From assembly GCA_017620635.1 (NCBI GenBank), contig JAGAUV010000013.1, positions 1 through 63,198 on the forward strand: a stretch of 63,198 bases of DNA. The letters run 5' to 3'. Made by a program: the position numbers and the translations under genes. Of this stretch, positions 1 to 63,198 are shown one piece after another; the stretch's first letter is position 1; each line of letters starts with the position of its first letter. This DNA comes from Muribaculaceae bacterium (GTDB lineage Bacteria; Bacteroidota; Bacteroidia; Bacteroidales; Muribaculaceae). The notes below the pieces were generated by a model. It was not told the DNA's origin, did not search any database, and saw only the letters and a list, made by a program, of their open reading frames with translations.

Positions 1-37
1 AGCGTCGGATTCCGCAAGGAGTCCGACGCTTTTTTTG
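1..37 (+). terminator. Rho-independent terminator of a gene left of the window
   Basis: A perfect 9-base-pair stem (AGCGTCGGA with TCCGACGCT) with a 12-base loop is followed at once by seven T residues. It reads as an intrinsic terminator for a plus-strand gene that ends before the window. Confidence 0.8.
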
Positions 38-66
38 TGTGCAGGAGGGGGATGCACGCCAAAGGA

Positions 67-124
67 ACCACACGGTCGTCGCTCCGCGACTCGGCTCCGC
101 TCGGCCCTCCCGGCCTCGCTCGCG
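67..124. repeat. GC-rich intergenic repeat module
   Basis: This stretch begins like 3791-3810 (ACCACACGGYCGTCGCTCCG), and its part around 89-124 recurs inverted near 3977-4013 with only a few differences. It is therefore a dispersed module belonging to the same repeat system as the hairpin arrays nearby. No convincing protein is encoded here. Apart from the hairpin array at 236-342, I see nothing else in 38-417. Confidence 0.6.
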
Positions 125-235
125 ATATGCATGGAATGAAGCGACGGTGGTGGGTCTCCACTCGCCGCGGACCCCGACAGGGCTGATGGTATCTCTATCG
201 CGGAATCGGATCGGGGTGCGAGGGTGTAGGAACAA

Positions 236-342
236 AACAGCGGAGCTGTTACATCCGAGGCTACGGATGTAGCATCGGTCTCAGCCTCACGATTGTTCGT
301 GAGGACACGGCGCAATACATTATATCAACGGCGGAGCCGTTG
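236..342. repeat. Left hairpin array flanking the HUH transposase
   Basis: Four short palindromes lie in a row: AACAGC-GGA-GCTGTT (236-250), GCTAC-GGAT-GTAGC (260-273), CCTCACGA-TTGT-TCGTGAGG (285-304) and CAACGGC-GGA-GCCGTTG (326-342). Read as reverse complement, the array at 892-1004 has the same hairpins in the same order with closely similar spacers, so the two arrays form long imperfect inverted repeats around the transposase gene. REP-type palindromes next to RAYT transposases have this look. Confidence 0.75.
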
Positions 343-417
343 CATCTCACGTTGCATCTCACATAATTAACACATCATCAACGTCCCGGCAAATTTGCAG
401 ATAAGCATAGTAATTAT

Positions 418-425
418 TATATTTG
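418..425 (+). promoter_or_regulatory. Possible -7 box for the transposase gene
   Basis: TATATTTG fits the Bacteroidota TAnnTTTG -7 consensus. It ends only 4 bases before the ATG at 430, so a transcript starting there would be nearly leaderless. No good -33 TTG is visible at the usual spacing, so this is a weak call. Confidence 0.3.
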
Positions 426-429
426 CCAC

Positions 430-879
430 ATGAGCCGCAATCTGTTATATTATCATTTGGTATTTACGCCTAAATACCGACAATCGGTATTAGACCCGGA
501 GAAAGAGCGTGATCTATTCGCTTATATAATGGGGATTACCAATAATTTGAAAGGCAAATTAATACGTATAAATGCAGCGTTGAATCACATTCATATTCTC
601 GTGAGATTACCAACCACTATATGCCCGGCCGATTATGTCGCAAACATCAAACGCGCTTCATCGCTGTATATAAAGGATTCGCGGATCTTTCCTAAATTCT
701 GGGGTTGGTCGAGAGAATATTCCGTCGAAACAGTGTCGCCCGAACTCATACCACGCATAAAGCAATATATCGCCAATCAGAAAGAGCACCACAAAGTTGA
801 ATCGTTTGAGGATGAATGGCTACGATGTCTGAGTGAGGAAGAACGCTCCAGATGGGATATGAAATTTTTCGATAATTGA
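430..879 (+). CDS. IS200/RAYT-like Y1 HUH transposase
   Basis: The 149-residue protein has the features of the IS200/IS605 TnpA and REP-associated tyrosine transposase superfamily: an N-terminal HLVFTPKYR strand, the metal-binding His-x-His pair (H53 and H55 in NHIHILV) and a catalytic tyrosine (Y113 in KQYIANQ) on a C-terminal helix. Family members nick and join single-stranded DNA at hairpins through a covalent tyrosine link. Length is normal and there is no frameshift, so it may be active. No TnpB partner is present. It lies between two inverted hairpin arrays (236-342 and 892-1004) rather than inside a simple IS, which favours a RAYT-like, possibly domesticated role. The exact subfamily is not certain from sequence alone. 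Confidence 0.85.
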   Translation: MSRNLLYYHLVFTPKYRQSVLDPEKERDLFAYIMGITNNLKGKLIRINAALNHIHILVRLPTTICPADYVANIKRASSLYIKDSRIFPKFWGWSREYSVETVSPELIPRIKQYIANQKEHHKVESFEDEWLRCLSEEERSRWDMKFFDN

Positions 880-891
880 ACCATTCGGATC

Positions 892-1004
892 GAGATGCAA
901 CGGCTCCGCCGTTGATATAACGTGTCGCCACATGTCCCCACGAATAATCGTGGGGCTGAGTCCGAGGCTACATCCGTAGCCTCAGGTGCAACAGCTTCGC
1001 TGTT
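892..1004. repeat. Right hairpin array flanking the HUH transposase
   Basis: Hairpins: CAACGGC-TCC-GCCGTTG (898-914), CCCCACGA-ATAA-TCGTGGGG (936-955), GAGGCTAC-ATCC-GTAGCCTC (964-983) and AACAGC-TTC-GCTGTT (990-1004). Their order and spacers mirror the left array in inverted orientation. A further module around 1046-1070 (CTCCGCCATTTTGACGGG) resembles 3955-3975 in the third array, so the repeated zone probably extends that far. No gene is seen between 880 and the terminator at 1128. Confidence 0.75.
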
Positions 1005-1127
1005 CTATCTCTGCTCGCCATTGTCTCTGTCAATATGATGATTTGTTACAGCTCCGCCATTTTGACGGGTATATCGCGGCGCCATGCTACGCGGCGAGGG
1101 CGGCGAGGCGGACCTCGGGACGGGGCG

Positions 1128-1156
1128 AAAAAAAAGGCGCCGGGAGGGCGCCTTTT
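1128..1156 (-). terminator. Terminator of the secreted Ig-like gene
   Basis: On the minus strand, GGCGCC and GGCGCC form a stem around a 5-base loop, flanked by A4 upstream and a run of eight T residues downstream. It lies 23 bases past the stop codon of the gene ending at 1179. Confidence 0.8.
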
Positions 1157-1178
1157 GGGGAGGATGTATGGGGTTGGG

Positions 1179-2603
1179 TTATTTTACGATGACTTTGGTA
1201 ACCTTGTTGCCCTGGCGACGGATGTAGAGACCGTTCTCGGGATTAGCTACACGTACACCCTGGAGGTTGAAGTACTCAACAGGAGCATTGTCAGCAGCTT
1301 CGATGTTATCGATACCGGTAGATACAGCTTCATAGGCGATGGGGAATACCTGAAGACCAGTAGCATCTGTTGCTTCAGTTGCACCTTTTACATAATATGA
1401 AACTGCGCAAGTAACATTATATGTGCCCTTTTCTACAGAAGCTGTTTTGAATTTGTTGAGGAATTTGATTGAAGATTCTCCGATAGTACCGGTAAATTCG
1501 GTTTTTGCATCGTCAGCACCAATGGTTGCAGCATCAAATTTTACACCTTTAAGAACAACTACTTGGTTGATCATATCAAGAGTAACATCTGTTGCTTCAG
1601 CAAATGTAACTGTCTTACCGGTCTCTGTAATTTCAGGAAGTTTTACAGGAGCAATTTCGGGAAGACCTGAGAAGGGAGAGTATGTACCTTCCCAACCTGC
1701 AGGAATTACATCACCTACTTTGAGTCCAAGATCATAACCGTATACAAGAGTCCACTCAGTACCGGTTGTTGCATAATTATAAGTGCCATTTACATAAGCC
1801 ACAGTAAGATCAAAACCAATAACACCATTGTTTTTAGCACCTACTGTATAGAAATCAGCTACTGTCTTATATGCCTTAACTACTGTAAGGGTGTAAGAAG
1901 CATTACAAGCGCCAAACTCTGTAGTTTCTTCAGATTTTGCAGAAATAGTAGTTGTGCCGGCGCCCTTGATAGTAACTGCGCCATTATTTACTGTAGCAAC
2001 AGCTTCATCAGAGCTGCTCCAAACAACGGGAAGATTGTTAGGATTGTTAAGAGTGGGAGCTGTGAAAGCTTGACCTTCAACAGCGGTAACGGCTGTTTCG
2101 TCGAAGCTAAGACCAGCAGGTTCCTGGTCGCCAGAAAGTACAGAAGTATAAGTAATAACAACTTGTGATACACGAAGCTGCTTACCTGCAGTCATGGTTA
2201 TTGAAGTAAGGCCATCTGAAGTTGCTCCAAATTCTTCAGCCTTTGTTGAACTTGTGAGCTGTCCGTAAGCTGTCCAACCTTCAGAGAAAGATGCATGCGA
2301 AAGCTGTGTGCCTTTAGAATGTACTTCAGTCATGGCAACTTTTTCCATTACAACTCCATCAGGAGCAGTAATCGTGAAAGTTGAACCCTGATAGATACGA
2401 GCAGCGGTAGCATCAGGGGTAACGAGAGCTGTTGAGGAGGTACCCTTTGCCATAGTCAGCGTAAATCCGTCGCTTGTCGCAGTGAACCCGTCGCTTGTCG
2501 CAGTCCAAGTAATAGCATTTGTAGTAGCGATTGTTACCTCAGCGGCGTTTGCAGCGAAGCCGAGACCGACTACGGCTGCGAGTGTGAGTAAAAGTTTTTT
2601 CAT
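1179..2603 (-). CDS. Secreted Ig-like (Big_2) protein with C-terminal sorting-like tail
   Basis: The 474-residue protein starts with a clear signal peptide (MKKLLLTLAAVVGLGFAANA, cleavage near residue 20). Residues around 165-240 look like a bacterial Ig-like Big_2 domain (LSFDETAVTAVEGQ, then VWSSSDEAVATVNNG and TTTISAKS). The last 45 residues (GIDN...YFNLQGVRV...GLYI) resemble the C-terminal domain of many Bacteroidales secreted proteins, possibly a type IX-like sorting signal. A 7-residue in-frame tandem repeat, ATSDGFT twice, sits near residues 36-49. It lies 36 bases after the EEP gene on the same strand and probably shares its promoter. Ligand and role are unknown. Confidence 0.75.
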   Translation of the reverse strand: MKKLLLTLAAVVGLGFAANAAEVTIATTNAITWTATSDGFTATSDGFTLTMAKGTSSTALVTPDATAARIYQGSTFTITAPDGVVMEKVAMTEVHSKGTQLSHASFSEGWTAYGQLTSSTKAEEFGATSDGLTSITMTAGKQLRVSQVVITYTSVLSGDQEPAGLSFDETAVTAVEGQAFTAPTLNNPNNLPVVWSSSDEAVATVNNGAVTIKGAGTTTISAKSEETTEFGACNASYTLTVVKAYKTVADFYTVGAKNNGVIGFDLTVAYVNGTYNYATTGTEWTLVYGYDLGLKVGDVIPAGWEGTYSPFSGLPEIAPVKLPEITETGKTVTFAEATDVTLDMINQVVVLKGVKFDAATIGADDAKTEFTGTIGESSIKFLNKFKTASVEKGTYNVTCAVSYYVKGATEATDATGLQVFPIAYEAVSTGIDNIEAADNAPVEYFNLQGVRVANPENGLYIRRQGNKVTKVIVK

Positions 2604-2639
2604 AAGCTTTTTGAGTTATTTGATTGGTTGGTTGTTAGT

Positions 2640-3698
2640 CTATTTCTTGTCGACGTAGCGACGGAGGAAAATTTCGGTGGGGAAGTGATCGGAATATCCG
2701 TTGAGGAATGATCCGGCGGAATATGTGCGCTTGGGATAGCCGACGCGGTTGCCTTCGGTGTCCTTGAGGAAGTCGAAATTGAGCACTTTAGCCTCGAAGA
2801 AGTTCCAACGGTCGTCGGGTGCGTTGACGAGATTGCCCGACACGATGATCTGGTCGAAGAGGTTCCACTGGCTCTTGTATGCGAGTGTGCCGATGCCACG
2901 GCCGAGGATATCCCACCAGGGGTTGAAGAATCCGTGGGGCTGTGCGTCCTTGGCTTTGCGCTTGGCGCCGAGGGTTACGGCGCACGATTTATCCATGGGG
3001 TCGTCGTTGAGGTCGCCCATTATTATCACACCCATCTCGGGGTCGACACTCCAGAGGCTGTCGGCGATATGCTTGGATAGCTCGGCAGCGGCGATGCGGT
3101 TGGGCTCGCTCTGCTCCTGACCGCCGAGGCGCGATGGCCAGTGGTTGACGATGACGGCTATACGCTGGCCGAGGAGCTGGCCGACGACGCACATCTGGTC
3201 GCGTGTGGCGAAGGAGAGGGCGGTAAGGGTGTGGTTGGTAACGTTTTCGAGCTTGAAGTAACGTGGGTTGTACATGAGGCCGACGTCGACGCCGCGCTTG
3301 TCGGGGGAGTCGTGGTGTACGATCTGGAGGTTCCAGTCGCGTATCTCGGGCTGACGGGCAACGTCTTCCATAACGGAGCGGTTCTCGATCTCGCTGACAC
3401 CTATAATGGCAGGACCGATGGGAGTGGTCTTGGTCTTGAACTGCGAAATGGCGTAGGCGAGGTTGTGGACCTTCGACCAGTATTTACGGCCGTCCCACTG
3501 TCGCTGACCTTTGGGGGTAAATTCTTCGTCGCGGCCGAGGGGGTTGTTGGGTATGGTGTCGAAAAGGTTCTCGAAGTTATAGAATGCTATACCGGCCACC
3601 TGCACACGGCGGTTACCGTTGCTTTGAGCCAGCACAATACACGGAGCCAATATGCTCGCTATGAGCATGAAAACGGCGATTCTAAGGGTCTTTTTCAT
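2640..3698 (-). CDS. Secreted endonuclease/exonuclease/phosphatase-family protein
   Basis: I start this protein at the ATG at 3698, which opens a typical signal peptide (MKKTLRIAVFMLIASILAPC, cleavage likely after VLAQ); the in-frame upstream extension is not signal-like. The mature part is an EEP-fold (DNase I-like) enzyme. The visible motifs are FYNFENLFD, the metal-binding Glu in SEIEN, the RGVDVGLMY strand, NHWPSR, GDLNDDP and the final SDHFP. The family hydrolyses phosphodiester or phosphomonoester bonds with Mg2+; the substrate cannot be told from sequence, but export suggests extracellular nucleic acid or phosphate scavenging. The promoter box at 3741-3748 fits this start. Likely co-transcribed with the Ig-like gene downstream. 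Confidence 0.85.
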   Translation of the reverse strand: MKKTLRIAVFMLIASILAPCIVLAQSNGNRRVQVAGIAFYNFENLFDTIPNNPLGRDEEFTPKGQRQWDGRKYWSKVHNLAYAISQFKTKTTPIGPAIIGVSEIENRSVMEDVARQPEIRDWNLQIVHHDSPDKRGVDVGLMYNPRYFKLENVTNHTLTALSFATRDQMCVVGQLLGQRIAVIVNHWPSRLGGQEQSEPNRIAAAELSKHIADSLWSVDPEMGVIIMGDLNDDPMDKSCAVTLGAKRKAKDAQPHGFFNPWWDILGRGIGTLAYKSQWNLFDQIIVSGNLVNAPDDRWNFFEAKVLNFDFLKDTEGNRVGYPKRTYSAGSFLNGYSDHFPTEIFLRRYVDKK

Positions 3699-3740
3699 AA
3701 TATAGCGCCACGGAGGGCGTCGGGGTCGGTTATGTGGATA

Positions 3741-3748
3741 CAAAGATA
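3741..3748 (-). promoter_or_regulatory. -7 box for the EEP/Ig-like gene pair
   Basis: Minus-strand TATCTTTG matches the Bacteroidota -7 box TAnnTTTG. It sits 43 bases upstream of the chosen start at 3698. The -33 region is poor. Confidence 0.5.
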
Positions 3749-3790
3749 TAACAATTTTCGGCGAAGTGGTCATTAAATATTGTTAAAAAT

Positions 3791-4017
3791 ACCACACGGC
3801 CGTCGCTCCGCTCGGCCCTCCCGGCCCACGTCGAGGTCCTCAACATGGCGAGATGCAACGGCGCCGCCGTTGATTTATTGGGGGGCGCACCGTCCCCCAC
3901 GAATGATCGTGGGGCTGAGTCCGGCGCTACACAAGTGTAGCACCAGGTGTAATGGCTCCGCCATTTTGCCGGGGCTTGCGCGAGTGAGGCCGGGAGGGCC
4001 GAACGGAGCCGAGGGCC
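3791..4017. repeat. Gene-less hairpin array with GC-rich inverted ends (MITE-like)
   Basis: This intergenic element holds the same series of palindromes as the right transposase array, in the same orientation: CAACGGC-GCC-GCCGTTG (3856-3872), CCCCACGA-ATGA-TCGTGGGG (3895-3914), GCTACAC-AA-GTGTAGC (3926-3941) and AATGGC-TCC-GCCATT (3951-3965). The last differs from its counterpart AACAGC-TTC-GCTGTT by paired changes that keep the stem. Its ends carry inverted GC-rich copies (CTCGGCCCTCCCGGCC at the left, its complement near 3983-4010). It fills most of the 440-base gap between the EEP gene and dnaE. Confidence 0.7.
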
Positions 4018-4088
4018 GGAGGCCCGGTATTGTGGTGAGCCGCGGTCGGATAACCCGGAGGGTGCGGAGGCCGCGGGCTGTAATTATT

Positions 4089-4120
4089 TTTGTGGGGATA
4101 GATGTTTTTTTGTAACTTTG
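4089..4120 (+). promoter_or_regulatory. Promoter of the dnaE operon
   Basis: TTTG (4089-4092), a 20-base spacer and TAACTTTG (4113-4120) match the Bacteroidota consensus well. Transcription would start near 4126, about 12 bases before the dnaE ATG at 4138, and this supports that start over the in-frame one at 4102. Confidence 0.75.
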
Positions 4121-4137
4121 GGGTGTTTTTTCGATCT

Positions 4138-7974
<3,837 letters not shown>

Positions 7975-7994
7975 CTTGTATAATAATAACGATC

Positions 7995-8312
7995 ATGGAA
8001 ATTACAGACGAGAATATCCAAGAACTTATCGCCAGCGGCAAACCCCTTGTAGTAGACTTCTGGGCCACCTGGTGCGGCCCCTGCATGGCCATGGCCCCCG
8101 TGGTGGAAGAAGTAGCCAAAGAATATGAAGGCCGCGCCATCGTAGGCAAATACAACTGCGACGAAAACAGCGACTTCGCCACCGAGTGCGGCATCCGCAG
8201 CCTTCCTACCCTGCTCTTCTTCAAGGACGGCAAAAAGACCGACATCCGCCTCGTCGGCGGCCAGAAAGCCGATGCCATCCGCGCCAAAATCGATGCCCTC
8301 TTAGCCCTTTAA
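7995..8312 (+). CDS. trxA: Thioredoxin
   Basis: The 105-residue protein has the thioredoxin fold and the active site WCGPC (C27 and C30 form the redox disulfide), with the cis-proline segment RSLPTLLFF and the GGQKAD loop. There is no signal peptide, so it is the cytoplasmic protein disulfide reductant, supplied with electrons by thioredoxin reductase (not in the window). It lies 20 bases after dnaE and 32 before nnr, probably in one transcript. Confidence 0.95.
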   Translation: MEITDENIQELIASGKPLVVDFWATWCGPCMAMAPVVEEVAKEYEGRAIVGKYNCDENSDFATECGIRSLPTLLFFKDGKKTDIRLVGGQKADAIRAKIDALLAL

Positions 8313-8344
8313 GACACTAAACAACGCACTCCGCTACCGCGACA

Positions 8345-9961
8345 ATGAGAAACATCTACACCCCTGCCGACATAGAACGAATAACCGAAGCCACGATAGG
8401 CAATCCCGCCGAAATAGCCGGGATGGAGCCGTCGCGCCGCGCCCGTGCCTACGAGCGCAGGGCCTCGTTTATCAGCAGTGTCGGCGAGCAGGTAGCGTCG
8501 GAGGTGGCCGGGATGCGCAAGCCCGGGCAGGAGACGGTGGTCTTCGCCGGCGACGGCATATGCGGCGCCTATGCCCTCGAGGCCGCCCTCGAGCTCATGC
8601 ACCGCGGCGGCCCATTAAAGGTAATACTCTTCAACATCGGCGGCGAGCTGCTCAGCGCCGACACACGCGACGCACGCGACAGATTTGTGAGAGAAGGCGG
8701 CCGCAAGGTGCTGCAGGAGGTCATCAACCCCGGTCCCGGCTGCTTCGAGATGCCAGCAATGAACGCCGGCACCCTCGTGATCGACGGCATCTTCGGCAGC
8801 GAGTACCGCAAGCCCCTTCGCGGCGGCTACCAGGCCGTGGCGCGATCTATCAACGAGAGCAAGGCCACGGTAGTGTCGATAGACCTGCCCTCGGGCATGA
8901 CCACCGACCTCTCGGTGGGTATGGTCAACCGCAACATCATCCATGCCGACGTGACGCTGACGCTCATCGGGCCGACGCTTGCCTTCTTCATGCCCGAGAA
9001 CGCCGAGCTCCTGGGCCGCTGGAAGGTACTCGCCGTGCCCTTCGACGAGGAAGCCATGCGCCACACACGCTGCACCAGCCGCGTGCTCGACTCGCGCGGC
9101 GTGCGCTCGGTAATGCCGCCACGTCCGCAGGTGGTGTCGAAGGCCGATCTCGGCGAAGCCCTCATCTTCGCCGGCAGCTACGGCATGCTCGGCGCCGCCG
9201 TGCTCGCCACACGCGCCGCCACACGGTCGGGCTGCGGCAAAGTGACATGCCACGGACCGCGCTGCGGCTTCTTCGTGATGCAATCGGCGGTACCCTCAGC
9301 CATGTTTACCACCGACGGCGCCGACGTGGACATACAGTTTTTCGACAATCCGCGCGACTGCGACGGCGTGGCCATAGGCCCCGGCATAGGCCGCAGCGAC
9401 GCCACAGCGGCCGGCCTGAGCACCTTCCTCAAGAGCTGCTATGCCGCCAAGAAACCGCTTGTGCTCGACGCCGACGCGCTCAACATCATCTCCGACCGCC
9501 CCGAGCTGCTCGACTTCATACCTCCGCGCTCCATCATCACGCCGCACGCAGGGGAGTTCGACCGCCTCTTCGGCGCCCAGAACAGCCACGGCACCCGTAC
9601 GCTCATGGCCCTCGAAATGGCGCAGCGCTACAAGATAGTGATACTGCTCAAAGGGCCCAAGACACTGACCGTCTGGCCCGACGGCTCGATACTGGTCAAT
9701 TCGTCGGGCACCGAGGCCCTTGCCACCGCCGGCAGCGGCGACGTGCTCACAGGACTTATCGCCGGCCTCATGGCCCAGAAGATCATGCCCGAGATAGCGG
9801 CCGCCATAGGCGCATATATCCACGGCGTGGCCGGGCGCATAGCGGCGCGTACGTGCGGCATACAGGGCACCACGGCCGAAGACATAGCCGACGCCATAGG
9901 CCCGGCGATAGACACCATTCTTAACCCGCGCCCCACCGGCGCCAAAACACAAGCGTTATGA
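8345..9961 (+). CDS. nnr: Bifunctional NAD(P)H-hydrate epimerase/dehydratase
   Basis: A 538-residue fusion of the two NAD(P)HX repair enzymes. Residues about 1-220 are the YjeF_N epimerase domain (VVFAGDGICGAYALEAA, then VSIDLPSGM). Residues about 235-525 are the ribokinase-like ADP-dependent dehydratase (AIGPGIGRS, LDADALNIIS, TPHAGEFDRLF, LLKGPKTLTVWPDG and the catalytic GSGDVLTGLIAGLM). Together they epimerise and dehydrate damaged hydrated NADH and NADPH. The stop overlaps the next start by four bases (ATGA), so translation is probably coupled with the DUF4831 gene. Confidence 0.93.
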   Translation: MRNIYTPADIERITEATIGNPAEIAGMEPSRRARAYERRASFISSVGEQVASEVAGMRKPGQETVVFAGDGICGAYALEAALELMHRGGPLKVILFNIGGELLSADTRDARDRFVREGGRKVLQEVINPGPGCFEMPAMNAGTLVIDGIFGSEYRKPLRGGYQAVARSINESKATVVSIDLPSGMTTDLSVGMVNRNIIHADVTLTLIGPTLAFFMPENAELLGRWKVLAVPFDEEAMRHTRCTSRVLDSRGVRSVMPPRPQVVSKADLGEALIFAGSYGMLGAAVLATRAATRSGCGKVTCHGPRCGFFVMQSAVPSAMFTTDGADVDIQFFDNPRDCDGVAIGPGIGRSDATAAGLSTFLKSCYAAKKPLVLDADALNIISDRPELLDFIPPRSIITPHAGEFDRLFGAQNSHGTRTLMALEMAQRYKIVILLKGPKTLTVWPDGSILVNSSGTEALATAGSGDVLTGLIAGLMAQKIMPEIAAAIGAYIHGVAGRIAARTCGIQGTTAEDIADAIGPAIDTILNPRPTGAKTQAL

Positions 9962-11049
9962 TCCTACGCAACATCCTCATCGCTGCCTTAACAGCCGCCA
10001 CATGCCTGGCCGGCCACGCGCAGACCTCGCAGAAGATCACAGCCGGCAAGGCCAACGAATACGGGCTGGTATACACCCTGCCGCAGACCGCCGTCGACAT
10101 ATACATAGAGGCCGAAGTGAGCGAGAGCCACCCGGGCGAGTTCTACAACTACGCCCGCCGGCACCTCGGCATCAACGACGCCATTACCACCGACAGCCGT
10201 TCGGCACGTGTAGTGAGCGCCCTGATAGTGCCTCGCGGCATACCAGACCCCGACAAACGCTACACGGCACAGTTCAAGGCCGGCCAGTCGGCATATATCA
10301 CGCTCAGCGACACCGAGATGCCCATAGCCATCAACGCCGAGGGCGGCGCCGCCGCTGAAGCTCCGGCCATACCGGCGGCTCGCCCTGCCGCTCCGTCGCC
10401 GCTCGAAGGCGAGGCGGCACGTCAGGCCGTGACCTCCGACATGGCACGCAGCGCCTCGGTATCGAAAAAAGCCGAGCTCGCAGCCCAGCGCATCTTCGAG
10501 CTGCGCGAGACACGCAGCGACATACTGTCGGGCAACGCCGACAATCCCCCTGCCGACGGCGACGCCATGAAGCTCGTTCTCGAAAACCTGTCGGCGCAGG
10601 AAGCCGCCCTTACGGCGATGTTTGCCGGCACCACGAGCACACGCACCGAGGTGCGCCGCTATACCATCGTGCCCGACAGCAGCGATATGAGCAGCCGCGT
10701 GATAGGACGCCTGTCGGCGGTAGACGGACTCATCGACGCCGACAACCTTGCCGGCGCACCTATCACGGTGGATATCAAGGTAATCGAACAGGGCGTGCTG
10801 CCTGTCAACGAGAAAGGCGAAGTAAAGAGCTTCCCCAAAGGCGGCGTAGCCTACAACATACCCGGCTCGGCCGCCGTGACAGTCAGCTACGGAGGCAACC
10901 GCATAGCGTCGGCCACGCTGCCCATGGCCCAGCTCGGCATAGTGTTCGGCCTCGACCCGTCATTGTTTACCAACAAGAAAGAGCCCTATAAGGTAACTTT
11001 CGACCCTACAAGCGGCGCCGTCCTCGAGCTTGCGCCCATGGCCGAATAA
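9958..11049 (+). CDS. DUF4831 family exported protein
   Basis: A 363-residue protein with a signal peptide (MILRNILIAALTAATCLAGHAQ). The body matches the Bacteroidales DUF4831 family: a YGLVYTLPQT strand, the YNYARRHLGI motif, a central Ala/Pro-rich linker and a helical segment with LVLENLSAQEAALTAMFAGT. The molecular function of the family is unknown to me. It overlaps nnr by four bases and is followed after 43 bases by the rhomboid gene. Probably periplasmic or outer-membrane associated. Confidence 0.8.
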   Translation: MILRNILIAALTAATCLAGHAQTSQKITAGKANEYGLVYTLPQTAVDIYIEAEVSESHPGEFYNYARRHLGINDAITTDSRSARVVSALIVPRGIPDPDKRYTAQFKAGQSAYITLSDTEMPIAINAEGGAAAEAPAIPAARPAAPSPLEGEAARQAVTSDMARSASVSKKAELAAQRIFELRETRSDILSGNADNPPADGDAMKLVLENLSAQEAALTAMFAGTTSTRTEVRRYTIVPDSSDMSSRVIGRLSAVDGLIDADNLAGAPITVDIKVIEQGVLPVNEKGEVKSFPKGGVAYNIPGSAAVTVSYGGNRIASATLPMAQLGIVFGLDPSLFTNKKEPYKVTFDPTSGAVLELAPMAE

Positions 11050-11092
11050 TCGGCAGGCGTCCTCTTTCCCCAAACGATTCAATCAAGAGATC

Positions 11093-11848
11093 ATGTATTC
11101 TACCCGACCGTCCTTTTTCCAGAACATACCGCCGGTGGTCAAGAACCTGTTGATAATCAACATTCTTGTCTTTATCCTTATGGCCTTGCTGCCGGCCGCC
11201 GAACGATTTTTCGACCGCAATCTCGCCCTCTATTATTTCTCCTCGCCGGCCTTCAGGCCCTATCAGCTGTTTACCTACATGTTCCTTCACGGAGGCTTCA
11301 TGCATCTGTTCTTCAACATGTTCGCCCTCCTGATGTTCGGCCGGACGATAGAGATGACGATGGGTTCGGCGCGATTCCTGTTCTACTACATCACGTGCGG
11401 TATCTGCGCGGCCCTGGTGCAGATGGGTGTCTTCGCGATCTATATCAACAACCTCGAGAGCCTGCTGCCGCCCGATGTGGTGCAGCATGCGATCAGCGAA
11501 GGTTTCGACATCCTACAGCGCGGCTACAACTACAACGATCCCGACCTGGCACAGCTCAACGCCTTTGTCAACACACCGATGGTAGGCGCGTCGGGCGCCA
11601 TCTACGGCGTGCTCCTTGCCTTCGGATTCCTGTTCCCCAACCTGCCGGTCTACATATTCTTCATCCCCGTACCGGTCAAGTCGAAGTGGCTCATCATAGG
11701 CTATTTCGTGATTGAACTGCTCTACGGCGTGTCGGGCTCGGCCGACGGCGTGGCACACTTCGCCCACCTGGGCGGCATGATCTTCGGCTTCCTGATGCTC
11801 GTGTACTGGAAGAAGAAAGGCGTATTCAGCAACCACTGGTTCTTCTGA
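11093..11848 (+). CDS. Rhomboid family intramembrane serine protease
   Basis: The 251-residue integral membrane protein starts at the ATG at 11093; an upstream in-frame extension overlaps the preceding gene and is not family-like. Visible hallmarks are a first helix (LLIINILVFILMALL), HGGFMHLFFNMFALLMFG, the catalytic serine in GASGAIYG (S167) and the partner histidine in HFAHLGG (H225). Rhomboids cleave single-pass membrane proteins within or next to the bilayer. An unusually long loop (about residues 110-160) separates helices before the GASG motif. Only three bases separate it from the next gene. Confidence 0.92.
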   Translation: MYSTRPSFFQNIPPVVKNLLIINILVFILMALLPAAERFFDRNLALYYFSSPAFRPYQLFTYMFLHGGFMHLFFNMFALLMFGRTIEMTMGSARFLFYYITCGICAALVQMGVFAIYINNLESLLPPDVVQHAISEGFDILQRGYNYNDPDLAQLNAFVNTPMVGASGAIYGVLLAFGFLFPNLPVYIFFIPVPVKSKWLIIGYFVIELLYGVSGSADGVAHFAHLGGMIFGFLMLVYWKKKGVFSNHWFF

Positions 11849-11851
11849 TCG

Positions 11852-12967
11852 ATGGGCCGGGAAGTGAAACGCGGAAAAGCGAAAAAACAGGTCAGGAAAC
11901 AGCCGGGATGGCTTCGCGCCGTCCGTGGTGCTGTGCTTGCGCTCGACGTGCTTGTAGGCGGCGCCCTGCTGCTTACGGGCTACGCCGGCAATGTGTCGCC
12001 GCTGAGCCACAGCCCGTGGTGGGGGGTCTTTCCGCTCGCATTCCCCATAGTATTCTGGGCCGGACTCGTCATGTTCGCGGCGCAACTGGTGTGGTACAGG
12101 AAGGGCGCGCTGATCATGGGCCTTGCATTCGTATGCTGCGGCGGTCCGGCGCTTACATATTTCCCACTCAACATCATCAAGCCCACAGCGCCGGCCGATG
12201 CCGAGAAGCTGACCGTGCTGACCTACAACACATGCCATAACATACTGTGCACGCCCGAGGAGACCGACATAGCCGAGTACATACTCAGCCAGAATGCCGA
12301 TATAGTGGTGCTGCAGGAGAGCAGCCGTCTGGTAGCATCCAATGCCGTGGGCAAGGAGCGCATCCTCGCCGACAGCCTGAAAAGCCGCTATCCGCATATA
12401 AGTTTCGGCGGTGCCACGGGTTCGCAGCCGGTAATGTCGAAATACCCCATAGAACCTATCCATCTTGACGTGACAAAGGGCTCGTTCTACAACGGCGACA
12501 TCTCGGCCTACCGCGTGATACTGCCTACCGGGCGCCGACTGTCGCTCTTCAACGTGCATCTGCAATCCTACAGCCTCGCCGGCACTAGTCTCCGCAGGGC
12601 CGCCGAGAACGACTCGGGGCGCGTCCTCGTGCTCGACAAGCTCGTTGTCGCCGCCGCCGACCGTGTGCGCCAGACCAACAAGCTGCTGCAGTGGCTCAGG
12701 CTCTACGGCGGCCCCGACGTGATAATCTGCGGCGACTTCAACGATGTGCCGGGCTGCTACGCCATACGCGCACTCGCCGACGCCGGCTTCAAGAGCGTCT
12801 ATCCGCGCGTAGGCCTCGGCCCGATGATCACTTTCAACGACCGCTATCTCTATTTCTGTATCGACCACATACTTACACGTGGCGACCTCAAGCCGCTCGA
12901 GATGAACCGGGGCTCCATACGCTCGTCCGACCACTATCCGCTCACAGCGGTATTCGTACTGGAATAA
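11852..12967 (+). CDS. Membrane-anchored EEP-family hydrolase
   Basis: A 371-residue protein with a basic N-terminus and two or three transmembrane helices (residues about 25-105), followed by an endonuclease/exonuclease/phosphatase domain. Motifs: LTVLTYNTCHN, VLQESSRL (metal Glu), NVHLQS, CGDFNDVPG and the terminal SSDHYPLTAV. This N-terminal-helix architecture is common in Bacteroidota; substrates could be nucleic acid or phospholipid headgroups, and sequence does not decide. It is the last gene of the run that starts with dnaE. Confidence 0.85.
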   Translation: MGREVKRGKAKKQVRKQPGWLRAVRGAVLALDVLVGGALLLTGYAGNVSPLSHSPWWGVFPLAFPIVFWAGLVMFAAQLVWYRKGALIMGLAFVCCGGPALTYFPLNIIKPTAPADAEKLTVLTYNTCHNILCTPEETDIAEYILSQNADIVVLQESSRLVASNAVGKERILADSLKSRYPHISFGGATGSQPVMSKYPIEPIHLDVTKGSFYNGDISAYRVILPTGRRLSLFNVHLQSYSLAGTSLRRAAENDSGRVLVLDKLVVAAADRVRQTNKLLQWLRLYGGPDVIICGDFNDVPGCYAIRALADAGFKSVYPRVGLGPMITFNDRYLYFCIDHILTRGDLKPLEMNRGSIRSSDHYPLTAVFVLE

Positions 12968-12996
12968 AGTACTGCAATACAAGCAAATACAAAAAA

Positions 12997-13175
12997 ATTG
13001 CTTTACACTCGACTTATTCGTATCTTTGACAACAGTCTTAGATACTCACGCTCGGCAAACCAAAATAAATTTTGCTTTGCATTCGACTTATCCGTATCTT
13101 TGACTTCGTCTTAGATACTCACGCTCGGCAAACCAAAATAAATTTTGCTTTGCACTCGACTTATCCGTATCTTTG
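12997..13175 (+). repeat. Three tandem copies of a promoter-bearing repeat
   Basis: A unit of 73-74 bases is present about 2.4 times. Each copy contains TTTGCTTTRCAYTCGACTTA, then YCG and TATCTTTG, that is, a -33 TTG, a 20-base spacer and a perfect -7 box. The three -7 boxes are at 13021-13028, 13095-13102 and 13168-13175. The two full units also share CTTAGATACTCACGCTCGGC and the small palindrome CAAAATAAATTTTG. The last box lies 12 bases before the ATG of the GH16 gene, so all three could drive the beta-glucan cluster. No protein is encoded in 12968-13187. Confidence 0.85.
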
Positions 13176-13187
13176 CACATCAATACG

Positions 13188-14312
13188 ATGAAAAAACTAC
13201 TCATACTACTAAATATATTATTGCTCGTCTTAGTACTACCGTCATGCGGAGGCGAAGACGAGCCCCAGATCGACGACAACACCACCGCTGTCACACCCGA
13301 AAGTGTAGAGTTCACAGCCGCCGGCGGCAGCCGTACGGTAAGTGTGCGCACCGAGGCACGCGAATGGGACGCCACCACCGACGCAAGCTGGCTCAAGCTT
13401 ACCAAGAACGGTACATCCGGCAAAAGCGGCTCTATAGAAGTAACTGCCGAGGCCAATCCGTCGGTAAAAGAACGCAGCGCTACAGTGACAGTGATGGCCG
13501 GCCGCGCACGCGTGAAAATACCTGTTAGCCAGAGCGGCAAAGAGCCAGGCCCGACCGACAAGGACATAGAGATGCCCGAGGGCTATTCGCTGGTATGGCA
13601 CGACGAGTTCGCAGTCGACGGCAAACTCGACAAAACATCGTGGACGCACGAGGTGCATGGTCCGGGCTGGGTCAACAACGAACTGCAGACCTATGTACGC
13701 GAATCGTTCGACGGCAAGCCTGTGACAGAAATCACGAACGGCAATCTGAAAATCAACTGCTTCAAACACAATGGCAAGGTGTACTCAGGCCGCGTATATG
13801 CCAATGTCAACACCGGCTGGAAGTACGGTATCGTCGAGGCCCGTATCAAACTGCCCAAGGGCCGCGGCACATGGCCTGCCTTCTGGATGATGCCTGCCAA
13901 CAACGACTTCGGCACCACCCCGTGGCCTCTCTGCGGCGAGATCGACATCATGGAGGAGGTCGGCAATAACCCCAACTACACATCGTCGAGCCTGCACACC
14001 GATGCCTACAACCACACCAAGGGAACACAGAAGACCGCCGAGCGCCTTACCGCCGGAGCACAGAACGATTTCCATGTGTACCGCCTCGAATGGACCGAAG
14101 ACTACATCCGCACATATGTAGACGGCAAAATGCTGCTCAGCTTCAGCAACGACCGAAAAGGCGATGCGCGAACATGGCCGTTCAACAAAGCCTTCTATGT
14201 GATCCTCAATCTCGCATGGGGCGGCGACTGGGGCGGCGCACAGGGCGTAGACGAAGGCTGTCTGCCGGCGACAATGGAGGTAGACTATGTGCGTGTTTTT
14301 CAAAAAGACTGA
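13188..14312 (+). CDS. BACON-domain GH16 beta-glucanase lipoprotein
   Basis: The 374-residue protein begins at the ATG at 13188. The lipobox LPSC puts the lipidated Cys at residue 20. Residues about 38-115 form a BACON domain (SVEFTAAGGSRTVSV, ASWLKL, VSQSG), often a spacer or mucin/carbohydrate-binding module in Bacteroidales. The rest is GH16: LVWHDEF at the domain start, RIKLPKGRGTWPAFWMMP and the catalytic ExDxxE signature EIDIMEE (E251, D253, E256). GH16 enzymes with this form cleave beta-1,3 or mixed beta-1,3/1,4 glucans. First gene of the cluster, directly downstream of the triple promoter repeat. Confidence 0.93.
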   Translation: MKKLLILLNILLLVLVLPSCGGEDEPQIDDNTTAVTPESVEFTAAGGSRTVSVRTEAREWDATTDASWLKLTKNGTSGKSGSIEVTAEANPSVKERSATVTVMAGRARVKIPVSQSGKEPGPTDKDIEMPEGYSLVWHDEFAVDGKLDKTSWTHEVHGPGWVNNELQTYVRESFDGKPVTEITNGNLKINCFKHNGKVYSGRVYANVNTGWKYGIVEARIKLPKGRGTWPAFWMMPANNDFGTTPWPLCGEIDIMEEVGNNPNYTSSSLHTDAYNHTKGTQKTAERLTAGAQNDFHVYRLEWTEDYIRTYVDGKMLLSFSNDRKGDARTWPFNKAFYVILNLAWGGDWGGAQGVDEGCLPATMEVDYVRVFQKD

Positions 14313-14330
14313 GATCTAATAGTATAATAT

Positions 14331-15146
14331 ATGAGTAAGTTACCTTTAATAAGTCTGGCAGCGGCCGTGATCTTCGGCGCCTGCCAGAAATCCGCGCCCG
14401 AGGAAAGCATAGAGGCTCCCGAGGGTTACACACTGGTCTGGCACGACGAATTTTCGTACGACGGCATGCCCGATCCCTCGGTATGGACCCATGAGGAGAA
14501 AGGCGCCGGATGGGTAAACAACGAACTACAGACCTATGTTACCGGCCCTGTCGACGGCAAGGCCGTGACAGAAGTGAGCGACGGCACACTCAAGATCAAC
14601 TGCTTCAAACAGGACGACAAGGTGTACTCCGGCCGTATCTACGCCAATGTAGACAGCGGCTGGCAGTACGGCATAGTAGAGGCCCGTATCAAGCTGCCCA
14701 AAGGTCTCGGCACGTGGCCGGCCTTCTGGATGATGCCGGCCAACAACCGCACCCCGTGGCCTCTATGCGGCGAGATAGACATCATGGAAGAGGTGGGCTA
14801 TAATCCCGACTACACCTCGTCGAGCCTTCACACGGAAGCCTACAACCACGTGAAAGGCACACAGAAGACAGCCGAGCGTCTTACCGAGGGCGCCGAGGGC
14901 GACTTCCATGTGTATCGCCTCGAATGGAACGCCGACAATATCCGCACCTTTGTAGACGGCGAAGAGGTGTTCTCATTCGACAACGACCGCCAGGGCGACG
15001 AGCGTACCTGGCCTTTCGACAAGCCATATTATGTGATCCTCAATCTCGCCTGGGGCGGCAACTGGGGCGGCGCCAAAGGAGTCGACGAAAGCTGCCTGCC
15101 GGCGACAATGGAGGTAGACTATGTGCGCGTATTCCAAAAGAACTGA
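14331..15146 (+). CDS. GH16 beta-glucanase lipoprotein
   Basis: A 271-residue paralogue of the preceding enzyme without the BACON domain. The lipobox FGAC gives a lipidated Cys18; the catalytic signature is EIDIMEE (E148, D150, E153). Long stretches match the first GH16 almost word for word (GWVNNELQTYV, PLCGEIDIMEEVG, LPATMEVDYVRVFQK), so it is a tandem duplication, with a four-residue shorter loop after WMMPANN. The two enzymes may differ in location or preferred chain length. Gap to the first GH16 is 18 bases, to the GH5 gene four. Confidence 0.93.
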   Translation: MSKLPLISLAAAVIFGACQKSAPEESIEAPEGYTLVWHDEFSYDGMPDPSVWTHEEKGAGWVNNELQTYVTGPVDGKAVTEVSDGTLKINCFKQDDKVYSGRIYANVDSGWQYGIVEARIKLPKGLGTWPAFWMMPANNRTPWPLCGEIDIMEEVGYNPDYTSSSLHTEAYNHVKGTQKTAERLTEGAEGDFHVYRLEWNADNIRTFVDGEEVFSFDNDRQGDERTWPFDKPYYVILNLAWGGNWGGAKGVDESCLPATMEVDYVRVFQKN

Positions 15147-15150
15147 AACC

Positions 15151-16392
15151 ATGAAGAAGACATTATTACTGACAATAACTTTACTGCTGGTCCTCATAAT
15201 CGCATGCGATAAGAAAGAGAGCGGCAACGTGGCCTTCATGAAAGTAGAAGGCAAGGACATCATAGCACCCGACGGATCAAAGTTTTTTATAAAAGGCACC
15301 AATCTCGGCAACTGGCTCAATCCCGAGGGATATATGTTCGGTTTCCGTAAATGCAACTCGGGGCATTTCATCAACGAGATGCTATGCCAGCTCGTAGGCG
15401 AAGAGGCCACCAACGAGTTCTGGAGCAAATTCAAGGACAACTACATCACACGCAAGGACATAGAATTTATCGCCGAACAAGGCGCCAACACCATCCGCCT
15501 GCCCTTCCACTACAAGCTCTTTACCGACGATGACTACATGGGCAGCAAGACCGACGACGGCGAAGGCTTCGCCCGTATCGACAGCGTGGTGTCATGGTGC
15601 CGCGACAACGGCCTTGCCCTTATCCTCGACATGCACGACGCTCCCGGCGGCCAGACCGGCGACAATATAGACGACAGCTACGGCTATCCCTGGCTCTTCG
15701 AGAGCGAGGCCGCACAGCAGGAATTCTGCGACATATGGAAGCGTATCGCCAGCCGTTACGCCAACGAGCCCGTCATACTGGGCTACGAGCTTATCAACGA
15801 GCCTATCCCCCACTACATGAGCAACAAGGACGAGCTCAACGCCAAACTGGAGCCTCTGCACAAACGCGCCGTGGCCGCTATCCGCGAGGTGGACAAAAAC
15901 CATATCATCCTTCTTGGCGGCCCCCAGTGGAACAGCACCTTCGACAACTTTACCGACTGGACCTACGACGACAATATCATGTACATCTGCCACCGCTACG
16001 GCGGCGCCCCCACACCCGAAGCCATAGCGAGCTATATCGAGTTCCGCGACAAGACCGGGCTACCGATGTATATGGGCGAGATCGGGCACAACAGCGACGA
16101 ATGGCAGGCCGAATTTGTCAAGACCATGGAGGACAACAACATAGGCTACACATTCTGGCCGTTCAAGAAGGTCGACAATTCATGTATGGCCGGCATCGTA
16201 CGCCCCGAAGGCTGGGATTCGATCGTCGTCGCCTTCGCCGAAGCCCCCAGGGCAAGCTATGCCGAGCTACAGCAGGCACGTCCCGACCAGGCCACATCGC
16301 GCCGTCTGCTCGACGAGTTCGTCGAGGCCTCACGCATCGAGAACTGCGTGCCTCAGACTTCATATATACAATCCCTAAACCTAAATAAATAA
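15151..16392 (+). CDS. GH5 family glucanase lipoprotein
   Basis: The start at 15151 opens a lipoprotein signal (MKKTLLLTITLLLVLIIAC, lipidated Cys19); an upstream in-frame extension runs back into the GH16 gene. The 413-residue product is a GH5 TIM-barrel: GTNLGNWLNPEGYMFGF, NTIRLPFHY, the acid/base Glu in GYELINEP (E217) and the nucleophile in YMGEIGHNS (E310). GTNLGNWLxPEGY is typical of the exo-beta-1,3-glucanase-like branch, which suits the GH16 neighbours, but endo-beta-1,4 or 1,6 activity cannot be excluded. Its TAA overlaps the next ATG by one base. Confidence 0.88.
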   Translation: MKKTLLLTITLLLVLIIACDKKESGNVAFMKVEGKDIIAPDGSKFFIKGTNLGNWLNPEGYMFGFRKCNSGHFINEMLCQLVGEEATNEFWSKFKDNYITRKDIEFIAEQGANTIRLPFHYKLFTDDDYMGSKTDDGEGFARIDSVVSWCRDNGLALILDMHDAPGGQTGDNIDDSYGYPWLFESEAAQQEFCDIWKRIASRYANEPVILGYELINEPIPHYMSNKDELNAKLEPLHKRAVAAIREVDKNHIILLGGPQWNSTFDNFTDWTYDDNIMYICHRYGGAPTPEAIASYIEFRDKTGLPMYMGEIGHNSDEWQAEFVKTMEDNNIGYTFWPFKKVDNSCMAGIVRPEGWDSIVVAFAEAPRASYAELQQARPDQATSRRLLDEFVEASRIENCVPQTSYIQSLNLNK

Positions 16393-18623
16393 TGAAAGCA
16401 TCAGTAATCGCACTTGCAACAGGTCTCTGCCTGGCATGGCCGGCATTTGCCGGCGAGTCGGTCTACCTGGACAAGAGCAAACCACTCGAAGAACGTGTGG
16501 AGGATGCCCTCAGCCGCATGACAACGGCCGAGAAGCTCGACATCATCCACGCCCAGTCGAAATTCAGCTCCCGTGGCGTGCCCCGTCTCGGCATTCCCGA
16601 CGTATGGACCACCGACGGTCCCCACGGCATCCGTCCCGAAGTGAAATGGGACGAATGGGACCAGGCCGGCTGGACCAACGACTCATGCGTCGCCTTCCCT
16701 GCCCTCACAGCCCTTGCAGCGACATGGAACCCCGAGATGTCGGCTCTCTACGGCAAATCGATCGGCGAGGAAGCCGCCTACCGCAACAAGGATATTCTCC
16801 TCGGCCCGGGCGTGAACATCTACCGCACACCTGTCAACGGCCGTAACTTCGAATACATGGGCGAAGACCCGTATCTTGCCGGCCGCATGGTAGTGCCCTA
16901 TATCAAGGGCGTACAGGGCAACGGCGTGGCCGTGTGCCTGAAGCACTTCGCACTCAACAACAACGAAGTCAACCGCCACAACACCAACGTGATCCTTGAC
17001 GACCGCACACTCTACGAAATCTATCTGCCGGCATTCAAGGCCGGCGTACAGGAAGGCGGCGCATGGACCATCATGGGTGCCTACAACCTCTACAAAGACC
17101 AGCACCTTTGCCACAACCAGTATATCCTCAACGACATACTCAAGGGCGAATGGGGCTTCGACGGCGCGGTAGTGAGCGACTGGGGCGGCTGCCACGACAC
17201 CGACCAGGCCATACACAACGGCCTCGACATGGAGTTCGGCAGCTGGACCGACGGACTGAAGGCCGGCCGCAAGAACGCCTATGACGCCTATTATCTCGCC
17301 GGTCCCTATCTCGACAAGATCAAAAAAGGCGAGGTAGGCACACAGGAACTCGACGACAAGGCCCGTCGCGTGCTGCGCACAATCTTCCGCACCTCGCTGA
17401 GCGCCGACCGTCATCGCGGCAGCATGTGCTCGGAAGCACACTATGACGCCGCACGCCGTATCGGCGACGAAGGCATCGTGCTCCTCAAAAACGACGGCAA
17501 GGTGCTGCCAATGAACTTCGACAAGCCAGGCAAGAAAGTGCTCGTGGTAGGAGAGAACGCAGTGAAAATGATGACTGTCGGCGGCGGCTCGTCATCGCTC
17601 AAGGTACAGCGCGAGCTCTCGCCCATCGACGGTCTGCGCAACGCCCTCAAAGGCAAGGCCGATGTAGAATGGGTACGCGGTTACGTCGGCGATGTTACCG
17701 GCGAATACAACGGTGTGACCACCGGCCAGAACCTCAACGACTCACGCAGCAAGGAAGAGCTAATCGCCGAGGCAGTAGCCAAAGCCAAGGACGCCGACTA
17801 CGTGATATTTGTAGGCGGCCTCAACAAGTCGGCCCATCAGGACTGCGAGGACAGCGACCGCGCCGGCCTCGAGCTTCCCTATGCACAGGACGAAGTAATC
17901 GCCGCACTCGCCAAAGCCAATCCCAACTTTATCGTTGTAAATATCAGCGGCAACGCCGTGGCCATGCCTTGGGTCAAAGAAGTGCCAGCAATCGTACAGG
18001 GCTGGTTCCTCGGCTCCGAAGCCGGCAATTCAATTGCCGACATACTCACAGGCGCCGTCAATCCTTCGGGCAAGCTTCCTATGACCTTCCCCACCAGCCT
18101 CGACAATGTAGGCGCACACGCACTCAATGCCTACCCGGGCGTGAAACGTGCCGACAGCGACATATACGATCTTGAGTACAAGGAAGGACTGCTCGTCGGC
18201 TACCGCTGGCACGACGCCAAGAAAGCCAAACCTCTCTTCGCGTTCGGCCACGGCCTGAGCTACACCGACTTCACATACGGCAAGGCCACCATCGACAAGA
18301 AAGAGATGTCGGCCGACGGCACAGTGACAGTGACCGTACCTGTTACCAACAGCGGCGACCGCGCCGGCGCCGAGGTCGTACAGCTCTATGTGAGCGATCC
18401 CAAATGCTCGGTAATGCGTCCCGTAAAAGAACTCAAAGGCTTCAAGAAAGTATTCCTCAAACCCGGCGAGACCGCCAATGTAAGCTTCACAATCGGCAAG
18501 GACGCTCTCAGCTTCTTCGACGACAAGGCACACGCATGGACCGCAGAACCGGGCGAATTTACAGCCTCGGTAGGTTCGGCTTCCGACAACATCAAATCAA
18601 CCGTTAAATTTACTCTGAAATGA
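16392..18623 (+). CDS. GH3 beta-glucosidase, periplasmic
   Basis: A 743-residue enzyme with a cleavable signal peptide (cut after AFA, residue 20). The N-terminal TIM-barrel shows TDGPHGIR, LLGPGVNIYRTPVNGRNFEYMGEDP and KHFALNNNE, with nucleophile D263 in VVSDWGG. The alpha/beta sandwich carries DEGIVLLKNDGKVLPM, and a fibronectin type III-like domain closes the protein (GAEVVQLYVSDP, KELKGFKKVFLKPGE). It releases glucose from beta-gluco-oligosaccharides. No lipobox, unlike its neighbour, so it is probably soluble in the periplasm. Coupled by overlap to both flanking genes. Confidence 0.93.
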   Translation: MKASVIALATGLCLAWPAFAGESVYLDKSKPLEERVEDALSRMTTAEKLDIIHAQSKFSSRGVPRLGIPDVWTTDGPHGIRPEVKWDEWDQAGWTNDSCVAFPALTALAATWNPEMSALYGKSIGEEAAYRNKDILLGPGVNIYRTPVNGRNFEYMGEDPYLAGRMVVPYIKGVQGNGVAVCLKHFALNNNEVNRHNTNVILDDRTLYEIYLPAFKAGVQEGGAWTIMGAYNLYKDQHLCHNQYILNDILKGEWGFDGAVVSDWGGCHDTDQAIHNGLDMEFGSWTDGLKAGRKNAYDAYYLAGPYLDKIKKGEVGTQELDDKARRVLRTIFRTSLSADRHRGSMCSEAHYDAARRIGDEGIVLLKNDGKVLPMNFDKPGKKVLVVGENAVKMMTVGGGSSSLKVQRELSPIDGLRNALKGKADVEWVRGYVGDVTGEYNGVTTGQNLNDSRSKEELIAEAVAKAKDADYVIFVGGLNKSAHQDCEDSDRAGLELPYAQDEVIAALAKANPNFIVVNISGNAVAMPWVKEVPAIVQGWFLGSEAGNSIADILTGAVNPSGKLPMTFPTSLDNVGAHALNAYPGVKRADSDIYDLEYKEGLLVGYRWHDAKKAKPLFAFGHGLSYTDFTYGKATIDKKEMSADGTVTVTVPVTNSGDRAGAEVVQLYVSDPKCSVMRPVKELKGFKKVFLKPGETANVSFTIGKDALSFFDDKAHAWTAEPGEFTASVGSASDNIKSTVKFTLK

Positions 18624-20899
18624 AACTGACAAGAATAAGTATTCTCGCCGCTTTGGCAATATCACTTGCCTCATGCGGCAATAAGGGCGACAAGGCCGAT
18701 ATGGACAGCTATATCGACAATCTAATGAGCCAGATGACGCTCGAAGAGAAGATCGGACAGCTCAACCTACCGCCTGCCGGCGATATCGTGACCGGCGCAC
18801 CCCAGGACAGCCCCATCGGCGATATGGCATCGAAAGGCCAGATCGGCGGCACCTTCAACATCAAGGGCGCCGAGAAGATCAAGGCCCTGCAGGAGCTTGC
18901 CGTAGAAAAGAGCCGCATGCACATACCCCTCATCGTCGGCATGGACGTGATCCACGGCTATGAGACCGTATTCCCCATACCTCTCGCCCTGGCATCGTCG
19001 TGGGATATGGAAGCTATCGAGAAATCGGCATCCATCGCCGCCAACGAGGCCACGGCCGGCGGTATCAACTGGACCTTCAGCCCTATGGTCGACATCGCCC
19101 GTGATCCCCGTTGGGGCCGTGTGGCCGAAGGTGCAGGCGAAGATCCTTACCTCGGCTCGCAGATAGCACAGGCTATGGTAAAAGGCTATCAGGGCGACTT
19201 CTCCGACGAGAACGTCCTTGCCTGCATCAAACACTTCGCCCTCTACGGCGGCGCCGAGGCCGGCCGCGACTACAACACAGTAGACATGAGCCGCCAGCGC
19301 ATGTACAACGAGTATCTGCCGCCCTACAAGGCCGCAGTCGACGCCGGAGCCGCAACGCTCATGACCTCGTTCAATATCATCGACGGCGTGCCTGCCACCG
19401 CCAACGAGTGGCTGCTTCAGGATCTGCTCCGCGACCAGTGGGGCTTCGACAATCTTGTAGTTACCGACTATGCCTCGATAAACGAGATGGCCAACCACGG
19501 CATGGGCAACACCCTTGAAAACAGTGTACGCGCCCTCAAAGCCGGCACCGACATGGATATGTCGTCGAACGCCTTCGTGAGCGTACTCTCCGAGGCTCTC
19601 GACAAAGGCCTTATCAGCGAGGCCGACATCGACAAGGCATGCCGCCGTGTGCTTGAGGCCAAGTATCGCCTCGGTCTGTTCGAGAATCCCTACCGCTTCA
19701 ACAATGTAGAGCGCGAGAAGACCGACGTCTACACCGACGAGCACCGTGCCGCCGCACGCGAGATAGCAGCCAAGACTTTTGTCCTTCTCAAAAACGACAA
19801 CAACACACTGCCTATCAAGCCCCAGGGAACAATAGCCGTTATCGGTCCGCTCGGCAACACCTCCAACAACATGGTCGGAACATGGAGCGTAGCCAACCCC
19901 GGCGACAAGGCCAAGACCCTCTATGAAGGCATCAAAGAAGCCGCCGGCGACAAGGCCAATGTGGTATATGCCAAAGGTTCGAACCTATATGCCGATCCCT
20001 TTGTAGAAGACGCAGCCGCAAACGGCTACGGCGGCGGCATGCGCGATTCCCGCAGCGAGGACGAACTACTTGCCGAAGCACTCCGCGTAGCTCGCGGTGC
20101 TGATGTGATCCTTGCAGCAGTAGGCGAAAGCGTCGGAATGAGCGGCGAGGGCTCTTCGCGCTCGAATCTCGATCTTCCCGACACACAGCTTCGTCTTCTC
20201 AAGGCTCTCGTTGCCACCAGCAAGCCTGTGGTTATGCTCAACTTCGCCGGCCGTCCCACCACGATGGAATGGGAGGCAGCCAATATTCCGGCGATCATGA
20301 ATGTATGGCATGGCGGCACCGAGGCAGCCGACGCTATCGCAGATGTAGTATTCGGCAAGGTATCGCCCTCGGGCAAGCTTACCATGAGCATACCTCAGAA
20401 TGTAGGCCAGATACCTGTATACTACAACCACCTGAATACCGGCCGCCCCGTGCCGGAAGGAACTCCGCACTTCCACCCGTTCTCGAGCAACTATCTCGAC
20501 GTGCGCAACGAACCGCGCTATCCCTTCGGCTACGGCATGACATACACCACCTTCGACTACAGCGACTTTGCCCTCGACAACAACAAGCTGAGCAAGGACG
20601 GCAAGATCACAGCCAGCGTGAAAGTGACCAACAAGGGCAATGTAGCCGCCGACGAAATCGTACAGTTCTACACACGCGACATGGCCGCTTCGCTTGCCCG
20701 TCCCGTGAAAGAGCTGAAACACTTCGACCGCATCAGCCTTGCCCCCGGCGAGAGCAAAGTGGTAGAATTTGAGATTACACCTGACAAACTCGGCTTCTAC
20801 AACGCCAATGGCGAATACCTCATCGAGCCGGGCGAGTTCAAGGTAATGGCAGGCCCCAACAGCCGCGACGTACAGACACTCGACTTCACTCTGGAATAA
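18620..20899 (+). CDS. bglX: GH3 beta-glucosidase lipoprotein (BglX-like)
   Basis: A 759-residue GH3 enzyme with lipobox LASC (Cys19). It has the BglX-type start MSQMTLEEKIGQLNLP, then MDVIHGYETVFPIPLALASSWD, KHFALYGG and nucleophile D283 in VVTDYASINEM. The second domain includes TFVLLKNDNNTLPI and GEGSSRSNLDLP, and the end is a fibronectin type III-like domain. The sequence is only distantly related to the preceding GH3, so the two are not a recent duplication and probably differ in linkage preference. It overlaps the previous gene by four bases (ATGA) and ends the cluster before a strong terminator. Confidence 0.92.
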   Translation: MKLTRISILAALAISLASCGNKGDKADMDSYIDNLMSQMTLEEKIGQLNLPPAGDIVTGAPQDSPIGDMASKGQIGGTFNIKGAEKIKALQELAVEKSRMHIPLIVGMDVIHGYETVFPIPLALASSWDMEAIEKSASIAANEATAGGINWTFSPMVDIARDPRWGRVAEGAGEDPYLGSQIAQAMVKGYQGDFSDENVLACIKHFALYGGAEAGRDYNTVDMSRQRMYNEYLPPYKAAVDAGAATLMTSFNIIDGVPATANEWLLQDLLRDQWGFDNLVVTDYASINEMANHGMGNTLENSVRALKAGTDMDMSSNAFVSVLSEALDKGLISEADIDKACRRVLEAKYRLGLFENPYRFNNVEREKTDVYTDEHRAAAREIAAKTFVLLKNDNNTLPIKPQGTIAVIGPLGNTSNNMVGTWSVANPGDKAKTLYEGIKEAAGDKANVVYAKGSNLYADPFVEDAAANGYGGGMRDSRSEDELLAEALRVARGADVILAAVGESVGMSGEGSSRSNLDLPDTQLRLLKALVATSKPVVMLNFAGRPTTMEWEAANIPAIMNVWHGGTEAADAIADVVFGKVSPSGKLTMSIPQNVGQIPVYYNHLNTGRPVPEGTPHFHPFSSNYLDVRNEPRYPFGYGMTYTTFDYSDFALDNNKLSKDGKITASVKVTNKGNVAADEIVQFYTRDMAASLARPVKELKHFDRISLAPGESKVVEFEITPDKLGFYNANGEYLIEPGEFKVMAGPNSRDVQTLDFTLE

Positions 20900-20918
20900 A
20901 CTCATAATCAGACAGCAG

Positions 20919-20960
20919 CATCAGCCGGCGGTTCAAAACCCGACCGGCTGATGTTTTTTT
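20919..20960 (+). terminator. Terminator of the beta-glucan cluster
   Basis: CATCAGCCGG pairs with CCGGCTGATG over 10 base pairs around a 15-base loop, followed by seven T residues. It lies 20 bases after the second GH3 stop and separates the cluster from the XRE gene. Confidence 0.88.
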
Positions 20961-20969
20961 GTGATGCTA

Positions 20970-21000
20970 TTGTCTATGTCAGATATAATGCCTATTTTTG
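20970..21000 (+). promoter_or_regulatory. Promoter of the XRE regulator gene
   Basis: TTG (20970-20972), exactly 20 bases, then TATTTTTG (20993-21000). The ATG follows at 21022. The gene is thus transcribed separately from the glucanase cluster. Confidence 0.6.
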
Positions 21001-21021
21001 TAACATAATATTAGCAGTATT

Positions 21022-21381
21022 ATGGCTATAAACGCACAAAGTGATAATATGTTGTCTGTTTTAGAGCAGTACACTCTCGATAATTCCAAAGATATCGCTC
21101 TACAGACCGCCGAGAACTTCCGCCGGCGCCGCATCGAGAAAAACATAAGCCGCCGGCGCATCGCCGAACTGTCGGGAGTGCCATTGTCGACAGTGGCTCG
21201 CTTTGAGCAGAAAGGCCTTATCGCATTTGAATCGCTGGTCAAACTGGCAATGGCCTTAGGATATGCTCCCGACATCAAGAATCTATTCGCCACTCCAAAA
21301 TTCGACACGATGGCCGAACTCGACATGATACATAAGAAGAGCAAGGACAAAAGGGCTTACGTCAAAAGCAAGAAGAAATGA
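21022..21381 (+). CDS. XRE-family HTH regulator, HipB-like orphan
   Basis: A 119-residue protein. Residues about 28-90 form a Cro/CI-type helix-turn-helix (NFRRRRIEKNISRRRIAELS, then GVPLSTVARFEQKG and FESLVKLAMALGY). The layout, with a helical N-terminus containing LEQYTLDNSKDIAL and a basic tail, resembles the HTH partner encoded before hipA kinase genes in Bacteroidota. No hipA-like gene follows; the next gene is convergent. It could be a stand-alone regulator or a leftover antitoxin. It has its own promoter and terminator. Confidence 0.75.
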   Translation: MAINAQSDNMLSVLEQYTLDNSKDIALQTAENFRRRRIEKNISRRRIAELSGVPLSTVARFEQKGLIAFESLVKLAMALGYAPDIKNLFATPKFDTMAELDMIHKKSKDKRAYVKSKKK

Positions 21382-21423
21382 AAATGCAGCAATGTGTCGG
21401 AGGGGCGAGACATTGCTGCATTT
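21382..21423. terminator. Bidirectional terminator between convergent genes
   Basis: AAATGCAGCAATGT pairs with ACATTGCTGCATTT over 14 base pairs, with TTTATAT on the plus side and a TTTCATTTC stretch on the minus side. It sits between the XRE gene and the convergent SIMPL gene. Confidence 0.75.
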
Positions 21424-21444
21424 ATATCGGGAGGGGGCTTATAA

Positions 21445-22155
21445 TCAGTCTTCGAGGTAGTAGGTAATGTATGTCACGACACGGATTGTCTTGATCTGAG
21501 GGGTGTACTGGTCGCGGTCGTTGATAGAGAACTGGCCCTGCTGTGCAGTCTTGATCTTACCGAGTTTGCTGTGACTGTCCTCTGCGAATTTGTCGGCAGC
21601 CTCGCGAGCGTTGGCAGTGGCTTCGGCGATCATCTGAGGTTTGACGCTATTGAGGTCGGTATATTCGTATGTGGTCTGATAGTTATAATCTCCGGCAACG
21701 ATAGCAATGCCCTGACGGAGCAGGTCGGTCTGCTTGTTGATGAGCTTGCGGACGAGCTCAACCTTATCGCTTGTAACGACAACAACATTTGTTACCTGAT
21801 AGCGGAAAGTTACGTTCTGATTGCCATAACGCTCGGCGGCGGCATCGTAGACCTGAGGCGGATTAACCGAGATTTCGTTTTCAGACAGGCCGTTGCTTGT
21901 GAGGAAGGAAAGGATGGCTTTGTTTTTCGCCTCGATAACGGGGTATATATCCGACAGGTTGTTGCCGACTTCCTTAGTCACGATAGGCCATGTTACCTTA
22001 TTGGCCATAACCTCTTTCTCGCACAGGCCTCTGACCGTAACGACACGGTCGCGATCGCTGAAACGGTCGATACCGCTCTTGAGCGACAAGCCGAGTATGA
22101 CTATGCCAATAGCGATAATAGCCGAGGAGATAATAATAGAAGGTTTCATTCTCAT
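21445..22155 (-). CDS. SIMPL domain (DUF541) protein
   Basis: A 236-residue protein with an N-terminal membrane helix (IIISSAIIAIGIVILGLSL) acting as signal anchor. The SIMPL/DUF541 domain follows, with the typical strand VVTVRGLCEKEV, the helix SFLTSNGLSENEIS and the region TANAREAADKFAEDS. Members are periplasmic or membrane-anchored proteins of unclear biochemistry, sometimes linked to oxidative or envelope stress. The start codon abuts the stop of the GH35 gene (TAA immediately followed by ATG), so it is translated from the same mRNA. Confidence 0.88.
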   Translation of the reverse strand: MRMKPSIIISSAIIAIGIVILGLSLKSGIDRFSDRDRVVTVRGLCEKEVMANKVTWPIVTKEVGNNLSDIYPVIEAKNKAILSFLTSNGLSENEISVNPPQVYDAAAERYGNQNVTFRYQVTNVVVVTSDKVELVRKLINKQTDLLRQGIAIVAGDYNYQTTYEYTDLNSVKPQMIAEATANAREAADKFAEDSHSKLGKIKTAQQGQFSINDRDQYTPQIKTIRVVTYITYYLED

Positions 22156-24522
22156 TTAGTTTTGATTATTGATAGTAAATGGTTTGTCGGAGACAAAGAA
22201 ACGGAAGTTGCGTATCGCGCCGGGGACTTCGGCTTCCATACGCGGAAGATACTGTATAGCGCTGATATTCTGCACCGAGCCGAGGTCGATTACCACCACG
22301 TGGGGGAATTTGACACCCTTGACGGTGCTCCAATAAGTCGATTCCTGTAAATCAAACATTTTATCGGCCGATCTGTTCACACCATCGACATCTTCGCTGT
22401 CGGCATAGACGACGGTCCAGGGCTCGCGTACGATGCGTTCGCCCTTGTCGTTGAGGACATAGAACTCGGCAATAGCGGCATTGTCGCCACCGTCGACGGC
22501 ATCAACAGCCTCGAGGGCTATATACCGGCCCCGCAGCGGCTCGGCAAGAGCAGCTTCCTGCCACCCGTTGCCAGGCTTGAAGCTTGAAACAAGAGCCGGA
22601 GCAAGGCCTGAAAGGTCGAGCGACTGGCCTTCGGTGCGGTGGACGAGGGGCTTCGAGACGAGAAGATTGTCGAGCAATGGCTCGCGCAGGCCACGGCTAA
22701 TGGCTTCGCGCGGACCGAGGATGTCGAACACCACGACCTCGTTCTCGCCCTGACGTAGCCAGCAACCGGGCATATAGAGGGTCTGCTGCGGCCCGATCTC
22801 CCATATGCGTCCCATTGCGTGGCCGTTGACATATACCAGACCCTTGCCCCACGAAGAGAAGTCGAGGAAGGTATCGGACGGCTTTCCTTTGATATTGAAA
22901 GTGCCGGTGTAAACGCCTCGCGGCAGACGTCCGTCGTCGCCGGGCGAGAAAGCCTCGACGGGGAAGAACTCGCCTATCGAGGTATATGTGTCGTATTTAT
23001 CCTCGATGTTGAACACCTGCCAGTTACGGAGGCGGTCGACCCACTGATGATCGCCGTCGGTAACAGTGAGGGTCACATCATCGGTAATGCCTTTAAAATC
23101 CTTGATCGCCCGGCCGAAATTGATGCGACCCATAGCCTCGACGAAGATATCGAGCACGGCGCCCTTTTTAACAGGCGGCAGCATGAGCTCTTTCTCGCCG
23201 AGACGGCGGTCGAGCTTACCGATATATTTGCCGTCGACAAAAACCTGGGCGAAGTCGTGCGGCTCGTTGACGGTAAGCAAAGACTGCACGGGTATGTCGG
23301 GCAAGGTGGTGCGGTAGATGATCGAGCCGAAGCCCTGATCGTACTCTTCCATTGTCTTTATCTCGCGGTCGATCTTGGGCTCGGGGAGATTCGAGAAGAG
23401 GGGAGCGACGGAGGTAAACTTAAAATCAGGCACAGCCATGGGCTTGATCGTAGCCGGAATCTTAGGCATCCTGCCGTCGGTATATTTCTCCATTGCCTTG
23501 CGCAAGGCATGATATTTGGGCGTTGTCTGTCCCGACTCGGATATCGGGGCGTCATAGTCGTAGGAGGTCACGTCGGGAGCAAAGCCGGGAGAGTTGGCGC
23601 CGGCCCAGTGTCCCCAGTTTGTGCCGCCGTGAGTCATATAGAGGCTGAACGAAATACCCTTGCCGAGCATCTCGTCGATACCGGCGATCATGTCGGCGGC
23701 AGGGCGTGTCTCGTGGTTAGCGCCCCATTTGTCGAACCAGCCGCTCCAGAACTCCGAGCACATGAGAGGACTGTCGGGACGCACCTCCTTTAGCGGAGCG
23801 AACTGCTGATCGACATTAGCGCCGGTGCCGAAGTTCATGGTCCAGATAAGATCGTCGAGACCGTTGTTGAGGAAGTTCGAAGCCCAGTCGCACTGGAACA
23901 GAGTGACATCCTCGCCGAAATTGCGACGCAGCATGTCGCGGATGTTGCCGACATACTCCTTGTCGGTGCCGTACGAGCCATATTCGTTCTCTACCTGTAC
24001 CATTATTATCGGACCGCCGCCGGCAATGGTAAGATCGCCGACCTGCTCAGCCAGAGCTTTCTGGAATTTGTCGACACGCTCGAGGAAGTAGGGATCGTTC
24101 TCGCGCAGACGGATGTCTTTCTTCTTGAGGAGCCACCAGGGCAGGCCGCCCATCTCCCACTCGGCGCATACATACGGGCCGGGACGGAGTATGACTTTCA
24201 TATCGTTGGCCTGACAGAGTTCTATGAACTTACGCAGATCATTCTGACCCGAGAAATCGAACTCTCCCTCACGCGGCTCGTGACTGTTCCAAAAAGTATA
24301 GAGGCACACGGTGTTCATGCCAAGGGCCTTGCACAGTTTGATACGCTGGTCCCAGTAAGGCTGAGGGATACGCGGATAGTGAAGCTCCGCAGCTTTTACA
24401 ACGAAGGGCTCGCCGTTGAGCAGGAAAGTACCTTTGCCGGCTTCGAATTTACCGCCTTCAACGGCCCACGAAGCACCTACGCCAATCAGGACAAGCAACA
24501 AGACACCTATAAATTTTTTCAT
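22156..24522 (-). CDS. GH35 beta-galactosidase, exported
   Basis: A 788-residue exported enzyme (signal peptide MKKFIGVLLLVLIGVGASWA). The GH35 barrel is plain: FLLNGEPFVVKAAELHYPRI, GMNTVCLYTFWNSHEP, RPGPYVCAEWEMGGLPWWLL, the acid/base Glu in VENEYGSYG (E180) and the nucleophile in MCSEFWSGWFDKWG (E257). Beta-sandwich domains follow, and the last 160 residues or so look like a discoidin/F5-8C-type module (VVIDLGSVQNISAIQYLPR). It removes terminal beta-linked galactose, for instance from mucin or plant galactans. Transcribed from the conserved element at 24551-24581 and coupled to the SIMPL gene. Confidence 0.93.
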   Translation of the reverse strand: MKKFIGVLLLVLIGVGASWAVEGGKFEAGKGTFLLNGEPFVVKAAELHYPRIPQPYWDQRIKLCKALGMNTVCLYTFWNSHEPREGEFDFSGQNDLRKFIELCQANDMKVILRPGPYVCAEWEMGGLPWWLLKKKDIRLRENDPYFLERVDKFQKALAEQVGDLTIAGGGPIIMVQVENEYGSYGTDKEYVGNIRDMLRRNFGEDVTLFQCDWASNFLNNGLDDLIWTMNFGTGANVDQQFAPLKEVRPDSPLMCSEFWSGWFDKWGANHETRPAADMIAGIDEMLGKGISFSLYMTHGGTNWGHWAGANSPGFAPDVTSYDYDAPISESGQTTPKYHALRKAMEKYTDGRMPKIPATIKPMAVPDFKFTSVAPLFSNLPEPKIDREIKTMEEYDQGFGSIIYRTTLPDIPVQSLLTVNEPHDFAQVFVDGKYIGKLDRRLGEKELMLPPVKKGAVLDIFVEAMGRINFGRAIKDFKGITDDVTLTVTDGDHQWVDRLRNWQVFNIEDKYDTYTSIGEFFPVEAFSPGDDGRLPRGVYTGTFNIKGKPSDTFLDFSSWGKGLVYVNGHAMGRIWEIGPQQTLYMPGCWLRQGENEVVVFDILGPREAISRGLREPLLDNLLVSKPLVHRTEGQSLDLSGLAPALVSSFKPGNGWQEAALAEPLRGRYIALEAVDAVDGGDNAAIAEFYVLNDKGERIVREPWTVVYADSEDVDGVNRSADKMFDLQESTYWSTVKGVKFPHVVVIDLGSVQNISAIQYLPRMEAEVPGAIRNFRFFVSDKPFTINNQN

Positions 24523-24550
24523 CGTATAAATTTATGATTATATATGACTG

Positions 24551-24581
24551 CAAATATACGCATAAGTCGAGAGCATCGCAA
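24551..24581 (-). promoter_or_regulatory. Promoter of the GH35 gene (shared extended element)
   Basis: On the minus strand: TTG (24581-24579), 20 bases, TATATTTG (24558-24551). The spacer contains CTCTCGACTTATGCG, nearly identical to the spacers before uvrC and in the triple repeat at 12997-13175, so this is a copy of the same extended promoter element. Confidence 0.75.
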
Positions 24582-24621
24582 ACCTTATACCATCATAAAT
24601 ATATACCATAAGAGCAAAATG

Positions 24622-25833
<1,212 letters not shown>

Positions 25834-25856
25834 ATTGAAGTGTGTTTTGATGTATT

Positions 25857-25894
25857 AAAAAAAGAGAGCCACCGGAATCTTACCCGATGGCTCT
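25857..25894 (-). terminator. Intrinsic terminator of the trpB attenuator
   Basis: Minus-strand AGAGCCATCGG (25894-25884) pairs with CCGGTGGCTCT (25875-25865) over 11 base pairs, with one G-U pair and an 8-base loop, followed by a C and then seven T residues (25863-25857). It lies in the trpB leader, 24 bases before the trpB ATG, so it would stop transcription before the gene. Nine bases of its 5' arm (GCCATCGGG, 25891-25883) can instead pair with CTCGATGGC in the leader ORF (25969-25961), an antiterminator. A small hairpin (CTATAA-CTGA-TTATAG, 25908-25893) directly precedes it. Confidence 0.85.
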
Positions 25895-25940
25895 ATAATC
25901 AGTTATAGCTTTTCAGATTGAAGCGGAATGACATCCGAGT

Positions 25941-26021
25941 CTAACCGCACAGGCAAAGCCGCCATCGAGTAGTATCGTCGTGGCGCCACCAATAACGGTT
26001 GATAGTCGGATTGTTTGCCAT
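25941..26021 (-). CDS. trpL: trp leader peptide (26 residues)
   Basis: A short ORF, ATG at 26021 and TAG at 25943-25941, encodes 26 residues starting MANNPTINRYWWRHDD. It has adjacent Trp codons at positions 11-12 and a third at 20, three of 26 residues, which is very unlikely by chance just upstream of trpB. The promoter box ends 29 bases upstream, and a strong terminator lies between it and trpB. The segment around codons 18-21 is complementary to the terminator 5' arm. Inferred action: a ribosome stalled at the WW codons leaves that segment free to form an antiterminator; one that reads through covers it and the terminator forms. Confidence 0.85.
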   Translation of the reverse strand: MANNPTINRYWWRHDDTTRWRLCLCG

Positions 26022-26049
26022 ATCTACAATAGTTTTATCGTTTCTGTCG

Positions 26050-26080
26050 CAAATTTATGTCAATTATTCCGTTTCACAAA
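26050..26080 (-). promoter_or_regulatory. Promoter of the trp leader and trpB
   Basis: On the minus strand: TTTG (26080-26077), 19 bases, TAAATTTG (26057-26050). Transcription would start near 26043, about 20 bases before the leader-peptide ATG. Confidence 0.65.
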
Positions 26081-26115
26081 ATTTTTAACGTGTTTTTTTG
26101 ATATGAGTTATCAAA

Positions 26116-27759
26116 TTATTTTACAGCGAGCGAATCGGGCTGCACAAAGTAAGTCTTGCGATAGTTGTAGTCCTCGGCATCGTAGATCTTTGTGAGGCGT
26201 TTAAGGCGCTCGAAGAAAGCGTCGTAGTCCTTTGGCGCTTTCGACCACTGTACCTCGGCCAGAGCAGCGACACGCGGCATCTCCATATACTCGGCCTGAC
26301 GGTAGTTGGGTATATGCTCTGTCCACAGATTTGCCTGAACGCCTATAATATGGGCAGCCTCTCCGGGTGTGAACGAGTCAGGGATCGGTTCGTAGCTGTA
26401 AACTTTCTCGACAGTGAGCGGATCGCCCCATGTAGCGGCTCTTGGCTCGGAAGGGTCGTCGCTCTGCCGGAAGTCGAAATACATGAACTGGTTCGGAGTC
26501 ATGATTGCGTCGTGTCCGGCTTTTGCAGCAGCAATGCCACCCTCGGTACCGCGCCACGACATTATCACAGTGCTTGTGTCGACGCCGCCTTCGAGAATCT
26601 CATCCCATCCGATAGCCTTGCGGCCCTTGGCTGCGAGGTGGTCGGCGACGTGTTTCATGACATGCGACTGAAGCTTCTGCTCGGCGGTGCTGTGCTCGTC
26701 GGTCCTGAGGCCAAGCTCTTTGATCTTGGCCTGGCATTTCGGGCATTCCGTCCAACGCACTTTGGGGCACTCATCGCCGCCTATATGGATGTACTCCGAG
26801 GGGAAGAGCTCAACGACCTGATCCATCACATCGTCGAGGAAGGCGTATACGCTGTCGTTTCCGGCGCAAAGGACATCATCGCTGATACCCCATCGCTGCC
26901 ATACCTCGTAAGGACCGCCCGTGCAGCCAAGCTCGGGATAACTTGCCAGAGCGGCCAGCATGTGTCCGGGAAGGTCGATCTCGGGAATAACGGTAATATG
27001 CCTGTCGGCGGCGTACTTCACGATATCGCGCACTTCATCGGCGGTGTAGTAACCGCCATAAGGAATCGAATCGGAGTCCTGAGTGTGACCGATCACTGTG
27101 CCGGCCCTTTTGGAGCCTATCTCGGTAAGCTCGGGACGACCCTTTATCTCAAGTCGCCAGCCCTGGTCTTCGGTAAGGTGCCAGTGCATGCGGTTGATGT
27201 TATGCAAAGCTATCATGTCGATGAACATCTTTACCGAGTCGGGGGCGAAGAAGTGTCGAGCGGTGTCGAAGTGAGCACCGCGATAAGCGAAACGCGGCGC
27301 GTCGGCGATAGTTCCGGCCGGATAGAGTACCTCGAAGTTACCGGCACCGGGAATGGCCTTGCGCAGAGTCTGGAGACCATAGAAAGTAGCGGCCGGAGTG
27401 ACGCCGTCGACCACGATGCTGTCGGCATTGACGGTAATCACATAGGCATCGGAGTTGCCGTTGACGATATCGGCGCCGAGGCGGATAAAGTCCTTGCCGG
27501 GAGCGACTGTCACGATCTCGGGCTCGAAGCCGACAAGAGTCTTTACGTATCCGGCGAAAAGACGTGCGTTGACCTGCTGAGCGCTGTCAGAAGCCACGAT
27601 ACGTGTGTCGGGACCGAAGCGAAAAGCCTGAGCCTGCGGCTCTACCGTGATACTTTCGGGCAGGGGAACCACTGCATAATCCGCCTCAACAAGCTCACGG
27701 CTGCTGCACGATACTGCGAGCACAGCCATGGCCGCAATTAACAATTTACTTATTTTCAT
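26116..27759 (-). CDS. GH20 beta-N-acetylhexosaminidase lipoprotein
   Basis: A 547-residue lipoprotein (lipobox AVSC, Cys18). A GH20 N-terminal domain (VVPLPESITVEPQ) precedes the GH20 barrel with RGAHFDTARHFF, MHWHLTEDQGWRLEI, PEIDLPGHMLAALASYPEL and the catalytic Asp-Glu pair in HIGGDECPK (D329, E330); the Asp polarises the substrate acetamido group. It releases terminal GlcNAc or GalNAc from glycoproteins or chitooligosaccharides. Divergent from the GH109 gene, with which it could act on host O-glycans. Confidence 0.93.
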   Translation of the reverse strand: MKISKLLIAAMAVLAVSCSSRELVEADYAVVPLPESITVEPQAQAFRFGPDTRIVASDSAQQVNARLFAGYVKTLVGFEPEIVTVAPGKDFIRLGADIVNGNSDAYVITVNADSIVVDGVTPAATFYGLQTLRKAIPGAGNFEVLYPAGTIADAPRFAYRGAHFDTARHFFAPDSVKMFIDMIALHNINRMHWHLTEDQGWRLEIKGRPELTEIGSKRAGTVIGHTQDSDSIPYGGYYTADEVRDIVKYAADRHITVIPEIDLPGHMLAALASYPELGCTGGPYEVWQRWGISDDVLCAGNDSVYAFLDDVMDQVVELFPSEYIHIGGDECPKVRWTECPKCQAKIKELGLRTDEHSTAEQKLQSHVMKHVADHLAAKGRKAIGWDEILEGGVDTSTVIMSWRGTEGGIAAAKAGHDAIMTPNQFMYFDFRQSDDPSEPRAATWGDPLTVEKVYSYEPIPDSFTPGEAAHIIGVQANLWTEHIPNYRQAEYMEMPRVAALAEVQWSKAPKDYDAFFERLKRLTKIYDAEDYNYRKTYFVQPDSLAVK

Positions 27760-27802
27760 GATGATATGGGTGTGATAAATTTACTAAGACCGGTATATTG
27801 CG

Positions 27803-27880
27803 CAAAGGTACAACAAATTATCCTACAGATAAAATTTTACGCAAAGAGAGTGCAGGATTCATTTAAAATACATAAATTTG
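27803..27880. promoter_or_regulatory. Divergent -7 boxes for GH20 (minus) and GH109 (plus)
   Basis: Minus-strand TACCTTTG (27810-27803) lies 44 bases before the GH20 start, and plus-strand TAAATTTG (27873-27880) lies 31 bases before the GH109 start. Both fit TAnnTTTG, but neither has a good -33 TTG at 20 bases, so these promoters may need an activator. Confidence 0.5.
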
Positions 27881-27911
27881 CAGAGCTAAAACCAAGTAAC
27901 CTAAACATATT

Positions 27912-29312
27912 ATGAAAAAACTGATAAAGAGTCTTGTCCTTGGCGCGATGGTGCTGTTAGGGGCATGCACGACAGACAATTCCCATCAGAGTCCTATTAC
28001 GACAGATGTGCCGGCACGCCCGGAGGGCCAGACCGATATGGTAGCTTATGCCGCCGATCCCATCGACACCGTACGAGTAGGCTTCATCGGACTTGGCATG
28101 CGCGGCCCCGGAGCCGTACAGCGCTTCGCCCACATCCCCGGCACCGATATCGTAGCACTCTGCGACATCGACACGACCAATATCAGCAGACTGCAGAATT
28201 ACCTCGAGGCCAACGGCCGCCACAAAGCCGATGTCTATGCCGGCAACGACACCATCTGGAAGGAAATGGTGGAGCGCGACGACATAGACCTCATCTATAT
28301 CGCCACCGACTGGAAGAACCATGCCCCCATGGCACTCTACGCCATGGAAAACGGCAAACACGCGGCAATAGAAGTGCCGGCAGCCATGACTCTCGAAGAG
28401 ATCTGGGACCTTATCAACACCTCCGAGCGCACACGCAAGCACTGCATGATGCTCGAGAACTGCGTGTATGATTTCTTCGAGCTCAACACCCTCAACATGG
28501 CCCAGCAGGGACTCTTCGGCGAGGTGCTCCATGCCGAGGGCAGCTACATACACAATCTGTCGGACTTCTGGGACGAATACTGGAACAACTGGCGCCTCGA
28601 CTTCAACAAGGAAAACCGTGGCGACGTATATGCCACCCACGGCCTCGGCCCGGCCTGCCAGCTGCTCGACATACACCGCGGCGACCGCATGGAAACACTT
28701 GTAGCAATGGATACGAAGGCCGTTACCGGCCCTGCGATAGTAGAACGTCAGACCGGCGCCCCGTGCGACAGCTTCGCCAACGGCGACCACACCATGACCA
28801 TGATACGCACAGCCAAGGGCAAGACAATCCACATACAGCACGACGTGATGAATCCGCGCCCCTACTCGCGCATGTATCAGCTCACAGGCACCAAGGGCTT
28901 TGCCAACAAGTATCCTACTCCGGGTTATGCTTTCGAACCCGAGGCACTTGCCGCCGACTCTGTCCCCAACCACGAAAATCTCAACGCCCACGGCTACATA
29001 AGCGATGAACAGACAGCCGCACTACTCGAGAAATACACCAGCCCCATCATTACCAAGATAGGCGAGATCGCCAAGAGTGTAGGCGGCCACGGCGGCATGG
29101 ACTATATCATGGACTACCGCCTCGTATATTGCCTGCGCAACGGCCTGCCCCTCGACATGGACGTCTACGACCTCGCCGAATGGAGCGCCATGGGCCCCCT
29201 GACCCGTCTGTCGATCGAAAACGGCTCAGCCCCCGTGGAAGTGCCCGATTTCACACGCGGCGCCTGGAACAAAGTGCAGGGTTATCGCCACGCAGCCCCC
29301 GAAATGCCTTAA
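27912..29312 (+). CDS. GH109-like Gfo/Idh/MocA oxidoreductase lipoprotein
   Basis: A 466-residue lipoprotein (lipobox LGAC, Cys19). A Rossmann domain begins with VRVGFIGLGMRGPGAV and continues with DIVALCDIDT; the catalytic region includes GKHAAIEVPAAMTLEEIWDL, HCMMLENCVYDFFELNTL and THGLGPACQLLDIHRGDRM. These blocks are characteristic of GH109 alpha-N-acetylgalactosaminidases, which use tightly bound NAD+ in an oxidation-elimination mechanism. It could remove alpha-GalNAc from mucin or blood-group A-type glycans, complementing GH20. A lipidated rather than Tat-exported form is notable for an NAD-dependent enzyme. Confidence 0.85.
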   Translation: MKKLIKSLVLGAMVLLGACTTDNSHQSPITTDVPARPEGQTDMVAYAADPIDTVRVGFIGLGMRGPGAVQRFAHIPGTDIVALCDIDTTNISRLQNYLEANGRHKADVYAGNDTIWKEMVERDDIDLIYIATDWKNHAPMALYAMENGKHAAIEVPAAMTLEEIWDLINTSERTRKHCMMLENCVYDFFELNTLNMAQQGLFGEVLHAEGSYIHNLSDFWDEYWNNWRLDFNKENRGDVYATHGLGPACQLLDIHRGDRMETLVAMDTKAVTGPAIVERQTGAPCDSFANGDHTMTMIRTAKGKTIHIQHDVMNPRPYSRMYQLTGTKGFANKYPTPGYAFEPEALAADSVPNHENLNAHGYISDEQTAALLEKYTSPIITKIGEIAKSVGGHGGMDYIMDYRLVYCLRNGLPLDMDVYDLAEWSAMGPLTRLSIENGSAPVEVPDFTRGAWNKVQGYRHAAPEMP

Positions 29313-29320
29313 GGGCGCTG

Positions 29321-29351
29321 TTGACAGATATCCAAAAAAGTTGTAAATTTG
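29321..29351 (+). promoter_or_regulatory. Promoter of pyrH-frr
   Basis: TTGACA (29321-29326), with 20 bases between TTG and TAAATTTG (29344-29351). It lies 15 bases before the pyrH ATG at 29367, and this favours that start over an upstream in-frame one inside the promoter. Confidence 0.7.
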
Positions 29352-29366
29352 CCGAAAAAGCAAGAT

Positions 29367-30077
29367 ATGAAATCGAAGTACAAACGTATATTACTCAAGC
29401 TCAGCGGCGAGTCGCTGATGGGACACCAGGGCTACGGCATTGACCCGGAGCGTCTTGGCTCTTACGCCGACCAGATAGCCGAGCTGCGCAACGCAGGCGT
29501 AGAAGTAGGCATAGTGATAGGCGGCGGCAATATATTCCGCGGCCTGTCGGGCACGGCCAAAGGATTCGACCGCGTCAAGGGCGACCAGATGGGCATGCTC
29601 GCCACCGTCATCAACTCGCTGGCCCTCAGCTCGGCGCTCGAAAATGCCGGCTGCCCGGCCCGTGTGCTTACCTCGATAGGCATGTTCCCTATCGGCGAAC
29701 CCTACAGCCCTGCTCGCGCCATAGAATCGCTTGAAGCCGGACGTGTGACCATCATCGCCGGCGGCACCGGCAATCCGTTCTTTACCACCGATACGGCATC
29801 GGCGCTCAGAGCCGTCGAGATCAAGGCCGAGGTAATGTTCAAGGGAACGCGAGTCGACGGCATCTATACCGCCGACCCGGAGAAAGACCCCACGGCGACA
29901 AAATTCGACAAGATCACTTACGACGAGATCTATAACCGCGGCCTGCGCATCATGGACCTTACCGCCACAACACTCTGCCGCGAAAACGGCATGAAGATAG
30001 TGGTATTCGACATGGATACTCCCGGCAACCTTAAGAAAGTGGCAAGCGGCGACAATATAGGAACGCTTGTATATTAA
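29367..30077 (+). CDS. pyrH: UMP kinase
   Basis: A 236-residue amino-acid-kinase-fold enzyme that phosphorylates UMP to UDP. Motifs: [14 protein letters not shown] (ATP), [46 protein letters not shown] and [13 protein letters not shown]. The start at 29367 gives the usual [15 protein letters not shown] beginning. It is followed by frr after 32 bases, the conserved pyrH-frr pairing of many bacteria. Confidence 0.96.
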
Positions 30078-30109
30078 ACTATCACACAGGAAATAAACAC
30101 ACTAATAAT

Positions 30110-30670
30110 ATGACAGACCCTAAGACCTACATCAACCCGGCAGAGGAGAAAATGGGACTCGCCGTAGCATATCTTGACGAGACACTCGCCCGTATCCGCG
30201 CAGGCAAAGCCAACCCGAAGATCCTCGATCCCGTACGCGTGGAATATTACGGCTCGATGGCTCCGCTGTCGAACGTGGCCAACATCAGTGTACCCGACGC
30301 ACGTACCATCGTAATCACACCGTGGGAGAAATCGATGTTCAAACCTATCGAGAAGGCTATCATCAACTCCGAGGTAGGCATCATGCCCGAAAACAACGGC
30401 GAGGTAATACGCCTGTCGATTCCGCCACTGACCGAAGAGCGCCGCAAAGCCCTCGTAAAACAGTGCAAGGCAGAAGCCGAGACCGCCAAAGTATCGGTAC
30501 GCAACGCCCGTCGCGACGCCATCGAAGGCCTCAAGAAAGCTATCAAGCAGGGCATGCCCGAGGACGTGGAGAAGGACGCCGAAGCCAACGTTCAGAAGAT
30601 CCACGACAAATATCTTAAGAAAATCGACGATCTCTTCGCCGCCAAAGAGCGCGAGATCCTCACGGTGTAG
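30110..30670 (+). CDS. frr: Ribosome recycling factor
   Basis: A 186-residue protein of standard RRF length. The family signature is evident: [24 protein letters not shown], then [46 protein letters not shown] and VRNARRDA. It splits post-termination ribosomes together with EF-G in the cytoplasm. Co-transcribed with pyrH. Confidence 0.96.
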
Positions 30671-30677
30671 TCAAATA

Positions 30678-30707
30678 TTGTTAATTAATTATAATTAATA
30701 TTAACAA
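30678..30707. repeat. AT-only palindrome after frr
   Basis: TTGTTAAT and ATTAACAA flank an AT-only core (TAATTATAATTAAT), giving a 30-base near-perfect palindrome just after the frr stop. It could act as a weak terminator or a DNA-binding site; there is no U-run to make termination clear. Confidence 0.45.
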
Positions 30708-30740
30708 CATCTGCCAATCGCAGCAATAGGACAGCAAGTA

Positions 30741-30772
30741 TTTGACTAATCGGCCGATTTTTATTAACTTTG
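30741..30772 (+). promoter_or_regulatory. Promoter of rimP-nusA-infB
   Basis: TTTG (30741-30744), exactly 20 bases, then TAACTTTG (30765-30772): a full match to the Bacteroidota consensus. Transcription would start near 30779, leaving a leader of about 50 bases containing the hairpin at 30787-30816. Confidence 0.78.
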
Positions 30773-30786
30773 CACTATATCTTCAC

Positions 30787-30820
30787 AGAGGAGGGAGCCC
30801 CTGAGCTTCCTCCTCTTTAT
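30787..30820 (+). promoter_or_regulatory. Strong leader hairpin before rimP (possible attenuator)
   Basis: AGAGGAGGGAGC (30787-30798) pairs with GCTTCCTCCTCT (30805-30816) over 12 base pairs with one G-U pair and a 6-base loop, followed by TTATTTG. It lies wholly in the 5' leader of rimP-nusA-infB, starting close to the predicted transcription start. It looks like an intrinsic terminator with a poor U-tract. Inference: NusA-responsive pausing or attenuation, since NusA autoregulates this operon in Escherichia coli. Confidence 0.55.
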
Positions 30821-30828
30821 TTGAGCAT

Positions 30829-31314
30829 ATGATCGATAAGGAATTACTGAAGCAGACAGTCATCGACTCAATGTCGGGTACCGACCTTTTTCCGGTCGAT
30901 ATCACAGTGAGCGGCGACAACGACATTATTGTAGAAATCGACAGCGCCACCGGTGTTGACATCGAAGCCTGCGCGGCCATAACCCGTGCGATAGAGGCCG
31001 CCTTCGACCGCGACACCGAGGACTACTCCCTGGAAGTAGGGTCGGCCGGCATCACATCGCCGATGAAAGTGAGAGGACAGTACGACAAAAACATCGGCAA
31101 CGATGTAGAAGTGCTCACACGCGACGGTCGCAAGCTCCACGGTGTACTCAGCGCCGTAGCCGAGGGCGAACAGTGCGACACCGATGTAGATTTCACATTA
31201 GAGGTCAGCGTAAAGGTAAAAGAGCCCGGCGCCAAACGCCCCGTGACCAAGGCCGAGACCTTATCGCTCAACTCAAAAGATTGCAAATACGTCAAATACG
31301 ACTTGAAATTTTAA
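30829..31314 (+). CDS. rimP: Ribosome maturation factor RimP
   Basis: A 161-residue protein with the two-domain RimP layout: an N-terminal alpha/beta domain (VDITVSGDNDIIVEIDSATGVDIEACAAITRAIE, including the conserved D and C) with YSLEVGSAGITSPM, and a C-terminal Sm-like barrel (NIGNDVEVLTRDGRKLHGVLSAV). It assists 30S subunit assembly. Gap to nusA is 15 bases, the conserved rimP-nusA-infB order. Confidence 0.93.
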   Translation: MIDKELLKQTVIDSMSGTDLFPVDITVSGDNDIIVEIDSATGVDIEACAAITRAIEAAFDRDTEDYSLEVGSAGITSPMKVRGQYDKNIGNDVEVLTRDGRKLHGVLSAVAEGEQCDTDVDFTLEVSVKVKEPGAKRPVTKAETLSLNSKDCKYVKYDLKF

Positions 31315-31329
31315 CTCCGACAAAATAAA

Positions 31330-32604
31330 ATGGCAAGAAAAGAGGAAACCCCCAATATGGTGGAGCAGTTCGCCGAGTTTAAAGAACTGAAGAATATCGA
31401 CAAGACCACGATGATCAGCGTGCTTGAGGAATCGTTCCGCAACGTGCTGGCCAAGATGTTCGGCACCGACGAGAATCTTGACGTGATCCTGAACCCCGAC
31501 AAGGGCGACGTGCAGATCTTCCAGAATCTTCAGGTAGTACCCGACGGCGAAGTAGAAAACCCCAATCTCCAGATCTCGCTCAGCGACGCCCGTGCCGACG
31601 ACGATCCTGAAGCCGAGGTGGGCGAAGAGCACACACGCGAGATCATCTTCGAGAAATTCGGCCGCCGCGCCATCCTCAATCTTCGCCAGACCCTGCAGAG
31701 CCGTATCCTCGACTTGCAGAAAGAGGCCGTCTTCAACAAATTCAAAGAGCTCGAAGGCCAGCTTGTTACCGGCGAAGTCTATCAGACATGGAGCCGCGAG
31801 ACCCTTCTTCTCGACGACGAAAAGAACGAGCTTCTTCTCCCCAAGAGCGAGGCTATCCCCGGCGACTTCTTCCGCAAGGGCGAGACAGTACGCGCCGTGA
31901 TCGCCAATGTAGACAACAAAAACAACAACCCCAAGATTACCGTAAGCCGTACAAACAATCTCTTCCTCATCCGTCTGTTCGAGCTTGAGGTACCTGAAAT
32001 ACACGACGGCCTGATCAATATCCGCGCCGTAGCACGCATACCGGGCGAACGCGCCAAAATCGCCGTAGAAAGCTACGACGACCGTATCGATCCGGTAGGC
32101 GCATGCGTAGGCGTAAAGGGTTCGCGCATACATGGCATCGTGCGCGAGCTGCGCAACGAGAACATCGACGTGATCTGCTACACCAACAATCCGTCGCTCT
32201 TCATACAGCGCGCCCTCTCCCCGGCCAAGATCTCTACCATCCGTCTTGACGAAGAAGCCAAGAAAGCCGAGGTATTCCTCCGCCCCGAGGAAGTGTCGCT
32301 CGCCATCGGCAAGAACGGCCACAACATCAAGCTTGCGACCATGCTCACAGGCTATGAAATCGATGTATACCGCGACACCGAGATGATCTACGAGGACGAC
32401 ATCTTCCTTGATGACTTCCGCGACGAACTCGACGGCTGGGTCATCGACGCTCTCAAGAATATCGGCTGCGTGACAGCAAAGAGCGTGCTCAACACTCCGC
32501 GCGAGGTGCTTCTGGAGAAATCCGATCTGGAAGAAAGCACCATCGACGAAGTACTCGAGGTACTGCGCAGCGAGTACGAAGACGAGGACGAAAGCGCCGA
32601 ATAA
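31330..32604 (+). CDS. nusA: Transcription termination/antitermination factor NusA
   Basis: A 424-residue protein with the N-terminal RNA polymerase-binding domain, an S1 domain (LVTGEVYQTWSRETLLLD), KH1 with PEIHDGLINIRAVARIPGER and DPVGACVGVKGSRIHGIVREL, and KH2 (VSLAIGKNGHNIKLATMLTG). An acidic C-terminus (SEYEDEDESAE) replaces the long repeats of the E. coli protein. It modulates pausing and termination. Between rimP and infB. Confidence 0.96.
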   Translation: MARKEETPNMVEQFAEFKELKNIDKTTMISVLEESFRNVLAKMFGTDENLDVILNPDKGDVQIFQNLQVVPDGEVENPNLQISLSDARADDDPEAEVGEEHTREIIFEKFGRRAILNLRQTLQSRILDLQKEAVFNKFKELEGQLVTGEVYQTWSRETLLLDDEKNELLLPKSEAIPGDFFRKGETVRAVIANVDNKNNNPKITVSRTNNLFLIRLFELEVPEIHDGLINIRAVARIPGERAKIAVESYDDRIDPVGACVGVKGSRIHGIVRELRNENIDVICYTNNPSLFIQRALSPAKISTIRLDEEAKKAEVFLRPEEVSLAIGKNGHNIKLATMLTGYEIDVYRDTEMIYEDDIFLDDFRDELDGWVIDALKNIGCVTAKSVLNTPREVLLEKSDLEESTIDEVLEVLRSEYEDEDESAE

Positions 32605-32614
32605 TACAAGGCAG

Positions 32615-32646
32615 GCGAAAGGCCCGGCAAAGAGCCCGGGATTCGC
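32615..32646 (+). other. Intergenic stem-loop between nusA and infB
   Basis: GCGAA pairs with TTCGC at the base and CCCGG with CCGGG above it. There is no T-run, so this is unlikely to be a terminator; it might be a processing or stability element. The other bases of the 89-base gap show nothing clear. Confidence 0.35.
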
Positions 32647-32693
32647 TAACATCGTGAGCAATTAACATTATAGAAAAAGGAATAGAACAATAT

Positions 32694-35639
32694 ATGCCCC
32701 AGAAACTCAACAAGATCGCAAAAGAACTTAATGTGTCGGTACCGACCATTATCGAATTTTTGCGAAAAAAGAATATCACCGTTGACGAGAGTCCCAATAC
32801 ACGTATTGAGGATAACGTTGCTGATATGCTCACGTCGGCCTTCGCAAGCGACAAAGATCTCAAGAATCGCTCAGCACAGATAGCAACCGAACGCAAAGAG
32901 ATACGCCAGCAGCGTACTGAAGTCAAGGCCCCCCAGGCTCCGGCAGAAGAGTCTATCACGACAAAGGTACAGAAGCCCCGTATACTCGGCAAGATAGAAC
33001 TCGACTCAAAGGGCAATCCCGTACAGCCCAAGGCAGAAGCTCCCAAACCCGAAGCCCCCAAGCCTGTACAGGCCGAAGAGCCCAAACACGAAGCGCCCAA
33101 GCCTGTACAGCCCTCGGCTCCCGTAGAAGAGAAGAAACCGGCAGCGCCCAAGCCCGAGACAGTAAAGGCCGAAGCGCCTAAGGTAGCTCCGGTAGTGGAG
33201 AAGAAAGTCGAGACACCCAAACCCGAAGCACCCAAACCCACCGTGCAGAAACCCGAAGCACCCAAAGCCGAGACACCCAAGCCCGAAGCTCCCAAACCGG
33301 CAGCCGCCGCAGAGGAAAAGAAAAGCGAACCGACAAGCGGCGAGCAGGAGGTATTCACTATCGAACGCTCTACCCCGTCGCCCTCGCTCAAGATCGTGGG
33401 CACCATCGACCTATCGTCGATGAATCTTAACACACGCCCCAAAAAGCGCAGCAAGGACGACCGTCGCGGCAACAAGCCGGGACAGCCTGCAAACCAGGGC
33501 GGCGACGGCGACCGCAAGAAGCGCCGCCGCATATCCGGCAAGGAGAAAGTGGATATCGAGAAAGCCGGCAAACAGGTTGCCGACAACCGCAACAACGGCG
33601 GCGGTGGCAACAACAACCGCCGAAACAATGGCGGCAACGGAGGCAACAACAACCAGGGCGGCCGCAACAACGGCGGCGAAGCCAAACGCGGCAACCAGCG
33701 CAACGCACGTCCCGTACAGCCTGAGGTAAGCGAAGAAGACGTACAGAAGCAAGTACGCGAGACCCTTGCCCGTCTGACCTCGAAGGACAAAGCACTCAAG
33801 CGCGGTGCAAAATGGCGCAAGGAAAAACGCGAAGCCAACGCCGAACACCAGCGCGAACTGCACCAGGCCGAACTGGCGGAAAGCAAGGTACTCAAGATTA
33901 CCGAATTTGTGACGGCCAACGAGCTTGCCGTGATGATGGACGTGCCCGTCAACAACGTCATCGCCACCTGCATGAATATCGGCATAATGGTGTCGATCAA
34001 CCAGCGCCTCGATGCCGAGACCATCAATATCGTGGCCGAGGAGTTCGGCTTTACCACCGAATATGTATCGGCCGAGGTAAGCGATGCCATACAGCAGGAG
34101 GAGGACAACGAGGAAGATCTCGTGAGCCGTCCGCCTGTAGTAACCGTGATGGGTCATGTGGACCACGGCAAGACATCGCTTCTCGACTATATCCGCAAGG
34201 CTAATGTGATCGCAGGCGAGGCCGGCGGTATCACACAGCATATCGGATCATACAATGTCAAACTCGCCGACGGACGCCATATTACCTTCCTCGATACTCC
34301 CGGTCACGAGGCCTTTACCGCCATGCGTGCGCGTGGCGCCAAGGTAACCGACCTTGTCATCATCATCGTGGCCGCCGACGACGCCGTGATGCCCCAGACT
34401 GTGGAGGCTATCAACCACGCCTCGGCAGCAGGTGTACCTATTGTATTCGCAATCAACAAGGTAGACAAGCCTCACGCCAACCCCGAGAAGATCAAGGAAG
34501 AGCTTGCGGCAATGAACTATCTCGTAGAAGACTGGGGCGGCAAATACCAGAGCCAGGACATCTCGGCCAAGCAGGGCCTTGGTGTGGAAGAGCTCATGGA
34601 GAAAGTACTGCTCGAGGCCGAAATGCTTGATCTCAAGGCCAACCCCAAACGTCGCGCCGTCGGCACTATCATAGAGTCGACCCTCGACAAAGGCCGTGGC
34701 TATGTGGCCAATGTACTGGTGCAGAACGGTACGCTCCATGTGGGCGACATCGTGCTTGCCGGCAACAACTTCGGCCGCGTCAAAGCGATGTTCAACGAAC
34801 GTAACCAGCGCATCAAGGAAGCCGGCCCGGCAATGCCTGCCCTTATCCTTGGCCTCAACGGCGCTCCGGCAGCAGGCGATACCTTCAACGTGCTCGAGAC
34901 AGAACAGGAGGCCCGTGAAATCGCCAACAAGCGCGAACAGCTCGCCCGAGAGCAGGGTCTCCGCACGACCAAGATGCTTACCCTCGAGGATATCGGCCGT
35001 CGCCGCGCCATCGGCAACTTCCAGGAACTCAACATCATCGTCAAAGGCGACGTGGACGGTTCGATCGAGGCCCTTTCAGACTCGCTCATCAAACTGTCGA
35101 CCGACGAGATACAGATCAACGTACTCCACAAGGCCGTCGGCGAGATCTCGGAAAGCGATGTTACGCTTGCCGCCGCGTCGGATGCCATCATCATCGGCTT
35201 CCAGGTGCGTCCGAGTGTGGCAGCACGCAGAGCCGCAGAGCGCGACGGCGTACAGATACGCCTCTACTCAGTGATCTATCAGGCCATCGAGGAGGTCAAG
35301 GACGCCATGGCCGGCATGCTCGCTCCAGAGATCAAGGAAGAAGTTACCGGTACAGCCGAAGTGCTCGAGACATTCCACGTGTCGAAAGTGGGCACCATCG
35401 CCGGCGCAATGGTGCGCGAAGGCAAGATACGCCGCGGCTGCAAGCTGCGCCTTATCCGCGACGGCATCGTACGCTACACCGGCGACCTGGGCTCGCTCAA
35501 ACGCTTCAAGGACGATGTGAAAGAAGTATCCTCAGGTTTCGACTGCGGTATATCCATCGCCGGATACAACGATGTCAAGGTGGGCGATATGCTTGAGGCC
35601 TTCGAGGAAAAAGAAGTGGCACGCACCAGCATAGACTAA
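32694..35639 (+). CDS. infB: Translation initiation factor IF-2
   Basis: A 981-residue GTPase that places initiator tRNA on the 30S subunit. The N-terminus has the IF2_N fold ([19 protein letters not shown]). A long low-complexity linker follows: Pro/Lys/Glu/Ala repeats such as PKPEAPKPE (about residues 105-215), then an Asn/Gly-rich stretch with Arg (about 295-340). The G domain has [17 protein letters not shown] (P-loop), DTPGHEAF and NKVDKP, and domains II-IV end with [17 protein letters not shown]. The repeats may vary in length between strains. Confidence 0.97.
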
Positions 35640-35642
35640 ACG

Positions 35643-36104
35643 ATGGACCGTAGCTCGGTCTATCTGTCGATAGGAAGTAACAACGGCGACCGCCGCGCCC
35701 GTATAGGGCGTGCGGTCGCCGCTCTTTCCATGCTTCCCGGAGTGACATGCGCACGCACGTCAGACTACTACAAGAGCGAAGCGTGGGGCTTCGAGTCGGA
35801 GAACGAGTTTCTGAATATCGCAATGGTGCTGCACTACGAGCGCGAGGTGGAATGGAGTGTCGACGAGGCGGAGGGTCTTCTCGATCTGATACAAGGCATC
35901 GAGCGAAGTATCTCTCGGGTTCCGCACCGCAATGCCGACGGCAGCTACCGCGACCGCGAAATAGACATAGACATAATAGCCATCGACGATCAGGCAATCT
36001 CGACACCGCGCCTCACAGTGCCCCACCCTCTTGCATCGCAGCGACCGTTTGTCACAGTTCCGCTCTCGCAGCTGAAACAGAACGTCCGAGGGCTTACCTC
36101 CTGA
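35643..36104 (+). CDS. folK: HPPK, folate biosynthesis pyrophosphokinase
   Basis: A 153-residue 2-amino-4-hydroxy-6-hydroxymethyldihydropteridine pyrophosphokinase, which transfers pyrophosphate from ATP to the pterin in folate synthesis. It starts VYLSIGSNNGDRRARI and has TSDYYKSEAWGF, FLNIAMVL, the metal-binding DREIDIDIIAI and VPHPLASQRPFVTVPL. It follows infB after three bases, so it is translated from the same message. The last 11 bases overlap the convergent DUF2851 gene. Confidence 0.92.
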   Translation: MDRSSVYLSIGSNNGDRRARIGRAVAALSMLPGVTCARTSDYYKSEAWGFESENEFLNIAMVLHYEREVEWSVDEAEGLLDLIQGIERSISRVPHRNADGSYRDREIDIDIIAIDDQAISTPRLTVPHPLASQRPFVTVPLSQLKQNVRGLTS

Positions 36105-37329
36105 GCGCTTTACGGGCGAGGAAGCGATGTCCGAGGCGGCAGTAGAGGCACTTACGCGGTTCGCAGTAATTGCGCCGCAACTCGATGAGCGCCTGGCCGG
36201 TGAAGGCATCGCGGCAGGGAATACCACATTCTTCGAAGAGACGTATCACATTGTTCTGCTCGGCCGGGAGACCATGGAGTATGTCGACAGCCCGTTCGGT
36301 CATTGCGTCGTCGCCAATAAAACGGCCATACGCATATATTACAGGCACAACGACATTGATTATCAATATATTTACCGCATTGCCGCCAAGCGCTCCGGGA
36401 TTAGGACGGAACAGTTCACGGGCTTCATCGGCAGTATTGACGCTGAATATCCTGTGACTCAGCTGGAAACCATCGGCTATCATGGCGGCCAGCAATGATA
36501 TGCGTCGCTGAGGGAAATTATACGGGCGCATCCGCGCCATGCGCCAGCCGGGGTTCTGCAGAGGACGGAAACCATATTTAGCACACATGAATTTGTGCTC
36601 CGCCGCCAGACGCGCAGCCCTTTTGCCGGCATTCGTATCGTCAATTTCCGGCAGTAGTCCTGCCTGGCCGAGCAAAGTGCCTTCTATAGTATCGAGGTTG
36701 CCCTGATGATGAAGCAGTCGCGACAAGGGAGTTGCCAGTGCGAGGCGCTCGAAGGGGTCGCTGTTGGTGTGAAAACCCAGTGCTCTGGCGAGCGTAACGT
36801 AAATAGCCTCGCGCCAGTTGCCGCCGAGGCGTCTGACGAGCTCGTCGATACGATCGGCCTTGGCATAGAGACGCTCGAAAGCAAGAGCCGTGATCCAGTC
36901 GGTAATGTATATGTCGGGCAAGGACGGTATCTCCCCGGCACATGCAAGGCCTGCCGAGGGGTTATTTACCATCTCATCGTAGCTGCGGCTGAAATCGCGC
37001 GCACACGACATAACAATCTGTGGTATCGTCTTGCCGTCGGGTCGCGTGACCCTGCAGTCGCTATTCTCCACCACATGGAGTATAACCGTATCATACGCAG
37101 GGTCGGAGGCATGTCCATGGCGCATCCAGTCGGAGGCACGGACATGAATCTCGACATTGCCGGCCCACAGATTTGCGCCGATCCTTATTTTAGCGTTGAA
37201 GAAGTCGGGCCCGGCATCGGAGTTGAGCAGACCGGGGTCGAGCACCTCGACATATTCGCCGTCGACGGTCCTCATGTCGCCCGGCAGCCACAGCCTGTGC
37301 TGCCACACATACTGCATCAACTTCTCCAC
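36094..37329 (-). CDS. DUF2851 family protein
   Basis: A 411-residue protein of the Bacteroidota DUF2851 family: MQYVWQHRLW near the start, DPGLLNSDAGPDFFNAKIRIG, LWAGNVEIHVRASDWMRHGH and DTVILHVV. The C-terminus has a four-Cys cluster (CGIPCRDAF, CEPRKCLYCRLG) that may bind a metal. The start is a GTG at 37329 that keeps the family's opening; an ATG four codons later is the alternative. Function unknown. It lies 17 bases after ribE on the same strand. Confidence 0.82.
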   Translation of the reverse strand: MEKLMQYVWQHRLWLPGDMRTVDGEYVEVLDPGLLNSDAGPDFFNAKIRIGANLWAGNVEIHVRASDWMRHGHASDPAYDTVILHVVENSDCRVTRPDGKTIPQIVMSCARDFSRSYDEMVNNPSAGLACAGEIPSLPDIYITDWITALAFERLYAKADRIDELVRRLGGNWREAIYVTLARALGFHTNSDPFERLALATPLSRLLHHQGNLDTIEGTLLGQAGLLPEIDDTNAGKRAARLAAEHKFMCAKYGFRPLQNPGWRMARMRPYNFPQRRISLLAAMIADGFQLSHRIFSVNTADEARELFRPNPGALGGNAVNILIINVVVPVIYAYGRFIGDDAMTERAVDILHGLPAEQNNVIRLFEECGIPCRDAFTGQALIELRRNYCEPRKCLYCRLGHRFLARKALRR

Positions 37330-37346
37330 CTGAGGCTTCAGCGATG

Positions 37347-37970
37347 CTATTTGTTGTTGACTTTGAGATCTATCTCAGCCAGCCGTGCCAGATATTTGCC
37401 GATGATATCAAACTCTATATTCACACGCTTGCCAACTGTGATGGCATGGAAGTTTGTGTGCTCGAAAGTGTACGGGATAATGGCCACGCGGAACGAATCG
37501 AGCTCGCTGTCGCATACGGTAAGGCTCACACCGTTGACCGTGACAGAGCCTTTCTCGACCGTCATATATCCTTTTGCGGCAAGCTCGGGGCTAACATCGT
37601 ACTTAAACGTAAAGTAACGGCTGCCATCAGCTTCCTCTACATTTGTGCAGACAGCGGTGGTGTCGACATGGCCCTGTACGATGTGTCCGTCAAGGCGTCC
37701 GTTCATCAACATCGAGCGCTCAAGGTTTACTTCGTCTCCGGGCTTGAGATCTCCGAGATTCGAGCGTTCGAGGGTCTCGCGTATCGCAGTGACAGTGTAA
37801 GTTTTGTCAGCACCAAGAGCGACCACAGTGAGGCATACGCCATTGTGAGCCACCGACTGGTCGATGTGGAGCTCGTCGGCGAAACCGCAACGAAGAGTAA
37901 GATCGACATTTGCTTCGTTATGATTCACAGCGACAACGGTTGCCGCGTCTTCTACTATTCCGGAAAACAT
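37347..37970 (-). CDS. ribE: Riboflavin synthase (alpha subunit)
   Basis: A 207-residue enzyme made of two lumazine-binding barrels. The start MFSGIVED, the N-terminal HNGVCLTVVAL and the second-repeat NGVSLTVCDSELDSF are diagnostic. It converts two molecules of 6,7-dimethyl-8-ribityllumazine to riboflavin. It has a perfect promoter at 38029-38060 and a leader of only about 50 bases, too short for a typical FMN riboswitch. Confidence 0.95.
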   Translation of the reverse strand: MFSGIVEDAATVVAVNHNEANVDLTLRCGFADELHIDQSVAHNGVCLTVVALGADKTYTVTAIRETLERSNLGDLKPGDEVNLERSMLMNGRLDGHIVQGHVDTTAVCTNVEEADGSRYFTFKYDVSPELAAKGYMTVEKGSVTVNGVSLTVCDSELDSFRVAIIPYTFEHTNFHAITVGKRVNIEFDIIGKYLARLAEIDLKVNNK

Positions 37971-38028
37971 GCTTTATAAAAATTATCAGGTTCTTAAACA
38001 ATTGCAAGCTACAGCACACTTGCCGACA

Positions 38029-38060
38029 CAAAAATAACTCAAAACCGCCAAACGGACAAA
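38029..38060 (-). promoter_or_regulatory. Promoter of ribE-DUF2851
   Basis: On the minus strand: TTTG (38060-38057), exactly 20 bases, TATTTTTG (38036-38029). It lies 59 bases upstream of the ribE ATG. Confidence 0.7.
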
Positions 38061-38097
38061 TAATCGGTCAAGATTGTTTGTCATAAATGCATTACCA

Positions 38098-39909
38098 TCA
38101 CTCCGAGGGGTGGAGGGCGGTAGTGAGGATTTTGGCTTTTGCGGTGCCGATGAGGGCGGCGATGTCGGCTTGCGAGGCTTCGCGGATGCGCTTGACGCTT
38201 TTGAAGTGGGTCAGCAGCGCTTCGGCGGTCTTCGGGCCTATTCCTTTGATGCCGTCGAGTTCGCCAACGAGAGCGCTCTTGCTGCGACGGTTGCGGTGGT
38301 GTGTTATACCGAAACGGTGGGCTTCGTCGCGAAGATGCTGCACCACGCGCAATGTCTCAGAGTTCTTATCAATGTACAGGGGCACGCTGTCGCCGGGGAA
38401 ATATATCTCCTCGAGTCGTTTTGCAATGCCGACAACGGCTATCGTTCCTCTCAGCCCCATTTCGTCGAGGGCTTCGACGGCCGAACTGAGCTGTCCCTTG
38501 CCGCCATCGACAACAATAAGCTGCGGCAACTCCTGCCCCTCTTCAATAAGTCGGGTGTAACGTCGCGTGAGCACTTCTTTCATCGAGGCGAAATCGTCGG
38601 GGCCTTCGACAGTCTTGATATTGAAGTGTCGGTAGTCTTTCTTCGATGGGCGACCGTTGCGGAAAACGACACACGATGCCACCGGATTGGTGCCCTGTAT
38701 GTTAGAGTTATCGAAGCATTCGATGTGTCGCGGCAGCTCGCTAAGACGGAAGTCGGCTTTCATACGCTCCATAAGCCTGTCGACACGCGCATCGGGATCG
38801 TGCCGTTCCATGTGCTTGAGATCGTCGACACGGTTCTGGCGCGCATTACGCTCGCTGACTTCGAGCAGCTTAGCCTTGTCGCCGCGACGAGGTATGGTAA
38901 AAGTAACACCCATAATCTCAACTTCTGGCGCCTCGGCAACTATGATCTCGTCGTAGTCGGCACCCAAGCTTGCCCTGATCTCCTCCATCGCATAGCCGAG
39001 AATCTGGGCGCGTGATTCATCAAGGCTTCGCTTGTAGCGGAGAGTGACACTGCGCACTACGGCGCCACGGCGCACGTGCATGTAATTGACATAGACATCG
39101 TTGCTGCCGTCGTCGTCGAAGCCGAACACATCGACGTCGCCTATAGTCTGGCTCACAATCACGCTCTTGGAGCGATAGTTCTCAAGAAGATGATAGCTCT
39201 GCTTCAGTTCCTGAGCCTCCTCGAAACGCAACTCTCCGGCAAGACGCTCCATCTCGTCGCGCAGATATGCCATCAGCTCCTGAGTCTCGCTCCGGAGAAT
39301 CTGACGCACACGGTCGATATAAGCATTGTAAGTGCGCGCGTCGATCTCGCCGGTACAGCATCCTTTGCATCGCTTTATATGGTACTGCAGACATTTGCGG
39401 CCTTTGCCTCGGGCGATATAGTCGTGTGTTATCGGCAGACGGCATGTACGGATAGGATATAGCTCGGCTATGAGTTCGAGCACCGTGCGCGCGACAGCGG
39501 TATTGGTATAAGGACCGTAATATTTCGAGCCGTCGCGTATATGCTGGCGCGTAAGGAATACTCTGGGATAGAGCTCATTGGTTACCACAATCCAGGGATA
39601 TGACTTATCGTCCTTAAGCAATACATTGTATCTGGGTTTGTACTCCTTGATCATGGCGTTCTCAAGATTGAGAGCATCCTGTTCGGTAGGCACGACGATG
39701 TACTTCATGTCGGCGATGTTGCGCACAAGTATATTCGTGCGCAGTACGTCGTGTGTGCGATTGAAGTACGACGACACACGCCGCTTAAGGTTCTTGGCCT
39801 TACCGACGTATATTACCGTACCTTCTTTGTCGAAGTACATGTATACTCCCGGGGTGTCGGGGAGTATCGATATTTTTTCTTTTAGTTCCCGGCTTTTTTC
39901 GTGCTTCAT
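38098..39909 (-). CDS. uvrC: Excinuclease ABC subunit C
   Basis: A 603-residue UvrC that makes the two incisions around UvrB-bound DNA lesions. The GIY-YIG domain is at the start (LPDTPGVYMYFDKEGTVIYVGKAKNLKRRVSSYF); a Cys-rich segment (CLQYHIKRCKGCC), the UvrB-binding UVR motif, the RNase H-like second nuclease domain (HIECFDNSNIQGTNPVAS, VVDGGKGQL) and C-terminal helix-hairpin-helix (LDGIKGIGPKTAEALLTHF) follow. The ATG at 39909 is chosen since the upstream in-frame region is the promoter element itself. Confidence 0.96.
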   Translation of the reverse strand: MKHEKSRELKEKISILPDTPGVYMYFDKEGTVIYVGKAKNLKRRVSSYFNRTHDVLRTNILVRNIADMKYIVVPTEQDALNLENAMIKEYKPRYNVLLKDDKSYPWIVVTNELYPRVFLTRQHIRDGSKYYGPYTNTAVARTVLELIAELYPIRTCRLPITHDYIARGKGRKCLQYHIKRCKGCCTGEIDARTYNAYIDRVRQILRSETQELMAYLRDEMERLAGELRFEEAQELKQSYHLLENYRSKSVIVSQTIGDVDVFGFDDDGSNDVYVNYMHVRRGAVVRSVTLRYKRSLDESRAQILGYAMEEIRASLGADYDEIIVAEAPEVEIMGVTFTIPRRGDKAKLLEVSERNARQNRVDDLKHMERHDPDARVDRLMERMKADFRLSELPRHIECFDNSNIQGTNPVASCVVFRNGRPSKKDYRHFNIKTVEGPDDFASMKEVLTRRYTRLIEEGQELPQLIVVDGGKGQLSSAVEALDEMGLRGTIAVVGIAKRLEEIYFPGDSVPLYIDKNSETLRVVQHLRDEAHRFGITHHRNRRSKSALVGELDGIKGIGPKTAEALLTHFKSVKRIREASQADIAALIGTAKAKILTTALHPSE

Positions 39910-39922
39910 CTCTATTATAATA

Positions 39923-39971
39923 CAAAGATACGTATAAGTCGAGAGCAAAGCAAAATTTATTACTAACTTTG
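39923..39971. promoter_or_regulatory. Divergent promoters: uvrC element (minus) and plus-strand -7 box
   Basis: Minus strand: TTTTG (39955-39951), 20 bases, TATCTTTG (39930-39923). The spacer with CTCTCGACTTATACG and the upstream AATAAATTTTGCTTTGC match the repeats at 12997-13175. Plus strand: TAACTTTG (39964-39971), 21 bases before the ATG at 39993, without a clear -33. The two promoters overlap back to back. Confidence 0.7.
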
Positions 39972-39992
39972 CATCATTCTCTGCGTGTAGCC

Positions 39993-40568
39993 ATGAAAAA
40001 GAAAAATATAATTTGTATCATCGTCCTTGCCCTTGTCGGCCTTGCAATGGCCGGAATGGCTACGGTACTGCAACACAGCACACTCATAGTCTGGTGGAAG
40101 CCGGTGTTGATCTGCCTTACATTGTCGTGCGCACTCGGCCTGCCGCTGAAACGCCTCGTCGGGACATTGCTCAATATCAAAAGCAATGTGACAAATTATA
40201 TCATCGGTTCAATATTTGCACTGGCCGTGACCACAGGAACGTTCTATTCAATAAATTACTATTACTCCGACGCCTCGACAGAAGAGAAATGCAAAGCCCG
40301 TATAGTCGGCAAATACAGCCGTGAGCGCCACCGCTCACGCCGCGTAGGGCGAGGACATTATGTTCGCGGCGAGAAGTATATGGTCTATTATATGGTAATC
40401 GAATTACCAGACGGCCGCCAAAAGGAAGCAAGCATTACTGCCGGAGAATATGCCCGAACCAAAGTGGGACAGAATATCGAGCTGTCGGTTGGAACCGGAT
40501 TTTTCGAGATCCCGGTAATAAAAGACCTTTCCCAATCAATTCAGAATCGCAAGCAGCAGATCAACTGA
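39993..40568 (+). CDS. Hypothetical inner-membrane protein
   Basis: A 191-residue protein starting at 39993. Three hydrophobic segments (IICIIVLALVGLAMAGMA, WWKPVLICLTLSCALGL, IIGSIFALAVTTGTFY) are followed by a soluble basic domain with strands (EKYMVYYMVIELPDGRQKEASITAGEYARTKVGQNIELSVGTGFF) that recalls the beta-barrel of DUF3592-like proteins. I do not recognise the family. Divergent from uvrC and convergent with the deacetylase gene three bases later. Confidence 0.7.
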   Translation: MKKKNIICIIVLALVGLAMAGMATVLQHSTLIVWWKPVLICLTLSCALGLPLKRLVGTLLNIKSNVTNYIIGSIFALAVTTGTFYSINYYYSDASTEEKCKARIVGKYSRERHRSRRVGRGHYVRGEKYMVYYMVIELPDGRQKEASITAGEYARTKVGQNIELSVGTGFFEIPVIKDLSQSIQNRKQQIN

Positions 40569-40571
40569 AAG

Positions 40572-41453
40572 TTATTTCGTCAGCTCGCCGACGGATATAA
40601 GCTCAACATTGCAATCTTCGAGAGCTTTCTTTACTCTCTTGCTTTTGAATAGGTCTGTCACGCCCTGACGGTCAAAACCGACATCCTCATAACCGATATG
40701 GAAGACTGTCGACATTTCATCGTCGTTATAGGCAGGATGATCTAAGAACATATATCTCTTGCCGGGCTTCAGCTGCTCTATCGTCCTGACAAGAGCATCT
40801 TCCTTGGCCTCAAGCGATTTATGCTTTCCGTCAGCGTCGAGGGCGCCACCGGCATACCCGACGCCTTCATAGGTCGCATCAGGACCACCGAGGTCCACCA
40901 CTCCGAGGCCATATTCCTTTGCGATGCGCTTTACCATCTCCTTTACCTCAGGCGCAAAGCCAAGACTTCCCATATGGCCGGAGAGATGCGACACACGGGG
41001 GACGTCTTTCATCACACGCTCGATCTGAGCACGGTACTCAGCCTCGAGTTCGGCAAGGTCGAATCCTTTTTCCATTACCGACTGACCAGGATAAGCAGGG
41101 TTGGGCCACATCATAGGGTTGAAATAGCCCATGTCGTCGACAAGGGAAGGAGCCTGCGTGAGCGGACCCCATTTCACGTTCTCCCATTCGCTCGTTATAG
41201 CTATATGCACCCCGACGTCAAGGCCGGGCGCATCCTTAAGCAACTTGACCGCTTCGGGATACCATGCTCCTACGGGCATAATCTCGACACTCTTGCCTAC
41301 ACCGTTGTTGTAGGCGTCCATAATGGCCATATTGACAGAGTGCATCGCACCCATATCGTCCATACGCATAGCAAGCTGTGCCCTGTCGCCGGCCATTGCA
41401 TGGCTCGCCATAACGGCTATTCCGGCTATAGTAATAATTCTACCGAGATTCAT
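40572..41453 (-). CDS. ChbG/HpnK (YdjC-like) family deacetylase, exported
   Basis: A 293-residue protein with a signal peptide (cleavage after ASHAMA). The YdjC-like fold is shown by the metal-site Asp pair in RMDDMGAMHSVN, the DVGVHIAITSEW strand and SHLSGHMGSLGFAPEV. Family members remove acetyl groups from GlcNAc-containing oligosaccharides, such as diacetylchitobiose, or act on hopanoid sugars. Export suggests a periplasmic substrate. Eleven bases after the serine hydrolase gene, so in an operon with it. Confidence 0.85.
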   Translation of the reverse strand: MNLGRIITIAGIAVMASHAMAGDRAQLAMRMDDMGAMHSVNMAIMDAYNNGVGKSVEIMPVGAWYPEAVKLLKDAPGLDVGVHIAITSEWENVKWGPLTQAPSLVDDMGYFNPMMWPNPAYPGQSVMEKGFDLAELEAEYRAQIERVMKDVPRVSHLSGHMGSLGFAPEVKEMVKRIAKEYGLGVVDLGGPDATYEGVGYAGGALDADGKHKSLEAKEDALVRTIEQLKPGKRYMFLDHPAYNDDEMSTVFHIGYEDVGFDRQGVTDLFKSKRVKKALEDCNVELISVGELTK

Positions 41454-41463
41454 GATGCAACTG

Positions 41464-42561
41464 TTATTTATTATTGTAGTCTTTCAGAGCCGGCAATATG
41501 TACTGCCACACAAGGTTCAGCTCCTTCTGCATATCTCCCAGCGATGCCGTCATGGCCACTACCGAATCAAGCTCAGGCAAAACGAGTATATACTGGCCTC
41601 CGGCGCCGTCGGCACGGAAAGCATTGTGGCGGCACATCCACATCTGATATCCATAGCCCTGCACCCAGTCGGGGCCGGGCTTGTACGCTGAATTTTGAGC
41701 AAGCTGCACGAGGTTGACACCGGCCGGCGAGCTCTCCACCTGCATACGTGTCATCTCGGCGATCCATTCGCCCGGCACTATCTGCCGTCCATTCCACCGG
41801 CCATTCTGAAGGATGAGCTGTCCGGTCTTGGCGAGATCTTCGGTCTTGAGATAGAGGCCCCAGCCGCCATAGCATATACCTGACTCGCTTTCATCCCAAT
41901 GTGCGCCGCTTATGCCAAGAGGCTCGAAAAGGCGAGTGTTGAGGTAGTCGATAAGTTTTTCGCCTGTACGTTTCTGCACAATAGCCGACAGCATCATGGT
42001 GCCTACGCTATTATAACAATAGATTACGCCGGGGCGGTATTCTACAGGGAAAGCCATAAACTGCCGTACCCAGTTGAACGCAGAGTCGGTGTCGGCCATA
42101 CGGCGCATTTCCCCGGTATGGTCGGTGGCGTGTCCGCAAGTCATGGTAAGGAGATCGCGCACCTCAATGTCGGCAAGGTTGTCGCTGACCGTATCGGGAC
42201 GGTACTCCGGGAAGATATCGACAAGTTTCTCATCGACCGACAGCTTGTCCTCGGCGATAGCCATACCGACAGCAAGAGATGTGAATGTCTTGCTTACAGA
42301 ATTGAGTACATGGCCTTTGTCGGCCTCACCACCGTTGCGCCAGTCCTGATATATTACCTTTCCGTCGTTGACAATCATGACACTGTGTATCTCGAGGCCT
42401 TCAGCCTCGGCACGGGCCCAAAGGCTGTCGGCTGCGGCAGTGACATATTGCGGAGTTTCAACACGAGGCAGCGCGCCGTCGGCGCTGTCGGCAGTAGAGT
42501 CGGTCGTGCTGCACGAAGATGCGACAAGCAGCAAGGCAGCGAATATCGATTTAGCTTTCAT
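41464..42561 (-). CDS. Serine hydrolase lipoprotein (beta-lactamase/class C family)
   Basis: The ATG at 42561 opens a lipoprotein signal (lipobox ASSC, Cys17); an upstream in-frame extension is not signal-like. The 365-residue product has SxxK as NSVSKTF (S88, K91) and the Tyr motif CYNSVG, the serine beta-lactamase-like fold of penicillin-binding proteins, esterases and D-aminopeptidases. Nothing marks it as an antibiotic-inactivating enzyme. Operon with the ChbG-like deacetylase suggests cell-wall or amino-sugar processing, which is an inference. Confidence 0.85.
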   Translation of the reverse strand: MKAKSIFAALLLVASSCSTTDSTADSADGALPRVETPQYVTAAADSLWARAEAEGLEIHSVMIVNDGKVIYQDWRNGGEADKGHVLNSVSKTFTSLAVGMAIAEDKLSVDEKLVDIFPEYRPDTVSDNLADIEVRDLLTMTCGHATDHTGEMRRMADTDSAFNWVRQFMAFPVEYRPGVIYCYNSVGTMMLSAIVQKRTGEKLIDYLNTRLFEPLGISGAHWDESESGICYGGWGLYLKTEDLAKTGQLILQNGRWNGRQIVPGEWIAEMTRMQVESSPAGVNLVQLAQNSAYKPGPDWVQGYGYQMWMCRHNAFRADGAGGQYILVLPELDSVVAMTASLGDMQKELNLVWQYILPALKDYNNK

Positions 42562-42609
42562 GGATGCTACAATTACTTGATTAAGGTTCACAAAGTTAAT
42601 ATTTTTTCT

Positions 42610-43170
42610 TCAATCTACAAATTCGTCAGGCAGCGAGTTGTGAAACAAAGCGCTTACGAGGACGATATAGCGAGGGAGCATGCCGTCGTTGCCCCACAAC
42701 AATTCGATACCGAACAGCTCGCGGAGAGTCAGGCCGAGATCGAATCCAAAAGCCTCGAGCGACGGCCTTACCTTATCAGGATGGCGGCACGGGCGGTCGG
42801 AGCTACGGGCGCAGAGCTCGTCTCCACAGTAGAGGCACTTGCCGCCAAAGGCGAATGCCCTTGCATCGCACCGGCTCTCCATATTGAGAAGATATCGCTC
42901 CAGACGGATCCGTTCAGGCCGGATAAGCTCCATCGCGCGGTCGACAGACAAATCAGTCCTTGCCGGAGTAATCTTTGTGGCAATGATACGTACATACCGA
43001 TATCGCCCCGACACCAGAGCGGCATCGGGCGCCAAGGGCGGACAGGCCCAGCTGCAACCGAAATTAGGGCACTGACGGCATAACTCCAGGAAGCGCCGCT
43101 CATCACGGAAGCGCGCCATATAGTCGTCTGCATCAATATCTACAATGTAATTCTCGACGGTGTAGTCCAT
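42610..43170 (-). CDS. DUF2284 predicted metal-binding protein
   Basis: A 186-residue protein with two Cys clusters: CRQCPNFGCSWACPP near the N-terminus and GGKCLYCGDELCARSSDRPC in the middle, the hallmark of the DUF2284 metal-binding family. The middle cluster may hold zinc or an iron-sulfur centre. I start at the ATG at 43170; an in-frame ATG at 43203 would add 11 residues but lies almost on the expected transcription start of a degenerate TAACTTCG box (43219-43212). Function unknown. Confidence 0.75.
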   Translation of the reverse strand: MDYTVENYIVDIDADDYMARFRDERRFLELCRQCPNFGCSWACPPLAPDAALVSGRYRYVRIIATKITPARTDLSVDRAMELIRPERIRLERYLLNMESRCDARAFAFGGKCLYCGDELCARSSDRPCRHPDKVRPSLEAFGFDLGLTLRELFGIELLWGNDGMLPRYIVLVSALFHNSLPDEFVD

Positions 43171-43226
43171 TTTATGATTTGTCTCGGAGCGATCAATAAG
43201 CATATACGTCGCGAAGTTAACAAAAA

Positions 43227-43258
43227 TTTGGCGAATACATTAAATGTTTGTATATTTG
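43227..43258 (+). promoter_or_regulatory. Perfect consensus promoter with no gene directly after it
   Basis: TTTG (43227-43230), exactly 20 bases, TATATTTG (43251-43258). Transcription would begin near 43265. The first plus-strand gene starts almost 390 bases later (43650), so the promoter drives either a long leader or a small RNA. Confidence 0.65.
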
Positions 43259-43263
43259 TGCGC

Positions 43264-43342
43264 CGACTGAACGCGGAGCCTATTGTAGTCAGTGGGATTC
43301 GAGGGAGGGAGGTCGACGAGCGTTAAGCTCGTATTAAAATTT
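43264..43342 (+). ncRNA. Candidate small RNA or start of a long 5' leader
   Basis: The region downstream of the perfect promoter is GC-rich and lacks any convincing ORF. It contains ACTGA...TCAGT pairing (43267-43293) and a hairpin ACGAGC-GTTAA-GCTCGT (43316-43332) followed by ATTAAAATTTT, which resembles a weak terminator. I do not recognise an RNA family. The remaining gap 43343-43649 shows no clear gene. It has a 37-codon minus-strand ORF (43323-43436), GTGGG...CCCAC followed by a T-run (43564-43602), and the hairpin at 43619-43647. Confidence 0.3.
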
Positions 43343-43618
43343 TGACAAAGGCGTTTATCAGCGCTTCAGTTCTTAACTTTCTGAAATCTAGCAGTTTCAA
43401 ATCTTCATCAAGTCCGAAGCAACGGTAGATGTCCATGGATATGTAATTATATATGATGACGGTTCGTCGCGACGACGATTCCGTTGTCTGACATTGCATA
43501 TTTGCGTGGGCTCTGCACGTTGCTCGTCCAATGAAGATGGGCATTTGCTAGAGCCTCAGAAAGTGGGACGGGCAATGGTTCGGTACCCACGCTATTTTTT
43601 TATATGTCGGGCTCAGGG

Positions 43619-43647
43619 TATCAGTCACGACAGTGATATACTGATCA
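43619..43647 (+). promoter_or_regulatory. Leader hairpin abutting the LRR gene start
   Basis: ATCAG-TCAC-GACA-GTGA with a four-base bulge and CTGAT forms a nine-base-pair stem that ends about three bases before the ATG at 43650. It occupies the place of the ribosome entry site, so it could modulate translation. Confidence 0.4.
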
Positions 43648-43649
43648 TT

Positions 43650-45434
43650 ATGATGAAAAAAGTCTTTTTTACCCTGGTCATGTCCATATTGCTATGCGGC
43701 AGCGCAATGGCTGAGGAATACACCGAGGGGAATCTGAGATTTACCACCACAGCCGATGGCGAGGCCACCGTATCGGGCTACGTGAACCAACCGACCGGCG
43801 ATCTTATCATCCCCACAGAAACGGAACGCGGCGATGTAGTGACCTCGATAGGCTACAGAGCGTTCTTCAATTGTTCCGACATAAGCTCGGTAACATTCCC
43901 TGAACACCTGAAATCTTTCGATTTCGAAGCATTCTTCGGCTGCCGAGGCCTGAGTTCGCTGACATTTCCCGAATCGGTAAGCTCGATCGGCGAGGGTGCA
44001 TTCCATCTATGCTCCGGCCTGCAGTCTGTTACTTTCCCGGAAACTTTATCGGATATCGGTGGGTATGCTTTCGGTTATTGTGGACTAACTTCGGTTAAAC
44101 TTCCCGAGGCATTGACTGAGATAAAGAAAAATACATTCTATAATTGCAGTAGCCTTACATCAATAATACTTCCTAAATCATTGACCGATATAGAAATGTA
44201 TGCATTTCAATATTGTTATAATCTGCCATCAGTAACATTTCCCGAAACACTGAAAACAATTGGAGATCAAGCATTTGAGGCATGCTGGAATCTTACATCT
44301 ATAGTACTCCCTCAATCTCTGACTGAAATAAAATATGCCGCATTCGCCAGCTGCCGGAGTCTGGAATCTGCAACATTCCCGGAATCGCTGACTATTATCG
44401 GTGCTTCAGCATTTGCATATTGCGAGAAACTTTCAGAGATAATACTGCCAGATGCGCTGACTACAATAGGAGCTTATGCATTCAACGAATGTACAAGTCT
44501 TACATCGGCTATTTTACCGAAATCATTGACCATGATAGGAGAGGGAGCCTTCTGCGGATGCCGTGGCATAAGTGCTTTTGAGGTTTCTTCTGAAAATAAA
44601 AATTTCTGCACCATCGACGGCGTTATATTCAACAAAAATCAAGATCGCCTGATACTCTATCCATGTGGCCGCGACGGCGAATACTCAGTACCCGAGGGAG
44701 TTGATATCGAATCTACTGCGTTCCATAAATGCGAAGGTCTGACATCAGTAAAGCTTCCCGAATCTCTTACTATACTCAATCACAATGTATTCAGTTATTG
44801 CAAAAACCTGACCTCTATAACACTACCTCAATCCTTGACTGAAATAGGAGAATATGCATTCAATAATTGCACCGGCCTGACATCAGTAGCTTTCCCCGAA
44901 TCTTTAACCAAGATAGGAGAAATAGCTTTTCATAACTGTTCCAGCCTAACATCGATCGTATTGCCTCAGGCTTTAACAACAATAAAATCCGGAACTTTCG
45001 GCTACTGCACCGGCTTGAAATCAGTCACACTACCCAAGTCATTGACCGAAATCGAAGATTACGCCTTTATGTATAGTACAGCAATCGAAACGGTTACATG
45101 TCAGGCGACGACACCTCCGACTGCAATGTTCGACTACAATCCGTTCGCCGCTGAGACATATAATCAGGCTACACTATATGTACCGAAAGAATCGCTTAAT
45201 CTCTACAAAGAGGTCAACAGCAACTGCTGGTCACACTTCTTAAATATTGAAGGCTTAGACCTGTCGGGCATACAAGATGTGGAAAGCGCCGATGGCGAAG
45301 AAACTGTCACAGTCTACAATCTAAACGGCATACAGGTGTTCGAAGGCCGTCGCGACGAAATGCGCTCGGCCAGTCTGCCTCACGGCTTATATATCGTCAA
45401 GACTGCAGCAGGCGCGACAAAGCAGAATCTCTGA
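43650..45434 (+). CDS. BspA-type leucine-rich repeat surface protein
   Basis: The 594-residue protein starts with a signal peptide (MMKKVFFTLVMSILLCGSAMA). From about residue 55 to 500 it consists of LRR_5 (BspA/Treponema-type) repeats of about 23 residues, each like SLTSIVLPQSLTEIGEYAFNNC. A break with FCTIDGVIFNKNQDRLILYPCG, frequent in this family, sits in the middle. The end (YNLNGIQVFEG...LPHGLYIVK) is a sorting-like tail also seen in two other secreted proteins here. Such proteins act in adhesion and host or glycan binding. The repeat DNA is more AT-rich than the neighbouring housekeeping genes. I discard a longer in-frame start upstream, which has no family resemblance. Confidence 0.88.
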   Translation: MMKKVFFTLVMSILLCGSAMAEEYTEGNLRFTTTADGEATVSGYVNQPTGDLIIPTETERGDVVTSIGYRAFFNCSDISSVTFPEHLKSFDFEAFFGCRGLSSLTFPESVSSIGEGAFHLCSGLQSVTFPETLSDIGGYAFGYCGLTSVKLPEALTEIKKNTFYNCSSLTSIILPKSLTDIEMYAFQYCYNLPSVTFPETLKTIGDQAFEACWNLTSIVLPQSLTEIKYAAFASCRSLESATFPESLTIIGASAFAYCEKLSEIILPDALTTIGAYAFNECTSLTSAILPKSLTMIGEGAFCGCRGISAFEVSSENKNFCTIDGVIFNKNQDRLILYPCGRDGEYSVPEGVDIESTAFHKCEGLTSVKLPESLTILNHNVFSYCKNLTSITLPQSLTEIGEYAFNNCTGLTSVAFPESLTKIGEIAFHNCSSLTSIVLPQALTTIKSGTFGYCTGLKSVTLPKSLTEIEDYAFMYSTAIETVTCQATTPPTAMFDYNPFAAETYNQATLYVPKESLNLYKEVNSNCWSHFLNIEGLDLSGIQDVESADGEETVTVYNLNGIQVFEGRRDEMRSASLPHGLYIVKTAAGATKQNL

Positions 45435-45460
45435 CCCAAATACTAACCGAAATAACTAAA

Positions 45461-45496
45461 GCGGCCGGCTTCACATATGCGGAGTCGGCCGTTTTT
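45461..45496 (+). terminator. Terminator after the LRR gene
   Basis: CGGCCGGCTTC pairs with GGAGTCGGCCG over 11 base pairs (two G-U) around an 8-base loop, followed by TTTTTATT. Confidence 0.78.
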
Positions 45497-45509
45497 ATTG
45501 TATTGTACA

Positions 45510-45725
45510 TCACACCACGCAACCGATAATGGCGACTATGAGACCGCCAATCATAAGCCCGAAGCCGATGGTTCTCTTCTTTGCCCACTGCGACTTCAGA
45601 TATTCCATTCTCACAGACAGGCGCCCGGCCTGCTTGAACGCATGATAATAGCGAATGGAATATATCATAAGAGCCACCGCCCCTACGACATTAATAAGTA
45701 ATCCGATGACGATAAGTATATCCAT
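45510..45725 (-). CDS. Small two-helix membrane protein
   Basis: A 71-residue peptide with two hydrophobic helices (ILIVIGLLINVVGAVALMIY and GFGLMIGGLIVAIIGCVV) joined by a basic segment (MEYLKSQWAKKR). It has no recognisable family. Convergent with the LRR gene and supported mainly by its clean two-helix composition. Confidence 0.5.
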   Translation of the reverse strand: MDILIVIGLLINVVGAVALMIYSIRYYHAFKQAGRLSVRMEYLKSQWAKKRTIGFGLMIGGLIVAIIGCVV

Positions 45726-45815
45726 AAGTCAAGACATTATGATATATAAACCTCGATGCGGCATAGAAAGTTCAAGATTAACAGCTGTCTACGAGGATAT
45801 ACGACAAATTATTTG

Positions 45816-45823
45816 TAAATTTG
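45816..45823 (+). promoter_or_regulatory. -7 box for the PRTase-dprA pair
   Basis: TAAATTTG fits the -7 consensus and lies 29 bases before the ATG at 45853. No -33 TTG at the standard spacing. Confidence 0.45.
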
Positions 45824-45852
45824 CTGATATATAACCATCTTAAAATACTATT

Positions 45853-46722
45853 ATGATTTCTAAAGATTCTACTTGTTTTAGCTGTCTGCCTTTGCCAAAG
45901 GCAATCAATTTAGCCGAAATTGAACGTTTTATAAATGACAATGCTACCAAACGCATTCATTTTACAACGCAGCACTCAGCAGCCATTCATAAAGGAAATG
46001 ACGGAACGACATGGCTTAATCTACCTTTTCAAGAACCTTTTGAATCAATTGCTAAGTCTAAACTAAATCTTAACAGAGTTTTATCCATTAACAAAAACAA
46101 CAAATTATGCCGCAGATTAAACGATGATGAGGAGGAGAGATTTAAGGAGTTAATCGATGAGTTAGGCGAACTTGTACTATTGCGTGATTGTCTTGACCTT
46201 TCAATAGCTCTTTGTATGCATGAATATGTATCGGATGACAGAAAAACACAAAGATCGGTTTTGGGCGAACACGAATATCAGTTAAAATATAATTCAGACA
46301 AATACGATACCTCAGGCGATTTGAAGGCATTAACCGAAGAGCTGCAAAAGAGATTGAATAATATGCCTTTTTTCAAACATGCAGACTATATCATGGCCGT
46401 GCCGAGCTCCAAATCATTTATGGTGGAGATCATCGAAGGCCTTGAAGGTTTCAATTTTATAAATATATCAGACAGAGCATCTTGGATAGATAAAAAAGAC
46501 AGTCTCAAAAATTTAGAAGACCCCAAAGAGAAACTTGAACGCATCGAGTCATGGGGCTTCAGTTTTGATAAGGATACAGATATCAAAGACAAGACAATAC
46601 TACTGGTCGACGATATGTACAAATCGGGGGTAACTATGCAGTACGTCGCCATGAAACTCAAGGAAGCCGGAGCCAAGCGCGTCTTCGGCATCTGTTTGTG
46701 TAAAGCTCTTGGTAATAAATAG
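45853..46722 (+). CDS. Phosphoribosyltransferase-domain protein paired with DprA-like protein
   Basis: A 289-residue protein. The C-terminal third is a type I phosphoribosyltransferase-like domain with the PRPP-loop motif TILLVDDMYKSGVTMQYVA (D253, D254), followed by KLKEAGAKRVFGICLCKALG, as in ComFC-like proteins. The N-terminal 180 residues are not recognised and include a Cys-x-x-Cys (CFSCLP at residues 8-13). The gene is clearly more AT-rich than its surroundings, which points to horizontal transfer. It is 12 bases before the DprA-like gene, so the pair forms one transcript. Possible roles: nucleotide-linked sensing, DNA uptake or defence; none is proven. Confidence 0.7.
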   Translation: MISKDSTCFSCLPLPKAINLAEIERFINDNATKRIHFTTQHSAAIHKGNDGTTWLNLPFQEPFESIAKSKLNLNRVLSINKNNKLCRRLNDDEEERFKELIDELGELVLLRDCLDLSIALCMHEYVSDDRKTQRSVLGEHEYQLKYNSDKYDTSGDLKALTEELQKRLNNMPFFKHADYIMAVPSSKSFMVEIIEGLEGFNFINISDRASWIDKKDSLKNLEDPKEKLERIESWGFSFDKDTDIKDKTILLVDDMYKSGVTMQYVAMKLKEAGAKRVFGICLCKALGNK

Positions 46723-46734
46723 TTTATTACAGAT

Positions 46735-47646
46735 ATGAATTGGTCAGACGAAGAAATTATCACTACTATATATAGGCTTCTCAATGTGAAAGGGTTTGGC
46801 GTGGCACAGACCAACAAACTCCTGTGGTCTTTTTATAAGAAGATAAATTCTTCGTCACAATTTGAATCTGCGATAAGCGATGCCTTGCAGACAGAAGATG
46901 CAGAGTCGTTTAAAACATCTTATAAACTATTCCGGCACGACCCATACGTGTGCTATGTATCTGTACTTGACGAGAATAAATATCCCAATCGACTCAGGGA
47001 CACATTACGACAGAATACCCCGACAATATTGTCGTGTATAGGCAACCTCGAATTACTGCATAAAAAGAGTGTAGGCTTCAGTGGCTCTCGCAAGGTATCA
47101 GACAAAGGTCTCTGGATCACACGCGATTGTGCATCACAGCTTTCAGAGAAAGATATATGCATAATATCTGGCTATGCCTCAGGTGTAGATCTTGAAGCAC
47201 ACAAGACGGCCCTCGAGCATGGAGGCTCAACGATAATCGTACTGCCTGAAGGTATCAGCTCTTTCCATATCCGTAATGAACTTAAATCAGTGTGGGACTG
47301 GAACCGCATACTTGTCATAAGTGAGTTTAAGCCCGAAGACAGATGGCTCGCAGCACGAGCTATGCGTCGCAACCAGACAATAATAGGACTGAGCGACGCT
47401 ATGCTTGTCATAGAAGCAGGAGAGACAGGTGGAAGCCTTGACGCCGGTATGCGCACTATAAATTACGGCAAATCACTGTTTGTGCCTCTCTATGGAGAGT
47501 TCCCGAAGTCGGCCTTAGGAAATAACGAGCTACTCAGAATGGGAGCCAACAAACTCATGCGTCGCCGCGACAACCATACCAATATTGATATGGTGCTTGA
47601 ATGCATAAACGGAGATGACCGAAAACAACAAACCCTGCCTTTTTAG
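46735..47646 (+). CDS. DprA/Smf-like SLOG-domain protein
   Basis: A 303-residue protein with the DprA Rossmann-like core: YPNRLRDTLRQNTPTILSCIG, SVGFSGSRKVSDKG, IISGYASGVDLEAHKTALEHGG, TIIVLPEGI, RNQTIIGLSDAMLVIEAGETGG and SLDAGMRTINYGK. An N-terminal helical region (residues about 1-75) replaces or resembles the usual SAM/HhH part, and the C-terminal winged-helix domain of classical DprA is missing or reduced. DprA loads RecA on incoming single-stranded DNA; this shorter form, AT-rich and coupled to a PRTase gene, may be a specialised paralogue. The stop codon lies in the loop of a hairpin that may serve as terminator of the opposing operon. Confidence 0.85.
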   Translation: MNWSDEEIITTIYRLLNVKGFGVAQTNKLLWSFYKKINSSSQFESAISDALQTEDAESFKTSYKLFRHDPYVCYVSVLDENKYPNRLRDTLRQNTPTILSCIGNLELLHKKSVGFSGSRKVSDKGLWITRDCASQLSEKDICIISGYASGVDLEAHKTALEHGGSTIIVLPEGISSFHIRNELKSVWDWNRILVISEFKPEDRWLAARAMRRNQTIIGLSDAMLVIEAGETGGSLDAGMRTINYGKSLFVPLYGEFPKSALGNNELLRMGANKLMRRRDNHTNIDMVLECINGDDRKQQTLPF

Positions 47647-47654
47647 GGGCAGGG
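47622..47654 (-). terminator. Possible terminator of the lysS-to-S41 operon, inside the dprA 3' end
   Basis: On the minus strand CCCTGCC (47654-47648) pairs with GGCAGGG (47639-47633), followed by TTTGTTGTTTT. It lies 26 bases past the S41 protease stop and overlaps the last codons of the convergent DprA-like gene. Confidence 0.5.
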
Positions 47655-47679
47655 CTGATCGTGGTGGTGTAAATCGATA

Positions 47680-49272
47680 TTATTTACCTTTTAGAAGCTT
47701 TTCGTATCTGGTCGGGTCGTTGATCAGCTGCAGGGCTGCGTTGAAATCCTTCGACAGAGGAGCTATAGCCTTGTAATACGAACCGTCTTCGTAGAGATCA
47801 CGGCCTACAAGTCCTTTCATTATCGCCTCTATCATGGGCCGTGAGGTGTTGAACTGTTCTTCGTTGTAGGCCACATCTTTTGCCTTGCCGTTTTCGATGA
47901 GACGGTCGATCAGTTCCTGAGGTACGGTATAGCCGCTTTCAAAAGCCTTGAAGTCGGGATACTTGCCCTGCAGGGCCTTGCGGTTGTTGTCGACATAGTT
48001 TATGACGGTGTTGTTGAGCACACCCTTGGCTATGAGATCGCGATAATATGTAGAATAGTAGCTTGTATCGGCCGGAACAAACACGTCGGGGATGATGCCA
48101 CCGCCGCCATATACCGGACGATGATTGCGCAGAGTCTCATATTTCAGCGAGTCGGGACGCGCGATACTGTCGGCGCTCCACAGCTCGCCCGACTTGTAGC
48201 GGTTGAGCATATCAAGATAGTATTCTTCGCCATGACCTTTCTCGTAGGGGCGCTGTATGCAGCGGCCCGAGGGGGTGTAATAGCGCGATACGGTAAGACG
48301 TATCATTGATCCGTCGGGGAAGGGGAAGGGACGCTGTACGAGGCCTTTGCCGAATGTACGACGGCCTACGACAAGTGCGCGGTCATTGTCTTGCAAGGCA
48401 CCCGAAAGAATCTCGGAAGCCGACGCCGACGACTGGTCGGCAATAACGACAAGACGTCCGTCAAGGAAGTCGCCCTGGCCTTCCGTCACATAATCGAAAG
48501 GCTGTGTGCGTCGTCCGGCAGTGCTGACCACCGGTGTGCCTTTGGGCAGGAACTCCGAAGCGAGCTCGAAAGCGGCACCCAGATAGCCTCCGCCATTGCC
48601 CGACACGTCGAGGATAAGGTTCTTCATCCCCTGCTTCTTGAGCTTGCTCACGGCATCGCGCACTTCTTTGGCGGTCTCTTCGGCAAAACGTGTGATACGT
48701 ATGTATCCGGTTGTCGGATCAGCCATGAATGTCTCGTCGACAGAATACAGAGGTATATCATCGCGAATGACAGTGAAGTCGACAATCTCGTTGCCCCTCT
48801 TTACCTTAAGATCGACCGACGAGCCCTTCGGGCCACGCAGTTTCTTCATTATCTGGGTGTTGACCATCTTCTTGCCGGCTATCACAGTGTCGTTGGCGCT
48901 TATTATGCGGTCTCCGGCAAGAATGCCTACTTTCTCCGACGGGCCGCCGGCTACGGTCTGTATTACATAGACAGTGTCCTCAAGCATGTTGAACTGTATG
49001 CCTATGCCGCTGAACTTACCCTGCAGGGGCTCGGTAAATTCCTTCGTCTCCTGAGGTGTAGAATATGCCGAGTGGGGGTCGAGGGTCTTGAGCATGGCGA
49101 TAATCGCCTCGCTCACGATTGTGTCGGAGTTTACATCCTCGACATAGAAATTTTCGATTATAGCCTCGGCCGCACGCAGCTTCTGGTCGGGGGTAAACTG
49201 TGGCTGCTCCTTCTGCGCATATGCACAGGAGATCAGGCACAGAGTCAATAATGTGATGTAGATCTTTTTCAT
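47680..49272 (-). CDS. S41 family C-terminal processing peptidase
   Basis: A 530-residue exported protease; the signal (MKKIYITLLTLCLISCAYAQ) could also be read as a lipobox around ISC. It has a PDZ domain (GIGIQFNMLEDTVYVIQTVAGGPSEKVGILAGDRIISAN) and the tail-specific protease core with VIADQSSASASEILSGAL (catalytic Ser) and GRRTFGKGLVQ (catalytic Lys). It degrades or processes periplasmic proteins from their C-termini. Start at 49272. It is last in the run from lysS, 12 bases after coaD. Confidence 0.92.
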   Translation of the reverse strand: MKKIYITLLTLCLISCAYAQKEQPQFTPDQKLRAAEAIIENFYVEDVNSDTIVSEAIIAMLKTLDPHSAYSTPQETKEFTEPLQGKFSGIGIQFNMLEDTVYVIQTVAGGPSEKVGILAGDRIISANDTVIAGKKMVNTQIMKKLRGPKGSSVDLKVKRGNEIVDFTVIRDDIPLYSVDETFMADPTTGYIRITRFAEETAKEVRDAVSKLKKQGMKNLILDVSGNGGGYLGAAFELASEFLPKGTPVVSTAGRRTQPFDYVTEGQGDFLDGRLVVIADQSSASASEILSGALQDNDRALVVGRRTFGKGLVQRPFPFPDGSMIRLTVSRYYTPSGRCIQRPYEKGHGEEYYLDMLNRYKSGELWSADSIARPDSLKYETLRNHRPVYGGGGIIPDVFVPADTSYYSTYYRDLIAKGVLNNTVINYVDNNRKALQGKYPDFKAFESGYTVPQELIDRLIENGKAKDVAYNEEQFNTSRPMIEAIMKGLVGRDLYEDGSYYKAIAPLSKDFNAALQLINDPTRYEKLLKGK

Positions 49273-49284
49273 AAACAATTATGG

Positions 49285-49740
49285 TCAGGGCAAATAGGGT
49301 GATACATCTTGGCCGTAAGCAGCGAGCTCGCGCACCATCGACGAGGACAGTGCCGCCAGCTCGGGCCGGCTAAATAATATAACACTTTCAATGCCCGAAA
49401 GTTGCATGTTGACCGTGGCGAGATCGCGTTCGTACTCGAAATCCTTGACCGAACGCACACCGCGTATTATAAATCCGGCGCCCATCTGACGCGCCAGCTG
49501 AATTGTGAGACAGGAATACACAACGACCTCTATCTCGGACCGGCCGCTGTAGATGCGGCGTATCTCTTCGGCGGCAGCCTCCGCATCGGCGGCCGGTTTG
49601 CCGGCGTTGTAGCCTACCGCTATCACTATGCGGTCGAATATTTCAAGCCCACGCTCCACTATGTCGGCATGGCCGATAGTGAATGGATTGAAGGAGCCGG
49701 GGAAAATGGCTGTTCGTCTATTGGTCGATGTGGCTGTCAT
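49285..49740 (-). CDS. coaD: Pantetheine-phosphate adenylyltransferase
   Basis: A 151-residue nucleotidyltransferase that makes dephospho-CoA from 4'-phosphopantetheine and ATP. Diagnostic: AIFPGSFNPFTIGHADIVERG (T/HxGH motif), GFIIRGVRSVKDFEYE and ISxxMVREL-like SSSMVRELAAYGQDVSPYLP. The ATG at 49740 gives the family start and overlaps the end of parE by 23 bases. Confidence 0.94.
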   Translation of the reverse strand: MTATSTNRRTAIFPGSFNPFTIGHADIVERGLEIFDRIVIAVGYNAGKPAADAEAAAEEIRRIYSGRSEIEVVVYSCLTIQLARQMGAGFIIRGVRSVKDFEYERDLATVNMQLSGIESVILFSRPELAALSSSMVRELAAYGQDVSPYLP

Positions 49741-51673
49741 CCTCAACAACAAGATTATCGATGATAAAATTCTGTCGTTCCATTGTGTTCTTGCCCATGT
49801 AAAATTCGAGCACCTCGGCCACGCCGTCCTCCTTACGCAGACTCACGCGGTCGATGCGCATATCCTCGCCTATGAATCCACGAAATTCGTCGGGCGATAT
49901 CTCTCCGAGACCTTTGAATCGCGTTATCTCGGCGTTTGAGCCGAAACGCGCTATGGCATTGATACGTTCCTCGTCGGTGTAGCAGTATACCGTATCGTCG
50001 GGAGTGTCGGCCTTACGCACCTTGCCCGAGCGCTTGGCTGTCTTCTTGTTACGCACACGGAAGAGAGGGGTCTGCAGGACGTAGACATGGCCTTTCTTTA
50101 TCAGATCGGGGAAGAACTGGAGGAAGAAAGTGAGCATCAGCAGGCGTATGTGCATGCCGTCGACATCGGCATCGGTGGCAATTATGACCTTGTTGTAGCG
50201 GAGGCCGTCGAGGCCGTCCTCTATATTCAGGGCCGCCTGCAGGAGACTGAACTCCTCATTGGTGTAGAGCTCCTTCTGTGTGGCGCCATAGGTGTTGAGA
50301 GGCTTTCCACGGAGCTTGAACACCGCCTGGGTCTCCACGTCGCGTACTTTCTCTATCGAACCGCCGGCCGAATCGCCCTCGGTAATGAATATCGATGTAG
50401 CGTTCTTCTTCTCTTCGTTACCACGCGAGTCGCTCAGATGCACACGGCAATCGTTGAGCTTGCGGTTATAGAGACTTACCTTTTTTGCTGTCTCCCTCGC
50501 TTTCTTGGCCACGCCGGCCATAGCCTTGCGCGCACGTTCGCTGTCCTGTACCTTCTTGAGTATTATATCGGCCACCTCAAGATCGCGATGGAGGTAGTTG
50601 TCGAGTTCCTTGCGGATGAAATCGCTGATATATTTTGCTATAGTAGGGCCTTCGGGGCGCATGTCGCGCGATCCGAGACGTGTCTTTGTCTGGCTCTCGA
50701 ACACCGGGTCGACCACGTTGACGGCAATCGCCGCTACCATGCCGTTGCGGATATCGGAGTATTCGAAGTTGCGCCCGAAGTAGTCCTTCATAGTGCGGCT
50801 CACGGCCTCTTTGAACGCCGTGAGATGGGTACCGCCCTGAGTGGTGTGCTGGCTGTTTACGAAACTGTAGTATTCCTCGCCGTACTGGTTGACATGCGTT
50901 ATCGCCACTTCGATGTTCGGGCCCTTGAAGTGTATGACAGGATAAAGCGGCTCCTGTGTAAGATTCTCTTTCAGGAGGTCTTCGAGTCCGTGGCGCGAGA
51001 TATAGGTCTTGCTGTTGAACACTATCTTGAGGCCGGTGTTGAGGAAGGTATAGTTCTTCAGCAGAGGCACAATAAACTCATCGCGGAATGCATAGTCGCG
51101 GAATATATCCGGCGAGGGCGTGAAAGTTACCACCGTACCGTTTGCCTCCTCGGTCGGCTCTATCGAGCTCTCCTCCACAAGCTGTCCGAGCGAAAAACGG
51201 GCACGCTTGCACTCGCCGTCGCGGAACGACGCTATCTCGAAACTTGTCGACAGCGCATTCACGGCCTTGATGCCCACACCGTTGAGACCTACAGTCTGTG
51301 TGAAGGCGCCTTCCTTGAACTTGCCGCCGGTATTCATCTTGGAAGCGACATCGACAACCGAACCCAATGGAATACCTCGTCCGAAGTCGCGAACGGTGGC
51401 GGTATGCTCGTCGACATCGACTATGATCTGGTTGCCATAGCCCATCATGTACTCGTCGATAGAGTTGTCTATAACCTCCTTGAGCAGTACATATATGCCG
51501 TCGTCACTGTTTGTTCCGTCGCCGAGTTTACCGATATACATGCCCGGCCTCTGCTGTATGTGCTCATACCACGACAGCGACAGAATAGAGCTGTCGTCGT
51601 AGCTTACAGTAGTCTTGGGCTTGTTGTTCTCTTCCTGCGATTCGGGACTGAAAATATTCTGATCGTTATCCAT
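49718..51673 (-). CDS. parE: DNA topoisomerase IV subunit B (ParE-type)
   Basis: A 651-residue type IIA topoisomerase ATPase subunit. GHKL motifs: QRPGMYIGKLG, KEVIDNSIDEYMMG and RDFGRGIPLG; transducer; then the toprim domain with TEGDSAGGS, the DADVDGMHIRLLML metal site and RFKGLGEI. It decatenates chromosomes with ParC (not in the window). The N-terminal FSPESQEENNKP is a short acidic extension. Confidence 0.92.
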   Translation of the reverse strand: MDNDQNIFSPESQEENNKPKTTVSYDDSSILSLSWYEHIQQRPGMYIGKLGDGTNSDDGIYVLLKEVIDNSIDEYMMGYGNQIIVDVDEHTATVRDFGRGIPLGSVVDVASKMNTGGKFKEGAFTQTVGLNGVGIKAVNALSTSFEIASFRDGECKRARFSLGQLVEESSIEPTEEANGTVVTFTPSPDIFRDYAFRDEFIVPLLKNYTFLNTGLKIVFNSKTYISRHGLEDLLKENLTQEPLYPVIHFKGPNIEVAITHVNQYGEEYYSFVNSQHTTQGGTHLTAFKEAVSRTMKDYFGRNFEYSDIRNGMVAAIAVNVVDPVFESQTKTRLGSRDMRPEGPTIAKYISDFIRKELDNYLHRDLEVADIILKKVQDSERARKAMAGVAKKARETAKKVSLYNRKLNDCRVHLSDSRGNEEKKNATSIFITEGDSAGGSIEKVRDVETQAVFKLRGKPLNTYGATQKELYTNEEFSLLQAALNIEDGLDGLRYNKVIIATDADVDGMHIRLLMLTFFLQFFPDLIKKGHVYVLQTPLFRVRNKKTAKRSGKVRKADTPDDTVYCYTDEERINAIARFGSNAEITRFKGLGEISPDEFRGFIGEDMRIDRVSLRKEDGVAEVLEFYMGKNTMERQNFIIDNLVVEDDSHIDQ

Positions 51674-51726
51674 TGGTATTTGATAGAGAGGTTATTAGTT
51701 TGGCGGTGTCACACGTCCGTCGGCCC

Positions 51727-52794
51727 TTATTCCTTATCCTTGGCCGGGCGCTCTTTCTCGGAGTGCTGGCGACGTAGCGGATTGCTGTAGATGCGGTCGT
51801 GGTCGATGCGATGCCGGTAAATGTCGATGGCGGCATAAATGGCGCATCTCAGGCTGTCGGGCGAGGCCTCGTTCTTGCCTGCTATGTCGTAGCCTGTGCC
51901 ATGGTCGGGAGAAGTGCGCACGAAAGGCAGTCCAGCCGTGAAATTCACGCCGCTGTCCATAGCCAGAGTCTTGAACGGAGTCAGCCCCTGATCGTGGTAC
52001 ATGGCCAGTATGCCGTCGAAATGCTTGTAGACGCCGCTGCCGAAGAAACCATCGGCAGCATACGGACCGAAAGCGAGAATCTTTTTTTCGCGAGCCGCAA
52101 CTATCGCCGGAGCTATTACCTTCTGCTCCTCTTCTCCCAGCAGGCCGTTTTCGCCCGAGTGGGGATTAAGCGAAAGGACAGCAATACGCGGCGACGGCAC
52201 GCCGAAATCACGGCACAGCGACCGGTTGAACTGCTCGAGCTTGCGGTCGAGCAACTCGGGCGTGATAGCCGCAGCCACTTGCGACAGGGGCGTGTGTGTC
52301 GTGGCCAGAGCTATGCGTATTTCGTCGGTACACATAACCATCAGAGCCTCGTCGCCCTCCTCGCCGAGCCGTGACTGGAGATACTCCGTATGGCCGGGGA
52401 AATGGAAATCGTCGCTCTGTATGGTCTTCTTATTGATAGGCGCTGTTACCAGCACATCGATATTACCTTCCTTGAGGTCGTTTACAGCGGCTTCGAGAGC
52501 GGCAAAAGCAGCCTGTCCGGCATTTTCGGCAGGCACACCGGGATCGATCTTGAGATCCTCGCCGACGACATTGATGATGTTGAACTGGCCGTCGGCGGCA
52601 TCGGCCGCGCTGTCGATACGGTTGAACTGCACCGGCGCGAGCTCCATGGCCTTGCGGTAGAATGCCGCAGCCTTGGCAGAGCCGTATACCACAACAGTAC
52701 ACAGATCCGCCAAACGGACGTCTTCAAGTACCTTTAATATCACTTCGTATCCGATACCGTTGGTATCGCCGTGCGTAATTCCTATTTTGATCAT
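51727..52794 (-). CDS. pdxA: 4-hydroxythreonine-4-phosphate dehydrogenase
   Basis: A 355-residue PdxA, which oxidises 4-phosphohydroxy-threonine in the pyridoxal phosphate pathway. Motifs: IGITHGDTNGIGYEVILK, TAPINKKTIQ, FPGHTEYLQ, NPHSGENGLLG, MYHDQGLTPFK and FTAGLPFVRTSPDHGTGYDIAG. The C-terminus is long, basic and low-complexity (HSEKERPAKDKE). Confidence 0.94.
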   Translation of the reverse strand: MIKIGITHGDTNGIGYEVILKVLEDVRLADLCTVVVYGSAKAAAFYRKAMELAPVQFNRIDSAADAADGQFNIINVVGEDLKIDPGVPAENAGQAAFAALEAAVNDLKEGNIDVLVTAPINKKTIQSDDFHFPGHTEYLQSRLGEEGDEALMVMCTDEIRIALATTHTPLSQVAAAITPELLDRKLEQFNRSLCRDFGVPSPRIAVLSLNPHSGENGLLGEEEQKVIAPAIVAAREKKILAFGPYAADGFFGSGVYKHFDGILAMYHDQGLTPFKTLAMDSGVNFTAGLPFVRTSPDHGTGYDIAGKNEASPDSLRCAIYAAIDIYRHRIDHDRIYSNPLRRQHSEKERPAKDKE

Positions 52795-52814
52795 CAGTTA
52801 TTTGATGTTAAAAG

Positions 52815-53843
52815 TTAAATAGTGTTTTTATTGCCCGAAAGCATGCCGCATGCCGCCATTATGTCCTCTCCCCTCGACGCACGTATCGTGGCTATTATGC
52901 CGGCTTCGTTAAGTATGTCGCGGAAATATTCCATGGCACGCTGCGATGAGGGCTGCCCCTCGAAACCCGGAGTGCGGTGGAAACGGATGAGGTTGACACG
53001 GGCGTCGGTGCCTTTGAGCAGACGCGCGAGGGCGTGGGCGTGACGGGCATCGTCGTTGAGCCCTTCGAACATTGTATATTCTATCGAGAGTCGCCGCTGA
53101 TGCGCGAAATCATGCTGCCGGAGAGTAGCCAGTATGTCGGACATAGGGAATGCCCGCTGTACGGGCATGATCGACAGTCGTTCGTCGGCAAAAGGCGAGT
53201 GAAGGCTTACCGCTATATGCACCTGACTGTTGTTGAGCAGTATATCGAGGCCGGGCTGTTTGCCTATTGTCGATACTGTGATGCGGCGCGGACTCCACGC
53301 CATGCCCCAGGGAGCGGTAAGTATGTCGACAGCGCGCATTACGGCGTCGATATTGTCGGCAGGCTCGCCCATACCCATAAACACGATGTTGGTCAAGGTA
53401 TCGCTCTCGGGTATCGACAGCACCTGGTTGATGATAGCTCCGGCATCGAGATCGCCTTGCCATCCGCCCTGCCCTGTCATGCAGAAACGGCAATTCATCT
53501 TGCAGCCTGCCTGACTCGAAATACAGAGAGTGGCACGGTCGCGGTCGGGGATATATACGGCCTCGACATCGCGGCCGGCTACACCGGTGAAAAGATATTT
53601 TACAGTGCCGTCCGTGCTCCTCGCCTCGGCGATGGGGGCTTCACGGCCTATGGTGTAGCCATTGTCGCGCAGCCATGCCCTTGCCGATTTCGGCAGGTCG
53701 GTCATGGCGTCGATATCGGTAGCTCCACGCTTGTAGAGCCACGCCGCCATCTGACCGGCGGCGAATCTGCGCAGACCGGCCTCGGCAGCCACCGCCTCAA
53801 GCCCTGAGAGATCGAGTCCTAAAAGTTTCTTCAATTCCGACAT
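52815..53843 (-). CDS. rlmN: 23S rRNA/tRNA adenine-C2 methyltransferase RlmN
   Basis: A 342-residue radical SAM enzyme that methylates A2503 of 23S rRNA and A37 of some tRNAs. The cluster motif CKMNCRFCMTG (CxxxCxxC) is plain, with FMGMGEPADNIDAVMRA, ITVSTIGK, AVSLHSP, EYTMFEGLND and a late Cys in AACGML. Its ATG overlaps the gpsA stop (TGATG). Confidence 0.94.
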   Translation of the reverse strand: MSELKKLLGLDLSGLEAVAAEAGLRRFAAGQMAAWLYKRGATDIDAMTDLPKSARAWLRDNGYTIGREAPIAEARSTDGTVKYLFTGVAGRDVEAVYIPDRDRATLCISSQAGCKMNCRFCMTGQGGWQGDLDAGAIINQVLSIPESDTLTNIVFMGMGEPADNIDAVMRAVDILTAPWGMAWSPRRITVSTIGKQPGLDILLNNSQVHIAVSLHSPFADERLSIMPVQRAFPMSDILATLRQHDFAHQRRLSIEYTMFEGLNDDARHAHALARLLKGTDARVNLIRFHRTPGFEGQPSSQRAMEYFRDILNEAGIIATIRASRGEDIMAACGMLSGNKNTI

Positions 53844-54844
53844 CAGTTAAACGTTTGCGCCATGGTCTTGAATGCTCTCGCGGCCGAAGCACCCCGGTAG
53901 AGGATGGAGTATACGGCATTGAGGATAGGCATATCGATAGCATAGTGCTGGTTTATGTCCCAGATACATTTGGCGCCATAATATCCTTCGGCAGTCTGCT
54001 CCATTTCCATACGGGCGGCCTTGACGGAATAACCCTTGCCTATCATGGAACCGAAATTATGGTTGCGAGAGAAGCGCGAGTAACCTGTTACAAGCAGGTC
54101 GCCGAGATATACGGAATCACATATATGCCTCGGCCGTGGCGATACGGCGTCGAGGAAACGCTCCATCTCGCGTATGGCGTTGCTTATGAGGACAGCGCAG
54201 AAGTTGTCGCCGGTCTTCATGCCGTGCACGATGCCGGCAGCGATGGCATATACATTCTTCAGCACCGACGCATACTCGATGCCGTCGACGTCGCTCGAAG
54301 TGATAGCATGAGTATGCTTACCGCGAAGGCAATTGGCGAAAGTCTCGGCGAGCTCCTGATTCTCGCATCCGATGGTCAGATAGCTGGGACGGTCGAGAGC
54401 CACCTCTTCGGCATGACACGGGCCCGAGACCACAAGCGTGCGGTCGAGCGAGGTGCCGAAGACACGGGCCATATAGTCGGTAATAAGCTCGTTGGTGTCG
54501 GGCACGATACCCGTTACCGCCGATATTATATACTTGCCTGATATATCTGCTGTAATCTTGTCGACATGGTCCTTGAAGTATGGCGAGGGCATGACAAGGA
54601 GCAGTGTATCGGCCTTGTTGCAGACATAGTTGATGTCGCTCGAGAAGTCGATACGGCTTATGTCGAAGTCCACGTCGGTAAGGTATGCAGGGTTGTGACC
54701 GAGCCGTCGGAAGTCCTCGATACGGTCGTCACGACGCATATACCATGTTATCGACGGGCAGTATTGCAGCAGCAGTTTGGCGAGAGCTGTAGCCCAGCTG
54801 CCGCCACCCATCACTGCTATATTGCCCGGAAACGGAGTATTCAT
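53843..54844 (-). CDS. gpsA: Glycerol-3-phosphate dehydrogenase, NAD(P)-dependent
   Basis: A 333-residue enzyme that makes sn-glycerol 3-phosphate for phospholipids. The Rossmann start is IAVMGGGSWATALAKLL (GxGxxA), followed by LLLVMPSPYF, VSGPCHAEEVA, the catalytic-region VLKNVYAIAAGIVHGM with Lys, and a SRFSRNHNFGSMIGKGY segment. Twelve bases after lysS. Confidence 0.94.
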   Translation of the reverse strand: MNTPFPGNIAVMGGGSWATALAKLLLQYCPSITWYMRRDDRIEDFRRLGHNPAYLTDVDFDISRIDFSSDINYVCNKADTLLLVMPSPYFKDHVDKITADISGKYIISAVTGIVPDTNELITDYMARVFGTSLDRTLVVSGPCHAEEVALDRPSYLTIGCENQELAETFANCLRGKHTHAITSSDVDGIEYASVLKNVYAIAAGIVHGMKTGDNFCAVLISNAIREMERFLDAVSPRPRHICDSVYLGDLLVTGYSRFSRNHNFGSMIGKGYSVKAARMEMEQTAEGYYGAKCIWDINQHYAIDMPILNAVYSILYRGASAARAFKTMAQTFN

Positions 54845-54856
54845 AGTATTGATATA

Positions 54857-56587
54857 TTAAGCATTGACCGCATCCACCCAGGCCTTTACATCGTCGGCCG
54901 AGGGATTCTTGAGGCCAAGCTTGTTCTTTTTGTTGAACATGCAGATGTCCTGAAAGAGCTTGTTGGGATTGAGCGACGCGAAAGAAGCGACTGTGGTGTA
55001 GCCCATCTTCTGCAGCGGAGCCACCCATTCCTCAGCTACGCCGAGAGCTGTGTAAGCTTCGGGAGCATCGCGTTTCTCTACTTTCTCGGGGCGCATCTGT
55101 GGGAAGAGAAGTACTTCCTGGATGGTGGTTTGTCCCGTCATGAGCATCACAAGGCGGTCCATACCGATACCCATGCCCGATGTGGGAGGCATGCCGTACT
55201 CGAGGGCGCGGATGAAGTCGCCGTCGATAATCATGGCCTCGTCGTCGCCTTTCTCGCCCAGTCGCATCTGCTCTACAAAGCGTTCGTACTGGTCGATAGG
55301 ATCGTTGAGCTCGGAATATGCGTTGGCGAGCTCCTTGCCGTTGACCATAAGCTCGAAACGCTCGGTAAGCTCGGGATTGTCGCGGTGGCGTTTGGTCAGA
55401 GGCGACATTTCGATAGGATAATCGGTTATGAATGTAGGCTGTATGTATTTGCCTTCGCACATCTCGCCGAAGATCTCGTCTATGAGCTTGCCTTTGCCCA
55501 TGGTCTCGTCCACTTCGATACCCATACCCTTGGCAGCTTCGCGAAGCTCGGCCTCGCTCTTTCCTTCGATATCATAACCGGTGTGTTCCATGATGGCCTG
55601 AGCCATAGTCACGCGAGGGAAGGGAGCCTTGAAGCTTATGGTCTTGTCGCCGACCATGACTTCTGTAGTACCGTTGACGTCGAGACATATCTTCTCGAGC
55701 ATCTTCTCGGTAAAGCTCATCATCCAGTTATAGTCCTTGTATGAAACATAGATCTCCATACAGGTAAACTCGGGGTTGTGGGTGCGGTCCATACCCTCGT
55801 TGCGGAAGTTCTTGGAGAACTCATATACGCCCTCGAAACCACCTACGATAAGGCGTTTGAGGTAGAGCTCGTCGGCGATACGGAGGTAGAGAGGTATGTC
55901 GAGCGCGTTGTGATGTGTGATAAATGGTCGCGCGGCAGCACCGCCGGGGATAGACTGCAGTATGGGAGTCTCGACCTCGATATAACCGGCGTTGTTGAAG
56001 TACTCGCGCATAGAGGTGTATACCTTTGTGCGCTTAAGGAATATTTCTTTCACGCCCTCGTTGACAACCAGGTCGACGTAGCGGCGGCGGTAGCGCAGCT
56101 CGGGATCATCGAAAGCGTCGTATGTCACGCCGTCTTTCACTTTGACAACGGGAAGGGGACGGAGAGACTTGCTCAATACGGTAAGGGACTCTGCATGGAC
56201 TGAAATCTCGCCGGTCTGGGTACGGAATACAAAACCCTTGATGCCTACGAAGTCGCCGATATCGAGGAGCTTCTTGAACACCACATTGTAGAGGTCCTTG
56301 TTTTCTCCGGGGCATATGTCGTCACGCGAGATATATACCTGTATACGGCCGTGAGAATCCTGCAGGGTAAGGAATGACGCCTTACCCATGATACGCCGGC
56401 CCATAATACGGCCGGCGATGCTTACTTCGCGCTTAGGAGCGTCGTCGGAGAAGTTATCTTTTATTTCGTCGCTGTAACCTGTTACGATATATTCGGCAGC
56501 CGGATAAGGCTCGATACCCATGTCGCGCATGGCCGCCATGCTGTTGCGGCGGATCTGTTCCTGTTCGCTAAGTTCGCTTGCGTTCAT
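54857..56587 (-). CDS. lysS: Lysyl-tRNA synthetase, class II
   Basis: A 576-residue class II synthetase. An OB-fold anticodon-binding domain ([31 protein letters not shown]) precedes the catalytic core with motif 2 around [20 protein letters not shown] and motif 3 [15 protein letters not shown]. About 70 extra residues at the C-terminus (from [15 protein letters not shown] to the end) look like a small helical domain; this extended length fits Bacteroidales LysRS as I remember it. First gene of the seven-gene minus-strand run. Confidence 0.95.
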
Positions 56588-56644
56588 TATGATAGTTTTG
56601 TTATATTTTCAGTTCGATGAGAGCCTTCGCCCCCAATTAAAGTG

Positions 56645-56676
56645 CAAATATAGCAAAAACGCTCGAAACGAGCAAA
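56645..56676 (-). promoter_or_regulatory. Promoter of the lysS operon
   Basis: On the minus strand: TTTG (56676-56673), exactly 20 bases, TATATTTG (56652-56645). The spacer contains the perfect dyad GCTCG-AAA-CGAGC (56661-56673) next to the -33 box, a possible operator. Confidence 0.75.
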
Positions 56677-56710
56677 TCAAAGGCAAGCGGCACCACGCGC
56701 GGGTTGCGGA

Positions 56711-56742
56711 TTTGGTGTTTATGCTTAAAATGATTAAGTTTG
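56711..56742 (+). promoter_or_regulatory. Promoter of the SGNH hydrolase gene
   Basis: TTTG (56711-56714), exactly 20 bases, TAAGTTTG (56735-56742), 29 bases before the ATG at 56772. Divergent from the lysS promoter. Confidence 0.72.
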
Positions 56743-56771
56743 CATCGGAAACACAAAGTAAACCTAAGACC

Positions 56772-57869
56772 ATGAATAAAATAATCCTGACAATGTGCCT
56801 GATGGCATTAGGCGTTATGGCGCAGGCTGTCGAATGGCAATGGTACAATCCTATGGATGCCGGTTTCCCCACGGTGCAGAACCAGGCTTATGGGGATGAG
56901 ATCGACAAGACATATTACCGCATGCCTGACAGAGCCAAACAGTCGGTAAGAAAAGACGTGTGGGATCTATCCCGTAACTCGGCCGGTCTCGCGGTGTATT
57001 TCAGCTCGGATGCCGATCAGTTCAAGATACGATATGTTGTGACCGGCGGCAAGGCTATGAGCCACATGCCGGCCACGGGAGTGTCGGGTATTGACCTGTA
57101 TCGAGTCGACGGCAAAGGCGACACCGACAGATGTGTAGGATATTGGTCGTTTGGCGATACGGTGTCGTACAGTATACGAAACACAGTGCCCGATCATCAC
57201 AAAGGAGAGCCTTATGATTTCAGGCTTTATCTGCCGCTCTACAATACCGTGGAGTGGCTCGAAATAGGAATCCCCGAGGGAGCGAAGCTCACATTCATGC
57301 CGGCAGAGAAAGAGAAGCCCGTTGTAGTCTACGGCACGTCGATAGCACAAGGCGCTTGCGCCTCCCGTCCAGGCATGTGCTGGACCAATATCGTTCAGCG
57401 CGAGCTGGATATGCCACTCGTCAATTTCGGTTTTTCGGGCAACGGACGTCTTGAACCGGAAGTTTTAGATTTCATGAATGAGATCGACTCAAGGCTGTTT
57501 ATACTTGACTGCCTGCCAAACCTCGATACGGAGAAGGAAGCGGACGTAGAAATGCTGCTGCGAAATGCCATCGAACAGCTCAGAAAGAAAGGCGATATTC
57601 CCATCCTGCTCGTCGACCATATAGGATTCAGTAATATGGCGACGGATTCTGTGAGAAAAATTAATGTAGCCAAACTGAACCGGGTCAACAAAAGAGTATT
57701 CGAAGACCTAAAAAAGAGAGGCGTAAGGAATCTTCATCATCTCGCAGAGGAACAGATGGGGCTGAAACAGGACGATTGGGTTGACGACATCCATCCTTCC
57801 GATCTGGGCATGCGAAAACAGGCCGACGCTGTAATCAAAAAGGTGGCAAAGATATTGAATATCAAATAG
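56772..57869 (+). CDS. Exported SGNH/GDSL hydrolase
   Basis: I start at the ATG at 56772, which gives a signal peptide (MNKIILTMCLMALGVMAQA); a longer in-frame reading runs through the promoter into lysS. The 365-residue product has an N-terminal beta-sandwich (residues about 25-165) and an SGNH hydrolase domain: catalytic Ser in VVVYGTSIAQGACAS, the block II/III residues NFGFSGNGRLEPEV and LDCLPN, and the Asp-His pair in DDIHPSDLGM. Enzymes of this layout deacylate carbohydrates or lipids; an acetyl-esterase acting on glycans is plausible. Confidence 0.87.
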   Translation: MNKIILTMCLMALGVMAQAVEWQWYNPMDAGFPTVQNQAYGDEIDKTYYRMPDRAKQSVRKDVWDLSRNSAGLAVYFSSDADQFKIRYVVTGGKAMSHMPATGVSGIDLYRVDGKGDTDRCVGYWSFGDTVSYSIRNTVPDHHKGEPYDFRLYLPLYNTVEWLEIGIPEGAKLTFMPAEKEKPVVVYGTSIAQGACASRPGMCWTNIVQRELDMPLVNFGFSGNGRLEPEVLDFMNEIDSRLFILDCLPNLDTEKEADVEMLLRNAIEQLRKKGDIPILLVDHIGFSNMATDSVRKINVAKLNRVNKRVFEDLKKRGVRNLHHLAEEQMGLKQDDWVDDIHPSDLGMRKQADAVIKKVAKILNIK

Positions 57870-57884
57870 AAACTAATCAGTGTC

Positions 57885-58739
57885 TTATTTCGAGAGCACT
57901 TCTGCGGCGGCTTCGTTGTAGTATTCGATACACTGCCGTATGTCAGGCACTGAGTTGCCCCAGTTGTTTTCGTACTCTATGGCAAGGTAGCCTTTGAAGT
58001 TCTGGCGACGGAGCTCTTCGAGCATACCTTTGACATTGAGCACACCGGTGCCCCATATGACATCGGACTGCTCGGCCACGTCGGGACGCGCCGCCTCGAT
58101 ATCCTTGAAATGCAGCGATATAACACGACCTTCCAACTTCTTCAGGCTTTCGATATTATCGAAACCCATGCGCTTCCAGTGACCGACATCGGCACACGAA
58201 CCGCACAGCTCGCTACGGGAGGCAACGACAGCAAGCAGACTGTCGGGAGCCCAGTAGGATGAGGGCTTGGGATGATTGTGGACCGACACTTTGATATCGT
58301 ACTTGCCGGCAAGTCTCTCCACCTCGTCCCACATGTGCAGGGGCGGCTCACATGTAACATATTCCATATCCATGTCGCGAGCAAAGGCGAACAGCTTCTC
58401 CCAATCATCGTCGTTGTCACTCGTAAACACTCCCGTGCCGACAATCTTTATACCTTTCTCTGCGGCGATATCGCGAAGCTTGTCCTGAGTATTCTTGTCA
58501 ATATCAAAACCGAAGACCTGATCGCCCCATTCTCCGCCCAGCCGGTGGCCGGGATACACTTCTATGTATTTTATACCCAGCTCCTGAGTCTTATCCAGAG
58601 CCTCGAGGAGCGAGAATTTATGGAAAGTATACGACTGTATCGCCAGATCCCAGCCGGCTTTTTCGGATATAGTTTTTTTGTCGGCGGTACCGGTGCATGC
58701 GCATAGCATCAGCATGCAAAGTATCAGTAAATTCTTCAT
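57885..58739 (-). CDS. Sugar phosphate isomerase/epimerase-like TIM-barrel lipoprotein
   Basis: The start at 58739 opens a lipoprotein signal (MKNLLILCMLMLCAC, Cys15). The 284-residue protein is an AP-endonuclease-2-like TIM barrel: WDLAIQSYTFHKFSLLEALDKTQELG, YIEVYPGHR, VSVHNHPKPS, CADVGHWKRMG and VISLHFKDIE supply the metal ligands of the xylose-isomerase-like family. It probably isomerises or cleaves a modified sugar. It follows the Gfo/Idh/MocA gene by 10 bases; such pairs are common in Bacteroidota catabolic loci, sometimes as a 3-keto-glycoside lyase plus oxidoreductase system. Confidence 0.82.
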   Translation of the reverse strand: MKNLLILCMLMLCACTGTADKKTISEKAGWDLAIQSYTFHKFSLLEALDKTQELGIKYIEVYPGHRLGGEWGDQVFGFDIDKNTQDKLRDIAAEKGIKIVGTGVFTSDNDDDWEKLFAFARDMDMEYVTCEPPLHMWDEVERLAGKYDIKVSVHNHPKPSSYWAPDSLLAVVASRSELCGSCADVGHWKRMGFDNIESLKKLEGRVISLHFKDIEAARPDVAEQSDVIWGTGVLNVKGMLEELRRQNFKGYLAIEYENNWGNSVPDIRQCIEYYNEAAAEVLSK

Positions 58740-58749
58740 GGAGGCGCGT

Positions 58750-60270
58750 TTATACATTCTTGGGCATGTCAGGTAAAGAATAACCGTTATGATATGTGTG
58801 ACGGACAAGTTCCTCGGCCAGTTCGACAGCGTTGAACTCAGCGAAGCGACGGTCGAAGCGAGGATCGCCGTCGATAACCTTGAAGTCGTCGTAGTTTACG
58901 ATCTTGACCTTGTCGTTGGGGCTGATATTGGTAAAGCGCATATTGTCGCCATCCCATTTGAGCTCGCGGTGCAGGCCATAGAGACCGGCAAGACGGACTG
59001 CTATCACACCCATATCGACCATTTCGGTAAATGGTCCGGAGAAAGCGAAGTTCGACGAAGGTTCAACTCTGTTCTCGGGGCTTTCCTTACAAGCTCTGAT
59101 CCAGTCCTGTTCGTGAGCATCGGTATTCCATATGTCGCCGTTGCCACCAGGCACACGCCTCAACTGAGGCGCCGGTTCCTCAAAGTCTTTCATCCGCGAC
59201 AAAGGAAGCAGCGTAGGATTCATGCCATAGCATCCGGTCATGATCTTGCCCTTGGTGCCGTTGAATATGATACCACCGTTTTCGTCGCCCATCATCACGC
59301 CGTCCTCGAGCTCGGCCGGACGGGGCGGCATAAGGCCGCCGTCATACCAGTTGACCTTGACCTCGGGCATATTGACCTTGCCTTTGGCCGGTCGGGCCGG
59401 GAATGTATAGGTAATCATCTCAGCCTCGGGAGCGGAGTAGACATTCGCGAGAGTCGAGCTTGCAATGACCGATGTAGGATATTTTATACCGAGCGACCAG
59501 ACAATAGGATCCATGATATGCAATGCCATGTCTCCGAGGGCACCGGTACCGAAGTCCCACCATCCACGCCAGTTCCAGGGATGATATACGTGGCTGTAAG
59601 GTATCTTCCGCGCCGGGCCGAGGAAGAGATCCCAGTCGAGTGTTTCGGGCACAGCATCGGCCTGAGTGGGCTGCATAAGTCCCTGAGGCCATATAGGACG
59701 GTCGGTCCAGCAGTCGACCGATGTAACATCGCCTATGGCGCCCGACCATATCCATTCGGCCGTGCGACGGCACCAGTCGAAAGAATTACCCTGGTTGCCC
59801 ATCTGTGTCGCAACCTTATATTCCTTTGCGAGATTGGTAAGCAGTCGTGCCTCGTAGACCGAATGGGTAAGAGGTTTCTGTACGTATACATGCTTGCCCA
59901 AGGTCATTGCGTTTGCCGCTATTACGGCATGAGTGTGGTCGGGAGTGGCCACCAGGACGGCATCGATATTCTTGCCTACCTCATCGAGCATCTTGCGCCA
60001 GTCTTTGAATCGCAGGGCCTTGGGATAGTCGTTGAAAGTCTTCATGGCATAATCCCAGTCGACATCGCACAGAGCATATATATTCTCCGTGCTCATGTTC
60101 TTGAGGTTGCGTCGGCCCATGCCGCCGATGCCAATACCGGCGATATTAAGTCTGTCGCTCGGAGCAGTATGCCCGAAAGATTTGCCTAAAACGGTGTTGG
60201 GAACTATCATAAACGCGGCAGCGGCTGTCATACTGCGCTTGAGGAACTCTCGACGATTAATGTTTGCCAT
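58750..60270 (-). CDS. Tat-exported Gfo/Idh/MocA oxidoreductase
   Basis: A 506-residue protein from the ATG at 60270. The N-terminus has a twin-arginine signal (NRREFLKRSMTAAAAFMIVP), which suits export of a folded, cofactor-bound enzyme. The Rossmann part includes LNIAGIGIGGMGRRNLKNM, ALCDVDWDYA, VLVATPDHTHAVIA and the catalytic-Lys motif GKHVYVQKPLTHSVYEA; the C-terminal domain has HPWNWRGWWDFGTGALGDMALHIMD. Likely an NAD-dependent sugar oxidoreductase on a glycoside, paired with the TIM-barrel isomerase downstream. Confidence 0.88.
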   Translation of the reverse strand: MANINRREFLKRSMTAAAAFMIVPNTVLGKSFGHTAPSDRLNIAGIGIGGMGRRNLKNMSTENIYALCDVDWDYAMKTFNDYPKALRFKDWRKMLDEVGKNIDAVLVATPDHTHAVIAANAMTLGKHVYVQKPLTHSVYEARLLTNLAKEYKVATQMGNQGNSFDWCRRTAEWIWSGAIGDVTSVDCWTDRPIWPQGLMQPTQADAVPETLDWDLFLGPARKIPYSHVYHPWNWRGWWDFGTGALGDMALHIMDPIVWSLGIKYPTSVIASSTLANVYSAPEAEMITYTFPARPAKGKVNMPEVKVNWYDGGLMPPRPAELEDGVMMGDENGGIIFNGTKGKIMTGCYGMNPTLLPLSRMKDFEEPAPQLRRVPGGNGDIWNTDAHEQDWIRACKESPENRVEPSSNFAFSGPFTEMVDMGVIAVRLAGLYGLHRELKWDGDNMRFTNISPNDKVKIVNYDDFKVIDGDPRFDRRFAEFNAVELAEELVRHTYHNGYSLPDMPKNV

Positions 60271-60312
60271 GGTAATATAAGGTATATGTAAGGATGATTT
60301 ATTGGTAGCCCA

Positions 60313-60342
60313 CAAAGTTACAAATATTTTTTATATCTACAA
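60313..60342 (-). promoter_or_regulatory. Promoter of the Gfo/Idh/MocA-isomerase pair
   Basis: On the minus strand: TTG (60342-60340), 19 bases, TAACTTTG (60320-60313), 42 bases before the start at 60270. On the plus strand of the same gap, TAATTTTG (60386-60393) is a -7 box 29 bases before the fibronectin-like gene. Confidence 0.6.
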
Positions 60343-60422
60343 CAAAAAATAACAGACTTAACAATCAATCGGTCATTATATTTTGTAATTTTGTCGGATT
60401 AATAAACCATTTAAAACAATTT

Positions 60423-62324
60423 ATGAAAAAGTATTTACTTCCGTTAGGCCTGGCACTGTTTGTGACAAGTCTTGCATATGGAGCCAAAGCCGACCCTCAG
60501 GGAGAGTTGACGGCTACATTTACCGAGCATTTCGACGCTCTCGTAAACGGTACGGAAACAGCGCCTGCCGAAGAAGAGCTGAGCGCCAGCGGCAAAATCG
60601 AACCCTCCCTGACAGGGGATAAGGAATGGAAGGGCCGTGGTCTGCACGAGGCCGGCGGTGCATTGGCCGTGATGACCTTCGAACAGAGCGACTGGTTCGG
60701 CACAGAAACAGTCCAGGGCTATGTACGTTCGCCTTATGCCGATGTACGTATGGACGGCGGCAACTTCACTGTACGCTTCAGGGCATGTAAACTCTCAGCC
60801 CATGAAGCGCTTGCCAAGATCCACATTGAGCTTTATGACGCATATACGACAAATGCTATAGAGAGCAAAACAGTGGAGATAACGGGCAACTGGGCTACTT
60901 ATGAGGTCGATTTATGCCATCCCGGCTACGGTAATCATCTTGCATTCGTCGAAATGGCATCGGAGGGAGAGGAATGGCTCCTCGACGATTTCGAGATCGT
61001 ACAGGATTACTACGCTTTACCTGCTCCTATCGTACACTTCCCTCGCAATGTAAGCTATGAGCAGTTCACAGGCCGCTGGAATGCCGTGCCTCTGGCCGAA
61101 AGCTATCTCGTCTCGGTATACTCGCTCGACGAGAACAACACCCGTACATATCTGGCAAAGGATGTGCCGACAAAGGAATGCACTCTCACAGTAAAGGGTA
61201 CGAAAAAAGGAACCGACTATTATTATCGTGTACGCAGTGTCAACGACAAATATACGTCCGACGAATCGGAAGAGCGCAAGGTGCATGTGCCACTCAATGA
61301 GCTCGAGCAGCCTGTAACACTCGAGGCCGAGAACGTAAGCACTGATGGGTTTACAGCACGCTGGGAACCGACATTCCGTGCCATGGGCTATATCATCGGC
61401 CTGTCGAAAGAATATGTGGCAAGCGAGGATGTACTCGTCACACTTGTTCATGAGGACTTCGAGAAGATAACGGACGGCAACCTCGACTGGCCATATCCTT
61501 TCTACGGCAACCTCGATGATATCACAAGCATCTCAGGCTGGCAGTATAATTATCTTTGTGTAAGGGTAGCTAAAGGTATGTTTGCTCTTGACAATACCTA
61601 TAAAGATTTTGACGAAGACATATATCTTAGCTCTCCGGCTCTTGATCTTAGCGGCGACGGCGGCAAATTTACTGTCGAGCTGGATGTCTACGGCGACAAA
61701 GACGATGTTGTCAGTGTGACATGTGGCGACAAGACATTGACACACACCCTTTCGGAGCAGGGCATGCAGAGTTTCAGCCTGGAATTTGACAACGGCACAG
61801 CCTCTTCGACTGTCCGTTTCGAATTTGACGGCGAAGGCGCCTCAAAACTGCTCTTCTTCGACAATATCTATATCCGCCAGGCTGTACACGCCGGCGATAC
61901 CGTCAAGGAAAATGTGGGTACATACAAGACAGAAACTCCCGAGACAAGCTACGAGTTCAAAAACCTGAACGCCTCGAAAGGCGATACTTTCGTATACACC
62001 GTTACCGCCTGGTCATACTCTCTCGACGAGGACGGAGTATGGGGTCCTGATGTATTCAGCGAAGCATCCGCACCACGCCGTGTCGAGATAAGCGAAAACA
62101 GCGGCATCGACAATGTGGGGACATTCGAGCCCCTTGTCGCTGCAATTGACGGAGCCCTTCGCGTGACTGTAGACGAGCCCTCAACGGTAGAAATCTATAC
62201 GGTCAACGGAGCTCTGATTGGCAGCTATAATGTCGACCGCGGTGTCAACACCATCAAGGTTGATGCGACCGGTCTTGTTATTGTCCGCGTAGGCGGCATA
62301 GCCGTGAAGGCAATTCTTCGCTGA
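60423..62324 (+). CDS. Secreted fibronectin type III/carbohydrate-binding-like protein
   Basis: A 633-residue protein with a signal peptide (MKKYLLPLGLALFVTSLAYG). Two jelly-roll-like modules (TFTEHFDALVNG... about residues 20-195; VHEDFEKITDGNLDWPYPFYG... about 340-490) alternate with two fibronectin type III-like domains (FTGRWNAVPLAESYLVSVYS; FTARWEPTFRAMGYIIGLS). The end (NSGIDNVG...VEIYTVNGALIGSYNV...GLVIVRVGG) is a sorting-like C-terminal domain. No catalytic motif is seen; a surface-exposed binding or adhesion role is inferred. Confidence 0.8.
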   Translation: MKKYLLPLGLALFVTSLAYGAKADPQGELTATFTEHFDALVNGTETAPAEEELSASGKIEPSLTGDKEWKGRGLHEAGGALAVMTFEQSDWFGTETVQGYVRSPYADVRMDGGNFTVRFRACKLSAHEALAKIHIELYDAYTTNAIESKTVEITGNWATYEVDLCHPGYGNHLAFVEMASEGEEWLLDDFEIVQDYYALPAPIVHFPRNVSYEQFTGRWNAVPLAESYLVSVYSLDENNTRTYLAKDVPTKECTLTVKGTKKGTDYYYRVRSVNDKYTSDESEERKVHVPLNELEQPVTLEAENVSTDGFTARWEPTFRAMGYIIGLSKEYVASEDVLVTLVHEDFEKITDGNLDWPYPFYGNLDDITSISGWQYNYLCVRVAKGMFALDNTYKDFDEDIYLSSPALDLSGDGGKFTVELDVYGDKDDVVSVTCGDKTLTHTLSEQGMQSFSLEFDNGTASSTVRFEFDGEGASKLLFFDNIYIRQAVHAGDTVKENVGTYKTETPETSYEFKNLNASKGDTFVYTVTAWSYSLDEDGVWGPDVFSEASAPRRVEISENSGIDNVGTFEPLVAAIDGALRVTVDEPSTVEIYTVNGALIGSYNVDRGVNTIKVDATGLVIVRVGGIAVKAILR

Positions 62325-62348
62325 TACAGCTACGGCAAACTAATATTG

Positions 62349-62397
62349 AAGAGTCCATGGACTTGTGGAATACCACAGCCATGGACTCTTTTATTTT
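62349..62397. terminator. Bidirectional terminator between convergent genes
   Basis: GAGTCCATGG pairs with CCATGGACTC over 10 base pairs around an 18-base loop, followed by TTTTATTTTA on the plus strand. Minus strand: CTTCAATATTA follows the stem. Confidence 0.75.
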
Positions 62398-62409
62398 ATG
62401 GAACGGAGC

Positions 62410-62928
62410 CTAAAACTTGAATTGCACGCCCAGCTCGAAGTTGCTGTTTATGGCGAAACCTATTCCGTTGACGCCGTCGTAATGGCTGTAGCTGAGCAAT
62501 GTCGTTCGGCCGACGAGCGCAAACTGATCGCTGAAGTTGGCTGTGAAACCGGGTCGCAGACCTGCCGTAAAGCCACCGGTACCATAACCGTCGCTCGATT
62601 CATGAGAATAACCTAAGGCGAGTTCGCCAAAGAAGTCGAACACACTGAAATGTGCAAAATTAGCGCGGACATAAGGAAGGACATAGAATGTAGTCACACC
62701 GGTATCCGATATGCTCTGGTACTGTACGCCGACGGAAGCGCCGACTGCCCAGGTGTTATTGAAATAGTAACCGGCCTCAGGCGCAATCGAAAATGCAGAG
62801 TTAGTAGCGGAAGCACCGTCGGTGCTTGCGTGAACCACAGAGATACCCAGCGTACCGCCCACATAGGCCTGTGCATTTGCGGCAATCGAGATGCAGGCCA
62901 ATGCCATCAGTAAAAATAGTTTCTTCAT
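62410..62928 (-). CDS. Outer-membrane beta-barrel protein
   Basis: A 172-residue protein from the ATG at 62928 with a signal peptide (MKKLFLLMALACISIAANAQ). The mature part consists of alternating strands ending in aromatic residues (AYVGGTLGISVVHAS, FSIAPEAGYYFNNTWAVGASVGVQY, FYVLPYVRANFAHF, NFELGVQFKF) and a final Phe, the OmpA/OprF-like porin-family barrel. Role unknown. A weak minus-strand copy of the CACTCGAC promoter element lies around 62961-62990, without a proper -7 box. Confidence 0.85.
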   Translation of the reverse strand: MKKLFLLMALACISIAANAQAYVGGTLGISVVHASTDGASATNSAFSIAPEAGYYFNNTWAVGASVGVQYQSISDTGVTTFYVLPYVRANFAHFSVFDFFGELALGYSHESSDGYGTGGFTAGLRPGFTANFSDQFALVGRTTLLSYSHYDGVNGIGFAINSNFELGVQFKF

Positions 62929-63049
62929 AAGGATATGTTTTTTGTGAGTTATTATTCTTCGCATAACTTGTCGAGTGCGACAAAGTCAATTTCAGGTCTG
63001 CAGCCGCCGCTGCGCCGACTGAATTTCGAGCCATAAGATGTGGTTTCGT

Positions 63050-63198
63050 TTACAAAGCCACAGTTCTGAAGGTAGATGACATACCGCCGTTATAATCCAT
63101 TCGCAAGCCTTTACGGCCGGTGTTGTCGCACGAAAACGAGGCTTCGGTAATCTCGTGCCACTGACCATTGGTGTCGCACGCCCATTGGTTGCCAGAGC
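63050..63198 (-). CDS. C-terminal end of a truncated gene at the window edge
   Basis: An open reading frame enters from the right edge and ends with TAA at 63052-63050, giving 48 residues, SGNQWACDTNGQWHEITEAS and so on to STFRTVAL. The composition (Cys pair, aromatic strands, balanced codon use like the neighbours) looks like a real beta-rich C-terminus of an exported protein. No family can be named from this fragment. The gap 62929-63049 shows no gene. Confidence 0.55.
   Translation of the reverse strand, partial: SGNQWACDTNGQWHEITEASFSCDNTGRKGLRMDYNGGMSSTFRTVAL

Follow-up and report, generated by a model that had tools for sequence, protein, structure and literature searches.

Leader-peptide attenuation is a textbook mechanism of Proteobacteria. 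In the trp operon of Escherichia coli, the leader trpL (Rfam Trp_leader, which we take to be one of the families of the Rfam library) carries tandem Trp codons and four segments that form the mutually exclusive helices 1:2, 2:3, and 3:4, and an intrinsic terminator precedes the first gene. All of these features are shared by the element described here, which is located upstream of a trpB gene in a stretch of 63,198 nucleotides of DNA from a Muribaculaceae bacterium (contig JAGAUV010000013.1; hereafter, the window). Unlike trpL, this element is found in Bacteroidota, is preceded by a promoter of the Bacteroidota type, whose consensus is a box of the TTTG-N19 type, and heads trpB rather than trpE, with a single putative salvage gene as its target. 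A further difference is that an Rfam scan of the window gave no match at the gathering score, T-box models included; hence, the element is not filed under any Rfam family.

Beyond Proteobacteria, Trp leader attenuators have been described in the actinobacteria Corynebacterium glutamicum and Streptomyces venezuelae (cited in PMC4833913, as excerpted). The element of the window would share with them Trp-concentration-dependent attenuation before trp genes, but it belongs to another phylum and precedes another target gene. In the excerpted text, the authors of a 2010 survey knew of no demonstrated case beyond Proteobacteria and Actinobacteria that preceded their own from Firmicutes (PMC2965389), and an excerpt of the Bacteroides thetaiotaomicron transcriptome study mentions leader-like ORFs in long 5′ UTRs that were to be validated (PMC7366714). 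Indole salvage by TrpB was shown in Bifidobacterium (PMC11085991); there, as proposed here, Trp is formed from outside indole, and the excerpted text names no attenuator. The trpRBA operon of Chlamydia trachomatis also serves to obtain Trp from outside indole; however, according to excerpted accounts, it keeps trpA and is regulated by TrpR and YtgR. Partial Trp pathways have been listed that comprise TrpAB or more, none of them, in the excerpted part of the source, consisting of TrpB alone (PMC9026213). No report of the present element was found in the literature, and Lopatovskaya et al. 2010 may hold predictions of Bacteroidetes trp leaders. The class of mechanism has precedents; what looks new is its phylum, its lone target together with a matching change of the enzyme, and a second arm design.

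We consider it very probable that the element is a classical ribosome-mediated attenuator, tuned to charged tRNA-Trp, that acts on a stand-alone TrpB in a bacterium lacking the other steps of the Trp pathway. Control of a lone trpB by leader Trp codons had been proposed in an initial annotation of the window and is supported by conservation, by covariation of the exclusive helices, by the position of the arm, and by genome content. To these computed observations are added the anatomy of the locus itself, the lack of partner genes among the matches, and the loss of TrpA-facing residues. The features of the locus are as follows.

26050 to 26080, minus strand: promoter-like box TTTG-N19-TAAATTTG, read from the sequence (boxes at 26080-26077 and 26057-26050)
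25941 to 26021, minus strand: leader peptide ORF of 26 codons and a stop, sequence MANNPTINRYWWRHDDTTRWRLCLCG, with Trp at 11, 12, and 20 (ATG at 26021, stop at 25943-25941)
25986 to 25991, minus strand: tandem Trp codons 11-12, where stalling is presumed, read directly
25978 to 25984, minus strand: segment 1, the protector GCCACGA, which binds the arm as long as the tandem Trp codons are free of a stalled ribosome
25961 to 25970, minus strand: segment 2, the antiterminator arm ACTCGATGGC at codons 18-21, which forms 10 pairs with segment 3
25883 to 25894, minus strand: segment 3, the terminator 5′ arm, partner of either segment 2 or segment 4
25865 to 25876, minus strand: segment 4, the terminator 3′ arm of the 12-bp hairpin
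25857 to 25863, minus strand: terminator T-run, read directly
24622 to 25833, minus strand: trpB (TrpB1), TIGR00263 with E 2.1e-176, the product being one of the lone-TrpB clade described below

The leader ORF was confirmed to the base, and the promoter-like box lies where it had been placed, its end being 29 nt ahead of the leader ATG. For the terminator, described earlier as an 11-bp hairpin with a T-run 24 bases before trpB, the location was right but the length was not: the hairpin (25894-25865) folds as 12 bp with -20.6 kcal/mol, and the T-run ends at 25857, 24 nt ahead of trpB. The complementarity of codons 18-21 to the terminator 5′ arm is also present, with CTCGATGGC (25969-25961) facing GCCATCGGG (25891-25883) in eight Watson-Crick pairs and one G-U pair, and the helix grows to 10 pairs via A25970-U25882. 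The 210-nt leader of the window has a more stable fold than 200 of 200 dinucleotide shuffles (z -4.25). Judged in the window only, the arm-terminator pairing (p = 0.013, 300 dinucleotide shuffles) is modest alone, and the case is therefore carried by comparative data.

The initial annotation had held that stalling at codons 11-12 exposes codons 18-21, which the folding agrees with, and had overlooked the protector helix. This helix joins 25984-25978 with 25968-25961; in the absence of a ribosome, its pair probabilities reach 0.84 and the mean P(1:2) is 0.76-0.86. It completes the classical 1:2 / 2:3 / 3:4 layout. The ribosome was assumed to cover positions -14 to +16 around the P site, which, with the first Trp codon in the A site, puts the leading edge at +7 after the two Trp codons (WW). 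For a leader folded with these positions masked and ending short of the terminator 3′ arm, the probability of the antiterminator was 0.12 without a ribosome, 1.00 with the ribosome at either W11 or W12, and 0 with it at W20.

From this layout, the following course of events can be proposed, in which we infer the stalling, the read-through, the termination at plentiful Trp, and the use of indole as a substrate. In Trp-starved cells, the leader ribosome would halt at codons 11-12 and mask the protector, and the arm, lying just past the leading edge of the ribosome, would pair with the terminator 5′ arm. The antiterminator formed in this way would block the terminator, and trpB would be transcribed. 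In Trp-replete cells, the ribosome would move on and cover or pass the arm, the protector-arm hairpin would re-form, and the terminator would end transcription before trpB. The TrpB product would couple imported indole to serine; the enzyme would probably be made only at Trp shortage, with Trp then being obtained from indole.

The model is least secure where the ribosome of Trp-replete cells reaches the leader stop. With a ribosome at the stop codon of the window, helix 1:2 is predicted to form (P 0.90) as long as transcription of the terminator 5′ arm is unfinished. Once that arm is made, the equilibrium favours the antiterminator (P 0.94-1.00, and 1.00 with the upstream edge of the ribosome set to 14 nt), and its probability drops to 0.05 only with an upstream edge of at least 18 nt. 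Termination with the ribosome at the stop thus calls for kinetics, for release, or for a larger footprint. The complete terminator, once present, dominates the equilibrium in all states tried (P 0.86-0.90), so the switch must be kinetic, that is, dependent on the order of synthesis. The earlier statement that reading through hides codons 18-21 thus gives only part of the picture. If the ribosome extends 14 nt upstream, then, on halting at the leader stop, it shields half of the arm or more in 22 of 43 family leaders, to which the window does not belong, and a smaller part in 21 of 43, a point of difference from E. coli trpL.

An even draw from a larger group supplied 198 family genomes for comparison, the window's own among them. 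They contain 64 full-length TrpB1 genes (fragmentary matches in genomes G149 and G085 were left out), and a WW leader was found by script ahead of 56 of them. Outside the scripted set, a WW leader is readable by eye at locus L145, the sequence of which contains N letters; L131 has a candidate leader with one Trp and a mis-picked trpB start; and L149 is truncated by the contig end, a look-alike leader lying on another contig of the same genome, G093. No leader is visible upstream of trpB in 5 of the 64 genes (L137, L138, L162, L165, and L169). At two of these, the close relatives L137 and L138, the fetched downstream DNA holds trpB and trpE only. The box TAnnTTTG occurs within the 75 nt that precede the leader ATG in 50/56 leaders, against 3.0 expected from mononucleotide shuffles, and is preceded at 18-21 nt by TT(T)G in 42/56. 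The residues that flank WW differ between leaders, WW itself being the selection criterion.

To locate the antiterminator arm, the first 60 nt beyond WW were matched against the terminator 5′ arm and the ungapped helix of greatest weight was taken, with 300 shuffles for each of 55 leaders; L158 was dropped as the script had picked a false terminator, and a GCCGC/GCGGC hairpin with a T-run is readable there by eye. The pairing reached p<0.05 in 44/55 leaders and p<0.01 in 23/55, with 11/55 missing p<0.05. In 48 leaders, the arm is centred 16-24 nt beyond WW, where uniform placing of the 55 expects about 8.5. In 55/55, the arm starts at least 8 nt after WW and thus past the assumed +7 edge of the ribosome; this would be weak evidence alone, because the searched stretch is mostly past +7, and the clustering near +20 is stronger.

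Arms vary between leaders (CGATGGC, CGACGGC, ATCGGCGG, TGCGGCA, GCGACGCC, TTGCCGAG, and others), and terminators vary to match. Across all 55 leaders, the pairing of an arm with its own terminator scored 20.5, compared to 15.6 after re-pairing, and none of 20,000 re-pairings was as good. The same outcome (0/20,000) was obtained with one leader for each of the 26 arm types (20.1 v 13.8). Leaders thus show WW codons ahead of 56/64 trpB genes together with covarying arm-terminator stems, as the alignment proposed in the initial annotation was meant to reveal. The own terminator is the best or tied partner in just 11/55 leaders and 9/26 arm types because the arms resemble each other. For the protector helix, 43 of the 55 leaders were used, chosen by the rule p<0.05 and an arm start of 10-19, which favours good cases; in these, protector-arm pairing scored 14.4 v 12.4 (0/20,000) and, by type (18), 13.4 v 11.2 (3/20,000). 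Support for 1:2 is weaker than that for 2:3. That the arm is free at WW in 43/43 of these leaders is true by construction of the preselection, and the positions in all 55 were used instead.

A Trp codon inside the antiterminator arm had been pointed out as a special feature of the window, and it turned out to be incidental: TGG stands within the arm in frame in 23/55 leaders only, in another frame in 5/55, and is absent in 22/55, while in 5/55 the arm begins at or past the leader stop. The arm is conserved as RNA, not as peptide. The in-frame arm codon was also considered as a second sensor; this is unsupported, since arms with TGG out of frame, with no TGG at all, or past the stop are retained all the same. 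A strict consensus pattern run over the 198 genomes gave 7 matches, of which five lie just upstream of trpB and one is the G093 look-alike off its trpB contig. The seventh looks like G+C-rich sequence without leader features. The pattern missed the window and most known leaders, and it therefore says little on other target genes.

The TrpB of the window scores 586.7 bits against TIGR00263 (curated cut-off 392.45), and its gene is flanked by genes with weak glycosidase-family matches. Of the Trp enzymes other than TrpB, the genome-wide search covered TrpA, TrpC, and the Chorismate_bind family (TrpE and kin). In the window's genome (assembly 88.6% complete), TrpA and TrpC/IGPS were absent from the matches, and the single chorismate-binding protein fits best as isochorismate synthase, below the curated cut-off. 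It is possible that a trp cluster lies elsewhere in this incomplete genome; the changes on the TrpA face argue against it. In the family, TrpA was present in 53/198 genomes. Fourteen genomes with TrpB1 have no TrpA match, TrpC in 0/14, and no trpEGDCFA genes in the fetched 3.3-8.6 kb downstream, and the WW leader is kept in 14/14; the lone trpB of the window thus looks real and has counterparts in other genomes. Of the 50 trpB genes in genomes with TrpA, 48 are directly followed by trpE, and 42 have all of E-G-D-C-F-A within the fetched stretch, several others ending at contig ends. Within the window's genus, 14/16 genomes in the draw gave no TrpB1 match. No TrpB relative was confirmed in viral contigs, which give no sign of phage carriage there. 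At four lone-trpB loci of one genus code (L158, L163, L170, and L171), a similar gene on the opposite strand lies right after trpB, as if the locus had been inherited in place in that genus code. At another lone trpB, L174 (genome G126), the next gene lies 128 nt downstream on the same strand and matches tryptophan--tRNA ligase over a 70-residue piece, which gives the order attenuator-trpB-trpS.

In a tree of the 64 family TrpBs and four others, 12 of the 14 lone TrpBs form one clade (SH-aLRT 97). When the TrpA-facing columns and the longest branch (L174) were removed, the remaining 11/11 still formed one clade (99/98). The idea of 14 separate pathway losses was rejected, as 12 lone TrpBs are one clade and the tree requires three label changes in all. 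The other two, from G130 and G013, sit within operon-type groups, and these losses look recent. The 12-member clade spans eight genus codes with long branches; such a patchy lineage may reflect either common descent with frequent loss or exchange among genera.

The enzymes of this clade have changed in a particular region. Among 244 columns conserved at 85% or more in 50 operon-type TrpBs, 17 are lost in the clade (kept in 40% or fewer of its members; L154 and L126 were left out of the comparison). Fourteen of these 17 lie in two stretches of the window's TrpB, residues 180-203 and 300-307, to which 27 of the 244 columns belong (hypergeometric 6e-13, with columns treated as independent and the two stretches picked after the columns had been viewed). 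By motif spacing, we take residues 180, 183, 184, 188, and 301 to be Salmonella beta 167, 170, 171, 175, and 288, respectively. Arg188 (window numbering) is found in 50/50 operon-type TrpBs and lost in 12/12 of the clade; Lys180 is retained in the TrpB of the window. The active-site string HKIN is kept in 12/12 and GGGSN in 11/12, L174 lacking the latter. According to the excerpted text of PMC8187860, beta Asn171, Arg175, and Gln288 are alpha contacts, and Lys167 and Cys170 are linked with channel residues, mostly in simulations and for an alpha-subunit variant. The clustering of lost residues on the TrpA-facing surface suggests that the lone-clade enzymes work without TrpA on free indole and that the attenuator most likely gates indole salvage. 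The two lone TrpBs outside the clade, L154 and L126, carry Asn at residue 188 (beta Arg175), as does the TrpB of the window.

The hairpin might be a plain terminator of the upstream gene (26116-27759), with the Trp-rich ORF and the complementarity arising by chance. That gene does end at 26116 on the same strand, and the arm pairing within the window reaches just p=0.013; yet a promoter-like box separates it from the leader (such a box being found in 50/56 leaders), the leader, its spacing, and its pairing recur before 56/64 trpB genes, and trpE is next after 48 of the 50 trpB genes in genomes with TrpA, which makes this explanation barely credible. Sensing of Trp by another route, such as TnaC-like stalling on free Trp, a T-box, or an RNA-binding protein, is in our view very unlikely. 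Although the class is left unassigned by any library, with no Rfam model at the gathering score, tandem Trp codons are followed in most leaders by an arm centred about 20 nt beyond them, the remaining peptide is variable, against the expectation for a stalling peptide, and the window has no T-box match.

It is also conceivable that the attenuator is real but a decaying relic, a useless switch left on a lone trpB by recent pathway loss. The two lone cases within operon-type groups (G130 and G013), which look recent, and the 14/16 genomes of the window's genus without a TrpB1 match speak for such decay. The 12 other lone TrpBs, however, make up one lineage of eight genus codes and long branches, with WW and the active-site string HKIN kept in 12/12. 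In the 11 of their leaders that are testable, moreover, pairing is maintained while the arms diversify (own 21.3 v 15.7 re-paired, 0/20,000), and we find the relic explanation quite unlikely.

The ribosome-mediated attenuator preferred here for Muribaculaceae has counterparts in other families. In a wider survey of 80 named loci (the best 80 of 110), a WW leader with a terminator was found by script at 23, which are 23 of the 40 Bacteroidales loci; none was found at the six loci of Prevotellaceae or at the 40 non-Bacteroidales loci of these best 80 (Flavobacteriales, Chitinophagales, Cytophagales, Marinilabiliales, Saprospirales, Sphingobacteriales, and unassigned). As only ATG starts were considered, at least one leader with a GTG start escaped the search; this one, at a Parabacteroides trpB (L069), has three Trp codons and apparently begins with GTG, as read by eye.

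The arm of the other Bacteroidales was characterized in 20 loci (L038, L045, L048, L049, L051-L054, L056-L058, L060, L064-L068, L073, L084, and L094); L032, L033, and L107, being members of the window's family, and loci before L034 were left out. In 19/20, the arm begins 15-22 nt past WW; in L052, this distance is 30 nt. The partner differs: in Muribaculaceae, it is the terminator 5′ arm in 53/55 leaders, whereas in these loci the best partner is the loop or 3′ side of the terminator in 20/20 (by a whole-hairpin search that had no shuffle control), typically ACTCACGA. Targeting of the loop or 3′ side would block the hairpin by pseudoknot-like capture, not by the classical swap. A single Muribaculaceae arm rule for all Bacteroidales was rejected, since a search restricted to the 5′ arm gave only short matches outside the family and the whole-hairpin search pointed to the loop or 3′ side.

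We see an even chance that both parts of a broader picture hold, namely that Muribaculaceae contain an old line of stand-alone TrpBs, which gave up the TrpA-contact surface and retained the attenuator as a starvation-triggered indole scavenger, and that Bacteroidales have two attenuator designs with similar ribosome geometry. If true, control kept on a single salvage enzyme after pathway loss would show what selection values in these gut bacteria, here the catching of indole, a neighbour's product, at Trp shortage, and the order would offer two natural designs of one switch for comparison. For the second design, the re-pairing test gave 322/20,000, a weak result since the arms are alike; at L058 and L094, matched changes occur on both sides of the helix, from TCGTGAG/CTCACGA to GTCGTAAG/CTTRCGRC.
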